Assembly: GCA_030867875.1 (NCBI GenBank)
Contig: JAOWCC010000577.1
Span: 94,035,740 to 94,099,739, forward strand
Reading direction: 5' to 3'
DNA: 64,000 nucleotides
From: Actinernus sp. WN-2022
Taxonomy: Eukaryota; Cnidaria; Anthozoa; Actiniaria; Actinernidae
The translations under genes were made by a program, and so were the position numbers. The notes below the pieces were generated by a model, which saw nothing but the letters and a program-made list of their open reading frames with translations, ran no database searches and had not been told where the DNA came from. This document shows, piece after piece, positions 1-64,000 of the stretch (positions are counted from its first letter, which is position 1; each line of letters begins with the position of its first letter).

Positions 1-660
1 TTCCATTTGACATAAGCGAGTTGGATCATTCGTGTTTTGTATTGATCATTTGATACTTGGTTGAATCATTTCTACGTCGGTAGTTAGATCGTTCGTGTTT
101 TGTCTTTACCATTTGTGTTTTGTCTGTTCCATTTGACAAGAGATAGTTAGATGATTTCATTTCTGTCTATTTCGTTCGTGTTTTGTATTGATCATTTGAT
201 ACTTGGTTGAATCATTTCTACGTCGGTAGTTAGATCGTTCGTGTTTTGTCTTTACCATTTGTGTTTTGTCTGTTCCATTTGACAAGAGATAGTTAGATGA
301 CTTCATTTCTGTCTATTCCGTTCGTGTTTTGTATTGATCATTTGATACTTGGTTGAATCATTTCTACGTCGGTAGTTAGATCGTTCGTGTTTTGTCTTTA
401 CCATTTGTGTTTTGTCTGTTCCATTTGACAAGAGATAGTTAGATGATTTCATTTCTGTCTATTCCGTTCGTGTTTTGTATTGATCATTTGATACTTGGTT
501 GAATCATTTCTACGTCGGTAGTTAGATCGTTCGTGTTTTGTCTTTATCATTTGTGTTTTGTCTATTCCATTTGGCAAGCGATAGTTAGATGGTTTCATTT
601 CTGTCTATTCCGTTCGTGTTTTGTATTGATCATTCCACAATTCTTTGTTAAATGATTCCT
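1..660. repeat. 146-bp tandem satellite
   Basis: The phrase CGTGTTTTGTATTGATCA recurs with its CGTG at 31, 177, 323, 469 and 615, an exact period of 146 bp over about 4.4 copies. Units differ by a few substitutions and no indels. The array is cut by the window start, so its true length is unknown. No reading frame runs through it. Confidence 0.95.
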
Positions 661-1470
661 GTTCTGTATTTTTGGTGGTAACGGCCGCCCATAGTCTCGC
701 TTGGCGGCCATGAATTTAGTTGCCTGCCTTGTGTATTTTTATGTAGTTAGCGAGATGAGCCACAGGAATCCCGAGCTATATGTAAACAAATCTGAGCCAC
801 AGGAAGCCCGAGCTGTATTATGAACGCGCGATAAAAACATCAGTGACAAACTGACACAAAATGAGAGGATGGTTAGCCTGTGAACAAATCGTGAAACATC
901 ACGAAACCATAAATCAAAGTGTAATTAATAGGGACATGGCGAAACTTTAGGGGCTCCATACTACACGGATCTACAGCAGACTTTCGCATATATTTAAAAC
1001 TTCAACGATAATTTGACAGGATTTTTTTAGAATGTTGGAGTTACAGTTTAACCTTCTAAATGTTTATATTTCCCCTCTACATTACAGCGGAATAAACATC
1101 CATGCCAGGACTATGTTCAGGGAAGACAATATTGTGTATTATCCATGATTTTCTCCGGCTTCTTTGTGGAAACTGTTTGGGGTTCTTCCATAGCGTTCGA
1201 AATTTTTTTAGGTCGCATTTTTGTGTCAATGCATGAAATCGACACGTCGGACAAAGCTTTCCAGTTTACTCGTTTACTGTAGAACCGGCACCAAGAAAAC
1301 CTGGATTAATCGGATCAGATCGGATCGGCCCGGACCGGATCGGATACGATCACGGATCGGATCACAGATATGATTTCCCCAAAAAAATCACATCACATCA
1401 CAAGAGCGCCGTTTTATATATAGTTCGGTATTTTGCTCGAGGGTTTACCTATCCTTCAAGTCAAGATTTA
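661..1470. other. Intergenic stretch without a recognised gene
   Basis: A short direct repeat (GAGCCACAGGAA) lies near 755 and 793. A patch at about 1310-1375 is dense in GATCGGATC-like words. No coding exon or named element is recognised. Confidence 0.5.
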
Positions 1471-1579
1471 AAGTCGGGATTTCGAGTCAGACTTTAGGGT
1501 CAAAACAATGGTCCTGGCTAGGGACCCAGTTTTAGGAGGTGGGTATACGTATTGCCCGCCACCACCAACCTTTTTGGAT

Positions 1580-1826
1580 AGTGAGGAAGGGAGGCTGTAC
1601 TCTCTCACCTTTTTGGCTGGTGAGAGAGGGGGTTGTACCCGAGACCCACCACCATTTTTGGCTGGCTTTGGAGAATCGATAGCCCAACGGCTGAAACCGA
1701 GCTGAAATGGGTCCTTTGCAGGAATGTAATCACGTGGTTGTGTAGGCTCGGTTTTCGTTTTTTTTGGTGAGCCCGTGAGGCTTTGGAGAAACGACACCCC
1801 AACCGACGGCTGAAACCGAGCCTAGT
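1580..1826. repeat. Short diverged duplication
   Basis: GGCTGAAACCGAGC occurs near 1689 and 1811, each preceded by a similar block (CTTTGGAGAA, then CCAACGG or CCAACCGACGG). It looks like a diverged tandem pair about 120 bp apart. The short open frames on both strands here share no family signature and are probably chance. Confidence 0.45.
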
Positions 1827-2187
1827 AGTTGTGCTGCATGGCCAAAAAATCTGGCTTCACTTATTTAAAGGCACTTGTTCGAGATCGGTAGTGTTATTAG
1901 AAAAACATGTTTATAAATGCTATTTTCCATCTCCAATCGATTGTCGATCTTTCTAACACGGCGTTTTTAAAGATAGCTTGCCATGCAGCATCCATGGCAA
2001 CGTCTTTCCCATGGGTATCTCGAGCTCAATCATTCATTAATGAAGTCATTATATCAGCACATGAATGTATCCTGAAAAGGCCTGTTTAGGCTAGACAAAG
2101 GTAATCTCTCCCAGTCTCGAACCGAACGGCAAATCGAGATTTGTCCCATCACCCAGATCACCGACCGACAAAAGAAGTGGTTCGATC

Positions 2188-2430
2188 GTGAAACCGAAGC
2201 TGCGTACACGTGTCCTCGTGGTTCCTCGTGGTTCAGTACTGGGGCCAATACTATTTTTCACCTTTACTACGATCTGCCACGTTAAATCAAATGTACGCAT
2301 CTTCGCTGACGACACAGTGATATGCCTGATGATCAAATCTGTGGATGACAGCAAGTCCTGTTGCAGCTGGACACAGAGTCTAGAGAGATGAGAGTCTGAC
2401 TGGAAGATGACTTTTAACACTCTGTGTTAA
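2188..2430 (+). pseudogene. LINE reverse transcriptase fragment
   Basis: The plus strand encodes a decayed piece of a non-LTR reverse transcriptase. VPRGSVLGPILF corresponds to the VPQGSVLGPLLF motif before the catalytic site. FADDTVI, about 25 residues later, is the (Y/F)xDD catalytic motif. After a stop at about 2391 the sequence still reads WKMTFNTLC, matching the W.M.FNP.KC segment of jockey/CR1-type enzymes. The normal spacing between the motifs is shortened and the frame is broken, so this is a dead internal fragment. Neither an endonuclease domain nor a 3' tail is present. Confidence 0.8.
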
Positions 2431-2549
2431 CACTCTGCAACCGATGAAGCGTTCCGGCTAAGGATCCGACGAGCGGCGACGCCGAGGGAACATTTTCGAA
2501 TATAATTAGGAGTTGATAAATGGTTACATTTCTGCTGTAGTTTTACATT

Positions 2550-3050
2550 TCGGCTCAGTTAATTGTGGTTGCAGCAGAAATTTATGTTGTTGTTGTTTGT
2601 ACAGTTCTGCTGCAGTTTTACGTTTGGCCTTGTGGTTGCAGTGCAGTTTTACATTTGGTCGTGTGGTCAGTGCAGCAGAAATATCTGCTGCAGTTTTACA
2701 TTTGGTCTGTGGGTGCAGCAGAAATGTCTGCTGCTGAGTTTTACATTTCGGCTCAGTTGTGGTTGCAGCAAAATATTTTGCTGCAGTTTTATTTGGCCTA
2801 GTTGCTGCAGTAGAAATTTCTGCTGCAGTTTTACATTTCGGCTCAGTTGTGGTTGCAGCAGAAATTTCTGCTGCAGTTTTACATTTCGGCAGTCAGTTGT
2901 GGTTGCAGCAGAAATTTCTGCTGCAGTTTTACATTTCGTCTTGTTGTTGCAGCAGAAATTTCTGCTGCAGTTTTTCATTTGGCCTTGTGGCTGCAGCAGA
3001 AATTTCTGCTGCAGTTTTACAGTTGGCCTTGTGGTTGCTTGCAGTTTTAT
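2550..3050. repeat. Minisatellite of palindromic GCAGCAGAAATTTCTGCTGC units
   Basis: Diverged units of about 55-65 bp each contain the perfect 20-bp palindrome GCAGCAGAAATTTCTGCTGC, or a close variant, followed by AGTTTTACATTTCGGCTCAG. A perfect copy lies at 2855-2874. Copies become more regular from about 2800 to 3020. All three plus frames and one minus frame stay open because the unit lacks stops, giving Cys/Ala/Phe-rich translations that are not credible proteins. Confidence 0.9.
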
Positions 3051-3573
3051 GTTTGCATGGTAGAAGTTTAGAATGTCTGTTTCAACAAGAGAATAAGAGA
3101 CTTTAATTGGAGTCAAAGTCTCGTAAATGTCTCATCGTTATTCCTGCATTGCAAAATATAATATGTTGAATATTTTACCACGCAGATTTTGTCGTTAGAA
3201 GGATTTCTCACAATTTCATTAATTTTTACATGACTTCTTTATCACGGTTTAGGCAAATAACAGCTGTTCATTGCTTTTCCTTTCCATTCCCCAACAATGT
3301 TTTTTTATGGAACATTAAGGATTTAATTTTAAAATACTTACCATCGTTTTTTTTTTTGTAGTTTCATAACAAAACTGGTATTTATTATTGTATTTTACCC
3401 ACAGTTTTGTTTGCTGTCAAGAATTGAATAAAAATAAGGAATTTGTTCCACTTTTGTTATTGAAATTTGGGGGGAAACGGCAATTATTGTCTAAATTGTG
3501 CGAAATATATTATATTGGAATATCCCATTTGTATTTGGAACGCGTTTCTACAACAATTGGTCGAACAGGATAT

Positions 3574-3712
3574 GCTGATATATCACTTCAATAACCAATG
3601 AATTGCGTTCGTGATCCCATGGGAAATGCTTTACTGGAAAGTCACGTGCTGATATATCACTTCAATAAACCGCGCTCGTGATCCCATGGGAAAGGCTTAA
3701 CTGGACGGCAAA
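3574..3712. repeat. 74-bp direct repeat pair
   Basis: GCTGATATATCACTTCAATAA followed by a block containing CGTGATCCCATGGGAAA occurs at 3574-3640 and again at 3648-3712. It is a simple two-copy tandem duplication. Confidence 0.8.
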
Positions 3713-3858
3713 TAAACTCCGAAAACGCAGTTTTAGAAAGATCAACAATCGGAAAATAGCATGTAGTACAAACAGGTTTTGCTAATAACACTACCGATCT
3801 CGTACAAGTGCTTTTAAGTAAATGAAGTCTTTTTTTTTTCTTTTTTTTTTTGCCATCC

Positions 3859-3979
3859 TGGGCCGGGTTGTTCAAAGCCCGATTAGTGTTAATCCTGGAT
3901 TCTCTGCACAGAACCTATTGGTTGTCATGGAAATTATCCCTGGATTAGCACTAATCGGGCTTTGAACAACCCGGCCCAG
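3859..3979. mobile_element. Palindromic MITE-like element (CTGGGCCGGGTTGTTCAAAG arms)
   Basis: The left arm CTGGGCCGGGTTGTTCAAAG is matched by its reverse complement at 3960-3979, and the similarity continues inward through CCCGATTAGTG to a short centre. Total length is 121 bp with arms of about 38 bp. No target duplication is obvious. The element at 39062-39206 shares the TTCAAAG/CTTTGAACAACC arm design. Confidence 0.8.
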
Positions 3980-4041
3980 TACTATACCACGTGATCGAAT
4001 TCCTGTATGCATAGGGCCATTGGGTTCGATTAGTTTGAATA

Positions 4042-4193
4042 GACCATTTTGACGATGTTGCGCGCGCATTGAGAATGCAATCAAGAAAACAAAAGATTGT
4101 CATGCAACATTGAGTTTTGGCGGGCCACATTCTGGTTTTTGGCGGGCCACATGCTTTTGTTTTCAATGCGTGCGCAACATCGTCAAAATGGCC
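4042..4193. mobile_element. Palindromic MITE-like element (CCATTTTGACGATGTTGCGC arms)
   Basis: CCATTTTGACGATGTTGCGC at about 4045 is answered by GCGCAACATCGTCAAAATGG near 4172-4191, and the similarity continues inward through CATTGAGAA/TTTCAATG. The centre has two copies of TTTTGGCGGGCCACAT. It is a non-autonomous inverted-repeat element with no coding capacity. Confidence 0.8.
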
Positions 4194-4199
4194 TATTTG

Positions 4200-5515
4200 G
4201 TTCGCCAGATGCTACTGCGTTATACAGCGTTGATTCAAACGCCGCTCTTCTTTTGTGCCGAACGACATGCACGCTACCTTTAATTTTAATTTTCGCGCTA
4301 AAGCTAAAATCTAAACCCAGATTCTCTGATTGCTACAGTGGGTTTTCCATATGAATCAACAATAGCTCCGATGTTGATCTTAAATGTATTAAGTTTGGCG
4401 CATGATAGGTTCGCCGTCTGAAACGTTACTCTCAACTTTATTAAATGGATTTTAAAACTTCTTTTTTGTTGGTGTATATCTAACAAGCGTCTAATATAAG
4501 ACCTCCTCTCCCCTTCGTAAATACGAACACGTGTTTCTTTGGTGCAATAATAGCGCAGATAGGCGTCGGTGGATGTGTGGGACTTCCTAAGCACAAACAC
4601 AATGAAATGACTAACACCAATAAAATACAATGATACCCATATTTTATTTTCTAATTTTTTTCTCATCCAAACAATCGTTGGATTACATACACCCATAGAA
4701 ATGATTCACTGTGAACTATGTTAAAATATGTCGTTTTTAAACAACTACAAATCGCTGCTAACACGTGTAAACTACCTCGTGCTGCAGCTAATCGATAAGG
4801 CATCGTTGCCAATCGAAATAGGATCGACATGTGTAGAAACTAATCACTGGTGCATAGCTTACAATTCACATCCTAGTGAAACATAATCGTATACAATACG
4901 TCTTAAACGTCCCGTCGCTCATTTAAGAATTGGAAGTGTGCATTTATGACGTAGTGTTGTCAAATTATGATTTTTTACATATATTATACAGCACTGTGGT
5001 CTTACAAAAATGCACAGAAAGCACATTTTATGCTGGAATGACTTTTCTTACACCTTTCCTTTTTTAGTTGGATTGAAAATATCTTCTCAAACATTTCTGT
5101 CGTTTATTAGTATTAATATTATGCTGCAAATGGTAAAATAGTTTTAGTTCATCTATTTTGTTGGCACACAACCTATTGAAAAGGGAGTTTCCTTTTAGGA
5201 GTGGGTTATGGTAAGGTTTTAGGCACGTCACTCACAGAAACAAACAAAGCAAAAACGATTAACGTTTCGCTACTGCAATTGAAGTGACATTCGAATTCTC
5301 AATACAATTAGAGATACCAATTTGCATTGGCATCTTTGTTCCGAACAAGTACCACAAATCCATAGCCTTGCTATTCGATTCGAAGCATCCCAAATATATA
5401 CAAAGATAAATAATTGGCGTTCCTTTTTTCCTCTTCACGAAATCTCATTTTTAATAATCGGCAGAAATCAATGAGAAGAAATAACGAAAAAATCTCAGGT
5501 GATAGTATAAACCGC
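4200..5515. other. Intergenic, likely 3' flank of the minus-strand exon at 5516
   Basis: A minus-strand open frame of 130 codons (4304-4696) has no family signature, no splice context and no matching neighbour, so it is not called. TTTATT at 5102-5107 reads AATAAA on the minus strand and could be a poly(A) signal for the gene ending at 5516. Nothing else is recognised. Confidence 0.4.
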
Positions 5516-5730
5516 TCAGTTGTCTCCCATGTGGGACCGTTTTAATACGGCCTCCTCAATAGAATCGACGTTCTGCGCATGGTTATTGCGACGTAGTGGC
5601 TGTTTCCTCAGAGGGAGAAAGTCATCAGTAGCGGCAAGGATTGAAGGGGCATTGTTGTCCAGGATTTGGGCGCTAATGTCAGCGAATGGCTTCTTTTTCT
5701 TAGCTGCTGCAACAGGTTTAGGAGGAGTGG
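5516..5730 (-). CDS. Probable terminal coding exon, unknown protein
   Basis: On the minus strand a reading frame of 71 complete codons ends in TGA at 5516-5518. It starts right after a good acceptor (ATCATTTTTAG) whose AG lies at 5731-5732, which gives a phase-1 intron. The translation has ordinary soluble-protein composition, with a KKKKPFADI stretch near its start and an acidic/basic C-terminus ending HMGDN. There is no ATG at the start, so it must be an internal-to-last exon. The upstream intron begins inside the 41-bp minisatellite. A poly(A) signal candidate lies about 410 bp downstream. The family is not recognised, and upstream exons were not found in the repeats to the right. Confidence 0.5.
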
Positions 5731-5734
5731 CTAA

Positions 5735-6285
5735 AAATGATAACGATACAAGGCTAGGTTAGAACCTTATGATAACAATGATAACAATGATAACGATACA
5801 AGGCTAGGTTAGAACCTTATGCTAACAATGATAACGATACAAGGCTAGGTTAGAACCGTATGATAACAATGATAACGATACAAGGCAAGATTAGAACCGT
5901 ATGATAACAATGATAACGATACAAGGCAAGGTTAGAACCGTATGATAACAATGATAACGATACAAGGCTAGGTTAGAACCATATGATAACAATGATAACG
6001 ATACAAGGCTAGGTTAGAACCTAATGATAACAATGATAACGATACAAGGCAAGGTTAGAACCGTATGATAACAATGATAACGATACAAGGCAAGGTTAGA
6101 ACCGTATGATAACAATGATAACGATACAAGGCTAGGTTAGAACCTTATGATAACAATGATAACGATACAAGGCAAGGTTAGAACCTTATGATAACAATGA
6201 TAACGATACAAGGCTAGGTTAGAACCTTATGATAACAATGATAACGATACAAGGCTAGGTTAGAACCTTATTATAACAATGATAA
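5735..6285. repeat. 41-bp minisatellite (GATAACGATACAAGG-CTAGGTTAGAACC)
   Basis: About 13 units of 41 bp carry the segments AACGATACAAGGCTAGGTTA and GAACCTTATGATAACAAT. The main variant positions are CTAGG/CAAGG and CTTATG/CGTATG. The array degrades at 6270-6400 into AAT/ATT microsatellite. It lies in the intron just upstream of the minus-strand exon at 5516-5730. The AAGGCTAGGTTAGA core is shared with the 33-bp array at 9.6-10.3 kb. Confidence 0.95.
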
Positions 6286-6538
6286 TGATAATAATGTTAA
6301 AAAGAAGAAGAACAATAAGAACTAACACTAATTATAATAATGAAAATAATAAAAACAACAACAATAACGATAATAATAATGGCAATAATAATTATTATTT
6401 TTGTATAGCTAAGTGATTTCGCAAGCCCTGATTGGTCAATTTGCGGTCCATAACTTCCCGTACGTACCTTCCGCCCACTTCCGGTCACAAAGAAATTGAA
6501 GATATAATACTAAACACATTATTAACCTCGTTTGCTCT

Positions 6539-6615
6539 GTCCGTACCGTAAGTTATGGATCCTCGGTTTGTTTGTTTTTCGGGACAAAACTCGGTCCATA
6601 ACTTACGGTACGGAC
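6539..6615. mobile_element. Short palindromic MITE (GTCCGTACCGTAAGTTATGG)
   Basis: GTCCGTACCGTAAGTTATGG at 6539 is answered by CCATAACTTACGGTACGGAC at 6596-6615, with about 37 bp between. A longer relative with the same ends is at 42341-42463. Partial ends occur at about 6447 and about 43987. Confidence 0.85.
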
Positions 6616-6804
6616 CTCGAACTGGGATAAGAGGTATATTTAACAATTATTCACCGAAGTGGAGGTGAATAATTGTTTTAGTATTTACCCCACTCCAGGT
6701 GAATAGGCAGCAGCAAATAGTTATTTCATGTTCTGTCAAATGGACAAAAACTCGCGCGAGGTGATCGCTGCTTCGCTCGGAGGTGAAAATGAAATCATAT
6801 TCAT

Positions 6805-7539
6805 CAACCTCGTCCCCAGGGTCTTCTCGGTCATTTCCAAGATGGCGGCTACTCCGAGAGAAGACCCTGGTAAACCCTGAACTGTCACGTATTCTGATTG
6901 GCTCTTCAATTATGACACAACGGTTGTTCTAACGATGCTTTGTATTGGCCAAACGGACTGAGTCCAGAGAGATGAATTTGTATATATATTCGACTGCTCA
7001 AATTTTATCAATAAAACGATTTTAAATAACCTTAAAACACGTTGTGTAGGTAGAGCAATAGATGAAGTGCATTACTGGGTAGTTTTCTGGTAAGTTTCAT
7101 CAGTGAGAAAGCCAGGAGAAGCCGTTAAATCTGAACATATGCTATCGATCTCTTCGCTTCAACGCTAACAGAAAATGAGCGGCTTTTTAGGATTCTCTTC
7201 TAGCTTAGATACATCCTGGTAGCTTTGTAATACTCTTCCACTGTTTCTTTATCCAAGTAAACTCCATTTCGAACTGTTTAGTAGACCTGTTTTCACTTCG
7301 TCGTTCGCCGCGTGGAAATACCGTTAATCGCATCTCGCTCACTCCGGATTGGGATACCTATGGTTTGTAGGCACGTGTTAAAGGTTTCCATACTTAGCTT
7401 GGCCGACATATTGGATGCCCACATCACGTGATTAAAATCTCCAGGATTTCTGGAGATTTTCAGCGTTTACCATGCAGGGTCTTCTCTCGGAGTAGCCGCC
7501 ATCTTGGAAATGACCGAGAAGACCCTGGGGACGAGGTTG
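6805..7539. mobile_element. 735-bp non-autonomous TIR element with 9-bp target duplication
   Basis: The ends are perfect inverted repeats of about 65 bp, starting CAACCTCGTCCCCAGGGTCT at 6805 and ending in the reverse complement at 7539. The 9-bp sequence CATATTCAT lies directly outside both ends (6796-6804 and 7540-7548), a perfect target-site duplication. The interior has no credible reading frame. Long TIRs with a 9-bp duplication suggest a Mutator- or Merlin-like family, but this is inference. The surrounding sequence (GTGAATAATTGTTTTAGTAT at about 6660 and GATATTCACTGGTGTGGTAT at about 7585) looks like another repeat into which this element jumped. Confidence 0.85.
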
Positions 7540-7609
7540 CATATTCATTGTTTGAGTAGCCAATCAGAGCGCGCGAAAAGTGATATTCACTGGTGTGGTA
7601 TATACTAAA

Positions 7610-7625
7610 TAATGATAATGATAAC

Positions 7626-7660
<35 letters not shown>

Positions 7661-7680
7661 TAATAACAACAACAACAATT
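7610..7680. repeat. AAT/AAC microsatellite
   Basis: ATAATAATAATAATAATAAT grades into AACAACAACAA. Similar simple runs occur at 10925-10995. Confidence 0.9.
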
Positions 7681-8059
7681 TGTTTTAAAAACCAATTTGT
7701 TATTTGACTCCAAAAGAACTCATACAGCCTATCCGGTACGCTACCAATGAGGCTCTACATTGTTTTCGCCAAAATCTCCAGTCGCGTCGTTCTTTCCTTA
7801 TTCGCACGTTTATTCTAATTTATTATTACTACACTAATAATATACATGAACAAAATTCTCAATTCTGATTGGTTGAGAGCAATGCAATTTCAAGGAAACA
7901 CAATGCAGAAAAAAGGAAACATAGTGCCGAGAAAATGAAATACGATGCAAATTTCTTATGAAAGCAATGAAACCTTTCCTTTCGACTTCTGAGAACACTC
8001 GAACAATTTGAATGAATTTGAAAGTGTCAACTATTATGGTCTGTTGACTGAATAAATTA

Positions 8060-8175
8060 CTTTGTCACATGACTCGTGTGTTTTGTCACATGACTCGTGT
8101 GTTTTCCAAAGAGCTCAAATTGCACTCGCCCTGCGGGCTCGTGCAATTTTGATACTCTTTGAAAAACACACGAGT
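8060..8175. repeat. Inverted repeat around CACGAGTC
   Basis: GACTCGTGTGTTTTCCAAAGAGCTCAAATTGCAC is mirrored by GTGCAATTTTGATACTCTTTGAAAAACACACGAGTC, leaving a short GC-rich loop. It forms the left end of the duplicated block that follows. Confidence 0.7.
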
Positions 8176-9313
8176 CGCAAATTAATCCCAAATTGGACTC
8201 GAAATCGTATAATTAATTACCTATACAAACGCCGCAGTAACTAGAATTTGCAAGAATCATTCGGGTTGGTTAGTTTTGGAACTCTGACTCTCTTAGTGGA
8301 ACCCGGGTACGGCTTTGAGACCGAACAGCATCAGATACTCTTATTTAGCTTGCGTAGAAGTGCGGTTTAAATTTGTGATCTACTGTACCTTCATCTCCAA
8401 GTACGGGTACTGGACCTTCAAAAACTGAAAACCACATAAGGCTAGGTTAGACGGAAAATAAACACCACATAGGCTAGGTCAGACGGAAAATAAACACCAC
8501 ATACGGCTAGGTTACACTGGTTCTCAGTGACATTAGTCTCTAATATAAAGTGGCAATGTCTACTCCAATGCAATTCATCAAAACCTGAGAAACTATCGGC
8601 GCTACGATGAGGATACATATTGTTCTCACCAAAATCGCCAGTCGCTTTTTGCCATGTAGACCAGTTTCATGATCATGCGCAGTAGTACATATCCTTTGTT
8701 TATTTGAGATGTTAGACAATGGATGGCCCGTGCAATTTTGATACTCTTTGAAAAACCCACTCGTGCAAATTAATCCCAAATTGGACTCGAAACCGTATAA
8801 TTACCTATACAAACGCCGCAGTAACTAGAATTTGCAAGAATCATTCGGGTTGGTTAGTTTTGGAACTCTGACTCTCTTAGTGGAACCCGGGTACGGCTTT
8901 GAGACCGAACAGCATCAGATACTCTTATTTAGCTTGCGTAGAAGTGCGGTTTAAATTTGTGATCTACTGTACCTTCATCTCCAAGTACGGGTACTGGACC
9001 TTCAAAAACTGAAAACCACATAAGGCTAGGTTAGACGGAAAATAAACACCACATAGGCTAGGTCAGACGGAAAATAAACACCACATACGGCTAGGTTACA
9101 CTGGTTCTCAGTGACATTAGTCTCTAATATAAAGTGGCAATGTCTACTCCAATGCAATTCATCAAAACCTGAGAAACTATCGGCGCTACGATGAGGATAC
9201 ATATTGTTCTCACCAAAATCGCCAGTCGCTTTTTGCCATGTAGACCAGTTTCATGATCATGCGCAGTAGTACATATCCTTTGTTTATTTGAGATGTTAGA
9301 CAATGGATGGCCC
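8141..9313. repeat. Tandem duplication, about 584-589 bp per copy
   Basis: The block beginning GTGCAATTTTGATACTCTTT at 8141 is repeated almost exactly from 8730. The offset is 589 bp at the start and 584 bp later, because of small indels. Each copy holds two or three units of the AGGCTAGGTTAGACGGAAAA motif. A third, clearly diverged copy runs from about 9403 to 9600, and related sequence lies near 7690-7810 and 10550-10770. The minus-strand open frames here are copies of one another and have no protein family signature. Confidence 0.9.
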
Positions 9314-9599
9314 GTCAGTTGAAACAAAAGACATGAACAGTGCGCATGACCTTGAAAGTGGCTTATTCGCGCGTATTCTTCAAATGTCATTTATTATGAG
9401 TACAAAAACGCCGCAGTGGTTAGAATTTGTAGGAATCATTCGGATTGATCAGTTTTGGAACTCCGACTCTCTTTGTCGAACGTTAATTACGGCTTTGAGA
9501 CTGCCGCAGAGCGTAAGGTCATGTTACTTAGCTTGCGTAAGTGTGCGGTATAACGTAGATGTGTGAGCTACTGTACCTTCATCAGAAATGGGCCCTGGA

Positions 9600-10290
9600 A
9601 CTTCTAAAAATGAAAACCACAAAAGGCTACGTTAGACCAAAAATGAACACCATATAAGGCTAGGTTAGACTGGATATGAACACCATATAAGGCTCGTTAG
9701 ATCGAATAGGAACACTCTATAAGGTTAGGCTAGACCGGAAATGAACATCATATAAGGTTAGGCTAGACCGGATATAGACACCATAGAAGGTTAGGTTAGA
9801 CCGGATATGAACACCATAGAAATTTAGGTTAGACCGAATATGAACACCATATAAGGTTAGGTTAGACCGGATATGAACACCATATAAGGTTAGGTTAGAC
9901 CGGATATGAACACCATAGAAGATTAGGTTAGACGGAATATGAACACCATATAAGGTTAGGTTAGACCGGATATGAACACCATATAAGGTTAGGTTAGAGC
10001 GGATATGAACACCATAGAAGGTTAGGTTAGACCGGATATGGACACCATATAAGGTTAGGTTAGACCGGATATGAACACCATAGAAGGTTAGGTTAGACCG
10101 GATATGGACACCATATAAGGTTAGGTTAGACCGGATATGAACACCATAGAAGGTTAGGTTACACCGGATATGGACACCATATAAGGTTATGTTAGACCGG
10201 ATATGAACACCATAGAAGGTTAGGTTACACCGGATATGAACACCATAGAAGGTTAGGTTAGACCGGATATGAACACCATGTAAGGTTAGA
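9600..10290. repeat. 33-bp minisatellite (GAACACCATATAAGG-TTAGGTTAGACC)
   Basis: About 20 units follow a 33-bp period (for example GAACACC at 9974 and 10007). The main alternation is ATATAAGG/ATAGAAGG. The first units are closer to the AGGCTAGGTTAGA form in the neighbouring duplication, so the array probably expanded from that sequence. Confidence 0.95.
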
Positions 10291-10299
10291 ATGACAACG

Positions 10300-11860
10300 A
10301 AAATCGTATAACGACAGGTTAGAACCTTAGAACCTAACCCATGAGGGCGAGAGGTCTAATTGTTTTAGTATTAACTAACTAGTCGGAAAGTAGAAATAAT
10401 AGAAAGAAACAAATTGAAGTTGAATTTTTTTTTTATTTCGTGAAAATGCGTGCGGTTTTTCTCTACCATGGGCTATCACAAATAGACCTATAGTAGGGTA
10501 GCCAATCAGAATGCAGGATTTGTAATAGTCCACTAGTTGGTTTATACTAAAGTTATTTAGCCCTGTCGTTAGAATCTAGATCGTTTTCGCCAAAATAATC
10601 ATTCGCGGTTTATTTTCTAATTCGCGCGCATTGTTCGGACTTAATTAGTAGCACTGAATCATACGTGTGGAACCGTTACAGCTTTGAGACGGCCGAACAG
10701 TGTAAAATAGTCTTACTTAGCTCGTGTTAGTGTACGGTCTAGCTTAGAAATATTAGCTGATATGATTATTTATCTCCGTTCACGTATTTCTTGTTTGTCG
10801 TAGGTTTCAAACGGTACTGGTATCTGTTAGGAAGCTGTTCTGGTCTTATCCATGTGATCCACAAAACAAAGACACCATCGAATGTGTGGTGTCTACTGTA
10901 GAAAATTTGGTTAGTGAGATTTGGTTATTATCATTATTATTATTATCATCATCAGTTGTTATTAATATTATTATTATCATTAGTAATATTAATTTTATGA
11001 GAGACGATTTATGTAAACAGGAAACGATCATGAAGCGGTGGGGAGAGAGAGAGAGAGAGTAGGGCTGGGGGGGGGGGGGGGGGAGGGTAGGGGGTCGTAA
11101 ACAATAAATGGGACTTGAAGACAGGGTAAGCGCTACTCCAGGTGTTAAATTCGATACCCTGTGGGTACATTTATAGATTTATAGGAACCGGTTGTTCGAA
11201 GAAAGGCTAAGCATTATCTACGGGTTAAATTCACTAACCCGAAGGTAACATTAAAGATTACAGGGTAGCGCTAAATCCGAATTGTATTCTGTTCAGTTTA
11301 CCCTCGGGTTACCCTCGGGTTAGCGACTTAATCCCGGAATAGCACTTACCCTTGCTTTCAACAACCGAGCCCTGGGTTCTCAAGCAAATTTGTTTGTATA
11401 CATTCAGAATCTTAGCATTTGAAGAACAAATTACAACTTTAAGGAAATTCACTGAAGTTATGAGAAAAACACGAAAGCGGGACTGGTAGAGCCACGGTTT
11501 CATACAAAGTGTTGGTTTTCCCATGTGATCATTGCTGACCACTAAATATGACCAGCTGAACGGAGAATGTTGTCCTGACCAATCGGAGCGCATACAGATT
11601 TTTAATAGCCTGCCTTCAGGCTCTTTCTCATCGTAACTGCACGGTCATTTCACCTCCATTATGATATAGTTCGACTTGAAAGCCGAGAATATGTCGTGTT
11701 AAAGCGCTCAACTTATTCAGTTCTTATTAGTTAAATCACTAGTTTGCCGACTTAGTCGTCGTGCGATGGGACGGCCATTTTGTCCATTCATGCTTTGCGC
11801 ACCCGGATCTCCGTTCAGCTGGAAATCAAAACAGTCATTTTTGCATAGGTTCTACAAACT
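10300..11860. other. Repeat-rich intergenic with a poly-G run
   Basis: This span holds a diverged relative of the duplicated block (about 10550-10770), ATT microsatellite (10925-10995), a GA run and 17 consecutive G at 11067-11083, and a GGGTTA-rich imperfect inverted repeat (11110-11370). No coding exon was recognised. It lies downstream of the minus-strand LamG gene. Confidence 0.5.
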
Positions 11861-11880
11861 ACGAGTTTTAAGTAGCTTTC

Positions 11881-11886
11881 TTTATT
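11881..11886 (-). terminator. Poly(A) signal of the LamG gene
   Basis: TTTATT on the plus strand reads AATAAA on the minus strand, 85 nt beyond the TAA stop at 11971-11973. It supports the exon at 11971-12227 being the last one. Confidence 0.55.
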
Positions 11887-11970
11887 AATTCAATATACAT
11901 GCATCGATACTCTGTGCAGTAAAAACAAAGATTAGTACCAAGTGAACAAGGTTCAACTAAAAATACTCGG

Positions 11971-12227
11971 TTACTCACGTAGAAGCCCACACTGCTTTGA
12001 AAGAGCTGTGATTTCAACCTTGTTGAGAGCGTAGTTGTAGATTCTGAAATCATCAATGAATCCCTTCAATGGCCTGTTGGCCTTGTGGTCACCGATTCCT
12101 GCTCTCGTGAGCCAGTCCCTTGAGAGGAGCCCGGCACCAGCGGTCATGTTACGGAGAAGGCCGTTCACGTATACCTTGGCCCTGCCAGTACCCGAGTCAT
12201 AGGTTCCAGCAATGTGAGTCCATTTGT
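11971..12227 (-). CDS. LamG-like domain gene, last exon
   Basis: This exon encodes the C-terminal half of a LamG/concanavalin-A-like jelly-roll domain. It begins with DKWTHIAGTYD, the classic W-x-H-x-A-G-T-Y-D strand, then KVYVNGLLRN and GFIDDFRIYNYAL, which are the hallmark strands of the LamG-3 family. The acceptor is TTGACGATCTCAG with its AG at 12228-12229. The first codon is split, and the G left by the exon at 13353 completes GAC (Asp). The frame ends in TAA at 11971, followed by AATAAA 85 nt on. A strong donor (CTAC|GTGAGT, exon end 11979) lies just before the stop, so a longer isoform with another phase-1 exon is possible. Confidence 0.8.
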
Positions 12228-12819
12228 CTGAGATCGTCAAGAAAATATATCAATACTTTCGTTATCAATTAAACCTTACTTAATTATCTAATATAAGAAA
12301 CAAAAAACTACCAAAAAGGAAAAATGGATTTCCTGTGACAATGAAAATTATGGTTTATGAGAAAACTGTGGCAATGAAGACTGATGTTCTGGTATCAGAG
12401 CCATGGCCAAGCCATTGATATCTTCAGTTGTCATTCAGCCTTTGTCGAGTGAACATCTCCGCTTGACTGCTCCCTATTGATTCCTTATCCCGCGAAATTC
12501 AAATAAAATATAAATGTTAAAGTTCATAGTAAGGGCTACAGAGTTTGTAAACAGTCAGAGAAAAAAAATCGAGTTCCACAAAGCGTGAAAAGGAGGGAGT
12601 AAACCTTGTATACCGAAACTTCTCGATAATAATATACACAGGGAACCCATAACAATTTGTCAGCGCAACGCAAATGCAAAACAAATGTTTATTGAAAAAG
12701 ATGGGTGAAACGGCTCTATCAACATAACGTCAACGCTACGTTGCTTGACTTGCTCGTTGTCGGGGTGTCACAAAAAAAGTTACAAAATAGGCAAATGATT
12801 TGCCTGGTTCGTGGCTGTG

Positions 12820-13264
12820 AAGGCCCCGTTACACGGTGAGACGTTTTCGCGAAGGTTTCAAGAAGAATTGCATCGTGTAACATGTACCTAAAACTCGTTT
12901 CAACCTCCTGTTTACCAGCCTACCGCGACATAATTATTTTTAGTTCCATGCCCTCGATCGAGAGGCGCGCGAAAATATGACATGGCGTTCACGTTTCTGA
13001 TTGGTTTGAGAACTGAAGCACAGCGACGAACGTTTCACGAAGGGTGTTACGCGATGCAATGGTTGGCATTATATGAAACTGCTTTTGCGTTCGAGTTTCA
13101 CGAAAAATTAGAATGCAGTTCCACTTTTCATGAAACTGTCTCGCAACGCAAACGAGTTTCATAAAGACGACCATGCTACACGGTACAAGTTTTGTTGAAT
13201 CCTGTCACGCAACGCCGTTACACTCACGTTTCACGAAAAAGTTTCACCGAGTAACTGGGCCTTA
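12820..13264. mobile_element. MITE-like element with AAGGCCCCGTTACACGGTGA ends
   Basis: AAGGCCCCGTTACACGGTGA at 12820 is matched imperfectly by the reverse complement of GTTTCACCGAGTAACTGGGC (to 13264). Internal stretches with GTTTCACGAA/CATGAAAC repeat in both orientations. The element sits in the intron between the two LamG exons and carries no gene. Confidence 0.65.
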
Positions 13265-13352
13265 AGACTAGGACTTGAGGCCGGGGTAAGTCCTCCCCGA
13301 TAATTTGGAAACACAGTAGACCGGTAATAATTTGCCGGTACAATTCAACTAC

Positions 13353-13748
13353 CTTGCTTGACTTGTTGTCCCTCGGCGTTGCAGGAAAAGACCGTTAGTT
13401 GAGACTCGTTACGATGGAACCACCTCACCACACCGTTGTTAACCTCGAAGTGAAACTGGCCACGGTTGTGACTGGCACCGATGGTATCAAAGATGGAATG
13501 GCTACCCACTATCTCCTTCAGTTTCACCCATGCAGCAACGGTTACGCCTACATATGGCTTTCCTTGGAAGGTGTCACCGTGGAAGAGAATGTCCCCACAA
13601 TACGTGTAAGCGCCATTGCCACATTTGCCTTCTTTGAAGTTAACCAGGATGGCACCTGCCATCAGGTAGCCGTTGTTAGCATAGCCAGATGAGTCCTCCA
13701 CAACATTGCCAGACGTTTTGTTGAAGTCGAGCTTACAGACGAGTCTCT
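13353..13748 (-). CDS. LamG-like domain gene, exon with N-terminal half of the domain
   Basis: The translation opens with LVCKLDFNKTSG then EDSSGYANNG, the typical first strands of a LamG-3/pentraxin-like jelly roll (L-x-F-D-x-x-S-G, D-S-S-G-x-x-N-x-G). It continues through YVGVTVAAWVKL and ends QQVKQ. The acceptor is TTTTCTTATCAAG (AG at 13749-13750) and the donor is CAAG|GTAGTT (intron GT at 13351-13352). Length is 396 nt, exactly 132 codons, with both borders in phase 1. It joins the 14128 exon (A|AG = Lys) and the 11971 exon (G|AC = Asp) without shifting frame. The product is inferred to be extracellular. Cys residues occur in the CGNGAYTYCGD segment. Confidence 0.85.
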
Positions 13749-14127
13749 CTTGATAAGAAAATTAAATTGCACAACGGTGTGAGGATGATAATGATGACCG
13801 ATTATGATGACGATGATGCCGATGATGTTGATAACTATGATGATGTTGATAACTATGATGATGTTGATAACTATGATGATGTTGATAATTATGATGGCGA
13901 TAATGATGATGACAATGATGATAGTGATGCTAATAATAATCATTATCATAATAATATTCATATTAATTATGATAATGATGACAATAATGATGATAGTGAT
14001 GATAATAATAATCATATTAATTATGATAATGATGATGATGAGGATAACAACAATGATAATGATGAGAAACAGAAGGAATTGTTTTCCAGGCACAGTAACC
14101 AGTTCAATATTAAGCCACAATACTTAC
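13749..14127. repeat. GAT/AAT microsatellite in a LamG-gene intron
   Basis: From about 13790 to 14065 the intron is almost wholly GATGATGTTGATAACTAT-type repeats and AATGATGAT runs. It produces long low-complexity open frames on both strands (Asp/Asn-rich or Ile-rich) that are artefacts. Confidence 0.9.
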
Positions 14128-14211
14128 TGTCGGGTGTAAGCTGTGACCCTGATGATGCGACTACGCTGGGGACAGTGGCCCGTTTGGAATTTTTGGGAAA
14201 TGCTTGGGTAA
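14128..14211 (-). CDS. LamG-like domain gene, small upstream exon
   Basis: This is an 84-nt exon in phase 1 at both ends. It begins after the acceptor AATGTTTTTAG (AG at 14212-14213) and ends at the strong donor GACA|GTAAGT (GT at 14126-14127). It encodes a Ser/Thr/Pro-containing linker (SKRATVPSVVASSGSQLTPD) that reads straight into KRLVCKLDF of the next exon. A linker before an extracellular domain fits this gene. Upstream exons carrying a signal peptide were not found between here and the assembly gap at 15032. Confidence 0.65.
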
Positions 14212-14509
14212 CTAAAAACATTTTTAAAAATGGCATCCTTAGTACTACGAATCTCATTCACCAGCAACAAAGGCCGCATCAGTTGATAAAGAAACTCATA
14301 ACACACGTACATATGTTATGCAAAGAACAACTGGCAATGGTTCTGATCAGTTAAGTATCTTTTCAGCACTTTTAAAGATATGCATGGAGTGAACAGGAAA
14401 TATACTGTTACGAAAGAGGGATAAGTGAAAAGACATAACACATCTCAGAAATGGAAGACTGACATGATTTTAATTGATTAATTATATTTTATCTAAGGAG
14501 TAACATGGC

Positions 14510-15005
14510 ATACTCTAATTAAGAAATAGAAAACATTTCCGTGTTTCCATACGGAGTTATGAAACACGAGTAGTAGAGTTGGAAGAACGAGAAATGGGGC
14601 GAGTGTTTCCACTGCTATTTCGAGTTCTTCCGATCTTCCAATGTTTCTATGACTCTATGGGAAGATGAGAAAACTGTTTTCTATTTCCTTTATATATATA
14701 ATTATAAAATAAACGAGTAAAAGCACGGAAAAACTTTCGTTTTATTTGATCAGCAAAACCTAGCTCAAGTGCGCGCTCGAATTTCTATGTTTTTATAGAG
14801 GTATAGAAACACGGCTGTCAACCAAACGCGCATACTATCGAATATATTTTATAACTGCTTTTACAACACAGATTCGCGCTCTGCTTGGTTCAAAGCCGTA
14901 CGTGATTCTAAACTAAAACAAGGTACGATTTTAAAGACAAAAATTGAGATTTTCTTAAACGTTTCTCATTTCTATTTCATAAAGAAATAGAACACAGTTT
15001 CTGTG
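14510..15005. mobile_element. MITE-like inverted repeat (GAAATAGAAAACA-type ends)
   Basis: GAAATAGAAAACATTTCCGTGT near 14523 is answered by CATTTCTATTTCATAAAGAAATAG near 14965-14990, and inner blocks (ACGAGTAG/GAAGAACGAG, CTATTTCGAGTTCTTCC) are also inverted. Boundaries are uncertain because the assembly gap is 30 bp away. Confidence 0.5.
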
Positions 15006-15031
15006 TTCACATAATTATAAGTAACAGCATG

Positions 15032-15131
15032 NNNNNNNNNNNNNNNNNNNNNNNNNNNNNNNNNNNNNNNNNNNNNNNNNNNNNNNNNNNNNNNNNNNNN
15101 NNNNNNNNNNNNNNNNNNNNNNNNNNNNNNN
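15032..15131. other. Assembly gap
   Basis: Exactly 100 N, the conventional placeholder for a gap of unknown size. It adjoins the CATCA satellite, which probably caused the break. Confidence 0.99.
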
Positions 15132-15643
15132 CATCACATCACATCACATCACATCACATCACATCACATCACATCACATCACATCACATCACATCACATC
15201 ACATCACATCACATCACATCACATCACATCACATCACATCACATCACATCACATCACATCACATCACATCACATCACATCACATCACATCACATCACATC
15301 ACATCACATCACATCACATCACATCACATCACATCACATCACATCACATCACATCACATCACATCACATCACATCACATCACATCACATCACATCACATC
15401 ACATCACATCACATCACATCACATCACATCACATCACATCACATCACATCACATCACATCACATCACATCACATCACATCACATCACATCACATCACATC
15501 ACATCACATCACATCACATCACATCACATCACATCACATCACATCACATCACATCACATCACATCACATCACATCACATCACATCACATCACATCACATC
15601 ACATCACATCACATCACATCACATCACATCACATCACATCACA
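15132..15643. repeat. CATCA pentanucleotide satellite
   Basis: About 102 perfect copies of CATCA without an interruption. The left end is lost in the gap, so the true array is longer. A five-base period gives a repeating SHHIT translation in every frame, which is not a gene. Confidence 0.99.
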
Positions 15644-15659
15644 CTGATGGGTTTTATAT

Positions 15660-16480
15660 AGATCGTGTACAAACGTAGTCCAGAGTTCTACCAACATTTA
15701 TATAAAAAGATAATTTTACAAATAATTTACAATTAGCTTTACATATAGTTTTACAAATAAAATTATATACAAAATAAAATATATTATCAGATGTCGAGAT
15801 CTCCTTTCTATTTTTTAAAATTTAGCTGATGCCTTTTAGAGTATCTTTAGTGGGTTTATTAGTGAAAGAAACAATTGTTTTTCTGTCATTGTCTTGGTTT
15901 AAATGTTGAACATAAATCTTCTCCCTATGGTAACTGGTTTACATGTTCCCCCTCCGCTCCATGTAGTGTATTTTCTGTGACCGCCCCTGCCATATTGTAA
16001 TGAAACTGATACAGTTACTCGGCACATACCACAATTTCTGCCCAGCACTTTTGTGTAACAGAGTGACATCTGTTCATTTTGTCCAAGAAAAGAACTTGCA
16101 ATGCCTCAAGTTATCTGTAGAAGATCATTCCACAAACAAATAGCAATAAGAGTTGCTTTAATAAATTGATTTGAAGTGCTTCCCCCCTTCTATTTCTTCT
16201 TGTAATTACCTGCAGAAAATTAGGCATTAGTTACGAATGCTTAGAAAAAGTTTTATTTTTCAGGTTCCCACATATTTCCCATCTATATTTATTAGTTTGG
16301 GTGACTCCCTCTTTATACTCCTTTATTGTTTTAGGTGAGCCCCCTTTGAAGCCTTTTTTTAACTGTTTGTATCCAATTAACAGCCACTAAACGAGCGATT
16401 ACTCGATACATGCGCAGTACCATGACATAGCCCCTTTAAAAATACTGCTGTGTGTGATGCCTATAAAGTAAACGTCAGTA
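15660..16480. other. Intergenic stretch without a recognised gene
   Basis: AT-rich sequence. The part at about 16370-16435 (AACAGCCACTAAACGAG then CATGCGCAGTACCATGACATAG) resembles 38205-38250 and is probably a shared dispersed repeat. Confidence 0.45.
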
Positions 16481-16613
16481 ACTCGTGATAGTCTGGTGAG
16501 ACTGACTGAACTTGAGGCCGACGTTGGACCTACGATTTTACGTCCTTATCCGAGAAGACGAAGGTCTAACCATTTGCAGTTCGAGAATGAGATTGTTTCG
16601 CAAAGGCAGCACC

Positions 16614-16652
<39 letters not shown>

Positions 16653-16714
16653 CCGGGTTTGAACCCGCGACCTCCCGCACAACAGACCGGCGCTTACCCA
16701 CCCAGGAGGCGGAC
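16480..16714 (-). mobile_element. tRNA-derived SINE
   Basis: On the minus strand a tRNA-like head starts near 16714. It has an A-box-like TGGGTAAGCGCCGG (16687-16703) and a good RNA polymerase III B box, GGGTTCAAACCC (16655-16666). GTCCGCC at the start can partly pair with GGCCGGAC after the T arm. About 160 bp of non-tRNA body follows. It is a SINE rather than a tRNA gene, because the acceptor and anticodon stems are imperfect. Confidence 0.7.
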
Positions 16715-16855
16715 TATATACTTGTCTCATTCTGATGCAATATTCACAAATACCAGCGAGATTCAAAGGTGCAGAAGTTCAAACTTCAACAATACATAGA
16801 GTTGTGAATAACCCATCTTGCCGCTGGTATATATGAATATTTAACGTCAAGACGA

Positions 16856-17335
16856 GGCTAAAGGCCTGCGCAAACGAGGAAACATTGATGCTGACAATAT
16901 TTCTTGATTGAGTAAACGAGCGGGAAACAAGAAAAAAAAATGTTGCCTGACTGAGCAAACCAAGAAATATTTCACGATCGAGAGACAAATATTGGTGTAT
17001 TTAGGTCAAATGGGCTAATTAACGAGGGTATCTAGTCAACATTGTTGCCTCGGCGAGCAAATTCGGGGAAAAAATTCGCTTTCCGACTAAAAGATGTTTC
17101 TGAAAGACATTAAAACATTTGTTACCGAGAAGCAAATTTTGCTTCCGCAACATATGTTTCTCTAGATACCAGGGATACGCAATGCAACCATGTTTCCTCG
17201 CCTTGCCCGCCGAAGCAACACAAGAATTGTTTTGCATCCCGCTTCTTTGCTCACTCAAGAAACATGGCAAGAAACATTATCAGCAATAATATTTCCTCAA
17301 AGACTGTTTTTTCGTTTGCCAAAGGCAAGTTGGTG
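16856..17335. mobile_element. MITE-like element (GCCTGCGCAAACGAGGAAAC ends)
   Basis: The left part (GCCTGCGCAAACGAGGAAAC, then ATTGATGCTGACAATATTTC) resembles the reverse complement of the right part (CAGCAATAATATTTCCTC, then CGTTTGCCAAAGGC). Several internal copies of GAAACAT/ATGTTTC lie in both orientations. It has no coding capacity. Confidence 0.6.
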
Positions 17336-17339
17336 AAAG

Positions 17340-18170
17340 GCATATGGCATCATTAAATTATCAGCTGTCACAAATCTCGCGGGCCATATTTTATTTATAG
17401 AGCAAATTTAGCAGGAATCAACCAGAAGATAAATTTAGCATTCAGAAAGCGAAACATGAACTTAAAAGAGCACTTACAAGGCTAGCGGCAAACCTATACA
17501 GTATGCTATCAATATATGTAATAATTTACCAAAGAACTTTACCTAATGGAAGTTAAAAAGTCTCCTGTAACAGAATATTAATAGAAATTAACAAAGAAAA
17601 AAAGGCCCAATCTCGTTCTTGTTAATTAGATGGACCGGTTGCGTCATCAAGCGAGACTGTAGTGATGCAGCTCATTAGGTTACAACGGAGTTCTTGTTAT
17701 TGTCAATTCACATCAGGATCGAATATGTCAAAAACTCCAGATTCAAATTCCGTGATAACTCTACAGTAAAAATATTGATCACCAACCGACTGTGATCTGT
17801 TATCGACAACGGACCTATTCTCATTATACTCCCCACGGTCTCTCAGAATGAGCTATTTTCTTTCAGCGAGCGTGTGTGTTAATTGTAAATAACCTTTTGT
17901 TTTAGTACCGAATAATTTAAACGCTCAATTATTCCGCCAACACAAATATCCATAGACGCATATAGAGAACTTGAAAGACATGTTTTGTTGTCCTTGGCAA
18001 CATTAATAACTGTAATACTCGAAACCATGAAGCATGGCTCTTGCGAAAAATCCCCTTCTTATAAATGGCCCACTACACGCTAAATATGTTGAAATATATT
18101 TTAGATGGTGTATATTTTAACTGTCTAACCATGTGGGAGGGACTAGCATTTTGTTGATCCATTTCCCGTG
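17340..18170. other. 5' flank of the repeat-protein gene
   Basis: AT-rich, with no exon or repeat family recognised. It leads into the promoter region of the plus-strand gene starting at 18290. Confidence 0.4.
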
Positions 18171-18177
18171 ATCTCAT

Positions 18178-18185
18178 TATAATTT
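18178..18185 (+). promoter_or_regulatory. TATA-like box
   Basis: TATAATTT lies 105 nt upstream of the start codon at 18290. The gene at 39299 has a TATAATTA at a very similar distance. The transcription start is not known. Confidence 0.35.
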
Positions 18186-18289
18186 CATATAGAGTTCCCG
18201 TAAGTGGTCCTAAGCACGTGGTTCGATGTCTTTATTGTGCGACACTCTGAGTTCAGAGTCGTTAGAGAAGCCGTTGTGAAGGTGTTAAC

Positions 18290-18374
18290 ATGGCGGTTCG
18301 AGTATTGGTATACTTGTCTCTCTTTATCGTGATTCAGATTGGAACATTCGCATTGCCACTACCGCTTGAACGAA
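18290..18374 (+). CDS. Secreted Glu/His/Pro-repeat protein, exon 1 (signal peptide)
   Basis: The exon starts with an ATG in a good eukaryotic context (AACATGG). It encodes 28 residues with a basic n-region (MAVR), a hydrophobic core (VLVYLSLFIVIQIG) and a likely signal-peptidase site after TFA. It ends at CGAA|GTAAGT, a strong donor, leaving one base of a split codon (phase 1). The next exon at 23347 starts with GT, completing AGT (Ser) and keeping frame. The intron is about 5.0 kb and holds only repeats. This start is preferred to the internal ATG at 23442 because it supplies the signal peptide and the phases match exactly. Confidence 0.8.
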
Positions 18375-20859
18375 GTAAGTTGGATAGGAATACATTTTTG
18401 TCTATTTCAATACGTTCAACATAACGAAAATCAAAACATACAAATGAGATCGTAATATATTTCATTACTTTGAACTTTTAAGCTTTTGGTCGAAACGGTA
18501 CGAAGTACGTGGAAGGAAAAACGTTTCTTTGGAATTAAATAAATCAAAATATTCTGAACTTAAAAACATAGATTAAGTTTTGCGAGAGAATAATGTCTTC
18601 ATCGTTTCACATTCTCTCTGTTTATAGCACTTGTTGTTTCTCGATTACTTTATGATATAGCTTGAAGTCGAGAAAAATATGTTTAGGAAATAAAATTAAA
18701 ACGCTTGAAAATATTAGGGATGGGGAGTATGAAAATGCCAGTGCAAGAATGAAGATCACCGACAAAATTTAGATTATTATCTTAAAATTTGCAGCCATAA
18801 CAACTCAGAACTATTCTATTGTGAGAATGTTCCCGTCATGCGATCATTCCTCACTTTCGGAAAACTTTCTAAGTTTCTTCGGGTCATGCATATGTAGACC
18901 TCCTTTTTTCGATAAATAATACTCTATCATTTCTTACTAAAATGAAGAGACTCATTTAAAACAAGACGGTAGAACTGAAGCTGAAATCGAGCCGTTATTA
19001 AATATTTATGTGAAGTGAAAAGATTTAGCATTCGAGATCAAAGATATTTGAATTAGAGATCGTTTCAATTTTGTATTCATTGGCTATAGAGTTTGGTTTT
19101 AATATTTATCAAGTTGAAGCGAATACAAAATAATAATAACTTGTAATTTGGTATGTTTTTACGCAAATAATGTCGAAGAAAGGAGAGAAATAGAAATAAG
19201 GTTTGGTCGAGCAGAATAATGGTCGAGCAGAACAGAATAATGAACTCTTTAATAAACATGTCTTATCTGATGAATGGTTGTTTCGAAGGTTTAGACACTT
19301 TAAAAGCGTTAATGACGCTGAACTAAGCTTCTTGAATTGGAATTGTTGCGGGCTTTTTATAGATTCAAGTGAAATACGCCTACTATAAATTGAGATTATA
19401 AACAAAATCTTCCATGTCGTTATTTACAACTCCTGCTCATTCTTTTCCCCGTTACGTTTTTCAATATATATATATTTAGGGAACAAAATCGGCCACGTTT
19501 TGAATTGATTTTGAAATATCAGTTTGAAATAACTTTGGCACAGATATCGAGAAATCTAAAACTTCGGTTCTCGGAATCCCGTATATTATTGGGTTGCAAT
19601 TATTCCTAAGGGAATACAATCACAAAAGAAGCAAATGGTTTCTTTTGTTCCTACCAACCAACATGGACGCCAGTGCAACCCACCAATATCCTGTTAACAC
19701 AGTCCAAAATCAAGATTTAAGGTCGGAAGTTCTCACGATCGGTTTTAAACGTATTTTCTTGAAGAAAATATCGTAACATTTTAATAAATTCAGGAAATCT
19801 AAGAGGCTGTTTTCAATTCGCGCTTGGCTCATCGCGATTGATTAACACAAAAAGTAACTAAAAACTGAATAAAATATATCGGGTAATGACTCCTCTCGCG
19901 TAGTTAGTTGACGCGCGACATCTTAAGCCCGATTTCATTACAGCTGCCTCTATCATGCCTCGATAAGCGTGGAGACGCTTGGTTGCCCAGTAGGAGCTAT
20001 TTCAATTCAAATCATATGCAGCAGTGTTTTCATTTTCGTAGATTCTCACTTGAAATCATATGCAGAGGTGCAGGTGTTACGCTGTCAAAATAATTTCTAA
20101 GATTTAACAAAAACAATTAATAACTGCAGCACGTAGCTTTAAAGTAAGACGCCTTAATTTTGATTAAAAAAAAACTGAGCGGACTTGTTAAGTTAGGGTA
20201 GCTATATCCTCGTGTTTTTATTTAACACTTTTTCACGTATTACAACCATCGTTTGGTTATAGGCAAGGCTTAAGTTTCCATTAAAGGCGTCCTAATGACA
20301 TATATCTTTAAGAAAATACGTAACTAGAAGATAAATATGTTCAACATTTGTCTAACCTAGACAGTCTAAAATACTTTTCTTCCATTATTTGGTCCAATGA
20401 TAGGTGGCTGTTTAATACTTTAGAGCTCACAAATGAATATAATAAGCATAGCGCAGATAAAATGTTTTAACTGCTATTGCTCTGTCGCTTCCGCCCGCAG
20501 AATCAACAAACCTTTACGTCTAAATATTGAAATGTTGGTCAAACACCAAACTACATTCCAATTCGTTAGTCGGAATACTTAAATATAAGCCTTTGGCTTG
20601 GGAGACCCGGTAACGGCTGCTTGTATCTTCGTCGTAACATAAACCATATATATATATATATACACATTGAAATAAAAAAATGAAATATGTGTCTGTTTAT
20701 AGATTATATTATTAATTTACGAAAATAACCCTTATGGTACCCAAACTATTTCTTCTCGTCATCATATCTTATATGCTTATAGTTTCAGGAGTTAGATTTC
20801 CAGTAAAAAAGCCAAATAAATTATTATCTTTTGTGAAATACCAAAAATAGTGGTGGATT

Positions 20860-21000
20860 TCTGGTCTTGTGGCCTTCTTGTAAGCGGGAGGTCGCAGGTT
20901 AGAATCCCCGGGCCGTGTCCTTGTGCAGGGTATAAAGCCGTTGGCCTTTCCTCCCAGTTTCCTCTTTTAATCTATATGAGGGGGACGTAAAATAACTCTT
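20860..21000 (+). mobile_element. Degraded tRNA-derived SINE head
   Basis: GGTCGCAGGTTAGAATCCCC contains a B-box-like GGTTAGAATCC at about 20896-20908, preceded by a weak A-box-like GTGGCCTTCTTG. The GCGGGAGGTCGC block is shared with the SINE at 16.6 kb. Confidence 0.4.
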
Positions 21001-21943
21001 TGCGCTCATTAAAGAGTAGAGAATTGTATCCTGGCACAACACCATGTATTCTATCCTGAGTTCCAGAGGTTAAATGTTTTGCCTTTTGTTGGTAAATAGA
21101 GTATACGGCGTGCGGCAAAGGTGCGAGTGGTTTGGCGAGTGCGCAAACCGTCAACCTTTGGGTCAGGTCTGTTTGAATCTATAATTTATTTACCCAAAGT
21201 ATGGAGACCGACAGCGATGCCGAAATTAAATTTGAAACTTGAAACATCAGTTCAAATTTCACTACCTTTTCACAAACTTAAGGAATCCCGAAACCAATGA
21301 TTCTAGCGTTAAATGTAACCTAACTTTGCAGACACGTATTTCTGGCATATATATGAATGAATAAGGCAAACTTGGCTTTCCAACGATGGTGTCGCTAGCT
21401 AGGAGGATCCAACTGGATACAAGACGCTTGTACACTTGAAGAGTAGATTTAAAAATAGTAAAATGAAGTGACTTGACGAAATCCTCACTGGTCCATAAAT
21501 TTAATATCAGACGTTTCGGCCTTTTTCAATGCTTAGTACAAATTTAAAAGATACTTGGAACTAAACTAAAACTAAAATCCAAGATATTTATAGTGTAAAA
21601 TACAATACAAACAATACATACAATAGACTCTGTACATGTGATAAAAATACGGCGAAAGAAACCTAATTAAGAACAATAAAAATATGCCGTGACTTATGCT
21701 AAAGAGAATCTTACAATAGTAATCTAATTTAGTCTCCATATGCGCAGTGGCATGTATAAGAATAGGCTATCAAAGCTAGTGGCGTGTAGAAAAATGCACT
21801 CTCAAAACATGGGCAACCATAGGTGAGTAATGTGAGTGTAGTACAAACTCGATGGCAACAAAGGCGGAAGAACGGCAGACTAGTTGTATCTAATGCGGTT
21901 CTTTGAATTGAATTCTTGCCTTTTGTTAAGTCCATGTATATAT

Positions 21944-22386
21944 AAGCAGTATAAAGAAGAAACCCATCTCTATATATAAATAATCAGAATAAAGGTGAAA
22001 GAGAAAATATGTGCTCTGAGTGGGATTTGAACCCACGGCCTCGGCATACTAGTCCGCTGTGTTACCACTACACCATCAGGACCAACCACGCTGGCAACGC
22101 AGCCAGTTGATGGTGTCATTGTGGAACGTAACCGTGGGTACTCCCGGCATTTTCTCTTTCTGAGTCGAGATGGGAAAGCCTATAACTTTAAACTAGCTTT
22201 CAACCTAAGGATCATACTGAATCACAGGCGGACAGACAAAGCTGACCTAGGCCAACTTAGGAATCACTAGGTTTAAAGGATCCCGAAGGATTCAGGCTTA
22301 TTTAATAAACACATATAAACAGTATAAAGAAGAAACCCATCTCTATATATAAATAATAAGAAAAAAGGTGAAAGAGAAAATATGTT
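21944..22386. repeat. Direct repeats flanking a tRNA-like sequence
   Basis: A block of about 70 bp containing AGTATAAAGAAGAAACCCAT and GGTGAAAGAGAAAATATG occurs at 21944-22012 and again at 22317-22386. Between the copies lie the tRNA-like sequence (22013-22082) and about 230 bp of unknown sequence. On the minus strand the order is body, unknown, tRNA head, body, which suggests two tandem SINE copies with one head lost. Confidence 0.7.
22013..22082 (-). mobile_element. tRNA-like SINE head (tRNA pseudogene)
   Basis: On the minus strand this folds partly as a tRNA. The D arm is perfect (GTGT-AGTGGTA-ACAC). The T arm is GTGGG-TTCAAAT-CCCAC and includes the B box GGTTCAAATCC. The acceptor stem has one mismatch and a wobble, and the anticodon stem has mismatches at both ends, so a working tRNA is unlikely. 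A SINE promoter head is the better reading. Confidence 0.6.
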
Positions 22387-22935
22387 GATAATTAAAAGAA
22401 AACTGCAGAGAAAGGGGAACATTGTAGAACTGTGCCTGTGATGAGTGAGAAGTTTTCAATGTTGGTTTGCGCACGCTGCTAATGACGAACAGAGCGCGCA
22501 CTTAAAGTAGCCAATCACAGTAAAGTAGGAATATGGGCGGGAAAAGTAGGCGGAGTTGAATGACAGGCAGTTTTGGATATGTGATTGGTATTACCCAATT
22601 AGAGCTTGTTGTGAACATTAGCCCATAAGCTTTTCAAATCAATTGTACTGCTCTTAGCCCATCAGAATCTATATTTTTTTGCTGACATATTATTCTGCAT
22701 GAAAAGGAATTTCAAACAGACCTGGTCCAGAGTTAAATTTTTGCTGTCTCCTTCGACAAAATTATTAAACTGCCTTCGGCGGTTGCTTTGAACACTATTT
22801 ACCAACAAAGGGCAAACCATTTAACCTATGGAACCCAGGCTACATGCATTCTGGAGGTGATTGTAAACTGCACGGCAGCAAATAAGCCACAATGGGCCAG
22901 TTTCATATTCTCACGGACGAGCTAGAACAAGCTCT

Positions 22936-23175
22936 CAATAATAATAATAATAATAATAATAATAGTCTTTATTCGTCTATAAAAAAAAATACATAACAGA
23001 CGTTACATTTATATCTAAGTATGTATAGAGGTTAAATACTATTAAAAAGTTATCTAAATCCATCGAAAAGTATTAAAGCTAGCTAAAAGATGTATTGAGG
23101 CTAATGCAGGGTAAAAGACAATGGAGGCTAATGCAGGGTAAATGAATTCGCTAAAAAGTTTATATAGCTTTAGAA
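22936..23175 (-). mobile_element. LINE 3' end with ATT tail
   Basis: On the minus strand the sequence ends GACGAATAAAGACTATTATT followed by an (ATT)n tail, the usual form of a non-LTR retrotransposon 3' terminus. The rest is untranslated sequence. GAGGCTAATGCAGGGTAAA is repeated near 23098 and 23123. Confidence 0.5.
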
Positions 23176-23346
23176 AAAGAATCTCCTTTGTAGCCCTGTT
23201 TGTGGGCTCATTTTAGCTCGTCCATATCTCAAGACCTAGCTCCATTGTGGAGCGCACTTTATTTTATACCAATAGAACTTACGCTCGGCTATATGACCAG
23301 AAATAATTATAACTGTACTTTACCTCGAACACTTTCTTTTTCGTAG

Positions 23347-25870
23347 GTTCCCGTACGAAGATTCTAGACAATTTATTCAAAGTTGAAGAAGCAGGCGACG
23401 TTTCTTCTAAACATGGAATAATATATCAGAAAAAAGAAACGATGCCTAGTAAAGATGAAGAAGTGGCTATAGTTAATCACCCTCCAAATCACGTAGAAAT
23501 AAAGAGAGAAAAGGACCTACATTTACAAGAAGAAATGAAAGGAGACGGTCATCTATCATCGCACGAAGAAGAGAAGCACCCACTATCCCATGATATGGAA
23601 AGACTGGGAGATCATCCACCATCGCACGAAGAAGAGAAGAGAAGGAAGCATCAAAATTCAAATGTAGAAGAAGGAGAGAGTCATCCACCATTGCACGAAG
23701 AAGAGAAGAGAGAGAAACACCTACTCTACCGTGAAGAGGAAAGGGAAAGGCACCTACCATCGCGCGAAGAAACGAAACGATTGGCAACCAGACGTGCTGA
23801 GGTAAAACAACGGGAAAGTCTTCCACCCTCACTAGAAGAGGAGAGAGAAATGAATTTACCGGCACAAGTACTTGAACCAGAATATCATCTACCGTCACAC
23901 GAAGAGAAAAGAGAAATTCATAAACATCCACTATCACATGAAAAAGACCCACCCCAACACATGGAAGAGGAAGAACGGGAAATCCACCCACCCAAACACG
24001 AAGAAGAAGAAGAGCGAGAAATCCATCCACCGTCACACATGGAAGAAGAAGAGCGAGAATTCCATCCGCCTCAATATGTCGAAGAAGAAGAGCGAGAACT
24101 CCATCCACCGTCGCACATGGAAGAAGAAGAAGAGAGAGAAAGCCACGAACCTTTACATATGGAAGATGTAGAACGAAAGTTTCACTCGCCCCAACATTTT
24201 GAACATGAAAAGCGAGGGAACCACCAGATTCAACACAATGAAGAAGAAGAAGAAGAACGGGAAGTCCAAACACCCAAACACGAAGAAGAAGAAGAGCGAG
24301 ACCTCCACCGACCCCAACACATGGAAGAGGAAGAATGGGAAATTCACCCATCCAAATACGAAGTAGAAGAGCGAAATCTCCACCCACCCCAACACATGGA
24401 AGAGGAAGAACGGGAAATCCACCCACCCAAGCACGAAGAAGAAGAGCGGGTACTCCATCCTCCGCAACACATGGTAGCGGAAGAACGGGAAATTCACCTA
24501 CCCAAACACGAAGAAGAAGAGCGAGAACTCCACCCACCCCAACACATGGAAGAGGAAGAACGGGAAATCCACCCACCCAAGCACGAAGAAGAAGAAGAGC
24601 GAGAACTCCATCCACGCCAACATATGGAAGAGGAAGAACGGGAAATCCACCCACCCAAATACGAAGAAGAAGAAGGGCGAGAACTCCACCCAAGCCAACA
24701 CATGGAAGAGGAAGAACGGGAAATCCACCCACCTAAACACAAACAAGAAGAGCGGGTACTCCACCCACCGCAACACATGGAAGTGGAAGAACGGGAAATC
24801 CACCCACCCAAACACGAAGAAGAAGAGCGACAACTCCACCCACCCCAACACATGGAAGAGGAAGAACGGGAAATCCACCCTCCCAAACACGAAGAAGAAG
24901 AGCGAGAACTCCACCCAAGCCAACACATGGAAGAGGAAGAACGGAAAATCCACCCACCTAAACACGAAGTAGAAGAGCGAAATCTCCACCCACCCCAACA
25001 CATGGAAGAGGAAGAACGGGAAATCCACCCACCTAAACACGAAGGAGGAGAGCGAGAACTCCACCCACCCCAACACATGGAAGAGGAAGAACGGGAAATC
25101 CACCCTCCCAAACACGAAGTAGAAGAGCGAGAACTCCACCCACCCCAACACATGGAAGAGGAAGAACGGGAAATCCACCCTCCCAAACACGAAGTAGAAG
25201 AGCGAGAACTCCACCCACCCCAACACATGGAAGAGGAAGAACGGGAAATCCACCCACCCAAACACGAAGAAGTAGAAGAGCGAGAACTCCATCCACCCCA
25301 GCACATGGAAGAGGAAGAACGGGAAATCCACCCACCCAAGCACGAAGAAGAAGAAGAGCGAGAACTCCATCCACGCCAACATATGGAAGAGGAAGAACGG
25401 GAAATCCACCCACCCAAACACGAAGAAGAAGAAGAGCGAGAACTCCATCCACCCCAGCACATGGAAGAGGAAGAACGGGAAATCCACCCACGCAAACACG
25501 AAGAAGTAGAAGAGCGAGGACTCCACCCACCACATCACATAGAAGAGGAAGAACGAGAAATCCACCCACCATTGCACGAGGAAGAAGAAGAGCGAGAACT
25601 CCACCCACCCTCACACAGAGTTCAGGATGAACGGGAAATCCACCCACCATTGTACAAGGAAGAAGAAGAGCGTGAACTCCATCCACTTTTGAAGAGACGA
25701 GCGTTTAAACGATTATTAGCCGAAGAAGAAGAAGAACGAAAAGAACACGAAAGAGAAATCTATCTTTCAGGACGAGAAGAAGTTGATCGTCCACTTAGAG
25801 ATTCATACCCATTGGATAATCGCCGGCCGATCCATCCGCTCTAATGCATAATATTCTACAACCATTACAG
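23347..25870 (+). CDS. Secreted Glu/His/Pro-repeat protein, main exon
   Basis: This exon follows the acceptor TTCTTTTTCGTAG and codes to TAA at 25842-25844. With exon 1 the protein is about 860 residues. After the signal peptide comes a short mixed segment (SSRTKILDNLFKVEEAG), then an irregular acidic/His region. At residues about 229-793 lie tandem units near 25 residues long, HMEEEEREIHPPKH plus EEEERELHPPQ. Each unit has an acidic-Arg stretch that could form charged helix, and two His-Pro-Pro turns. The tail is basic then acidic and ends RPIHPL. Cysteines are absent and Glu dominates. No known domain is recognised. Calcium, metal or matrix binding is only a guess from composition. The stop lies 26 nt before the donor ACAG|GTAAGA, so the gene has an intron in its 3' UTR. 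Confidence 0.85.
23949..25640 (+). repeat. Coding 75-bp minisatellite
   Basis: The DNA behind the protein repeat is a tandem array of about 22 units near 75 bp, such as CAACACATGGAAGAGGAAGA followed by ACGGGAAATCCACCC. Unit length varies only in multiples of three (extra GAA codons), so frame is under selection. The purine bias leaves several antisense frames open over hundreds of codons; these are by-products. Confidence 0.9.
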
Positions 25871-26674
25871 GTAAGAAACTTTATATTTATTGTTTTGTGT
25901 TTCAGTTGCTTGTAGCTAGATACGCTTTACAAATATGGATTATTTGGATTCTTAAAATTAGTTCTACTTTATAACGTGAAATTGATCAAGGATTTGGATC
26001 TATTACAGCGGTTATTTGTTGTTCCTATTGGAAATCCTGCATGTCACTACAAAAAGGAAAAATAGTGATCGACCTCACTGTCTTGCAAGCAATGAACACT
26101 GAAAGTATTTTGTTTTCACTTATACCAATTAATCTTTTAAACAAATAGAAACTGTTTTCTATGACCTAAAACGTATAGCTTTTCAAGACCTCCATCGCGT
26201 ATTACCGTTTTCGTATAACATAGCGCGCTTCTGAATGGCTAAATTATGAAAACGCGTATTTTATCAGTCGCAGCACCTCCCTTCTCGGAAAATAATACAT
26301 GACTTAGGCTTCTTTATGTGTTAAATAAAAACCACCTTCTCAACGGTTGAGTGACATTGTTCTTGAAATTAGATGTATAGTTTAATAAACGAGCAGCAGT
26401 GTTTTATCAGATTTACAAACACGAGAGCGCAGCTTGAGTTTTTGTAGATCTGACAAAAAAAACCTGCGAGTGTTTGAAACGGATTAAAAGAACGTCGATG
26501 TATAGATTCATGTAATTCAGTTATTTTGGCGATACGACCTATTTCGGCGGAGAAAATCCAACTTAAAGTTTATATAAATCAGGAAGAAATCTCATTTATA
26601 GATCCCATATAAATCACATTTATTTTTACAGATCCCTTCTCGCTCAATTATTTCCTTTGTTTGTTTGTTTTCAG

Positions 26675-26870
26675 GTGTGCGCGATTAATGGTAAAACAGA
26701 GCCATGCTGTGAAATAGCAAGTGTATCAAACCGCAAACTGACTGAAAAAGGAATAGAAGAATTGAGAAACGTATATGTACATAACACGGAAAGAAGTTAA
26801 GCACTTAACTGCATTAAGATAGTGCTTTGCACATGCACTCAATTCAACATTAAAGTGCCTATAAGCGGCT
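26675..26870 (+). other. 3' UTR exon and poly(A) site of the repeat-protein gene
   Basis: The acceptor TTTGTTTGTTTTCAG (AG at 26673-26674) begins a last exon, and ATTAAA at 26849-26854 is a likely poly(A) signal. The exon also holds an open frame of 42 codons in the phase-0 reading (VCAINGKTEPCCEIASVSNR at its start, TAA at the end). The main transcript does not use that frame, because translation has already stopped and the junction phase differs. Confidence 0.6.
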
Positions 26871-27340
26871 TGCCAGAAATATAATATATTTGGATGCAGT
26901 AAAGTGTTTTAAATCTTGTTCAACCATTTTGGGCGATTTATTGTCGTAGTATTGCTATAAAAGGATTATAAATCCTTGAAATGACGTCATTTAAGGGTCT
27001 TATGCAAATGAGTTTAGTCATAATTGAGTCATAACATTGAATTTCTTCATTTATACAGTTGTTTTTTAGATGTCAGACATTCTATATTTACAATCTTAGA
27101 GAATGAGCTTTTAATAAGTGGAGCAGACATAAAAACAGAGCAAAAGGGACTATATATAGGTTATCCCTTAAATGACGTCATTGAAATTTGATTTCTTAAT
27201 AAACGAAATTGGTAGACTACAAGTATTTCCAGTTTGACTTTTAAATGATCAAAGATAACTGGCTAGGGCTTATAGCCACTTTAAATAATTCGATTTGTGA
27301 AGTGTGCTATAATAATGACATGGAAACCATCCAGGAAAAA
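26871..27340. other. Intergenic stretch without a recognised gene
   Basis: AT-rich. Two ATGACGTCATT words lie near 26980 and 27172. No exon was recognised. Confidence 0.4.
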
Positions 27341-27342
27341 AT

Positions 27343-27510
27343 CATTATATATATACACTCGTTTTCAAAAACATTGCACTGCAAATATATATATACCTTT
27401 TGTATTATTGTCAAATTTGACAGCTAAAACAATGGAGAACAAAAGGTATATATATATAAATCAAAAGCAATATGTTTGAAAACGAGTGTATATATATTTA
27501 TATATATAGA
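27343..27510. mobile_element. Palindromic MITE-like element (TATATACACTCGTTTTCAAA arms)
   Basis: TATATACACTCGTTTTCAAA near 27350 is mirrored by TTTGAAAACGAGTGTATATA near 27476, and inner blocks (ATATATATACCTTTTG/CAAAAGGTATATATAT) pair too. About 165 bp, non-coding. Confidence 0.75.
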
Positions 27511-27639
27511 GAAGTATAAAGATTGTGGTATTACCAAACGATGAACTTCCAGTAGGAAGATCCAAGGATTCCTAGTGGTTGTCTTGAATAAATATGTAGA
27601 ATATAGAAAGAAAGACAACACACAACTCCTCACAGGTCC

Positions 27640-27895
27640 TTATAAAAAATATATTAAAAACGTTTCGGCACTTCGGCCTTCATCAGTTCTGCAAAGTTCT
27701 TCATCAGGTCTGCAAAGGTTCGCGCATACCAATCAGTGTAAGGCTAGCAGCAGCTCTAAATATATAGTTGTCTGTGAGACCTGTTTACACATGCAGGGTC
27801 CACCGCGGCAAAAACGTTATGCTCGGCTGGCCGAAAGAACGAAGGCTCTGGAGTTCAAATACAACTCCGAGGTCTTAAACCTTTTTAGTAAATAA
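27640..27895 (-). mobile_element. Possible Penelope-like 3' remnant with hammerhead-like core
   Basis: On the minus strand, 27663-27686 reads CTGATGA, A, GGC, loop CGAAGT, GCC, GAAA, which fits a hammerhead ribozyme core (CUGANGA, stem II, GAAA). Hammerheads of this kind are known from Penelope-like retroelement ends. CTTCATCAG.TCTGCAAAG is duplicated just beside it. Stem III and a cleavage site are not evident. On the plus strand 27775-27894 there is a short open frame (RQKRYARLAERTKALEFKYN) of unknown origin. Confidence 0.4.
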
Positions 27896-27899
27896 TTTT

Positions 27900-28690
27900 A
27901 TAACTTAGTAAACTTACAGTGAATTACACATTAAGAAAAGAGGTCAGAAAACTTTAACCTGTTGAAGTCTTAGGCTTATCTTTTAAGTAGTTTTCTTGTT
28001 TTTCGCGAAATATTTCACGTATATACACATAGTACGTGCTTAAAATTAGAAACAGGGGTGATTGTCTCTGTTTTCCTTCTGTTTCGGCGGGAAACTGGGT
28101 GGACACACGCGCGACTGGATCATCAAAAGCGCATGCGCGTGACGTTTTGCCGCGGTGTGCATGTAGGGTGATCGTGACAAATAATAAATTAAAAGCGAGG
28201 GCGGGCAGATCCGAACTTGTAAATTGACCTAGGCCTGTTTTTGTCAAAATGTATAGCTTAAGAAAATGTCTTCAAAACATGGCTTGGGTTTGCAAGGTTT
28301 AAAGCGTCTTCAATATTTATTTCTGATATCAAAAAGAAAGAACGTTCGAGGAGTAGTGCATGGTGGTTTGGTGAATACAAGCACACGCACTAACATCAAT
28401 TAATCAGACTAACACTAACACTAGACTTAAATATTTTAGAAAAAGGCCATTGCAATTTAGCACGACTTTTTTTCAAAGGATAAAATTGATTTAGACGTAA
28501 GCTCTAATTTTATGGGCTTTTATATTTAATGAATTATAGCAGTTTACAACTAAGCCGAACTTTAATTTTAATCTATGATTGACTTGAAGTTCACTCTAAA
28601 ATGGAGATTCAAGATGAACTGTCAGGTTCTGTTGTTTGCTGTCAATATTGCTGAAATAAAATATGGTATGAGAATGTTTTTCTTGCTTTG
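27900..28690. other. Intergenic, with a CpG-richer patch
   Basis: The patch at 28080-28165 (GGCGGGAAACTGG, GCGCATGCGCGTGACG) is richer in CpG than its surroundings and could be a promoter, but no matching first exon is seen. The rest is AT-rich and unassigned. Confidence 0.35.
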
Positions 28691-28698
28691 TTGCTATT

Positions 28699-28890
28699 GT
28701 TAGGAAAAGCTGTTCCACAATTTGTGGAATAGATGGTTTTCACATGACGTCACGGCGGCCATGTTGGTGTACCTTTAGCAATAGATTCTTCGTTAGCTTC
28801 TTTTGTTAGGTACACCAACATGGCCGCCATGCCCTTTGTCATTTGAATCTCTGGGGATTGAGTGAAAACCATCTATAGCTTTTCCTAACA
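28699..28890. mobile_element. 192-bp palindromic MITE (TGTTAGGAAAAGC ends)
   Basis: TGTTAGGAAAAGCT at 28699 and AGCTTTTCCTAACA at 28890 are exact inverted ends. Inner arms ATAGATGGTTTTCAC/GTGAAAACCATCTAT and GGCGGCCATGTTGGTGTACC/GGTACACCAACATGGCCGCC also pair. The left arm has an extra small hairpin (TTCCACAATTTGTGGAA). A short CTAT lies at both outer edges and may be the target duplication. Confidence 0.9.
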
Positions 28891-29667
28891 CTATTACTGA
28901 TTTTTCTGACGATGGAATGCAATCAACCACGACCACTTACAGCTAATATATAATAACCCAGCAGAGCTTTTATTTACATACATACATGTACGTTTTACAT
29001 GTAGCGTAATTATCGCTAATATCTCCGAACATTACAAATCAATCAACAATAATAAATCAATAACAAATACAAGTACAAGACAAAATATCGACAATCAAAA
29101 AGTACAAGATGGATGCGAAGCTTCAAAACTGGCTCTGAATTATGTGTTGGTCCCTGAACTTACTACTCGGACGGGTATGGGACGGATCTGACTTGAAGAC
29201 TCGAGAAAATGAACTTTGAATTAAATATAAGCTACGGAGTGTAATTTGGAATCTCGTTAAAAATATTGCCGTTTGGATTTGACTGGGAAACTTTAGGCTG
29301 TATTATTAAGCCAGACCCGTAAGAAATTCGGATGTGACCTGGAAGCCGTGAAAAGAAACTGGAGTGACCTAAATTTCGTGAAACTATCAAAGGATTCCGT
29401 TCAGTTTGTAGCCGGAGCGAGCATGGAAAGTCTTCCAAAAAATAGAATAAATTAACAACTCGTATCGTTGTTATTGAAACTTCGCTTACCTTATGAATAC
29501 TCGTTCCCTGTAGTTCATATTCATGTATAGCTAGATAACTAGGGAACTGACAGGATTATTTGCTCTATTTAAAATTTCATGCTAATATAATTTTAGAAAC
29601 GTTCAGTTTATAGCAAGCAAGCACGCATCGACATTTGACTACAATTTTGCGAAATTATATATCCAGT

Positions 29668-29910
29668 TATACTATGATAGCCTCGGATTATTTTGTTCTC
29701 CGAGGCAGATTTAAACCACTAATTTTCCCTGATGGGGGGATATTTAGAAATTTGCATTGTCGCCGGAAAATTTCGAGACAATGCATATTTCTAAATTTCC
29801 CCTGCATGCGTAATGAGGGAAAATTAGAAAAGAATGCAGGCTGGAAGTGAGAGGGTCAAAAGCATCAACTCCTGCTCCCTTCTGGCACGACTAGCCCTGC
29901 GCTCCCTAAC
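29668..29910. mobile_element. MITE-like element carrying one copy of the 14-bp satellite motif
   Basis: TAATTTTCCCTGATGGGGGG and TATTTAGAAATTTGCATTGT are mirrored by GACAATGCATATTTCTAAAT and ATGAGGGAAAATTA. The outer part contains CCTCGGATTATTTTGTTCTC and CGAGGCAGATTTAAACCA. The same element, inverted, abuts the satellite at 61.2 kb. At 29884-29897 it has GGCACGACTAGCCC, the reverse complement of the 14-bp unit GGGCTAGTCGTGCC that makes up that satellite. Confidence 0.75.
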
Positions 29911-29981
29911 CTGAGTATCAGGCCCTTCCACTCCCCCCACGACCCCCCCTCTCCCCCCCCCAAAAAAAGAAGTGCTGAACA

Positions 29982-30266
29982 ATGGCTAAGCGAAAGTTAA
30001 AATGTGGTGCATTGCACAAAGCCAAAGTTCTTGTAGTTGACGAAGTCCATACTGTGGAGACATGGTAAGTAGCCTGTAGTATTATTTTGGAATAGAAATA
30101 ATGTTTTAAGTGGACATGATACTATGAGGTTCGAATGTGTGAAAACGTTTTCATGTTTACTAGCGGCTAATCTCGAAAGCACTTACATGATTCGGTTGAC
30201 ATGATTGTGACAGGCGACGTGACAAGGGGCGGAAGGTGTCTCGAATAGTATTTGTATCAGCCATGG
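29982..30266 (+). pseudogene. SF2 (RecQ-like) helicase fragment, two exons
   Basis: Exon 29982-30064 encodes AKVLVVDEVHTVETW, matching the Walker B/DExH motif of RecQ-like helicases (VVDEAHCxxxW). It ends TG|GTAAGT. The next piece from 30214 follows the acceptor GATTGTGACAG and restores Trp (TG|G) in phase, giving RRDKGRKVSRIVF. No Walker A, SAT or later helicase motifs were found nearby. This is therefore a detached fragment or a pair of captured exons, not a gene. Confidence 0.45.
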
Positions 30267-30269
30267 TAA

Positions 30270-31725
30270 AACTAATAATTAATCTGAAACACTGACTGAC
30301 TGAGTTTGGAATTATCATAAACAGACGCTTACAATTCGCTAAAGAAATTAGAAATAGAACCTATAATATCGTAAATAATCGGATATGAATCTGTAGAGTA
30401 ACTGTCGTGAAAGTAGAAAATTGTGTATGCTTTGGTTACTGAGTAAAACACTGAATGCATTCTTCTGCTCTCGCCGCCCGCCTGTCCATTCGGACACATG
30501 ACACCTAAGAACCTGAATCGGATAGCGTGGTAAAAATAGTCCAACCAGTTTATGCAAGCTAAAAATAAATCGGCGCAGACTATCATGGGGAGAGAGGCTA
30601 GTATGGGGGTCGGTTCTCTTAGGTGATGTTAGAACTTTAGTGCGCGGATGGCGAGACATTACACACGATTGTCCAATACGGATAACGTCCTCAATATTTT
30701 CGAGAGCGTGTTCCCTAGGGCAGCCTCTCTCCATCAGTCAATGGTGCCACACCCTGACAACACCCTATTAGGAGGTTAAGGTCTTCGAACGTCATTGGTA
30801 GTCTCTGAGTATTGGAGAATAAAGCGTTTATAATATGTCTTTAGTCGTGACTTTCTACCTGACTGGTACCAGGGATTCCCAGCTTGCGCACAGTTACCTT
30901 GTGCCAGGTGACCAGGCCAAAAACTCAACTCTATTTTTTTACGGCCTGTCAAAGTTGATAACCAGAACATGTGGCCGTCAGTTTTCAATTCCCTTTGGGG
31001 GCCTGGAGACTAGTAAGCTGTGATGTGTATGTAGTAAGGCGTCCTTCAATTCCATACAATCATCTCTTATTTCTGAGACTCTTGAAAGCTCACTGCATGG
31101 TAAATATCCAATAAAATGTCACCAAACTTGGTAAATTTACTAATTTCGATGTGCTCTTTCTTGTGATGGAGTTTATTTCCTACTGATTAGATTATAATAT
31201 GACATTTTTCCTTTTTGAAATCTTTTTTCTTATTCAGATTTTCCAACTCCGTTGAGAATAGCAAGACAATGGTCTAAATTAAAGGAACAAAAGAAACCAT
31301 GCAAAGGATTCTGGTAGTTAGTGTAGTAAAATGATGTCCGATTGCCATCACAACTACAGGCCCTCACCAAGACTCGCGCTGACTTCCAACTGGAAACAGG
31401 GAGCCCAAAACGGATGTTTACTCTAACTTTGATGCCACTAAAATCGTCGAAGTTTAGTTTTTTCACTTTTATTTGTTCAAATTCTTAGTCAGGGCACAAT
31501 ACAGAATTGATGTAAAATAACAATTTTGGGGCGGGTTTATAGGTACTTTAACACCTCTTAATGCATAATTATTTTACTGGAACGTGGATTGAAAAATGAA
31601 GTCAAATATGCGGGAGCCATACTGCTATGATTATCTCGGTTCAATTTGGTGTGCTTGTATTAACTCTTTAGCACCTTCAGTAACTGATTCGGATCTCACA
31701 TGGATTAGAAGCATTCGGCGCTGTA
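30270..31725. other. Intergenic stretch without a recognised gene
   Basis: Open frames on the minus strand at 30329-30734 and 31230-31466 lack family signatures and splice context and are not called. No repeat family is obvious. Confidence 0.4.
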
Positions 31726-31730
31726 TATAG

Positions 31731-32216
31731 TTATAGAGCTATTTCAAACAAGGTTTGAACTAATTTGATAACTAATTTGACTAGGACAGCAGAGTTAAAT
31801 TCTAAAATCGCCATGGCCTCGTTGACCTGCGCCGTTAGGGTTGGCGATTCGCGAAGCTCACGAATGGTACGAGCCTGAACAGTGTTTGATGCCGCTTGCT
31901 GGGGCGCTGCGCATTTCGCTTGCAGGCCCGCGTTCTGCTCCTGTAACGCAGCCAACTCAGTACGCAAGGATATCAGTTGTGCCCGTTGCTCCAGAGCCGC
32001 ATTCTGTGCTCTTGCTTCCGCTACGGTGGCCGATAAATTAGCCAGTTCGTAATTCCCTTATACCTCTTGACTTCCCCACTGGTTTTCTCTCGTTCGGCAA
32101 ACTCTTGGCGAGGAATGACTAGTCGGCCAAAATCCGTATTCCCCAAATTGTAGTGATTTCCCAGCACTTAGCTGCACATAATTAAGTCTCTGCCGTGGAC
32201 GTAAATTGTAAGCCAT
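31731..32216 (-). pseudogene. Degraded Ala/Gln-rich coiled-coil ORF (retroelement-like)
   Basis: The minus strand starts at ATG 32214-32216 with MAYNLRPRQRLNY, a basic start seen in some retroelement ORFs. Reading it through requires at least two frame changes: a middle part RLVIPRQEFAEREKTSGEVK, then EARAQNAALEQRAQLISLR followed by ELAALQEQNAGLQAK. The last part is a clear heptad-like coiled coil. The frame breaks mean it is inactive. A gag-like small protein is the best guess, from composition only. Confidence 0.4.
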
Positions 32217-32639
32217 ATCTAAAGACTATTAACAATATTATTATACGTAAATTAGAGATAAACTTCATTAACTGTAACTTAAATTATTATATATGATACT
32301 ATTTACTGGAGTGAATTAAATATTTTGAATAGCTATCCAAAATAAACCATTACCAGAAGCGTACCTATGTGATGGGTAGCGGCCACAGCACAGTAGACGA
32401 TGTGGCCATTTATAGATATCCGATTCCCGCGAAATAAAATGGTTGCCATGGTTGTTTGCGCTGCGGACAATGCGCGCTCCCTGAATAGGAAAATAGCTGC
32501 GTAAATGCATAATTAGAAGTGACGTTTCGTCGTGTGATTGGTTTAGTGCAGGTATGCTTTGTCTACTTTCACGGGAAACACGAAGCTAAAAATAGCTACA
32601 TCATCTGTTCTGCTGTTGGACAGACCTAATCTGGGAGAT

Positions 32640-33240
32640 GCACGCTCCTGGTAATGACCTAATATGGAGATGCACGCTCCTGGTAATTGGCTCCTGATAA
32701 CACCTAAACATGATGACTAGGGGGTTTAGACAAAGGTTGGGCTTTTAAAAAAGTCGATCAAAAGTACATGATTATTCTTCTCCTTACTGTGCACTGAGAA
32801 TTTTCCTTTCATATTATGAAATCGGTTGAATAGAACCTGAGATATGAATTTTTGAAAATTAAAGCAAGCATTTTGGGCACGGCACTCCTAAATTCGAGGT
32901 ATTTTCGCGTGCCAAACAATATCGGTACGACATGCATCCCTGATTTTCGTTGTGTAAATGGAAATGTTCCAGGTACGCGTGTCCGAAAATTAGGACTTCT
33001 GAGAGCTTATACGAAAATGTAGTCTTGGCTCGCTTGTTTGGAGTGCCATGCCCAAGTTAGGAGTGCCGTGCTCAAGTTAGGAGTGCCGTGCTCAAGTTAG
33101 GAGTGCCAATGCCCAAGTTAGGAGTGCCGTGCTCACGTTAGGAATGCCGTGCTCATGTTAGGAATGCCGTGCTCAAGTTAGGAGTGCCATGCCCAAGTTA
33201 GGAGTGCCGTGCTCAAGTTAGGAGTGCCGTGCTCATGATA
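32640..33240. repeat. 20-bp minisatellite (GAGTGCCGTGCTCAAGTTAG)
   Basis: About ten 20-21 bp units (GAGTGCCGTGCTCAAGTTAG, with ATGCCC and CATGTTAG variants) lie at 33049-33237. GGGCACGGCACTCCTAAATT at about 32875 is the same word inverted, so the array looks like a repeated terminal inverted repeat of a MITE at 32875-33237. A related inner sequence (TTTACACGACAAGTATTTGG, TCGTGTAAATGGAAATGT) recurs at 33670-33745. A two-copy GGAGATGCACGCTCCTGG repeat lies at 32634-32690. Confidence 0.85.
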
Positions 33241-33463
33241 CTCTAATTATAGATACTATGCGTTACACTAATAAAAATAACTATGGCTAAGTAATAATTA
33301 TTAAGATATGCTAAAATGGTCAAGGCCCTTGTATTGTTCTCTTAACAAACTTTACTGTAAGAGCTAGTAAACTCATAGTCTGGTAGAAGCAATTATGTTG
33401 AATTTGGATTCAAAACACACTTGCTCGAAATACAAAAACAAAAGGATTCAAAGAAGAAAATCG

Positions 33464-33633
33464 TTTATTTCAACACATTTTCAAACAGCAAACAAAGTTA
33501 GCGACACAGATTCACTTGGTTCATCTTGGTTCACTTGTCCATCTTTCAAAGCATCAGCAACTGCAAGCTTCGTAAAGCACTGAGCACCTTCAGAGATACA
33601 AAACGACAACGCAATTAACATCAGTACTAACAT
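33464..33633 (-). CDS. Possible small secreted peptide (50 aa)
   Basis: From the ATG at 33631-33633 the minus strand codes 50 residues to TGA at 33481-33483. The start MLVLMLIALSFCISEGAQC resembles a signal peptide with a site near GAQ or SEG. The remainder (TKLAVADALKDGQVNQDE...) is acidic and ordinary. A poly(A) signal AATAAA lies only 12 nt after the stop (33464-33469). The open frame extends upstream to 33702, but that part is MITE-like sequence. A donor-like GGTAAGT lies at about 33656. No family recognised; it may be a chance frame. Confidence 0.35.
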
Positions 33634-34118
33634 GATCAAAACCGCACAAGACTTACCGTATCTTAAGCTCGGTTTACACGACAAGTATTTGGGCATGGCC
33701 AATCCGAAATGTTACCCCTTATTTTTGTCGTGTAAATGGAAATGTCCCGGGTACGTGTACCCGAAGATCTAGGATGCAGAGACCCAGTGAAGAGGTAGTT
33801 TTGGAGTGGGCCGTGCGTACGTTTTGTAGGAGTGACGTGTCGCGTATAAACTAGGCTTTAAATACCGGCCTAAATCACTTAGGACCAATGCCGTATAGTG
33901 TATGTTTTGTTAACGAAACCAGACTTGATTCTTTTTTTCTGCAAAGCAATTTTCTTCAACATTACGATTGAATTTTAAACTTTATTAACTGAACGGCATC
34001 AGTATGGTTTTTCTTTTGCTCTTATAATACTTCTACTACGACGCCAGTCTCTATCATCTTCAAAGCTATTTCCACATGGATGAAATAATCACAGATTCTT
34101 TTCACTGAGATTGAAGTT

Positions 34119-34158
34119 AACAAATCGCACACATTTTGCCAAATGTGTGCGATTTGTT
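34119..34158. repeat. Perfect 18-bp hairpin
   Basis: AACAAATCGCACACATTT and its exact reverse complement are separated by the 4-nt loop TGCC. The right arm runs into TTTTTACAACGACGAAGCAC, which recurs in altered form at about 44370-44420, so it belongs to a dispersed repeat. Confidence 0.9.
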
Positions 34159-34159
34159 T

Positions 34160-37100
34160 TTTACAACGACGAAGCACTTATAGCTTCAAATGAGAGCGTA
34201 ATAAACTGCTTTCGAGTCGAAAAAGGCCATTGAAAGTCAAAACGTAAACACTTCTAATTACCGTTGCCGAGAGAAAGCTTTCTTAGACAAATGGCAATTT
34301 GGTTCACCGATTAACTTCTCTAATTGATGGAATGCATGTGAAATCCTTTCAGTTTTTTTTTCTGGATCAGAAAAGTTATTGTTATATAATTCAAAACTTC
34401 TGAGCTCTGAGAGAACTAGTCTAGTCACAAAGTCTGACTACAAATTCGCCGAAACTTTCTCCACTCAAGAGAAAACTCTCATTTTGCCAAATGGCACACT
34501 CAAGAAGTTTGACTCACCGATTGACTTCTCCTAGTAATAAAATGCTTGTGAAATCCTCACTTTCTTGTTTTTGTAAGCGAAGTTAACAGCCAGTTGAATT
34601 CACAAACCTCGCCGTGAGCTACCACGGCTTGCGAGTGACGTCATTTTCATTGCACGGTGGGCACAAACGACCATAAAAACGGCATCAGTTCTATATTTTA
34701 AAAAGTTTTCAATGCAGGCGAGTGAATTTTGGTAGAAGGATGTAGAATCGTAAAAGGAATATAACCTGATTTTTTAAGCTATGTTACTACCATCGTGACG
34801 TCACAATGACGTCATTTATCCATTTGTAATACGTTTCTTGCAACTGTTCATTATCTCTAAAAACGAAATGTCGTATATTGTTAAAATCTACTCGTGATGA
34901 GAATGAAGGAATCGAAAACCCGATGTCGATTGGTTAAGGAAATCAAAAGTTATGAAAGTTTGAATTTTGTCCTTTTTCCCGCCAAAATTTGGCGGGAAAT
35001 AAACACCACAAAAGCATTTATAAAAACATCGCTTCATTCAATTTTTAGAGTTGTAAATATTGTTGCATGACATTTTGTCCAATCATAAAACACGTTGGTG
35101 GCTAAAATCGTATGTTTTTTGAATTTTTATTTTTTGTCCATAACCGGCTTAAAATTGAAGTCATATTTTCAGCAACGTCATTATGACGTCATACTTTTTA
35201 TACATGCCCTTAGAAAAAAATCCTTTGAGTGATTTTCGAGTTTTAGTGATGAAATGCGCTAGTCTGGCACTCAAAACCCACATTATTTTCTTTTCTTGAT
35301 TTTTTAACAATATGCAGCCTTAGTTTAGGTATGACACCTGACGTCACTAAATATGACGTCATAGCAACAGTCATTCCTCTATAACTTTTGCTATAATAGT
35401 CGTAGAACGTTCAAATTTGCGCCAAAGGAATGTGTGTCATGAAGACCCTTTGATGGTGTAGTCTGTTTGAAACATCTATAAAAGGGGGAATTTTACCAAA
35501 AAAGGAGGCATCACTTATGACGTCACAACAACGTCATCATACTAACATAAAACACCTAAAATATGTAGTTTCATTTTGTTAACAAGTCACCAACATTTCT
35601 TCAAATTGAGACTATAAGTAAAGAAATGGTTTTAATTTTAATTATTTGTCCACGCTCACTGATGCCGATTTTGACGTACTTTATGCCCGACGTGAATTGT
35701 ATGTACTTATTTTGCATATAGCGGAGAGCCAATCAGAATGCGAGAAAATTGGATGTTGTTGTAAAATGTATGTTATAAAAAAGCTCGTACTAGCCTCCTC
35801 CGCAGTCATCCCTAAGTATCGGAAACAGCGGGAAAATGGTGAATTGGGTTACCTGTGACTGCGGGAAAGAAGAGGACTGGGGAGGGAAGGAGAGAGAAAA
35901 ATGAAGAAAGAGATGCCTGCCAAAAATCGACATGTTATCGCCACTTCGCGCAGGTTTTTTGTGCGCATAACAATATATATTTGGGGAGGGGTAGGTCATA
36001 GTATTTGTGAATGAAAGCAATCAAATCGCTCATCGGATCAAGCTAGAAAATCGGCAAACCCTGAGCAAACCCTGAGGAATATTAAAACTTGAAGCTCAAG
36101 TTTTCAAGCTGCCGTAAAACATGATTTATCATTTGCTGGGTTTAACTCTTCTGGGTCTGAATAATTTAAAAGTTGGAGACCAGATTTGGATTCCCGAGTT
36201 GGCCGATTGCAATGTATATTTTATAGAGCACGAAGTAATAAAATAAACAACTTTTAGTTGTAATAAGTATGGCCACAAATCGGGGACACGGATGTTCTAA
36301 CTTGTAATTATACAAGAAATAAATCTGCCCCGCGCGTTATTTAGCCAATCACAAGCGTTTGCGTAATTTTATGTACTGGTTCGCCAAAAAACAGGAGCAA
36401 AAGATAATAGGGTGCGGCAATGAGCAATTCCCAATAACGATTTTGTTTGAATATGCCTTAAGTGCTGTGTGAGATGTCCACAGTCAAAGTTATAAACTGA
36501 AAATAAAGGAAACTGTACGCTTTTGGTCATTTTTGCTGTGAAAACTGAAAGAAATCACCATCCAGGAAAGGAGGAAGATAAAATATATTTGAATCACAAA
36601 TTTGAGAACTTTCCCCAATAACGATTTTAATCAGACCACAAGTAGTTTGATCAAAACTAAATTGAAAAATCAAAAATTATCTAATGAAAATATATTGCCT
36701 TGCTGGTTCGAGTAAGCAACCATGAAATTACGAGAAAGACCAATAGAAAACTAACACCTTTTTTTATCAGTATTCCTTGCCGTCAGGAGCGCATAACCAG
36801 GAGCGTCCATATGTCCTATATAGTTGTCACAGTGTTTTTACAAGTTAGGCTATTTTTAGATTATTTCCCCCGCCAATAAATGGTTGCACCGTGGAGGAAC
36901 AAAATATGTCTCATTAGCTACTTTTGTTATACCAAACAACATGGCTGCTACGCTTTTGTGATTTCATTCCCTTAGGAATAATTGCAACTCAACAATAGCG
37001 GGAAACCGTTCTAAAAATAACCTGTGACATAGGCCTAGTATGCGGGATGGACGCTCCTAGTTATGGGCTCCTGTTACCGTTCGGTGCTCCTGTTCTTGGC

Positions 37101-37560
37101 CGGAGCATTAGGCCCGATTCAAACGTCGAACTTTTCATGCGTCGAACGCAATTGAAACAAAGATAATTAGACGGCTTCTTTTGATCTAATTAGGTATCTA
37201 ATTAATTTAGGTTAGCTAACGAGCTATCTTTTGTTAACAACATACCGCGATAAAAGCGAACAACGAGAAATGAAATATAAAAATAACCCGGTCAGGGAAA
37301 ACGCTGCGTCACGAATATATGGATGCTCAAGGTACTAATCATTGGTTCCTGGTGATGTCTCTTTGCTCCTACATGGGTACGATTGTTGTTTAATAGTTTG
37401 TTATTTTAAACTAAAGCGTTAATTTCTGCTATTAAAATGCAGTACTCTAGCAAAAACAATGCGAATACTGCTTTTTCCTCTCTTTTCCTGCCATAATACC
37501 CCCGTGCCTCCTGCCCCGCATAATCCTCACTGTGTATAATACCCCCGTGTATGACCCCCC
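34160..37560. other. Gene-poor region with clustered TGACGTCA sites
   Basis: Between about 34630 and 35530 at least seven TGACGTCA or ATGACGTCAT words occur (near 34632, 34796, 34806, 35182, 35337, 35352 and 35516). MITE-like pieces lie at 35700-35770 and 36930-37010. The GGAGCG/CGCTCCTGG repeat words near 36790 and 37050-37095 resemble those at 32.6 kb. No coding exon was recognised on either strand. Confidence 0.45.
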
Positions 37561-37584
37561 GGGGACTATATTACTGTGACTCAC

Positions 37585-37705
37585 CACTGTGGCATCTGAT
37601 TGCAACACTTCTCACATTCTGGCGACCGCTTGTAAAAGGCTTCGGATCGCTTGTTGGTGTTATACCTCTCTCTATTGGCAAATTCGCGCACTGCGTACGG
37701 AACGT
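37585..37705 (-). CDS. Small secreted Cys-containing precursor, exon 2
   Basis: This minus-strand exon follows a good acceptor (CCTTTCTTCAAAAG, AG at 37706-37707). It begins with AC, which with the last G of exon 1 (39212) makes GAC, so the phase-1 junction is exact. It encodes about 40 residues with two Lys-Arg sites, consistent with prohormone-type cleavage. The segment after the second site has a C-x-x-C-C pattern. The frame then either stops at TGA (37581-37583) or, more likely, splices at the strong donor CAGTG|GTGAGT into a further exon. That junction leaves TG of a split codon, so a fourth Cys or a Trp would follow. A neuropeptide-like or Cys-rich peptide precursor is inferred; no family was matched. 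Confidence 0.6.
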
Positions 37706-39061
37706 CTTTTGAAGAAAGGATAAATAGATAAGTAAATAAATACCGTAAAAATTCGAATCAGCGCCCGTGGTGCAAAATTTTTTGGGATCTGGAATTGGGG
37801 GGAGGGGGGGGGAGTGGGGCACTTTTTCATAGTTCCACACCTGTCAATAACAACAATTCACACCAATTACAACGCAGCAATGTTCCCTGGAAAACACGCC
37901 CGCCATTTTGTCCCACAAACTCATCGATCAGAGGGATATGAAAACAATTCCTTGATCCATGATTTATTCGCAAATATTCAGTAAGAAATCGAGACAGAAA
38001 GCAATTATTGGAATAGGGATCCTTATTAAAAGACTACTACATATAGATATAGTAGCCCGGAATCAATTATTTTCAGCGATTTTCATATGAACTGACGAAT
38101 CTCACGCACATGTGGGACGTTAAAATCAAAGGAAAATATTGCATTTTATTTTAATCAAATATTGCGGGAGGAGACTTTAAATCTTTGTAACCAACGAACA
38201 GCCACCAATCGAATATTGACTCCACGCATGCGCAATACCATGACATAGACGATATTCCATAGTCTCTTGGGGAGGGTTCTTTTATGACATATTCCGGGTA
38301 TTGCGAAATGAATTGAGGAATTACACCAAAAACCAATGCTGGTTACATTGGCAAACACAAAAAATATTCCCAACAGGACGTACAAAAAGTAGCAACTAGT
38401 TTCTACTGATTCTTCAGAGGCTGGTATTCTGATTTCGAAATAGCCGGAATACGAAATAGCCGAAACGTGTCCTTACACTTGTCACTTTTTCCTATTTTCT
38501 GTGATTAAATCAACATGCTATAGATATCCTCAGTTTCATGATATAATTATGACGTGTTTTCTTTTCTGATTGAAAACCGTTCTTTTTTTCTATGAAACAC
38601 AATGTTATAGCATAGACATTGAAAACCAGTGTTGTGAAATCGGAGCCATACATTATTAACAAGTTATACTAACAGCAACACCATGCAATCCACCCAAGTG
38701 AAATGTTGGTTGGCCTTATTATGCAAATTAAAGTCTATATATTTCTTGAGAAAGCAACACCAAGCTTAAGCTTGGTGCTGAAACTTTTCTGAATCAATTC
38801 CATTTCTACTTTTTTTAGATTTCACACACTGGTTTGTTAATCTGTTTACTGCAAAACGATCACCTTTTATAATTTCGCAGCCGACACTTGAATTGAAAAT
38901 TTCAGTAAATGACACAAAAATGTTACACTAAGTTTTTCGAACCGATGAGTTGAAATATTACGAGTCGATGAATAGGGTAGAAGGGGCTTCAACTATTTCT
39001 AACATAAGCAATTTTTATAACGCTCATCTAGTTAACATACCAACTTTAAACACTAGGGTCC

Positions 39062-39206
39062 AGGTTCAAAGGGTAGATAACTTTATCCAGCGGATAAATC
39101 CTTATCAAGTGCATAGAATAAGCTAGTTTGGTTAATACTTATCCACTGGATAAGGATTTTTCCGTTGGATAAAGTTATCCACCCTTTGAACAACCAGGCC
39201 TGGTTG
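39062..39206. mobile_element. Palindromic MITE-like element (GGATAACTTTATCC arms)
   Basis: CAGGTTCAAAGGGTAGATAA at 39062 mirrors the right end (TTATCCACCCTTTGAACAAC). CTTTATCCAGCGGATAAATC pairs with GGATTTTTCCGTTGGATAAA. It is a relative in design of the element at 3859-3979 (TTGTTCAAAG ends). Confidence 0.8.
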
Positions 39207-39211
39207 ATTAC

Positions 39212-39299
39212 CTTCATTTTCAATAGGTTTCGCAACTCCAAACTCCATCACGCATAGCAGAATGCAGAAGATAGCAATGATTTTTGATGTAGAAGGCAT
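39212..39299 (-). CDS. Small secreted Cys-containing precursor, exon 1 (signal peptide)
   Basis: The ATG at 39297-39299 opens 29 codons with a polar n-region (MPSTSK), a hydrophobic core (IIAIFCILLCVMEFG) and a probable signal-peptidase site after GVA. It ends GAAG|GTAATC, leaving one base (phase 1). The intron to exon 2 is 1,506 bp. A TATA-like box and two CCAAT boxes lie at sensible distances upstream. Matching phase, signal peptide and promoter make this the best-supported small gene in the window, although the 3' end is unresolved. Confidence 0.65.
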
Positions 39300-39410
39300 T
39301 GTACGAAGTATGACTTGCGTTCAGAAGTCTTGGGTTAGACTATTCGGCTTCAGAGTGGCTTTCTCTTCGAAACTGAATGAGACAAATCTATGAAATGGGG
39401 TCAGTGCTTC

Positions 39411-39469
39411 TTAATTATAGACTTTGGAAGTGTCCAATGGGATGAATTATTGAGAGGCTGACAACCAAT
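39411..39469 (-). promoter_or_regulatory. TATA box and CCAAT boxes of the small precursor gene
   Basis: On the minus strand TATAATTAA (39411-39419) lies about 112 nt upstream of the ATG. Inverted CCAAT boxes lie at 39434-39438 and 39465-39469, about 20 and 50 nt further upstream. This is a typical animal core promoter layout. Confidence 0.5.
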
Positions 39470-39842
39470 CAAAATAGACCTACAGTTATATGGCAAAATA
39501 ATATAATTCCCAGGCCTTGAGATAAAGTAACGAATTTACCTCCTTGTGGTTTCACTATAAACGTGGTAATTCAGTTAATTATAACTCTCAGAAATCATGT
39601 TAATATCTTTGATAATTGGAGAAACCTTCCAAAGATCCGAAGGGATTAGACCTCGTTGCAGCTTGAAAATTAGATTACTCGCTTAATAAAAGTAGAAAAA
39701 AACATAGTTGCTGTTTTACTACAATAAAAGAGTTCGGCGGGATATGATTTAGTAATCAGTGTTTTAGGATCCCCCTTCAAGAAATGGGCGGAGCATCAAC
39801 ACACCTTTAAAACGGTAATAAAAGCTTTGTGTTTCTTTCCAG

Positions 39843-40009
39843 TGGTAGTTATAGTAACCATATACTATCGTAATCAAATGGGTTACAATGAATATTCGTC
39901 AAATTGCGAGAGAGATGCAATACAACATGATAAAGCAGAATTCAATTACTTTAACAAGAAGGGTTGGGAATTCTCAAACCTAGCCGGACGTGACTGCGTT
40001 ACGCTGTAA
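39843..40009 (+). CDS. Possible terminal exon, small protein with two Cys
   Basis: After a strong acceptor (TTGTGTTTCTTTCCAG, AG at 39841-39842), 55 codons run to TAA at 40007-40009 in phase 1. The product has a hydrophobic start (VVIVTIYY), an N-E-Y-S-S-N-C segment, and a second Cys 33 residues later near the end. AATAAA about 195 nt downstream (near 40204) could be the poly(A) signal. No upstream exon was identified, so the protein cannot be assigned. Confidence 0.4.
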
Positions 40010-40209
40010 GAATTTTCGCGCGCACAACAAAAGGGAACCCACTGTTGGAAATAAGACAAAAAGGACTCTAAAGATTAAAATTTAAATATAGATGACATTC
40101 GTTAAAATAAGACCTCTAATTAATAACACCCCAAATACCTACGCCAGGTAGAGTAATTGATTTTGAGGGAACGCTTCCTATATATATCCTACAATTTTTG
40201 AAAAATAAA

Positions 40210-41555
40210 ATTCAGTTTTATTTATGTAGCCAGATAACTTCAATGACGATTGACCTTCGGACTTAACGTATACCAAGCTGTTAATATAATATATAATTCA
40301 TGGATTGTCTTCGCTTTCTTCTTCTCTATATGTAGCTGGTTGAAGTCACAAATGCAGGTGTTTCGCGGTAACGAAACAAATAAACACCTTGCTATACTTC
40401 AGCAATAACGAAGATTAAAAAATCAAAGCAGTCTGATAGATATAAGTTTCAAGTTTCTTTATTTTACACTGCTTACAGGTCATAATTACATGGAATATGA
40501 AAAGTTACAATCATAACATACACTCAAGAAAAAAAACCCGAGAGTTACAAAATTAGTGCGCAGAAACAAAAGTAGCCAAAGCTTAGGATAAAGTATTTAA
40601 AAAGTTTGAAAAGGTAGCTTAGATATAGGCTGTATAAAATATATATATATATCAGTTGTTTTAACATTTACGGTACTTTAATGTTACTTTTGAATAAAAA
40701 AAAAAGGAACTAAACTGAATTACTAGAATAATTACTAAGTATAAATGAAGTTTGGCAATAATTCACATGCTTTAATAAAAAATTCAATCAATCACAGTCA
40801 TTGCAACACGTGCTATATATACAGGAGCTACTGTATTCTGAAACTATAGTCCAAAAGATAATTATTATATTGACTTTTGAATAACTGAACATCAATCCCA
40901 AATCGATTGTTATCTTGAGAATCTAAAGTAAAGAACCGCGGTGAATCAAATATCCTTTGTGGTGATTCTGGAGGGGTTCTTGTATTTAGTTGAAATAAAT
41001 TCCCAGAATCTTGATACAGTGAACTAAATATAAAAATTCCATAGTTCCTTTGCTCTGTTGTCTAGTAGAAATTGTTTAGCAGTAAATCTAGTATTATACC
41101 GATGAACATGCAGGTTTCCGATACTGGTGTTAGAACATGAATATATGTAAATACGATCGGCCGAAAGGGGCTGTCAATCGAATTGAGCTTAAAACAAAAC
41201 TACAAAAATAATACCCAGAGGAGAGCGAAGAGGAATACCATGAGAATGTCCTGATCGGAGTTTTCAAACTTTTTCGATAGATGATGGGAAAGATTGCGTG
41301 ATTTCGGTTACACTGAAACGATTTCAAGTTGCTGTAAATTTCTCACTGACAAAAGCAGTATAATTCATCCACTCGAATCGTCAGTTGCCATCCTTCATCA
41401 AAATTGTCTCAAATGTTCTACAGTATACAAGCAACTCTGCTACTCCGAATAGTTTTTTTGTCTTTTTTTCATGAGAATGTTTATCATTTGGGAGTTAACA
41501 GTGGGCAAGGGAAATTTTACAGTGTTTATAATTGATATCGTTTGATAATTAACAA
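40210..41555. other. Repeat-derived stretch without a recognised gene
   Basis: Starting near 40446, sequence of the type TTTCAAGTTTCTTTATTTTACAC resembles the 3' end of a retroelement on the minus strand. No reverse transcriptase motif was found upstream of it. The rest is AT-rich and unassigned. Confidence 0.35.
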
Positions 41556-41557
41556 TT

Positions 41558-41632
41558 AGACTATGAGCTCGAAGTTTCTATCGGCTGCTCCGAGTCAGCT
41601 ATCAGCCGATAGGAACTTCGAGCTCATAGTCT
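41558..41632. repeat. Long hairpin (GACTATGAGCTCGAAGTT)
   Basis: GACTATGAGCTCGAAGTTTC and TATCGGCTG on the left pair with CAGCCGATAGGAACTTCGAG and CTCATAGTC on the right around a short CTCCGAGTCAG-containing centre. The arms are about 30 bp with one mismatch. Confidence 0.85.
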
Positions 41633-41721
41633 AATTGTTTTAGTAGAAACCAACTAGTAGTTCAATATTAAACTGAAGCAAGATGTTTTTAACATTTTGA
41701 CGACTTCGCAGCCATTGTTTT

Positions 41722-41812
41722 GCTTTTGAAAACCAACCGGTTGCGGCCTCGGGACCAACCGGCTGCGGCTTCGGGACCGACCTGAGGCCTCGGGACCGAC
41801 CCGTGCGGCCTG
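41722..41812. repeat. GC-rich short tandem repeat
   Basis: About four diverged units of GCGGCCTCGGGACCAACCGG lie in a local GC-rich patch. Downstream (41940-42290) the word GGGCTGCAAAT appears in both orientations, forming small hairpins. Confidence 0.7.
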
Positions 41813-42340
41813 GACACCGTTTTAAAGACCTCTGGCAAAGTGTTTCTCTATACGGACCGACTAAGGCCGGTAAATAACATATGTTTATTATCAAAATACG
41901 CGGCCAAATGCGCGTGCATCGGGCTGCAAACGACCTCTGGCGGGCTGCAAATACATTTGCAGCCCTGTATCTCATTGGCTCTTGCTTCATTATCCCATCC
42001 ATTTAGACCATCAGGCTTTACACTGACGCAGGAAGCCATTCAGTTGCAAGCCCCGCCAGCGAGTAATTTAAAAAAGTTTGAAGCACTCATGGAACTTCAC
42101 CCAAAGCAATATGCAAAAAAGGTAACGCTATCGGTGAAAATGGCGAAGTTCAAAGATGAAAAAAATTGCCAGAATTTGGCTTGGTATTTTGAAAATAATA
42201 CTAATAAAATAACTTGTCGGGTGATATTTTTCAGCCCTTACAGTACCATACCCGCTACGCTTGGGCTGCAAATGGTACTAGGGCTGAAAAAACACTATTT
42301 TCTTCAAAAATGCCTTCAAAAATAACCGAGTGCGATGGAG

Positions 42341-42463
42341 GTCCGTACCGTATGTTAAGGACCGAGTCCCCACCCCTCCCTCTTTTTTATGGCCCAAGCG
42401 CAAAGCGGGCCATAATATAAAAAGGGGAAACAACGAGGATCCATAACTTACGGTACGGACCAA
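42341..42463. mobile_element. MITE (GGTCCGTACCGTA ends)
   Basis: GGTCCGTACCGTATGTTAAGG at 42341 is answered by CCATAACTTACGGTACGGACC at 42463. It is the same family as 6539-6615 with a longer, T/C-rich centre. It is directly followed by the LINE tail. Confidence 0.8.
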
Positions 42464-43760
42464 CAACAACAACAATAATTTATTTGCACCAGCACGGATA
42501 AGATTATTACAATAGGCAAAGATACTAAAATTATGGTACAGGTTAACGGAAATAGCTTACGCCAAACGAGTCCGATAACCATTCAAATAAATAGTAAATA
42601 ATAATGGATCAAAATGATTTTTGGCGCACACATACAAAAACGAAACACACAAAAAAAGGGGTCAGTGAAATACACACAATTACATTTACACAAGGCTTGT
42701 CTGAAAAAAAACTAATAAGGGGGAAAGCGTTAGAAACAGTCTTATTATCTAATAGTAATTAATTATACTTATTTTGATTTTGTTGTTGAAGATTAATTTG
42801 CTCTGATTTTTTTAGATCATCATCAATAGAGTTCCAGGTCTTAGGGCCTTGAAACCGAAGGCCAAATTTACCATAGTTTGTTCTAACTGAATTAATATAA
42901 TAGGTGTTTCTGGAGGCTAGCCTAGTGTTATAATTGTGTATGTTTGTTATATGTTTGAAAAAACTGTCAAAAGAAGAAGGAAGTTTATTATTTTAAATCA
43001 TGCATGAATAGTGCATTGTATAGAATTGTTTGAATAAAGGGCTTGAATGTTCATCATATTTTGAAAAAGTTATAATTCTTTTCTGTAGGATGTTAAAGGA
43101 TTCAGGGTAGAAATATAGGTGTTGCCCCGCACAGATAATCCGTAAGTATATCAAGGAATAATATAATTGAATGATAACTTGGGGGGTAACATAATGGCGA
43201 ATCTTACATAGAACACCTATACTTCTTTTGATTTTTTTGGAAACATATTTGATATGACTCTTCCAATTGAGATTGGAATCTATAAAAATCCCTAGATATC
43301 TAATATTGTTTACTTGTGAGATTAACCTTGTGTCTACATTTTTTTTGTGGCGGATGAAAAATAACAAAATTTGTTTTATCAATATTGAGGGAAAGTTTGT
43401 TACACGATAGCCAAGTATTAATTTTAGGTAAGTTACTATTTATAATAGATTCCAGATCTGAAAGGCTCTTGTTAGTACAAAACAGATTTGAGTCATCGGC
43501 AAATAGATGAAAATCAAAGATAGATATGCACAGAGCTTGTGGGGCGCCACAAGAAACAAGGTGCTCATTTGATTTTGTACTGCCAATAAACACGAATTGC
43601 CTTATATTGTTTAAGTATGAAATGAACCAGTCCTTTGCTATGCCACGAATCAGCCATAGTGGTCAAGTTTCCTAATTAAAATTGCATGGTTTACTGTGTC
43701 GAAAGCTTCAGTTAAGTCTAAAAAAATAACACATGGAAAAAAACCTTTGGATTTTGTCAA
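42464..43760 (-). pseudogene. LINE fragment: reverse transcriptase and 3' end
   Basis: On the minus strand, FLDLTEAFDTVNHAIL (about 43680-43740) is RT motif A. FADDSNLF (FADD at 43492-43503) is the catalytic motif. LPKINTWLSCNKLSLNIDKT follows, then the RYLGIFIDSNLNWKSHIKYV segment typical of jockey/CR1-type enzymes. Several stops and frame changes occur. Between CGAPQ and FADD the expected QGSVLGPLLF block is missing, so an internal deletion has removed part of the palm. The element ends AATAAATTATTGTTGTTGTT with a (TTG)n tail at 42464. Confidence 0.85.
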
Positions 43761-44820
43761 TAATTAATAGAACTGTTTGTACCGTTGAGTGCTTAGACCT
43801 GAAACCGAACCGTCCTTCGTTATAATTTTTTTTTTTTTCTATGTAATTGATAAGTCTTTTGTAAATTTATTTTAGTTTCTCTAACAGTCTATTAAAAATT
43901 GAGAGTAAAGAAATAGGACCGAGCAAACAAGGTTAATAAGATGTTTATTATATATTTGAGACAGGCCTAGGAAGTGGGCTGAATGTCCGTACGGAAAGTT
44001 ATGGACCGCAATCACAGCTCGCCAAATTAATTACTTAGCTATATAATAAAAAGAGGTTATTACACGGAAAGATGTGTAATACGGCTGGTATTTTACTAGT
44101 CAGTTTTATTTTAATAAATTGTTTATTATAAGACGGCTAGCACGGAAAAAAAAGTGTTTATTTTCTTTTATCTTTCAGCTATGTTTGAAGAAACTATATT
44201 GGAAACTATCAGCCTCTTTCTAAGCCAAATATCGGGAGCGCGTGCGCAAAAAAAATTAACAAATTGAAGTTAGTTTTTTATCTGTCTGTCCTAATATTGA
44301 CAATGTTTTTCGTCATAACATGGTCAAAATAGCTGTGGATCCACGAGGCGTCTTTTTTTTTTTTTTTTACAACAACAACAAACTAATGTAGGCAGTTTTA
44401 CAACAACAAAACACTTTTAGCTTCAAACGAAAGCCACACCGCACTCCTTAACAAATGACGTCAGCTTTTGTTGTCTGTCCAAATATTGCATATGAAAATA
44501 AGCCAATCAGATTGCGAGAAATTTGGCGGTTGTTGTAAAAACTATTTTCGCACGCTAAAAGCTGATTGGCTATTACTCAAACAGCGTCACTTTGATTGGC
44601 TCGCGCGCTTACAAAACCGTTCAAGTATTGAATCATAAACCTGCGCAAACCTGACAGTGTTCGTGACCCGTGTAATACGCTCGCATATTTGCACTCCTGT
44701 TTTATCCTGTATTTGTGCTAGGACTCGAAAACGCCAAGTCGCGTAACCTGGAGGTCGTTGGGTTTGAGTCCCACTTGGGTCAGATATGTAGGTATGAGTG
44801 AAATGTGAGTGAAAAAGACG
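43760..44820. other. Repeat-rich stretch with MITE ends and a tRNA-like B box
   Basis: A partial GTCCGTACGGAAAGTTATGG MITE end lies at about 43987. Sequences near 44370-44560 resemble 34.1-34.2 kb and 35.7 kb. A B-box-like GGGTTTGAGTCCC at about 44759-44771 suggests a degraded SINE head. No host exon was recognised. Confidence 0.4.
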
Positions 44821-44857
44821 AAATGTGTTCCATGAGCTGATTTTTGGTCAGTCTAAA

Positions 44858-45150
44858 ATGGAGAAAGCGGACAAAGGGAAGTTTTACCTGTGGAAGACGA
44901 ATGAAACGGCAGGAATAACAGAGGATTTCACAGAATGCCAGAAACTAATGGTCGGAAGGCCGGGCGGTAGATACGTGAAGAAATATCCGACGCGAAGAGA
45001 AGCGGAAAGGAGCTAGAAAACATATTAAAAACCATTGACACACCAAACGCGAGTGAGCCGAACGAGAAAGACATACAAAACCTGCCTGGAATAACTCACC
45101 GCCGATGTGTTCAGAAAATCAAACAAAACTCTGAATTTCTAACGTGACCT
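44858..45150 (+). pseudogene. RNase H1-N (viroplasmin-like) domain fragment
   Basis: From about 44858 the plus strand encodes KGKFYLWKTNETAGI, then TEDFTECQKLMVG and GRYVKKYPTRREAE. This matches the small RNA/DNA-hybrid-binding domain found at the N-terminus of RNase H1 and in some retroelements (FYxVxxGxxxGI, W/FxEC, VxGxxGxxYKxFxTxxEA). A stop follows at 45014, but in another frame the sequence stays codable (LENILKTIDTPNASEPNEKD) to about 45145, so there is one frameshift. It is an isolated relic, probably from a retroelement; no polymerase or RNase H core is adjacent. Confidence 0.45.
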
Positions 45151-45599
45151 AAAACAGCCATAGGGGATGATCAAAGTCAGAACCCGGGTAATCCACAGAT
45201 CGAATTGGAATTTTGCAATTCCTGAAAGAGAATATATACGTTATAACTTTGGTGAAGGTGAAACTTAATAGACGGACTACACATGAATGAGATTTATCAA
45301 CACTTTCCACAAGTCGAAGTCATTAATCTCTCTTCACTGGCTCTCATATTCTTTTCTGTCTTATTTAAGGGCAAAAATGCCGAATGTAGCTCAGACTTTC
45401 TTTAGGTGTTGAGGCTAAACTATAGAATCCGTGTGGCAGTTAGTTGCCAAATTGCAGTATTTGTCGTTCTAAAATGACCGCGGACCGCGGTGGCAGTTAA
45501 TTTTAGGTTAGATGTCTATAAAATGGCCAGGTATTCTATACTTTTAATATCCCTATATATATATCGAGTCCAATGAAATGGTACTGAACTAAGTAAACG

Positions 45600-45800
45600 T
45601 TTCAACAACAACAACAACAACAACTTTTTTATTCGCATAATTTCATCCATGATTTGAAGCGAAAGGCTTTCTTTAGCACAACACTGCATTTTCTGCACGG
45701 TAATAATTAATCGTACATATTGTAAAGCAATTTCAGGATAATTATGGCATGCCGATTCTTTGAATAGGAATTCGAACTTTTTCATTTTATAAACTATTGC
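45600..45800 (-). mobile_element. LINE 3' end with TTG tail
   Basis: On the minus strand the last codons (SLSLQIMDEIMRIKKLLLL) run into GAATAAAAAAGTTGTTGTTG, a (TTG)n tail like that of the LINE at 42464. It ends about 10 bp before the PIF1-bearing element. Confidence 0.5.
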
Positions 45801-46716
45801 TTACTCGATCACAGGCCGCCCAAGTTCTGACTTTGTATGGGAGTTCTTCCGATAACTCAGAATTATTAATAACATAAATTTAGTTACAGATCTTCTATAA
45901 TACAAGGTAAATAAAGGAAGAAGACTTACTTGAAGTTGTTTTGTCGTCCTATGTGTGTTTCAGGTCGCTAGAACCGTGTTTTATGGAATTCTTGAGTCAT
46001 ACGCTTCACCCCTCTAATCAGAGGGGTGTTTCCTTTATTTTATTGTATCACATGATCATTTATCAGTTTAAGGGCCTGTGTGAGCGAGAGAAAGTCAAAA
46101 TTGTTTATCAATTGGTACTTTATTAACAGTACTGGCTAGCGTTCTACAGTATGTACGATGTCAATACATGGTAGGTACGCATTTAAGGCAAGCGAATGTT
46201 TGAAAACATCAATTTATAATCTAATTAAATTATTTTATAAGGATGGAATTGGGATATAACCTCAACAACGTGATAAAATCCTCGGTAAATAGAGTTGCAG
46301 TGATCAAATAAGCTTATTAAAATCTGTCAATAACAATGTCAGGTTACATGTCTTTGTTTGAATAAGGAATCCAAGCTTTATATGCATGCTCCTATTAGGA
46401 GCATAAATACAAAAAAAAGGGTTGCTCTCGCGTGATTAATGATTCAATTAATAATTACCCGTAAACATATCATTTTGCAATATTCAAATTACAGCTAGGG
46501 AAGAATGCAAATGTCTGCCTAGTTCCATGCAGTGTGCAATTGCTTCATGCATGAAATATTTAAGTTACAGTAAAATATGTGTTCATGTACATGTAGACAT
46601 AAAAAAATAGAAGTCTTGTATCCCTCACAGGTTAATTATGATCAATCATGAAATCTGCAAGAGCAACCTTTTTGAATTAGGTGTATATTCTAGACATTAT
46701 TGTAAGGATTACCTGC

Positions 46717-47043
46717 TTACACGTTACCCCTTGAGCTTCCTAGTAGCATCACAACCCGTCCTGTTTGGGGATCTGAATTTGTCTGTAAAACCCTGTACTG
46801 CCTGGAATCCACAGCGACAGGTGCTTGCATCCCCTTCCCTGGTAAGACAGCTGCAGATAGTCCCCTTGCAAGAGAGGTCTTGTTGAGCCTGGTGCTGGCT
46901 GGTACTCCATACGCCTCACACAGCTTTATCAGTTGTTGCTTGGTATACACCCCAACAAGTGCTTGAAACTGGTGCTGCTTAATGAAGTTAAGCAATCTGC
47001 CATTGCTTGCAGATTTTGCTGGAGTGTTGTCCTTGATAATCTC
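46717..47043 (-). CDS. PIF1-element gene, last exon (SAP-like segment)
   Basis: The exon starts after AAATTTCTAG (AG at 47044-47045) in phase 0 and runs 108 codons to TAA. Its middle (LVGVYTKQQLIKLCEAYGVP, then ASTRLNKTSLARGL) looks like a SAP motif, a helix-extended loop-helix that binds AT-rich DNA. It ends near SRQYRVLQ and MLLGSSRG. It joins the 47437 exon exactly in frame. AATAAA candidates lie downstream near 46030-46045 (minus strand). The SAP assignment is by eye. Confidence 0.6.
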   Translation of the reverse strand, partial: EIIKDNTPAKSASNGRLLNFIKQHQFQALVGVYTKQQLIKLCEAYGVPASTRLNKTSLARGLSAAVLPGKGMQAPVAVDSRQYRVLQTNSDPQTGRVVMLLGSSRGNV

Positions 47044-47436
47044 CTAGAAATTTGAAATGGAATGACATTTTATGACATTCATATGAGTCTGGCATCAAGG
47101 CAACTCACATCTAAATGACAATTAAGCTAAATCCACATGTTATACAAAATGTTATATCCAATATGAGTATAACAATAAATTACATGTGTACCAGGTAATA
47201 TCTTAAATTAATATTTTAAGCCAGGCTAAAAATAGGATATGAAAAATAGAACCATTACAACCAAAATTTATTTAATGGCATGAAATTTGGTCTGGAAATT
47301 TGATACAAAATATTGCTAAGTCACATGTCAACAGTTTCAATGCAGGTGTTATTTGCTTTCTGTAATGAGGCAACGAGACAGTCTTGCTTTCATAACATTG
47401 TTAACTGAAAGTATTATACTTGATTTTAATAAGTAC

Positions 47437-47613
47437 CTGATATGGGACACTGTCTGATTTCTGTTTCTGTTTCTTGTTTTTTTGAAGGACTCGCTTCCTC
47501 AGCTCTGCAGTCTTCTTTAGTTTTTGTGTCATCCTAAAGTCACGCAGATATTGGTTAGCCCCCATGTTGACGTATCTTGTGATGATCCTGGCCAGTATTG
47601 TACGGATTGTTTC
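47437..47613 (-). CDS. PIF1-element gene, middle exon
   Basis: A 177-nt exon, phase 0 at both ends. The acceptor is TGAATAACAG (AG at 47614-47615) and the donor CATATCAG|GTACTT. It encodes ARIITRYVNMGANQYLRDF followed by a strongly basic stretch (KKTAELRKRVLQKNKKQKQK), which is probably nuclear targeting or nucleic-acid binding. Upstream it joins CFPFSVVTYKM of the long exon without loss of frame. Confidence 0.6.
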
Positions 47614-48003
47614 CTGTTATTCAATAGACATTGATTGTGAATAACTATAGCTTATGTGATACCGTTTTCCTTAAAGCTCTGGGGTAGTTAGAGGTAGATT
47701 AAAGTTTGCACAATTATAATATATTTGCTTTAAATTCTTATTATTAACACTGCTAGATATGTCTATTTACAAAGTATCTGGGATCAATACAATAAAATTT
47801 GCTGACATATTTTACCAATGATTCATCCTTACATATTATAGTGGCTTCAAGAAAGCATAATTACAATATTGTAAAATTATGTTGTACAATATCAGTGACA
47901 CATTTTGTTCCCTCTAGCTTATATTTTTACAGTTAGCTTGTTTTTCTTTTCATAATACCTCAATGGCCCACAGTTATTGGTGAAAGCTGTTGTGGCATCC
48001 CTA

Positions 48004-48045
48004 CCATATGGGGAAGTTGAATATTTATTCAACTTCCCCATATGG
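48004..48045. repeat. 42-bp near-perfect palindrome in an intron of the PIF1-element gene
   Basis: CCATATGGGGAAGTTGAATA and its exact reverse complement are separated by TT only. It lies in the intron 47614-48123. Such a structure can extrude as a cruciform or mark a small insertion. Confidence 0.9.
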
Positions 48046-48123
48046 ATGAATAAACGAATAAATGGATAAACTTTATTAATGGAACTATATAGGAAGAATA
48101 GTTGTAATTATTAGCATCCTTAC

Positions 48124-50517
48124 CATTTTATAGGTGACAACACTGAAGGGGAAGCAGGAAAACCACAGTCTCTCTAACTCAGGATCATCACCCATCTCCT
48201 TGTATGTATTCTCAACAAGATTGCCCTTCAGCTGCAAAAGTCTTCTAGAGTTCATTAAGTTGACTCGAAGCTGTTCCATGTATAAAAAAAAGGTGAAACA
48301 ACTGTCAGAAATATGGATCAGGCCCCTTTCTCGGTACTGCCTTGCCTCGGTAACTTGAAGAGTTTCTGGGTGCTCACTGGATGTCTCTAGTTTGTCAAAG
48401 GGAACAGTGAGGGACTCTTCGATTATGGTGCAGATTTCCAAGCTCTTTTTGACTCCCTCGAATATTGCTGCCTCTGTTGTGTTGACATTTGATTAGACAT
48501 GTCTGCGAGCATCTTCTAAAACCTTTCGCACTGCCCAGCCCCCTACGTGTCGCACCTTCCCTTTCCCTACATCTGCCATGTCAGATACTTGGATTATTGT
48601 AATTGGTGCCTGCTGATCTACTTCATGTTTTTTTGAGATAGCATCAGCAAGGTTACCTAAGAAGTTGTTGAACAATTCCATGGTCAGGTCACATGACAAT
48701 GCCATTTGTGGTGAATCCTCAACTATTTCAATGTTGAATAGGGCTCTTTGATACAGTGCAAACTCATTTGAGTTGAGGAAATTGTGGATCTTAGCTATTG
48801 CACCTGTAAAGCCTTCCCTGGCTATGTTCACAATTACCTCATCAGGGTTCTCAGATATGTAGTCATGGAAAATACAATAGAAATGGTGCCAAACTAAATT
48901 CACAAAAGCAACAACTTTATCCTGATTGGAACATATATTGTCTATGCACTCATTTTTCTCTTTTGCATAGTCACTGACTGGGCTTTGTACTTTTTTCGAA
49001 TTTAACAGATTTATAATATCAAGAGCAGGGGGTGGATGTGCAAGTTCTGAATCAGGTTTGGTCAGTTCTTGGTAAATTTATACAATGTCAGTTATTACTG
49101 TGTCCCCTTCCTGTTCAAACTGAGATGATGTGGGGCCATCACAACATTCCTGAGGAAAAACAAAGTTTTCATCTCCTATTTCTTCATCTGGAGAAAACCT
49201 ATCCTTTATATTAAATAGGTGGTCCTCTTCAGGAGGAATAATGAAAGCATTGCAACAGGACAGATCGTCGTACACTTCACCAGGATTAGTGCTGCATTCC
49301 TCCAGAACCCTTGCACTCGGACGTAGCACCATATCAGGTCGAAAGTCTAATACCTGTATATGCTCAGGGGCCCTTACCCTGGAGATGGCAACGTATGTCA
49401 ACCCAGACACAAACTCCCGTGAGCAGTGGATCACAGCAGAGGTAAGGGTTAAGCCCTGCGACTTATGACAGGTCATCCCATAAGCCAAGACAATAGGGTA
49501 TTGTCGAATATTGCCTACCACTGCTCCATTTATATCACGCTTGATCCATGTCTGCTTATCGATAAGAAGGGAGACAACCTCCGGAAAAGAGACCCTTAAC
49601 TTATCATCGACACACTCTTGGAATACGCCCTGGGTACCATTGTGAAGGCAGTTAGTTAAATTCCACACTAACATCACCCGACAGTCAGGCTTCAAGTGAA
49701 GTATATGGCTTCCAGGCCAGTTGATTCCCCTTGTCTCTCCTTCGGATTCCGCTTCGAATCTCATCTCGTGGCCTGCTAATTGTGCCAGCGTTTCCCTGAT
49801 GTGGATGGCAGCCGTGAGCTTTTTGAAGAAGATGTGGGTGGCATTGACAGAATCAGTTATTGGTCTTGAAAGGCTCTTCAAATAGGTGTTAGTTTCCGGT
49901 GAACACGGCCCAAGCCTTACATCTTGCAATGCTGCCAAGAATGCTGGATCGGTTTGCCTTTTTACTTCTAGCAACTGAAATCGATTGGGAAAGGCCCTCC
50001 TAAAATGGGTGCGTTAAACATAAAGGCACCTTCATCAAAATCGTTTGGTACTGGCCGGAGTTGCAGAAACTCGCCCACGAGGATGAGCTGTTTACCGCCG
50101 AACGGAAGTCGCTCTGATCGCCCCTCACTTAGTCGATGATGTATGCCGTTTACAATCTCCAACATTCGCTTGCTGGACATACTGGCTTCGTCCCAGATTA
50201 TCGTATCAGTCTCTCGAACTCGATTACCAACTAGGTTGTTGCTCGTGGACCTGTCTATAAGTTGCTTCCATGGCAGTGCGGCGATCTCCATGCAGTGCAT
50301 ACTTCGAATGGACTGTGGAGGCGACCCCTATGTCGTAAACCGAAGATGCAATCCCACTCGAGCATATCACTGCAACTCTTTTACCTTGATTCCTTAGATT
50401 TCTTATTATTTCTACTACGAGTAGGGATTTCCCGGTTCCCGCCCGACCGGTTATCACGGTATTATGGCCTTTAGAAGCAAAATCCAAAATCTCTGATTGT
50501 AGAACAGTCAACCTCAT
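48124..50517 (-). pseudogene. PIF1-like helicase fused to a novel C-terminal region (decayed first exon)
   Basis: The minus strand starts at ATG 50515-50517 with MRLTVLQSEILDFASKGHN. It carries GRAGTGKS (Walker A, 50425-50448), IIWDEAS (Walker B, about 50181-50203), GGKQLILVGEFLQLRPVP (motif III, with Glu and Arg where GDxxQLPP is usual), MTCHKSQGLT (motif V) and YVAISRVR (motif VI). Single-base frameshifts occur at about 50285 and about 49985. The frame meets TAA at 49078-49080, but the same frame stays open for 194 more codons (ELTKPDSELAHPP, DEVIVNIAREGFTGAI, GKVRHVGGWAVRKVLEDARR), meets a second TAA at 48493-48495, and continues to the donor at 48124. Exons at 47437 and 46717 complete about 960 residues. 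The helicase part resembles eukaryotic PIF1-like proteins that unwind DNA. The middle region is unknown. Confidence 0.8.
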
Positions 50518-51267
50518 GGCGAGTGAACTTCGTTGTATGGTTCTTTTGTTTGTTTATTTTCGCGGAAGACCACATGGAAGACCACAGCCGGGTTTTCCCT
50601 ATGCTTCTTCGCGATTGGCTTACCCTACGCAAAAGCTCGTTACGCGATTGGTTCTCCAGTACAATAGATGTCACCGGCGCGGTTCAGTGGTATCGTGGGA
50701 GGGGAGGGAGGGATTAGAAAGTGTCAAATGAATTTGATATGTCCCTCTCAGGGAAATAAATAATTTGTAACGGCCTGGTTACCCAAACGCCTGGTTACCA
50801 ACACGCGTTGTCAAGAAGGACCATTCATTGGACGTTACGATCTGTCAGCCGTTGGAAGCTGCACGAATTGCTTCAAAAATCGTTCAAATCTAACGGGATT
50901 GGAAAGGAGTTATCAAGCCTGGGGACTTCTGAGGGATAATTGATGTCCATGGATTGTACCGCGGTCGAGTAACCGCCGATGGGATTGATATTTTGTGAAA
51001 AATTCGTCCTCGAGCGAAGGCCGTCGATGTATCGAGTGTTCAGCCTTTCCCTCTGGTTAGAGGGGTGAAGCGTATGACTCAATAATTCCATAAAACACCG
51101 TTCTAGCGACCTGAAACACACATAGGACGACAAAACAACTTCAAGTAAGTCTTCTTCCTTTATTTACCTTGTATTATAGAAGATCTGTAACTAAATTTAT
51201 GTTATTATTCTGAGTTATCGGAAGAACTCCCATACAAAGTCAGAACTTGGGCGGCCTGTGACTCGAT

Positions 51268-53130
51268 CTGCGGTATCTGGACTGATTGTTTTTTTCAAAA
51301 TGATGATATTCTATTACTGTACTGAGTATTAATTTATCTTACAGAATTGGACTCTAAATAAGTCATGACATTCAGGTATTCCTTTCACATTTCATAAGCA
51401 ACTCCAGTCACGCCGCGGTAAACTATAGTAAACTGAATGTACTTATAAACAGCTCTGATATAAATTATACACGCTTAGTTATACGACAAAAGCTACGAGT
51501 TCTTACCTTCAATTCGTATCTATTCCCGAAGATTCCTTATTGTTGATACGAAACAAATGGCGCTAGAACGCTGCCGTTCAACTAAATTAAAGTGACGGTT
51601 AATTACAATTCACTTTGGGTCAGCTTTTGCATGCCTGAATTGGCTGAAATAACACTAGTCTGTAATCCGATTGGTTTAAAGTTGACACTTCGCACGTAGC
51701 GGGATATTCAATTTCATTATAAAGTGTTTTCTCATGTTCCTGTTAGCCTTCCGGTGGGTGTCATCGGCATCGGTTCAAATTATATTCAAGCAAGCACCCG
51801 TATTCTTATATACTTCGACTTAGATCGATCCTATCGAAATTAATAGTTATCGGAGGCTCCTTATCGGATAACCACACAAGTACGAGACGATGTTTTCCGG
51901 TGAAATATGCTTTGTACCAGGTTCAAGAGGGTTCTGTTGTTTGAGCGTGATGTATGTCGTTTATCATCTAGAAGATTGCGTCAGCCGATCACCGAAGCCC
52001 AAAGACGTTTCAGCTACGAATTCTCGTCATATTTATAGTCTTGATCAGCTTTCACGTGTTGTTTAATAATCGAGTCTCAGTAGTTATTTTCACTATCAAG
52101 CAAAACTGAAAAGTAAAAGATTTACAGATCAGATCGTCTAAGGATCAACTAGTTACGAGAGGCTTAGGTTGTTAGTAATACATTTTTCATTATTTGTTGT
52201 TGGACTTAGGGTCGTCGGCAAAGGAGCCTTGTCTGTTTGTGCATTATTCTAGCATAACATTCCTTTAGCCATTTGGGGTGTGTTATCACTAGGCAAGGAT
52301 ATTTGGACGGACACATGTTTCAAGCATAATATTTCTTTAGGCATTTGTTTGGCTGTTTTTAAGGTGTTAAGATCTGATACCTGGTTCTAATTATAAACCG
52401 CGCCACCAAGGGAGAGCAAGTACTCGTTCTCTGCTGTATTTACGCGAAGACAAAGACGATTTCTTCAAAATGTGCGATTAATGTAAATTCAAATAAGTAG
52501 AAGAGGAATGGCTTGAACTAAGAGCGATACGCGAAATATAAAAGGTCTTCTAAATGCTACTTTGGTTAAATAAATAATCTGACAGGCTTCTGTCAATTAG
52601 TGTGCTGTGACTGGCCGCGGCATGCGGCAGGACAACAATATTCCCTAACCGAGTAATGATTTAACTCGGTAAAATTTAGCCCGAGTGTTGTCCCTCAGTA
52701 CATGAATACCGTACATATTGGAATTTAATTTTGGGACCTTGAGGGTGGGCGCTTATTCGAGGTGGTTTAACCATAGTTCACCTCTATTAACTAGTATACC
52801 TAACAGATAGTGAATGCTGCTCCGCTCAGTTAAGGGAGTGTATTAGAAGAGAACTCACAGTAGCACTTTGGCAGGAAAAATAGATTACTGGGTGATAAAA
52901 ATGCTAAGGTGTTTAAGATGAATATATTTTGTAGTTTTAGGGCTATCGTGTGACTGAATCCTGTTTGAGCTGTGGTGTGTAACTCAAAAGTTGTCGCGAT
53001 TTATTTTCATTTTGTTCCGACATATCAACGATCTCCCGGTAAATTCCCTGAGCCTACCAATTCCCGACATTTTCTTAACATTCCCGGCACAACAAACTGC
53101 TGTTCTCCCCGGTGAAGTTTAAACACCGGA
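51268..53130. other. Non-coding part of segmental copy 1
   Basis: 51410-51800 is clearly related to 56780-57170. Shared blocks include CGTAG(C/T) with a minus-strand donor (TTGAAG|GTAAG), AATAACACTAGTC.GT, and CCGATTGGTTTAAAGTTGACA followed by TCGCA. The shared donor and CCAAT box suggest a conserved promoter and 5' UTR exon, but the transcribed gene is not identified. 52.0-53.1 kb holds nothing recognised. Confidence 0.5.
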
Positions 53131-53142
53131 AATCAACTGTAA

Positions 53143-53370
53143 TTGAGAATGTACAATGTAGTTGTAAATGCTAATTGTAATTTGAACCGGCTGCTTGACT
53201 TTATTGAAGCCAATAGAAGAACATTATTTGCTGCTCACCATCTTGTTAACAGGAGAGATCTTGCTCTTTGGAAACGGATAGTTCACACAGAATTAGAAAG
53301 AGTTGCCTACACGTCTACACTTCAACAAATTTATGATAACACAAGGATTGTATACACAGAAATGCATTAA
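53143..53370 (+). CDS. Short ORF of unknown function (possible exon)
   Basis: The frame of 75 codons runs to TAA. It has ordinary amino-acid composition without low complexity, an amphipathic middle (LNRLLDFIEANRRTLFAAHH) and an ending QQIYDNTRIVYTEMH. No acceptor, poly(A) signal or family was confirmed. It is kept because its codon content looks better than background, but it may be chance. Confidence 0.25.
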   Translation: MRMYNVVVNANCNLNRLLDFIEANRRTLFAAHHLVNRRDLALWKRIVHTELERVAYTSTLQQIYDNTRIVYTEMH

Positions 53371-53829
53371 AGAACGGTTGAACGTAGTTAGCTCAAACAA
53401 TGCGGATTCCACCTCGTGTAATGTCACGTGACGATCAGATCCGTGCAAAGCAGTGTGGTAAAAAAATACAATAGAAGTGATGCATTGTGGTAAAAAAAGA
53501 AATCGAGATTTGGACCCGCTTACAGATTAGAACTGCTGCCTTGCTCGCCCGCTTCAGGCTCGCTCGCTGCGGCAGCAACTATGGTTTAACTAGTCAAACT
53601 CGTCCTAGTGAAAACACACCAAAATGGTTCAAGGTAACGGATACGATTGAACTGAGTGGTCAATGTTCTTAAGCAAATGTTGGACCCAAAATTTTGACAT
53701 TTAGGTTCACGTGAACAGCTAAATAAGAAGGTGGTCATCCGAAATAGAAAAATAATGATAAAATGTACTTTGGCAATTTCCAAACTCATTGGTTGAGTTT
53801 TAAATTTATTTTCTGAACACATGGGTGAG

Positions 53830-54106
53830 TTTTACAAACCGATGTGTTTGGCCGAATTGCCAAACACATGGAAACACAGGAACGAGTTTGGCAATTGTCA
53901 AACACATAGAGACACAGGGACGAGTTTGGCAATTGCCAAACACATAGTGGAAACACAGGGACGAGTTTGGCAATTGCCAAACACAGATTTGAGTTAACGT
54001 TTGGTAATTGCCAAACACATGGAAACACAGGGACGAGCTTGGCAATTGCCAAACACAGGGAAACACAGGGATGAGTTTGGGAATTGCCAAACACAGGGTT
54101 GAGTTT
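53830..54106. repeat. Satellite with TTTGGCAATTGCCAAA core
   Basis: About seven units of 30-45 bp each have the perfect palindrome TTTGGCAATTGCCAAA, or a one-base variant, joined by CACA(T)GGAAACACAGGGACGAG. In design it resembles the GGTAATTACC arrays at 55.3 and 58.0 kb. Confidence 0.9.
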
Positions 54107-54603
54107 ATTAGTACCAGTGTGTATTGACCCATATTTGAGTCAAGAAGGTCAAAATATGCTGTATCAGAAACTGTAATTTCGTAGACATCTCGTAATAAAT
54201 ATGACAAGTCTATTATGGAATCAAGTTGAAATGAAATGCGCTTTTTTTACCAAATTAGAATTTGGCACTAAACGCTAGAGTAAGGCTAAATAATACCTAA
54301 AAGTTTAACCACTATGTAAGACATGCTGTGGTTCTTCCAATTTTTGCCGCTTATTTTCCTTAAGAGTAAAAAACGTTCACTATGGACCTAAATAAATGTG
54401 CTTGTAAATTTTAGCATTTGGCATCAACGCCTGATAATTGACCTAGGATTCCCTATGCATCTTTAAAGACGTCCAGATTTTTTTCCAGAACATTAAACAT
54501 AATTTTGTCTACAGTATTACAAATGCTGCAAAATGTGTTATTACAGTAAGATTGTTGCCAGAAATAGTGCAATTTTCTGGTTTAATAGATGCTATTTTTT
54601 TAG

Positions 54604-54845
54604 TGGTTTGCCAAAAGTCGTGTCAGTTTGGAATATCACGATCGATTTTGGAACCTGTCACAACATCAACACCTGAAAAGCGTGGAAACTTGACGGAAAA
54701 TAACGACCATGATAGCCGTTATGAGACTCTACTACGATTCGTGAAAGACGAAAAAGAGCTAAACGAAAAAATGGAAAGTCAATTAATACGAATTGGAATC
54801 GAAATAAGCGAACTGGCCGTCGACGTAAAAGATTTAGAACATTAA
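54604..54845 (+). CDS. Probable terminal exon with coiled coil, segmental copy 1
   Basis: After a strong acceptor (GCTATTTTTTTAG, AG at 54602-54603) 80 codons run in phase 1 to TAA at 54843-54845. The first part (CQKSCQFGISRSILEPV) is followed by a charged, coiled-coil-like end (FVKDEKELNEKMESQLIRIG, EISELAVDVKDLE). ATTAAA overlaps the stop. The start of the exon matches 58655-58690 of copy 2. The protein family is unknown and upstream exons were not found. Confidence 0.45.
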
Positions 54846-55280
54846 ACTTAAAGAAGAGAGAATACATAACGAAAACACGGCAGAAGAAACAAGTAAAACA
54901 CGTTCCAAAAAAGGTTACAATATTCCAAATTGTAAATTATGGTATAATGTTGAGAGTTTACAATAACTTTGACATAATATTGGATTTTTCTGGTACATTC
55001 CTACGGTACGACCCAAATATCTCTGAATGTTTTTTTCGCCAGTACGTATTCACTTCTCAAATTTAAATTGTGTCATCAACATTATAAGATATGCTTCACA
55101 ATCATCTGATAAATTCATAAGTTTCTTACCAAAGTAAGATATTCGGTGGATTATATTTCGGTTCAGTCCTAGCATTGTACCACTAGGAACTTTTTAAAGT
55201 ATTATTTTTGTGAATCACTAAACTTCAAACCACATGTTTTTAAATCACAGTATTCTCCAACTCGGTTTATCAGACTTATA
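54846..55280. other. Spacer between terminal exon and array
   Basis: AT-rich sequence with no exon or repeat family recognised. Confidence 0.4.
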
Positions 55281-56060
55281 CCTGCGTGTTTGGTAATTAC
55301 CAGACTCAGACCTGTGTGTTCGGTAATTACCAGACTCAGACCTGTGTGTTTGGTAATTACCAGACTCAGCCCTGTGTGTTTGGTAATTACCAGACTCAGA
55401 CCTGTGTGTTTGGTAATTACCAGACTCAGACCTGTGTGTTTGGTAATTACCAGACTCAGCCCTGTGTGTTTGGTAATTACCAGACTCAGACCTGCGTGTT
55501 TGGTAATTACCAGACTCAGACCTGCGTGTTCGGTAATTACCAGACTCAGCCCTGTGTGTTTGGTAATTACCAGACTCAGACCTGCGTGTTTGGTAATTAC
55601 CAGAATCAGACCTGTGTGTTTGGTAATTACCAAACTCAGCCCTGCGTATTCGGTAATTACCAGACTCAGTCCTGCGTGTTCGGTAATTACCAGACTCAGT
55701 CCTGTGTGTTTGGTAATTACCAGACTCAGTCCTGCGTGTTCGGTAATTACCAGACACAGTCCTGCGTGTTTGGTAATTACCAGACTCAGTCCTGCGTGTT
55801 TGGTAATTACCAGACTCAGTCCTGCGTGTTCGGTAATTACCAGACTCAGTCCTGCGTGTTTGGTAATTACCAGACTCAGTCCTGCGTGTTTGGTAATTAC
55901 CAGACTCAGACCTGTGTGTTCAGTAATTACCAGACTCAGTCCTGCGTGTTTGGTAATTACCAGACTCAGACCTGTGTGTTCGGTAATTACCAAACTCGGT
56001 CCTGAGTTCAAGGCACCAAGCTCAGACTTGTGTTTTCGGTAATTACCAAACTCAGACTTG
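55281..56060. repeat. 30-bp satellite with GGTAATTACC palindrome (array 1)
   Basis: About 24 units of exactly 30 bp, GGTAATTACCAGACTCAGAC plus CTGYGTGTTT, run from 55281 to about 56000 without an indel, followed by two less regular units. The palindrome GGTAATTACC contains the homeodomain core TAATTA. Several frames on both strands stay open through the array, giving FGNYQTQTCV or LVITRLRPVC repeats, which are artefacts. Confidence 0.97.
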
Positions 56061-56099
56061 TGACAAAGTTTTGACTGTATACGAACAATCACTTTGCTA

Positions 56100-57160
56100 A
56101 TTATAACGCTACTTCAAATTTCTGTTGCACTCACAGGAAGACCAAATTGATGCATTGATATTTGATATATTAGGTGAGGGGATGAAAACTTAGTCATGGA
56201 CGGACTGAAAAAATAGTCTGAAAATTACCACAGACAACGCAGGCTTTCGTTAAGTTTTATCAATATTAATTTTCAGGAGACATAATCCGATATCCTAGGC
56301 TATGGTTAGGAGGGAAAGTTTTAACAGTCCTAACCTACAACTGAACCCAGAGGTGCTAGCAGAAGTCTCTCCGTCTTGGTTTACTACTAAGACAGAGAGA
56401 GACCTCCCCGGAGACCCCTCCCTGTCTTGGCTAGCAGGGAAATTTAAGCTGCTCTACAAGTAAAATCAAATGTCATGAAATGCTAGCTAACATTCGACTC
56501 ATGATTCAACATTTTGCACGAAGAAAGTACGTGAAAAGCAGGCAAACAATCGCATCGAGAATCGTCAGGATTTAGTTGAATATTTAAAAACAAAATTTCA
56601 CTCCAGTCTTGTACCTTGAGTTATATATATATATATATTCGGAACAACAATATACTACGTACTGTATATTGGTCATAAACAACTGATCATGATCGGTACT
56701 CGAAATATATCGTCAGACTTCAGTTGCTTTTGCTTGCTTTCTTGTAGATAACAGTTGATTATACGAATTAAATGACTCACGCCACAGTTCAGTGACCTTA
56801 CACCGCGTTACAGTTGAACTAAATTATACCGCTTTCCTCTAAGTAATTTGCAACCTCAAATCTCTGTCAAAGGGCAAAAACTACGAAAACTTACCTTCAA
56901 TGTGTGTATGCAATCTGACGAATCCTATGAAGACCAAGGTTTATAAGAAGCAAATGGCGATCATAAAATGCCGCCATGAACCTGAAGTTATATTCACGGT
57001 AGATCTGTCTTTCGTTAGTATTCAAATTTTGCGCGCTTTCAATAACACTAGTCCGTGATCCGATTGGTTAAAGTTGACAGTTCGCATCAGCGGATATTAA
57101 ATTTCGGCTGTGAGGTGTTTTCACATCTACATGTGACGTTCTGGAGCCATCGGGCAAACT
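56100..57160. other. Segmental copy 2: spacer and conserved promoter-like block
   Basis: 56780-57170 corresponds to 51410-51800, with a minus-strand 5' exon ending TTGAAG|GTAAGTTTTCG (about 56893) and a CCGATTGGTTAAAGTTGACA block (about 57058-57077). A GAGAGACCTCCCCGGAGACC-type short repeat lies at 56340-56440. No coding exon was recognised. Confidence 0.45.
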
Positions 57161-57243
57161 GTGGATATTCAAATTGTATTCTATGTATTCTATGCTTCTA
57201 AACCTCCCCGGACCCTGTACAACCGAAAGCAATATTTATCAGA

Positions 57244-57500
57244 TGGCCAAAGAACAATAATGCGAAACAGTATTCCAGGGAATGATGTTTCTGTGGTCTT
57301 AGAGCGTGACTCTCCTGCTGATCTCCCAGCCATCTCCCCCATGAATCCCCCATGCATTGCCCAGCCGCCGATTCGACTTCGTCTTTAACACGCCGCTTTA
57401 CAACTAAAGGTTTAAACATGGACAGAGAACGATAACGCGAAAACATATTCCAGGGAATGATGTTTCTGTGGTCTTAGAGCGTGACTCCCCTTCGTCTTTA
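57244..57500. repeat. Source of duplicated block CCAAAGAACAATAATGCG
   Basis: A segment of about 118 bp from CCAAAGAACAATAATGCGAA to GCATTGCCCAG (about 57246-57362) is repeated exactly at 59941-60057 inside the 14-bp satellite. A diverged third copy (CATATTCCAGGGAATGATGT) lies at 57440-57490. Its plus-strand open frame (57161-57388) has no family signature. Confidence 0.85.
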
Positions 57501-57964
57501 ATACGCCGCTTTACAACTAGAGGTACACGCTTACTAAAGCCAACAGACAGAACAGATGTTTGATCATGTTTCTACGACAAATACTACCGTTAAATCACGT
57601 ATCAGTGAGATATTGTGAAGATTCCTGCGATTATGGTGTTGAGTGTCAGCGCCAACTGTCAAAGTTAATTCGAAGGAACATTATTACTGAACAACTAAAA
57701 CAATAACCGCGAGTGTAACCGTACAGTCCCATGAGTTACAAGATCATGTATTACAAGACTGAACGAGAAGTTGATTCATCAAGAGTAAAGGAAAACCTTT
57801 CGGAGTCCAACCTTTTTTCATAATCCATATACAGTACCACAGACCACAGAGATTACAAACGTCCAGCAATTTTACTGCTTTCATTCACAAGCTTCAACAA
57901 CTTTTCGACCACTTAAATCAGTAATTCGCCATTACCTCATTGCAAATTGTTTGGTACATGTACT

Positions 57965-58455
57965 TTACCAAAACACAGGTCCGAGTTTGATAATTACCGA
58001 ACACGCAGGTCTGAGTCTAGTAATTACCGAACACGCAGGTCTGAGTTTGGTAATTACCGAACACACAGGACTGAGTCTGGTAATTACCGAACACACAGCT
58101 CTGAGTCTAGTAATTACCGAACATGCAGGACTGAGGTCTGAGTCTGGTAATTACCGAACACGCAGGTCTGAGTTTGGTAATTACCGAACACACAGGACTG
58201 AGTTTCGTAATTACCGAACACACAAGTCTGAGTCTGGTAATTACCGAACACACAGGTCTGAGTCTGGTCATTACCGAACACATAGGACTGAGTCTGGTAA
58301 TTACCGAACACACAGGACTGAGGTCTGAGTCTGGTAATTACCGAACACACAGCTCTGAGTCTGGTAATTACCGAACACACAGGACTGAGGTCTGAGTCTG
58401 GTAATTACCGAACACGCAGGACTGAGTTTGGTAATTACCGAACACACAGGGAAAG
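57965..58455. repeat. 30-bp satellite with GGTAATTACC palindrome (array 2, inverted)
   Basis: About 16 units (GGTAATTACCGAACACACAG plus GTCTGAGTCT) carry the same palindrome as array 1, but the arm CCGAACACACAG is the reverse complement of array 1's CTGTGTGTTTGG. The array is therefore inverted. Three units have an extra GGTCTGA-type insertion. The core varies (GATAATTACC, AGTAATTACC, GGTCATTACC). Confidence 0.95.
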
Positions 58456-58634
58456 AAGGATGATGGTGGAATAATATATGAAAATCTGAGGAAAGCAAAA
58501 AAATTATGTTACATGCCACTTGATTCCATTGTAGTATTACTAGTAGTGAAGGATAGAAGTGAACGTTGTTGGAAAGCACAAAATACTACTGAATTTAATC
58601 TATGTGTGTAAAAAGTTGGCTGTTTTAAAACCAT

Positions 58635-59135
58635 TTGTCCCAAATATTTAAACTTTGGAATGTCGCACTCTATTTTGGAACGTGTTGTAAGGAGACAGAA
58701 GAGAATCTTAAGAAAGCAGCTGAAGGCCTATCGAACTTAAATTCAAGACATACAAGGGATACTAAAAAGTTGAACGAACAAATTAGAGACCAAGAGAAGG
58801 AACTCTGTCAAATCCTGACTAATTTGGAAAAATTGAAGTCCTTATATATATATCAGTAAATGAGCAAATGAAAGATGATGACGGACGAGAATCTGTATAT
58901 GCACATGAAGTCTGTAGCCAGGAATCGGACGGAATACACTGAGCACATATTAACCTACCTCCCAAATATGGATCTATTCAACTCCTACGAAGTGCTGGAT
59001 GAAACAGAGAAAACAAACAATACGATTTCAACATCTGTTCAAAATGAAATGGCAAGTGTGGCAAAAGAAACACCAAACTGGGTGAGCCGAGGTACAATGG
59101 TATGTAATCAACTAAAGTCGATTGAGGTATGCTAA
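58635..59135 (+). pseudogene. Segmental copy 2 of the coiled-coil gene, frame broken
   Basis: TTTGGAATGTCGCACTCTAT, then TTTTGGAACGTGTTGTAAGG, aligns with the exon start of copy 1 (FGMSHSILERV versus FGISRSILEPV). In the same frame it stops early. The next frame carries a convincing coiled coil (KETEENLKKAAEGLSNLN, DTKKLNEQIRDQEKELCQIL) ending at 58857-58859. A third open stretch (58875-59135, RNRTEYTEHILTYLPNMDLF) follows in another frame. Copy 2 may be a pseudogene, or its splicing differs. Confidence 0.45.
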
Positions 59136-59390
59136 CCGCCGTGGAAAGCGAGTAGCAGCTGACAATTTCCATTTATTTGTAGCATCTTTTTTTATAATTT
59201 ATGCAAACATTTTGTATCTACATCAGTTTATTTTTATTTTCGCACGAGGCAATTGTTTATTTGAAGCATGTCCCTTACGGGCCACCGTACCGTAGAAATG
59301 CCATGGTATAAGTTTGTTATACCATGATCGCCGAGGAACGGACACATCTCTGGGCCAACCCTTCATATAGGACGGCAGGAATTGCTACCA

Positions 59391-59505
59391 AATTTTATTC
59401 TATTGTATTGTATTGTATTGCGTTCTATTGTTGTATTGAATTGTATTGTATTGCGTTCTATTGTTGTATTGAATTGTATTGTGTTGTATTCTATTGTATT
59501 TTTGG
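59391..59505. repeat. TATTG-type microsatellite
   Basis: Runs of TATTGTATTG are mixed with CGTTCTATTGTTGTATTGAA, itself duplicated. Simple-sequence DNA. Confidence 0.9.
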
Positions 59506-59811
59506 TAAAAATTCGTGTCATCCTACATAAAGGGATTGCCCATCTCTGAGAAGTTTAGTTTTCTCTGCCGAAACTAAAGACGTCGCAGTTGAGTTGCTTT
59601 CGAAAACGTTTTGTCTAATGCTTGACTGAGCGCCATTGATTGAACGACCCTGGCTTCCCTTGGGGACAAGCGTGTTGATTTTGAGAAGAATAACACTAAA
59701 ATACAATGTAATTATGCGGTTGACTAAATATTCAAAGAGCATGCACGTTTATAGTTTTAAGTATCCCACATGGAAGAAGCGGGCTTGAGAAATGAAGAGA
59801 ATAACGCGCAG

Positions 59812-60140
59812 ATTGAAATAGCGCATCCCACATGGATTACGTTGACGGGTATAACGAAGACAGGTCAGTTTGGATTCCGCTAGTCGTGCCGGGCTAGTCG
59901 TGCCGGGCTAGTCGTGCCGGGCTAGTCGTGCCGGGCTAGCCAAAGAACAATAATGCGAAACAGTATTCCAGGGAATGATGTTTCTGTGGTCTTAGAGCGT
60001 GACTCTCCTGCTGATCTCCCAGCCATCTCCCCCATGAATCCCCCATGCATTGCCCAGATTGAAATAGCGCATCCCACATGGATTACGTTGACGGGTATAA
60101 CGAAGACAGGTCAGTTTGGATTCCGCTAGTCGTGCCGGGC
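59812..60140. repeat. 245-bp duplication interrupting the 14-bp satellite
   Basis: ATTGAAATAGCGCATCCCAC, then TTTGGATTCCGCTAGTCG, occurs at 59813-59885 and again at about 60058-60131. Between the copies lie four satellite units (59881-59936) and the 118-bp block copied from 57.2 kb. The order suggests a template-switch or break-repair event. Confidence 0.85.
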
Positions 60141-61204
60141 TAGCCGTGCCGGGCTAGCCGTGCCGGGCTAGCCGTGCCGGGCTAGCCGTGCCGGGCTAGC
60201 CGTGCCGGGCTAGCCGTGCCGGGCTAGCCGTGCCGGGCTAGCCGTGCCGGGCTAGCCGTGCCGGGCTAGCCGTGCCGGGCTAGCCGTGCCGGGCTAGCCG
60301 TGCCGGGCTAGCCGTGCCGGGCTAGCCGTGCCGGGCTAGCCGTGCCGGGCTAGCCGTGCCGGGCTAGCCGTGCCGGGCTAGCCGTGCCGGGCTAGCCGTG
60401 CCGGGCTAGCCGTGCCGGGCTAGCCGTGCCGGGCTAGCCGTGCCGGGCTAGCCGTGCCGGGCTAGCCGTGCCGGGCTAGCCGTGCCGGGCTAGCCGTGCC
60501 GGGCTAGCCGTGCCGGGCTAGCCGTGCCGGGCTAGCCGTGCCGGGCTAGCCGTGCCGGGCTAGCCGTGCCGGGCTAGCCGTGCCGGGCTAGCCGTGCCGG
60601 GCTAGCCGTGCCGGGCTAGCCGTGCCGGGCTAGCCGTGCCGGGCTAGTCGTGCCGGGCTAGTCGTGCCGGGCTAGTCGTGCCGGGCTAGTCGTGCCGGGC
60701 TAGTCGTGCCGGGCTAGTCGTGCCGGGCTAGTCGTGCCGGGCTAGTCGTGCCGGGCTAGTCGTGCCGGGCTAGTCGTGCCGGGCTAGTCGTGCCGGGCTA
60801 GTCGTGCCGGGCTAGTCGTGCCGGGCTAGTCGTGCCGGGCTAGTCGTGCCGGGCTAGTCGTGCCGGGCTAGTCGTGCCGGGCTAGTCGTGCCGGGCTAGT
60901 CGTGCCGGGCTAGTCGTGCCGGGCTAGTCGTGCCGGGCTAGTCGTGCCGGGCTAGTCGTGCCGGGCTAGTCGTGCCGGGCTAGTCGTGCCGGGCTAGTCG
61001 TGCCGGGCTAGTCGTGCCGGGCTAGTCGTGCCGGGCTAGTCGTGCCGGGCTAGTCGTGCCGGGCTAGTCGTGCCGGGCTAGTCGTGCCGGGCTAGTCGTG
61101 CCGGGCTAGTCGTGCCGGGCTAGTCGTGCCGGGCTAGTCGTGCCGGGCTAGTCGTGCCGGGCTAGTCGTGCCGGGCTAGTCGTGCCGGGCTAGTCGTGCC
61201 GGGC
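59881..61204. repeat. 14-bp satellite TAG(T/C)CGTGCCGGGC
   Basis: Four units lie at 59881-59936, then exactly 77 units (1,078 bp) at 60127-61204 with no indel. The first of these is the TAGTC form. Units 2-37 (60141-60644) are all TAGCC and the remaining 40 (60645-61204) are all TAGTC. The array is far more GC-rich than the region around it. It ends abruptly inside a MITE-like element. Confidence 0.98.
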
Positions 61205-61320
61205 GAGAAATTTAGAGAGAATGCATGTTTCTAAATATCCCTCCCATCAGGGAAAATTATTGGTTTAAATGTGCCTCGGAGAACAAAAGAATTCGAGGCT
61301 TCCATGGTATAATTATAGTT
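61205..61320. mobile_element. MITE-like remnant at the satellite edge
   Basis: AGAGAATGCATGTTTCTAAATA, CCCATCAGGGAAAATTATTG and GCCTCGGAGAACAAAAGAAT match, in reverse orientation, the element at 29668-29850. The satellite begins where the centre of that element should be. Confidence 0.75.
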
Positions 61321-61985
61321 TAAATGCCTAGCACCTAATATGTTTATTATTTATTATTACTCGTTAATTATACAGTTTTACTTTTCAGGCATCTTATTGG
61401 TATATAATGAAGCTTTATGAATACACATGATGTGTTGGCGTCAAGGCTTCAGCTTTTGACTGTTTCTCGATAAAGAATTGTCGGTTTTGAAAACTGCAAT
61501 ACATAATACTTGTAGTTCCGCGTTTTACCGTTTTCGCTGTTGTCCAGTCTCGAATAGGCCTGAGCGGATTGTGCTCCTAAAAGTGGCATATTATGCCGCT
61601 AGCACTGCTCCGAATTTTGTCGAATTATGCCCAAATTATGCCAAAGTTCAAAAATTATGCTCGTAGATTACACAATTATGCTCACAAATTATTACACAAC
61701 ATTTTATAGAGTTTTTAGTACCAACGGACACAGAAACCAATCAGGCGTAACTGTTCCCACGTTCTGAACAAAAGACGGCTTTTTGGCTTTTTTCACGTTT
61801 AACGCACACTCGTTAAGTGAAATTCAGGTATTTGCTTTGGGAAAAAATTGAATCTAAGCAAAATGTACCAGCTAATAATTAGGAAAATGTAATGCTAATG
61901 AAAGCTAGCAAAATCCGTATACGACAATTCTGTCGGTGGTACGTTGGATCTAACAGAGAGATCTGATCAGCCTAAAACAGTAATA
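61320..61985. other. Intergenic stretch without a recognised gene
   Basis: Words ATTATGCC and GTGCTCCTAAAAGTGGCATA recur around 61565-61680 and suggest a small repeat. No exon was recognised. Confidence 0.4.
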
Positions 61986-61986
61986 A

Positions 61987-62180
61987 GTGAACAAGTCCAA
62001 GGACTACAGAAAAGCTGATCAAACAACGTATATATTGATAATCTAACAATATTTCGGCTGGCCAAACCAGCCTTCTTCAGGTCACTAGATCTTACAAGTG
62101 AATAATATTTCACAATGGTAAGTAAAAATATAAAAAAGTTATTACACAACATATGAGAGGGAAAAGGAAATGACGTAAAT
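61987..62180 (-). repeat. Penelope-like element 3' arm (left inverted copy)
   Basis: This 194-bp block is the reverse complement of 63808-64000, with about one base difference. It follows the retroelement ORF and forms its 3' untranslated end. It contains the hammerhead-like core at 62052-62080. Confidence 0.9.
62052..62080 (-). ncRNA. Hammerhead-ribozyme-like core, left arm
   Basis: On the minus strand: CTGAAGA, A, stem II GGCTGG/CCAGCC with loop TTTGG, then GAAA. A short stem III (TATTG/CAATA) follows. This fits the CUGANGA...GAAA hammerhead core known from Penelope-like elements. A canonical NUH cleavage site and a good stem I are not clear, so activity is uncertain. Confidence 0.55.
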
Positions 62181-62209
62181 AGAATAACCCTCGAAAAATA
62201 ATATAGATA

Positions 62210-63805
62210 TTAAGTTTCATCACGCTTATTCATTCCGAGTGGTTCAAGAGTTTTAGCTAAGTCGATAAGGAATGACTCTCTGGCTTTACGAATAGAGTCT
62301 CGTGGAGAGTAAATTATTTCTAAGGGAATAAGTTGCATGTCAGTGTTAGAATGGTTAGAGCAGGAAAGGAAATGTTCAGAGACTGTGGTGGGTGTAGATT
62401 TAATATTAAGTTTGTCAACTGCTCGTCTGTGTTCATTAAATCGGTCTTTAAGTCGTCGTTTAGTTTCTCCGATGTATTGTAAGTGGCAGCGATTGCATTG
62501 TACCATGTAAATGACGTTTCTGGTGTTACAAGTAATGTGTGAATTAATGAAACGGGTTTCCCCGGTGGAGGAAAATGTGTATCGTGTAGGGCCATGGTGA
62601 ATGTAAGGACAAGTGGCACAGTTTTTACCACAACGAAAAGAGCCAGATGGAAGAGCAGGTTTGTTAGATATATTACGTAGTTTCGATTTCACAAGTGTGT
62701 CACGAAGGTTAGGACAACGGCGGTGAGCGACGAGAGGTAGATTTCTAAAAACATCTTTACAGCGATTAGAAGAAAATAGTATGGAAGAATGTTTACGAAT
62801 CAATGATGAAATGTTTGGCAGTGCTGGATTATATGTGATGACGAAAGGAACACGTTTAGAATCTTGTGCAACTTTAGTCTGTAAAGCATCGTTACGAGGA
62901 ATATTAGCAGCACGTTGTATTTGTAAATCGAGGAAAGGAAGCTTATAACCTCGTTTTAAGAGGTAAGATTTTAATTCATTAGTTCGAAACTTGAATGTTT
63001 CGTCAGTGGAACAAATGCGACGAATGCGGAGTGCTAAGCTAAAAGGGATAGCCTTTTTAGTATGTAAGGGATGGCAAGACGAGTAGAGTAGGTGTTGGTG
63101 TTTATCAGTAGGTTTGGTGTAGAGATCTGTTTCGATGCTACCGTCTTTGAGGATGACTGTAACGTCGAGAAATGAAATGTCTGTGAAACTATAGGAAGAA
63201 GTGAATTTAATGGTAGGATGAAGAGCATTGAGATAATCGATGAATATTTTTAAACGATCTTGGCCCTCCGTCCATATCATAAAAATATCGTCGATATATC
63301 TCAACCAAGTGTGTGGTTGGTAAGGGGCTTTAGAAAGAGCTTTAGTTTCAAAATTACCAAGGAATAAATTAGCAAAAGAGGGAGCCATACGGGTTCCCAT
63401 AGCTGTGCCGTGGATCTGGAGATAGTGTTTATTATTAAATGAAAAGTTATTCATAGTAAGGATCATGCGTATTAAATCACAAAGCGTTTCAGTGGGAATG
63501 TGTTTGTTGTTACGAGTTTGAAGAAAGTGACGACATGCATCAATACCGTCATTGTGAGGTATGTTAGTATATAATGAAGAAACGTCAAGAGTGACAAGCA
63601 TAGCGTTAGCTGGAGGTTTAGCAAGTTTGCGTAGTTTGTTTAGGAAATCGTTAGTGTCTTTAACGTAAGAAGAAAGAGAAGATAATAAAGGTTTAAGCTG
63701 ATGATCAACAAATTCAGAGATGCGTTCTGTGGGATGGCTATTAGATGAAACTATGGGACGACCAGGATTGCCAGGTTTGTGTATTTTGGGCAGTATGTAA
63801 AATCG
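62210..63805 (-). CDS. Penelope-like retroelement polymerase (RT + GIY-YIG), 5'-truncated
   Basis: The open frame runs from about 63805 to the stop at 62210 without interruption. It begins mid-protein with RFYILPKIHKPGNPGRPIVS, a motif before the RT fingers, so the N-terminus is missing. RT motifs follow: TLDVSSLYTNIPH (A), GTAMGTRMAPSFANLFLG (B) and YIDDIFMIW (C, with the catalytic Asp pair). A Cys cluster (CGKNCATCPYI) precedes the GIY-YIG nuclease (VIYMVQCNRCHLQYIGETKR, then LKDRFNEHRRAV), which in these elements nicks target DNA for priming. The intact frame suggests a recent insertion. Confidence 0.93.
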   Translation of the reverse strand, partial: RFYILPKIHKPGNPGRPIVSSNSHPTERISEFVDHQLKPLLSSLSSYVKDTNDFLNKLRKLAKPPANAMLVTLDVSSLYTNIPHNDGIDACRHFLQTRNNKHIPTETLCDLIRMILTMNNFSFNNKHYLQIHGTAMGTRMAPSFANLFLGNFETKALSKAPYQPHTWLRYIDDIFMIWTEGQDRLKIFIDYLNALHPTIKFTSSYSFTDISFLDVTVILKDGSIETDLYTKPTDKHQHLLYSSCHPLHTKKAIPFSLALRIRRICSTDETFKFRTNELKSYLLKRGYKLPFLDLQIQRAANIPRNDALQTKVAQDSKRVPFVITYNPALPNISSLIRKHSSILFSSNRCKDVFRNLPLVAHRRCPNLRDTLVKSKLRNISNKPALPSGSFRCGKNCATCPYIHHGPTRYTFSSTGETRFINSHITCNTRNVIYMVQCNRCHLQYIGETKRRLKDRFNEHRRAVDKLNIKSTPTTVSEHFLSCSNHSNTDMQLIPLEIIYSPRDSIRKARESFLIDLAKTLEPLGMNKRDET

Positions 63806-64000
63806 TCATTTACGTCATTTCCTTTTCCCTCTCATATGTTGTGTAATAACTTTTTTATATTTTTACTTACCATTGTGAAATATTATTCACTTGTAAGATC
63901 TAGTACCTGAAGAAGGCTGGTTTGGCCAGCCGAAATATTGTTAGATTATCAATATATACGTTGTTTGATCAGCTTTTCTGTAGTCCTTGGACTTGTTCAC
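63806..64000 (+). repeat. Penelope-like element 3' arm (right inverted copy)
   Basis: From 63808 the plus strand repeats the element's 3' end in inverted orientation, starting ATTTACGTCATTTCCTTTTC right at the point where the polymerase frame is cut. It continues beyond the window. Confidence 0.9.
63907..63935 (+). ncRNA. Hammerhead-ribozyme-like core, right arm
   Basis: CTGAAGA, A, GGCTGG, loop TTTGG, CCAGCC, GAAA, the same core as at 62052 but on the plus strand. Just before it this arm has CTAGTAC where the left arm has CTAGTGAC, a one-base deletion in the stem I region. Confidence 0.55.

Follow-up and report, generated by a model that had tools for sequence, protein, structure and literature searches.

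The element at positions 45810-51260 of the window (the whole stretch of 64,000 nucleotides from Actinernus sp. WN-2022 that was analysed) is very probably an internally deleted, non-autonomous copy of an anthozoan cut-and-paste lineage of the P superfamily, whose full-length members encode a P-type transposase and a PIF1-like helicase, the latter as a regular component and not as a passenger. It consists of terminal inverted repeats (TIRs) of about 215 bp, a 7-bp target duplication and, inside, a broken three-exon gene for the PIF1-like helicase; it contains no transposase. The left TIR (45810-46025, forward strand) starts with CACAGGCCGCCC, the right TIR (51049-51260, reverse strand) ends with GGGCGGCCTGTG, and both align at about 96-98% identity, depending on how a single 4-bp gap is counted. 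The target duplication ACTCGAT was read from the sequence at 45803-45809 and 51261-51267. A TIR transposon with repeats of this length and a perfect 7-bp duplication had been proposed in the first-pass annotation and is borne out here, as is its non-autonomous nature, the window copy being without transposase as it stands. The right arm (50548-51260) has its equivalent in one of two long inverted arms of another copy (C1760, see below), and one-ended and miniature copies share as much as 50667-51260 with it.

The helicase gene is located on the reverse strand. Exon 1 (48124-50517), with the start codon and borders read from the sequence and its open reading frames, encodes the PIF1-like helicase followed by a conserved C-terminal region from about 49240. 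Exon 2 (47437-47613, GT/AG borders) is in frame with exons 1 and 3 and shows 50% identity to residues 515-578 of a Desmophyllum protein (P0011), and exon 3 (46717-47043, with an acceptor AG before 47043) encodes a conserved tail and includes the stop codon. A palindrome with perfect 20-bp arms (48004-48045) lies in intron 1. Pfam analysis of the window frame pieces led to PF05970 on two of them (E 6.3e-11 and 6.7e-12) and to sub-threshold matches of Pif1_2B and UvrD_C_2 on a third, a 311-aa piece matched PIF1 in the PDB (E 4.4e-27), and PF05970 was also detected in the C1760 copy (E 1.5e-26) and in P0001 (E 6.3e-28). Judged from these matches, the helicase is PIF1-like. The earlier description as one spliced gene with PIF1 motifs holds for the three exons and the PF05970 matches, but the frame of exon 1 is broken by frameshifts near 50300 and 50000 and by in-frame stops at 49078-49080 and 48493-48495. 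A SAP-like C-terminus is without Pfam support, the tail (46720-47043) having given no Pfam family at E≤1; similar tails were recognised by eye in the Desmophyllum protein and in P0035 from Orbicella. The helicase is multi-copy in its own genome, with at least 50 loci, and six frames of 810-839 aa are without stops. Comparison of the window and C1760 copies led to a dN/dS of 0.51 on only 23 changes, which is no evidence for strong recent constraint. Among phages, 373 records were matched by one of the helicase pieces, in no case with 60% identity or more (26-32% among the 20 matches listed), which is ordinary helicase similarity; no relative was found in viral contigs.

When the TIR was used as query, at least 46 matches were found in the same genome (40 of 1217 candidates scored), and thus the TIRs are present at many places and not only in the window. 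An exact 7-bp duplication was observed at 18 of 23 two-ended loci, i.e. the window copy and 17 further loci; the 18 duplications differ in sequence and none is longer than 7 bp. These 23 comprise the window copy, 16 loci, five further loci and C1760, and loci with a single recognised end were left out. L048 was rejected as a second copy and not counted: both its flanks and its target duplication are the same, and the locus is an inverted duplicate. Five loci (L006, L012, L024, L028 and L047) are without an exact duplication, of which L024 and L028 match at six of the seven positions and appear to represent a single insertion; L050, a degenerate and incomplete copy, lacks the terminal motif. 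As the TIR family is multi-copy and the 7-bp duplication is reproduced at so many of its loci, the ACTCGAT match is not due to chance. The 18 sites, read in both orientations, revealed a palindromic, GTTNAAC-like target preference.

An independent copy of 6871 bp (C1760:13236-20106), with GCGAGAT on both sides, contains the helicase and the N-terminal exons of a transposase, facing each other between long arms of 726 and 675 bp that are inverted copies of one another (91%). The catalytic part of the transposase is deleted in this copy, and its N-terminal pieces gave no Pfam match above the cut-off. The exons match the proteins P0036-P0039 (E 2e-49 to 6e-7), and such relatives carry PF21787/PF21789: TNP-like_RNaseH_N was detected in P0038 from Exaiptasia (4.6e-10), and TNP-like_RNaseH_N and _C in P0039 from Paramuricea (2.7e-8 and 4e-7). 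By these similarities, the partner transposase of the element is an RNase H-type enzyme of the P superfamily, which replaces the unknown family considered in the first-pass annotation. Regarding the features of this superfamily, the RNase H-type transposase is present in the lineage (via the relatives and the matches in a further copy, C790) and absent from the deleted window copy, and TIRs with duplications of 7-8 bp are found throughout the exact loci above and at C790, in each case with 7 bp. The THAP domain typical of P, Galileo and THAP9, which was not used as a condition for membership, had no match at E≤0.01 in P0036-P0039 and did not occur among the precomputed domains of the relatives; as far as tested, the lineage therefore does not belong to the P/Galileo clade with THAP. 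Similarly, by profile only, no Pfam match to the GTP-binding insertion of the RNase H domain was seen in P0038, P0039 or the precomputed domains of the relatives.

Genome-wide, 22 of the 50 helicase loci (55 of 1145 candidates scored) are located at most 20 kb from one of 61 P-type transposase loci (92 of 274 scored), compared to 0.09 expected for random placement; C1760 is not included among the 22. The 22 include pairs that hardly differ from each other (C995 and C1283; C813:55.27 Mb and C1398; C1661 and C1706:0.59 Mb); they are therefore not all independent and represent fewer families. For the second transposase fragment at C1312:14.3 Mb, the place expected for the TIR is occupied by a tandem array instead (L053). 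One might assume that the helicase gene stems from the host or from a Helitron, entered a non-autonomous element by a single capture and is carried as a passenger. Gene capture by DNA transposons is known, in the window copy the transposase is missing and the helicase broken, and 28 of the 50 helicase loci are without a P-type transposase within 20 kb; some of these 28 may be something else, though many copies are decayed. We nevertheless regard such a capture as very unlikely, because P-type transposases are linked at 22 loci whose helicases are 33-65% identical to one query, the same termini recur in a diverged family, the C-terminal region is conserved in 35 proteins, and no HUH/Rep domain was detected in the pieces and relatives scanned.

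That both genes belong to one element is suggested by a pair on C790, for which the right terminus followed by AGGTACC was read in L054. From this right end a left junction of AGGTACC+CACAGGCNGCCCAAG was predicted, and its only exact match in 1.39 Gb is C790:4033490-4033511, left of the transposase; at up to two mismatches the junction has 133 places and the reversed control none. The resulting borders (C790:4033497-4047361) outline an element of 13,865 bp, flanked by 7-bp duplications, which contains a helicase with an open frame of 828 aa and matches to the P0039 protein. Of the transposase, only exon matches were seen, and in two of the three the matched sequence includes a stop; C790 is thus outlined as a two-gene element by its borders, with an interior known from matches. 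In a third pair (C540), the terminus was found with one mismatch at L052:8967, right of the helicase; no long inverted repeat was seen in L052, and the left end would fall outside the stretch read. Helicase and transposase could instead be two different transposons that are often nested or lie side by side, as the distance between their matches varies from 139 bp to 12.8 kb and six linked pairs are on the same strand. This explanation, too, has little probability, given that the other 16 pairs are convergent and none is divergent, that in C790 and C1760 both genes lie within a single pair of 7-bp duplications, and that each of the C1760 arms is an inverted copy of the other. Therefore, from the TIRs, the 7-bp duplications, the shared termini, the linkage and the C790 borders, the window copy is most likely an internally deleted derivative of a helicase-encoding P-superfamily lineage.

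In the 35 helicase relatives, conservation extends through the C-terminal region of about 300 aa with its invariant or nearly invariant residues, e.g. in the stretch GK.K.RHVGGW. Its length and conservation would fit a strand-transfer enzyme, with the helicase gene alone as the mover, but this is the least probable reading, since a P-type transposase is linked and the region has no Pfam match above the cut-off, no relative among solved structures and no significant match to the transposases of the lineage. The same sequence-level comparisons gave no evidence for the earlier option that the part past the helicase is an unrecognised transposase. Homology to the end of P/THAP9 transposases, considered on the basis of motifs, found no support (best E 0.14 among 24 transposase-type proteins).

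Helitrons and Helentrons share with the lineage a PIF1-type helicase in a transposon. Helitrons have an HUH Rep and neither TIRs nor target duplications, whereas the lineage has TIRs, duplications of 7 bp and a linked P transposase, and no Rep domain was detected in Pfam scans of the pieces; a Helitron was thus rejected, in agreement with the first-pass annotation. For Helitrons, a Rep-Hel organisation is reported (PMC6431247). Similar in build is Galileo from Drosophila, a P-superfamily element with long TIRs, 7-bp duplications, the palindromic target GTANTAC, many deleted copies and a DDE transposase (PMC4168063). The lineage resembles it in the length of the TIRs, in duplications of 7 bp at sites of palindromic preference, in deleted copies and in a P-superfamily transposase, and differs in the PIF1-like helicase and in P0036-P0039 being without THAP by Pfam, whereas the Galileo transposase has THAP and the passages on it mention no helicase (PMC4168063). 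The Drosophila P element and zebrafish THAP9 elements likewise have transposases of the P-type family, TIRs and internally deleted copies, but their duplications measure 8 bp, their TIRs are short (31 or 13 bp) and the transposase is their only gene. For the P element, a host Bloom helicase homologue is described as acting in donor-site repair (PMC7776569), unlike here, where the helicase is encoded by the element. KolobokH and AcademH are DDE-type DNA transposons that are reported to encode a helicase, both of different transposase superfamilies. KolobokH carries RecQ and is described as restricted to fungi, although a Kolobok with RecQ on the opposite strand is reported from a rhodophyte (PMC9587614); it was rejected for the lineage, which has a PIF1 helicase and a P-type RNase H transposase instead of RecQ and a Kolobok transposase. 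AcademH may carry PIF1, as a paper citing it jointly attributes domains of the types PIF1, DEAD, Helicase_C and Helitron_like_N to AcademH, KolobokH or Helitron. Dada, with 6-7-bp duplications, was rejected because it is described as without TIRs and inserted in small RNA genes (PMC3706591), and coral CMITEs because they are reported to be linked to piggyBac-like elements (PMC2872659).

Full-length members would thus carry transposase and helicase, mostly facing each other, between ends starting with CACAGGCNGCCC. The transposase, of RNase H/DDE type, would excise and insert the element and thereby generate the 7-bp duplications, and would act in trans on deleted copies like the one in the window and on many miniature copies; we infer activity of the lineage in this sense. 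As a regular component, the helicase would most likely displace strands while the excision gap is repaired by copy-back, leading to an increased copy number, or alternatively in the processing of the transposon ends. It is possible, although we put this forward only tentatively, that the lineage recruited a PIF1-type helicase for such replicative repair and so became effectively copying and independent of a host helicase, with interrupted repair leading to the many internally deleted copies.

What appears to be new is the PIF1-like helicase beside a P-type transposase, a pairing that we have not found described for P elements: among titles and starts of abstracts, no P-superfamily transposon with a PIF1 helicase was recognised. 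With this pairing, a helicase of PIF1 type in the P superfamily would join the RecQ helicase reported for KolobokH (PMC9587614). Coral genes annotated as 'PIF1 helicase' may in part be transposon genes, the Desmophyllum relative being named so. P elements are the textbook cut-and-paste system dependent on host repair, and a P branch with a PIF1-type helicase makes it directly testable whether machinery for repair or end processing can be encoded by a DDE transposon itself.

Terminal inverted repeats (TIRs) of about 215 bp and a 7-bp duplication, both proposed by the first-pass annotation, are present at the borders of the window element, which measures 5451 bp and is bounded by ACTCGAT on either side (45803-45809 and 51261-51267). 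The TIRs (45810-46025 and 51049-51260) start with CACAGGCCGCCC and show about 96-98% identity with a single 4-bp gap. The single spliced PIF1 gene suggested between them was confirmed as to its domain, recognised by Pfam, and its three exons on the minus strand: exon 1 (about 50517 to 48124), encoding the PIF1-like helicase and a long C-terminal region, and exons 2 (47613-47437) and 3 (47043-46717), with GT/AG borders and in frame. The reading frame is however interrupted by two frameshifts (near 50300 and near 50000) and two in-frame stops (49078-49080 and 48493-48495). The supposed SAP-like character of the tail found no support in Pfam, which matches nothing there; the sole Pfam match of the C-terminal region was DUF3978 (E 0.029, under the cut-off of DUF3978). 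An inverted second copy of window 45270-51760, flanks included, lies about 102 kb off at 99.6% identity (locus L048, G000:C1312:93973888-93980332). Its target duplication is identical to that of the window copy and its helicase is broken into the same pieces; this copy is not independent and is either an assembly feature or a segmental duplication in inverted orientation.

Elsewhere in the window, a 100-base N run (15032-15131) abuts 102 perfect CATCA copies (15132-15643), probably an assembly gap within a longer array. Two 30-bp tandem arrays (55267-56004 and 57965-58450) lie about 2 kb apart, with units that by eye appear to be mutual reverse complements, 77 nearly perfect copies of the 14-bp unit GCTAGTCGTGCCGG fill 60125-61204, and a tRNA-Thr gene (anticodon agt) is located at 22011-22082 on the minus strand.

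When the TIR was searched against the 1.39-Gb genome of the same organism (G000), at least 46 matches were obtained (40 of 1217 candidates scored). Target duplications were counted at loci with both ends inside the fetched stretch, leaving out single-ended loci and, as a duplicate, L048. An exact 7-bp duplication was detected at 12 of 16 loci in a first set, at four of five in a second and at 18 of 23 overall, the window copy and a copy on contig C1760 included, and the 18 sequences are mutually different; two of the five loci without it (L024 and L028) resemble one insertion. Pooled over both orientations, the 18 duplications lean towards GTTNAAC, a palindromic preference similar to that of Galileo, given as GTANTAC in PMC4168063. 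Apart from the window and C1760 copies, the loci with exact duplications (16) are 0.3-1.3 kb in size, leaving no room for a helicase gene. Several of 13 further 10-kb stretches match the window element at its right end over up to about 600 bp, reaching upstream of the helicase start, as expected for internally deleted derivatives.

A helicase DNA search of G000 led to L048, a partial copy (locus L050), an independent 98% copy on C1760 and relatives of 65-75% identity. The C1760 element (13236-20106, 6871 bp) is flanked at both ends by GCGAGAT and has inverted arms of 726 and 675 bp (91% identity), the left one carrying exons that face the helicase and match the proteins P0036-P0039. In P0038 (Exaiptasia) and P0039 (Paramuricea), Pfam detected the RNase H domains of P-type transposases; a further search added the relatives P0040-P0059, and those with organism names are presumably all anthozoan. 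The C1760 copy has lost the helicase tail as well as the part of the transposase that holds the catalytic site, and the entire transposase is absent from the window copy. The two look like different deletions of a single longer parent. As both genes begin just within the long arms (the transposase start being a reading of the sequence), these arms probably hold both promoters. An intron of the C1760 transposase gene contains a stretch that looks hairpin-like by eye (L049:1986-2609) and may be another small insertion.

On contig C790, the 801 bp fetched rightward of the helicase contained CTTGGGCTGCCTGTG followed by AGGTACC. If a single element encloses both genes, AGGTACC followed by CACAGGCNGCCCAAG is expected left of the transposase, and exactly this string occurs at a single place in the whole genome, C790:4033490-4033511, as predicted. 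The element outlined by these borders (C790:4033497-4047361; 13,865 bp) includes transposase exon matches to P0039 (4038435-4041507, plus strand) and, as a search match, an 828-aa open helicase frame (4044018-4046420, minus strand). Two of the three transposase matches have a stop inside the matched stretch, and we therefore do not claim that this element is active. Termini rightward of a helicase were also detected on C540 (one mismatch, L052:8967) and C635 (13441523-13441544, with one of the listed junctions). The 22-base junction pattern ending in CACAGGCNGCCCAAG was found at 133 places in G000 with up to two mismatches, compared to none for a reversed control, which suggests that families bearing these termini are numerous.

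Genome-wide searches with P0039 (at least 94 matches at no fewer than 61 loci, from the 92 of 274 candidates that were scored) and with the helicase P0001 (at least 63 matches at no fewer than 50 loci, from 55 of 1145) showed how general the linkage is. Among the candidates scored, 22 of the 50 helicase loci have a transposase locus at a distance of up to 20 kb, where random placement would give 0.09, and 21 have one within 10 kb (0.05 expected). The other 28 have no such neighbour. An earlier tally, based on matches to the helicase DNA, stood at 9 of 29. The linked pairs are convergent in 16 cases; in six, both genes share a strand and the transposase lies upstream; none is divergent. Some of these loci are near-identical, which lowers the effective number below 22; nevertheless, helicase identities of 33-65% to one query point to several families. 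In the same-strand pairs at C995:399445, C1283:1302857, C1288:984606 and C1569:303120, the transposase is located about 2.2-2.8 kb upstream of the helicase, a second arrangement and perhaps one family.

The C-terminal region as query matched 35 proteins (35-51% identity, E 2e-84 to 3e-35), 22 of them 740-864 aa long and 25 with PIF1 in their precomputed domain lists. Among them are proteins of the corals Desmophyllum pertusum (P0011) and Orbicella faveolata (P0035), both with a tail resembling exon 3 by eye. Helicase and C-terminal region are thus one conserved architecture, the tail included in at least these two coral proteins. A dN/dS of 0.51 between the window and C1760 copies derives from 23 changes, too few to reveal constraint in this family; the case for constraint is based on the conservation over 35 relatives and on six G000 loci whose helicase frame is open over 810-839 aa.

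From the RNase H domains of the transposase, the TIRs and the 7-bp duplications, the lineage belongs to the P superfamily and not to an unknown family, one of the two options given by the first-pass annotation. P, Galileo and THAP9 have a THAP domain, whereas Pfam found none in P0036-P0039, and no GTP-binding insertion was detected by profile in the transposase; the lineage is therefore filed as a branch of its own within the P superfamily, one that carries a PIF1-like helicase. No description of this combination was recognised in the literature searched, mainly open-access papers.

Yeast PIF1 promotes break-induced DNA synthesis. According to PMC7776569, P elements move by cut-and-paste with a GTP-dependent RNase H-type transposase that leaves long 3' overhangs, and the host Bloom helicase homologue participates in donor break repair. 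Deleted copies of the present lineage are many and their breakpoints vary, which is compatible with interrupted gap repair but no proof of it. The lineage's transposase would mobilise complete as well as deleted copies. The PIF1-like helicase of the lineage may aid copy-back gap repair or end processing.
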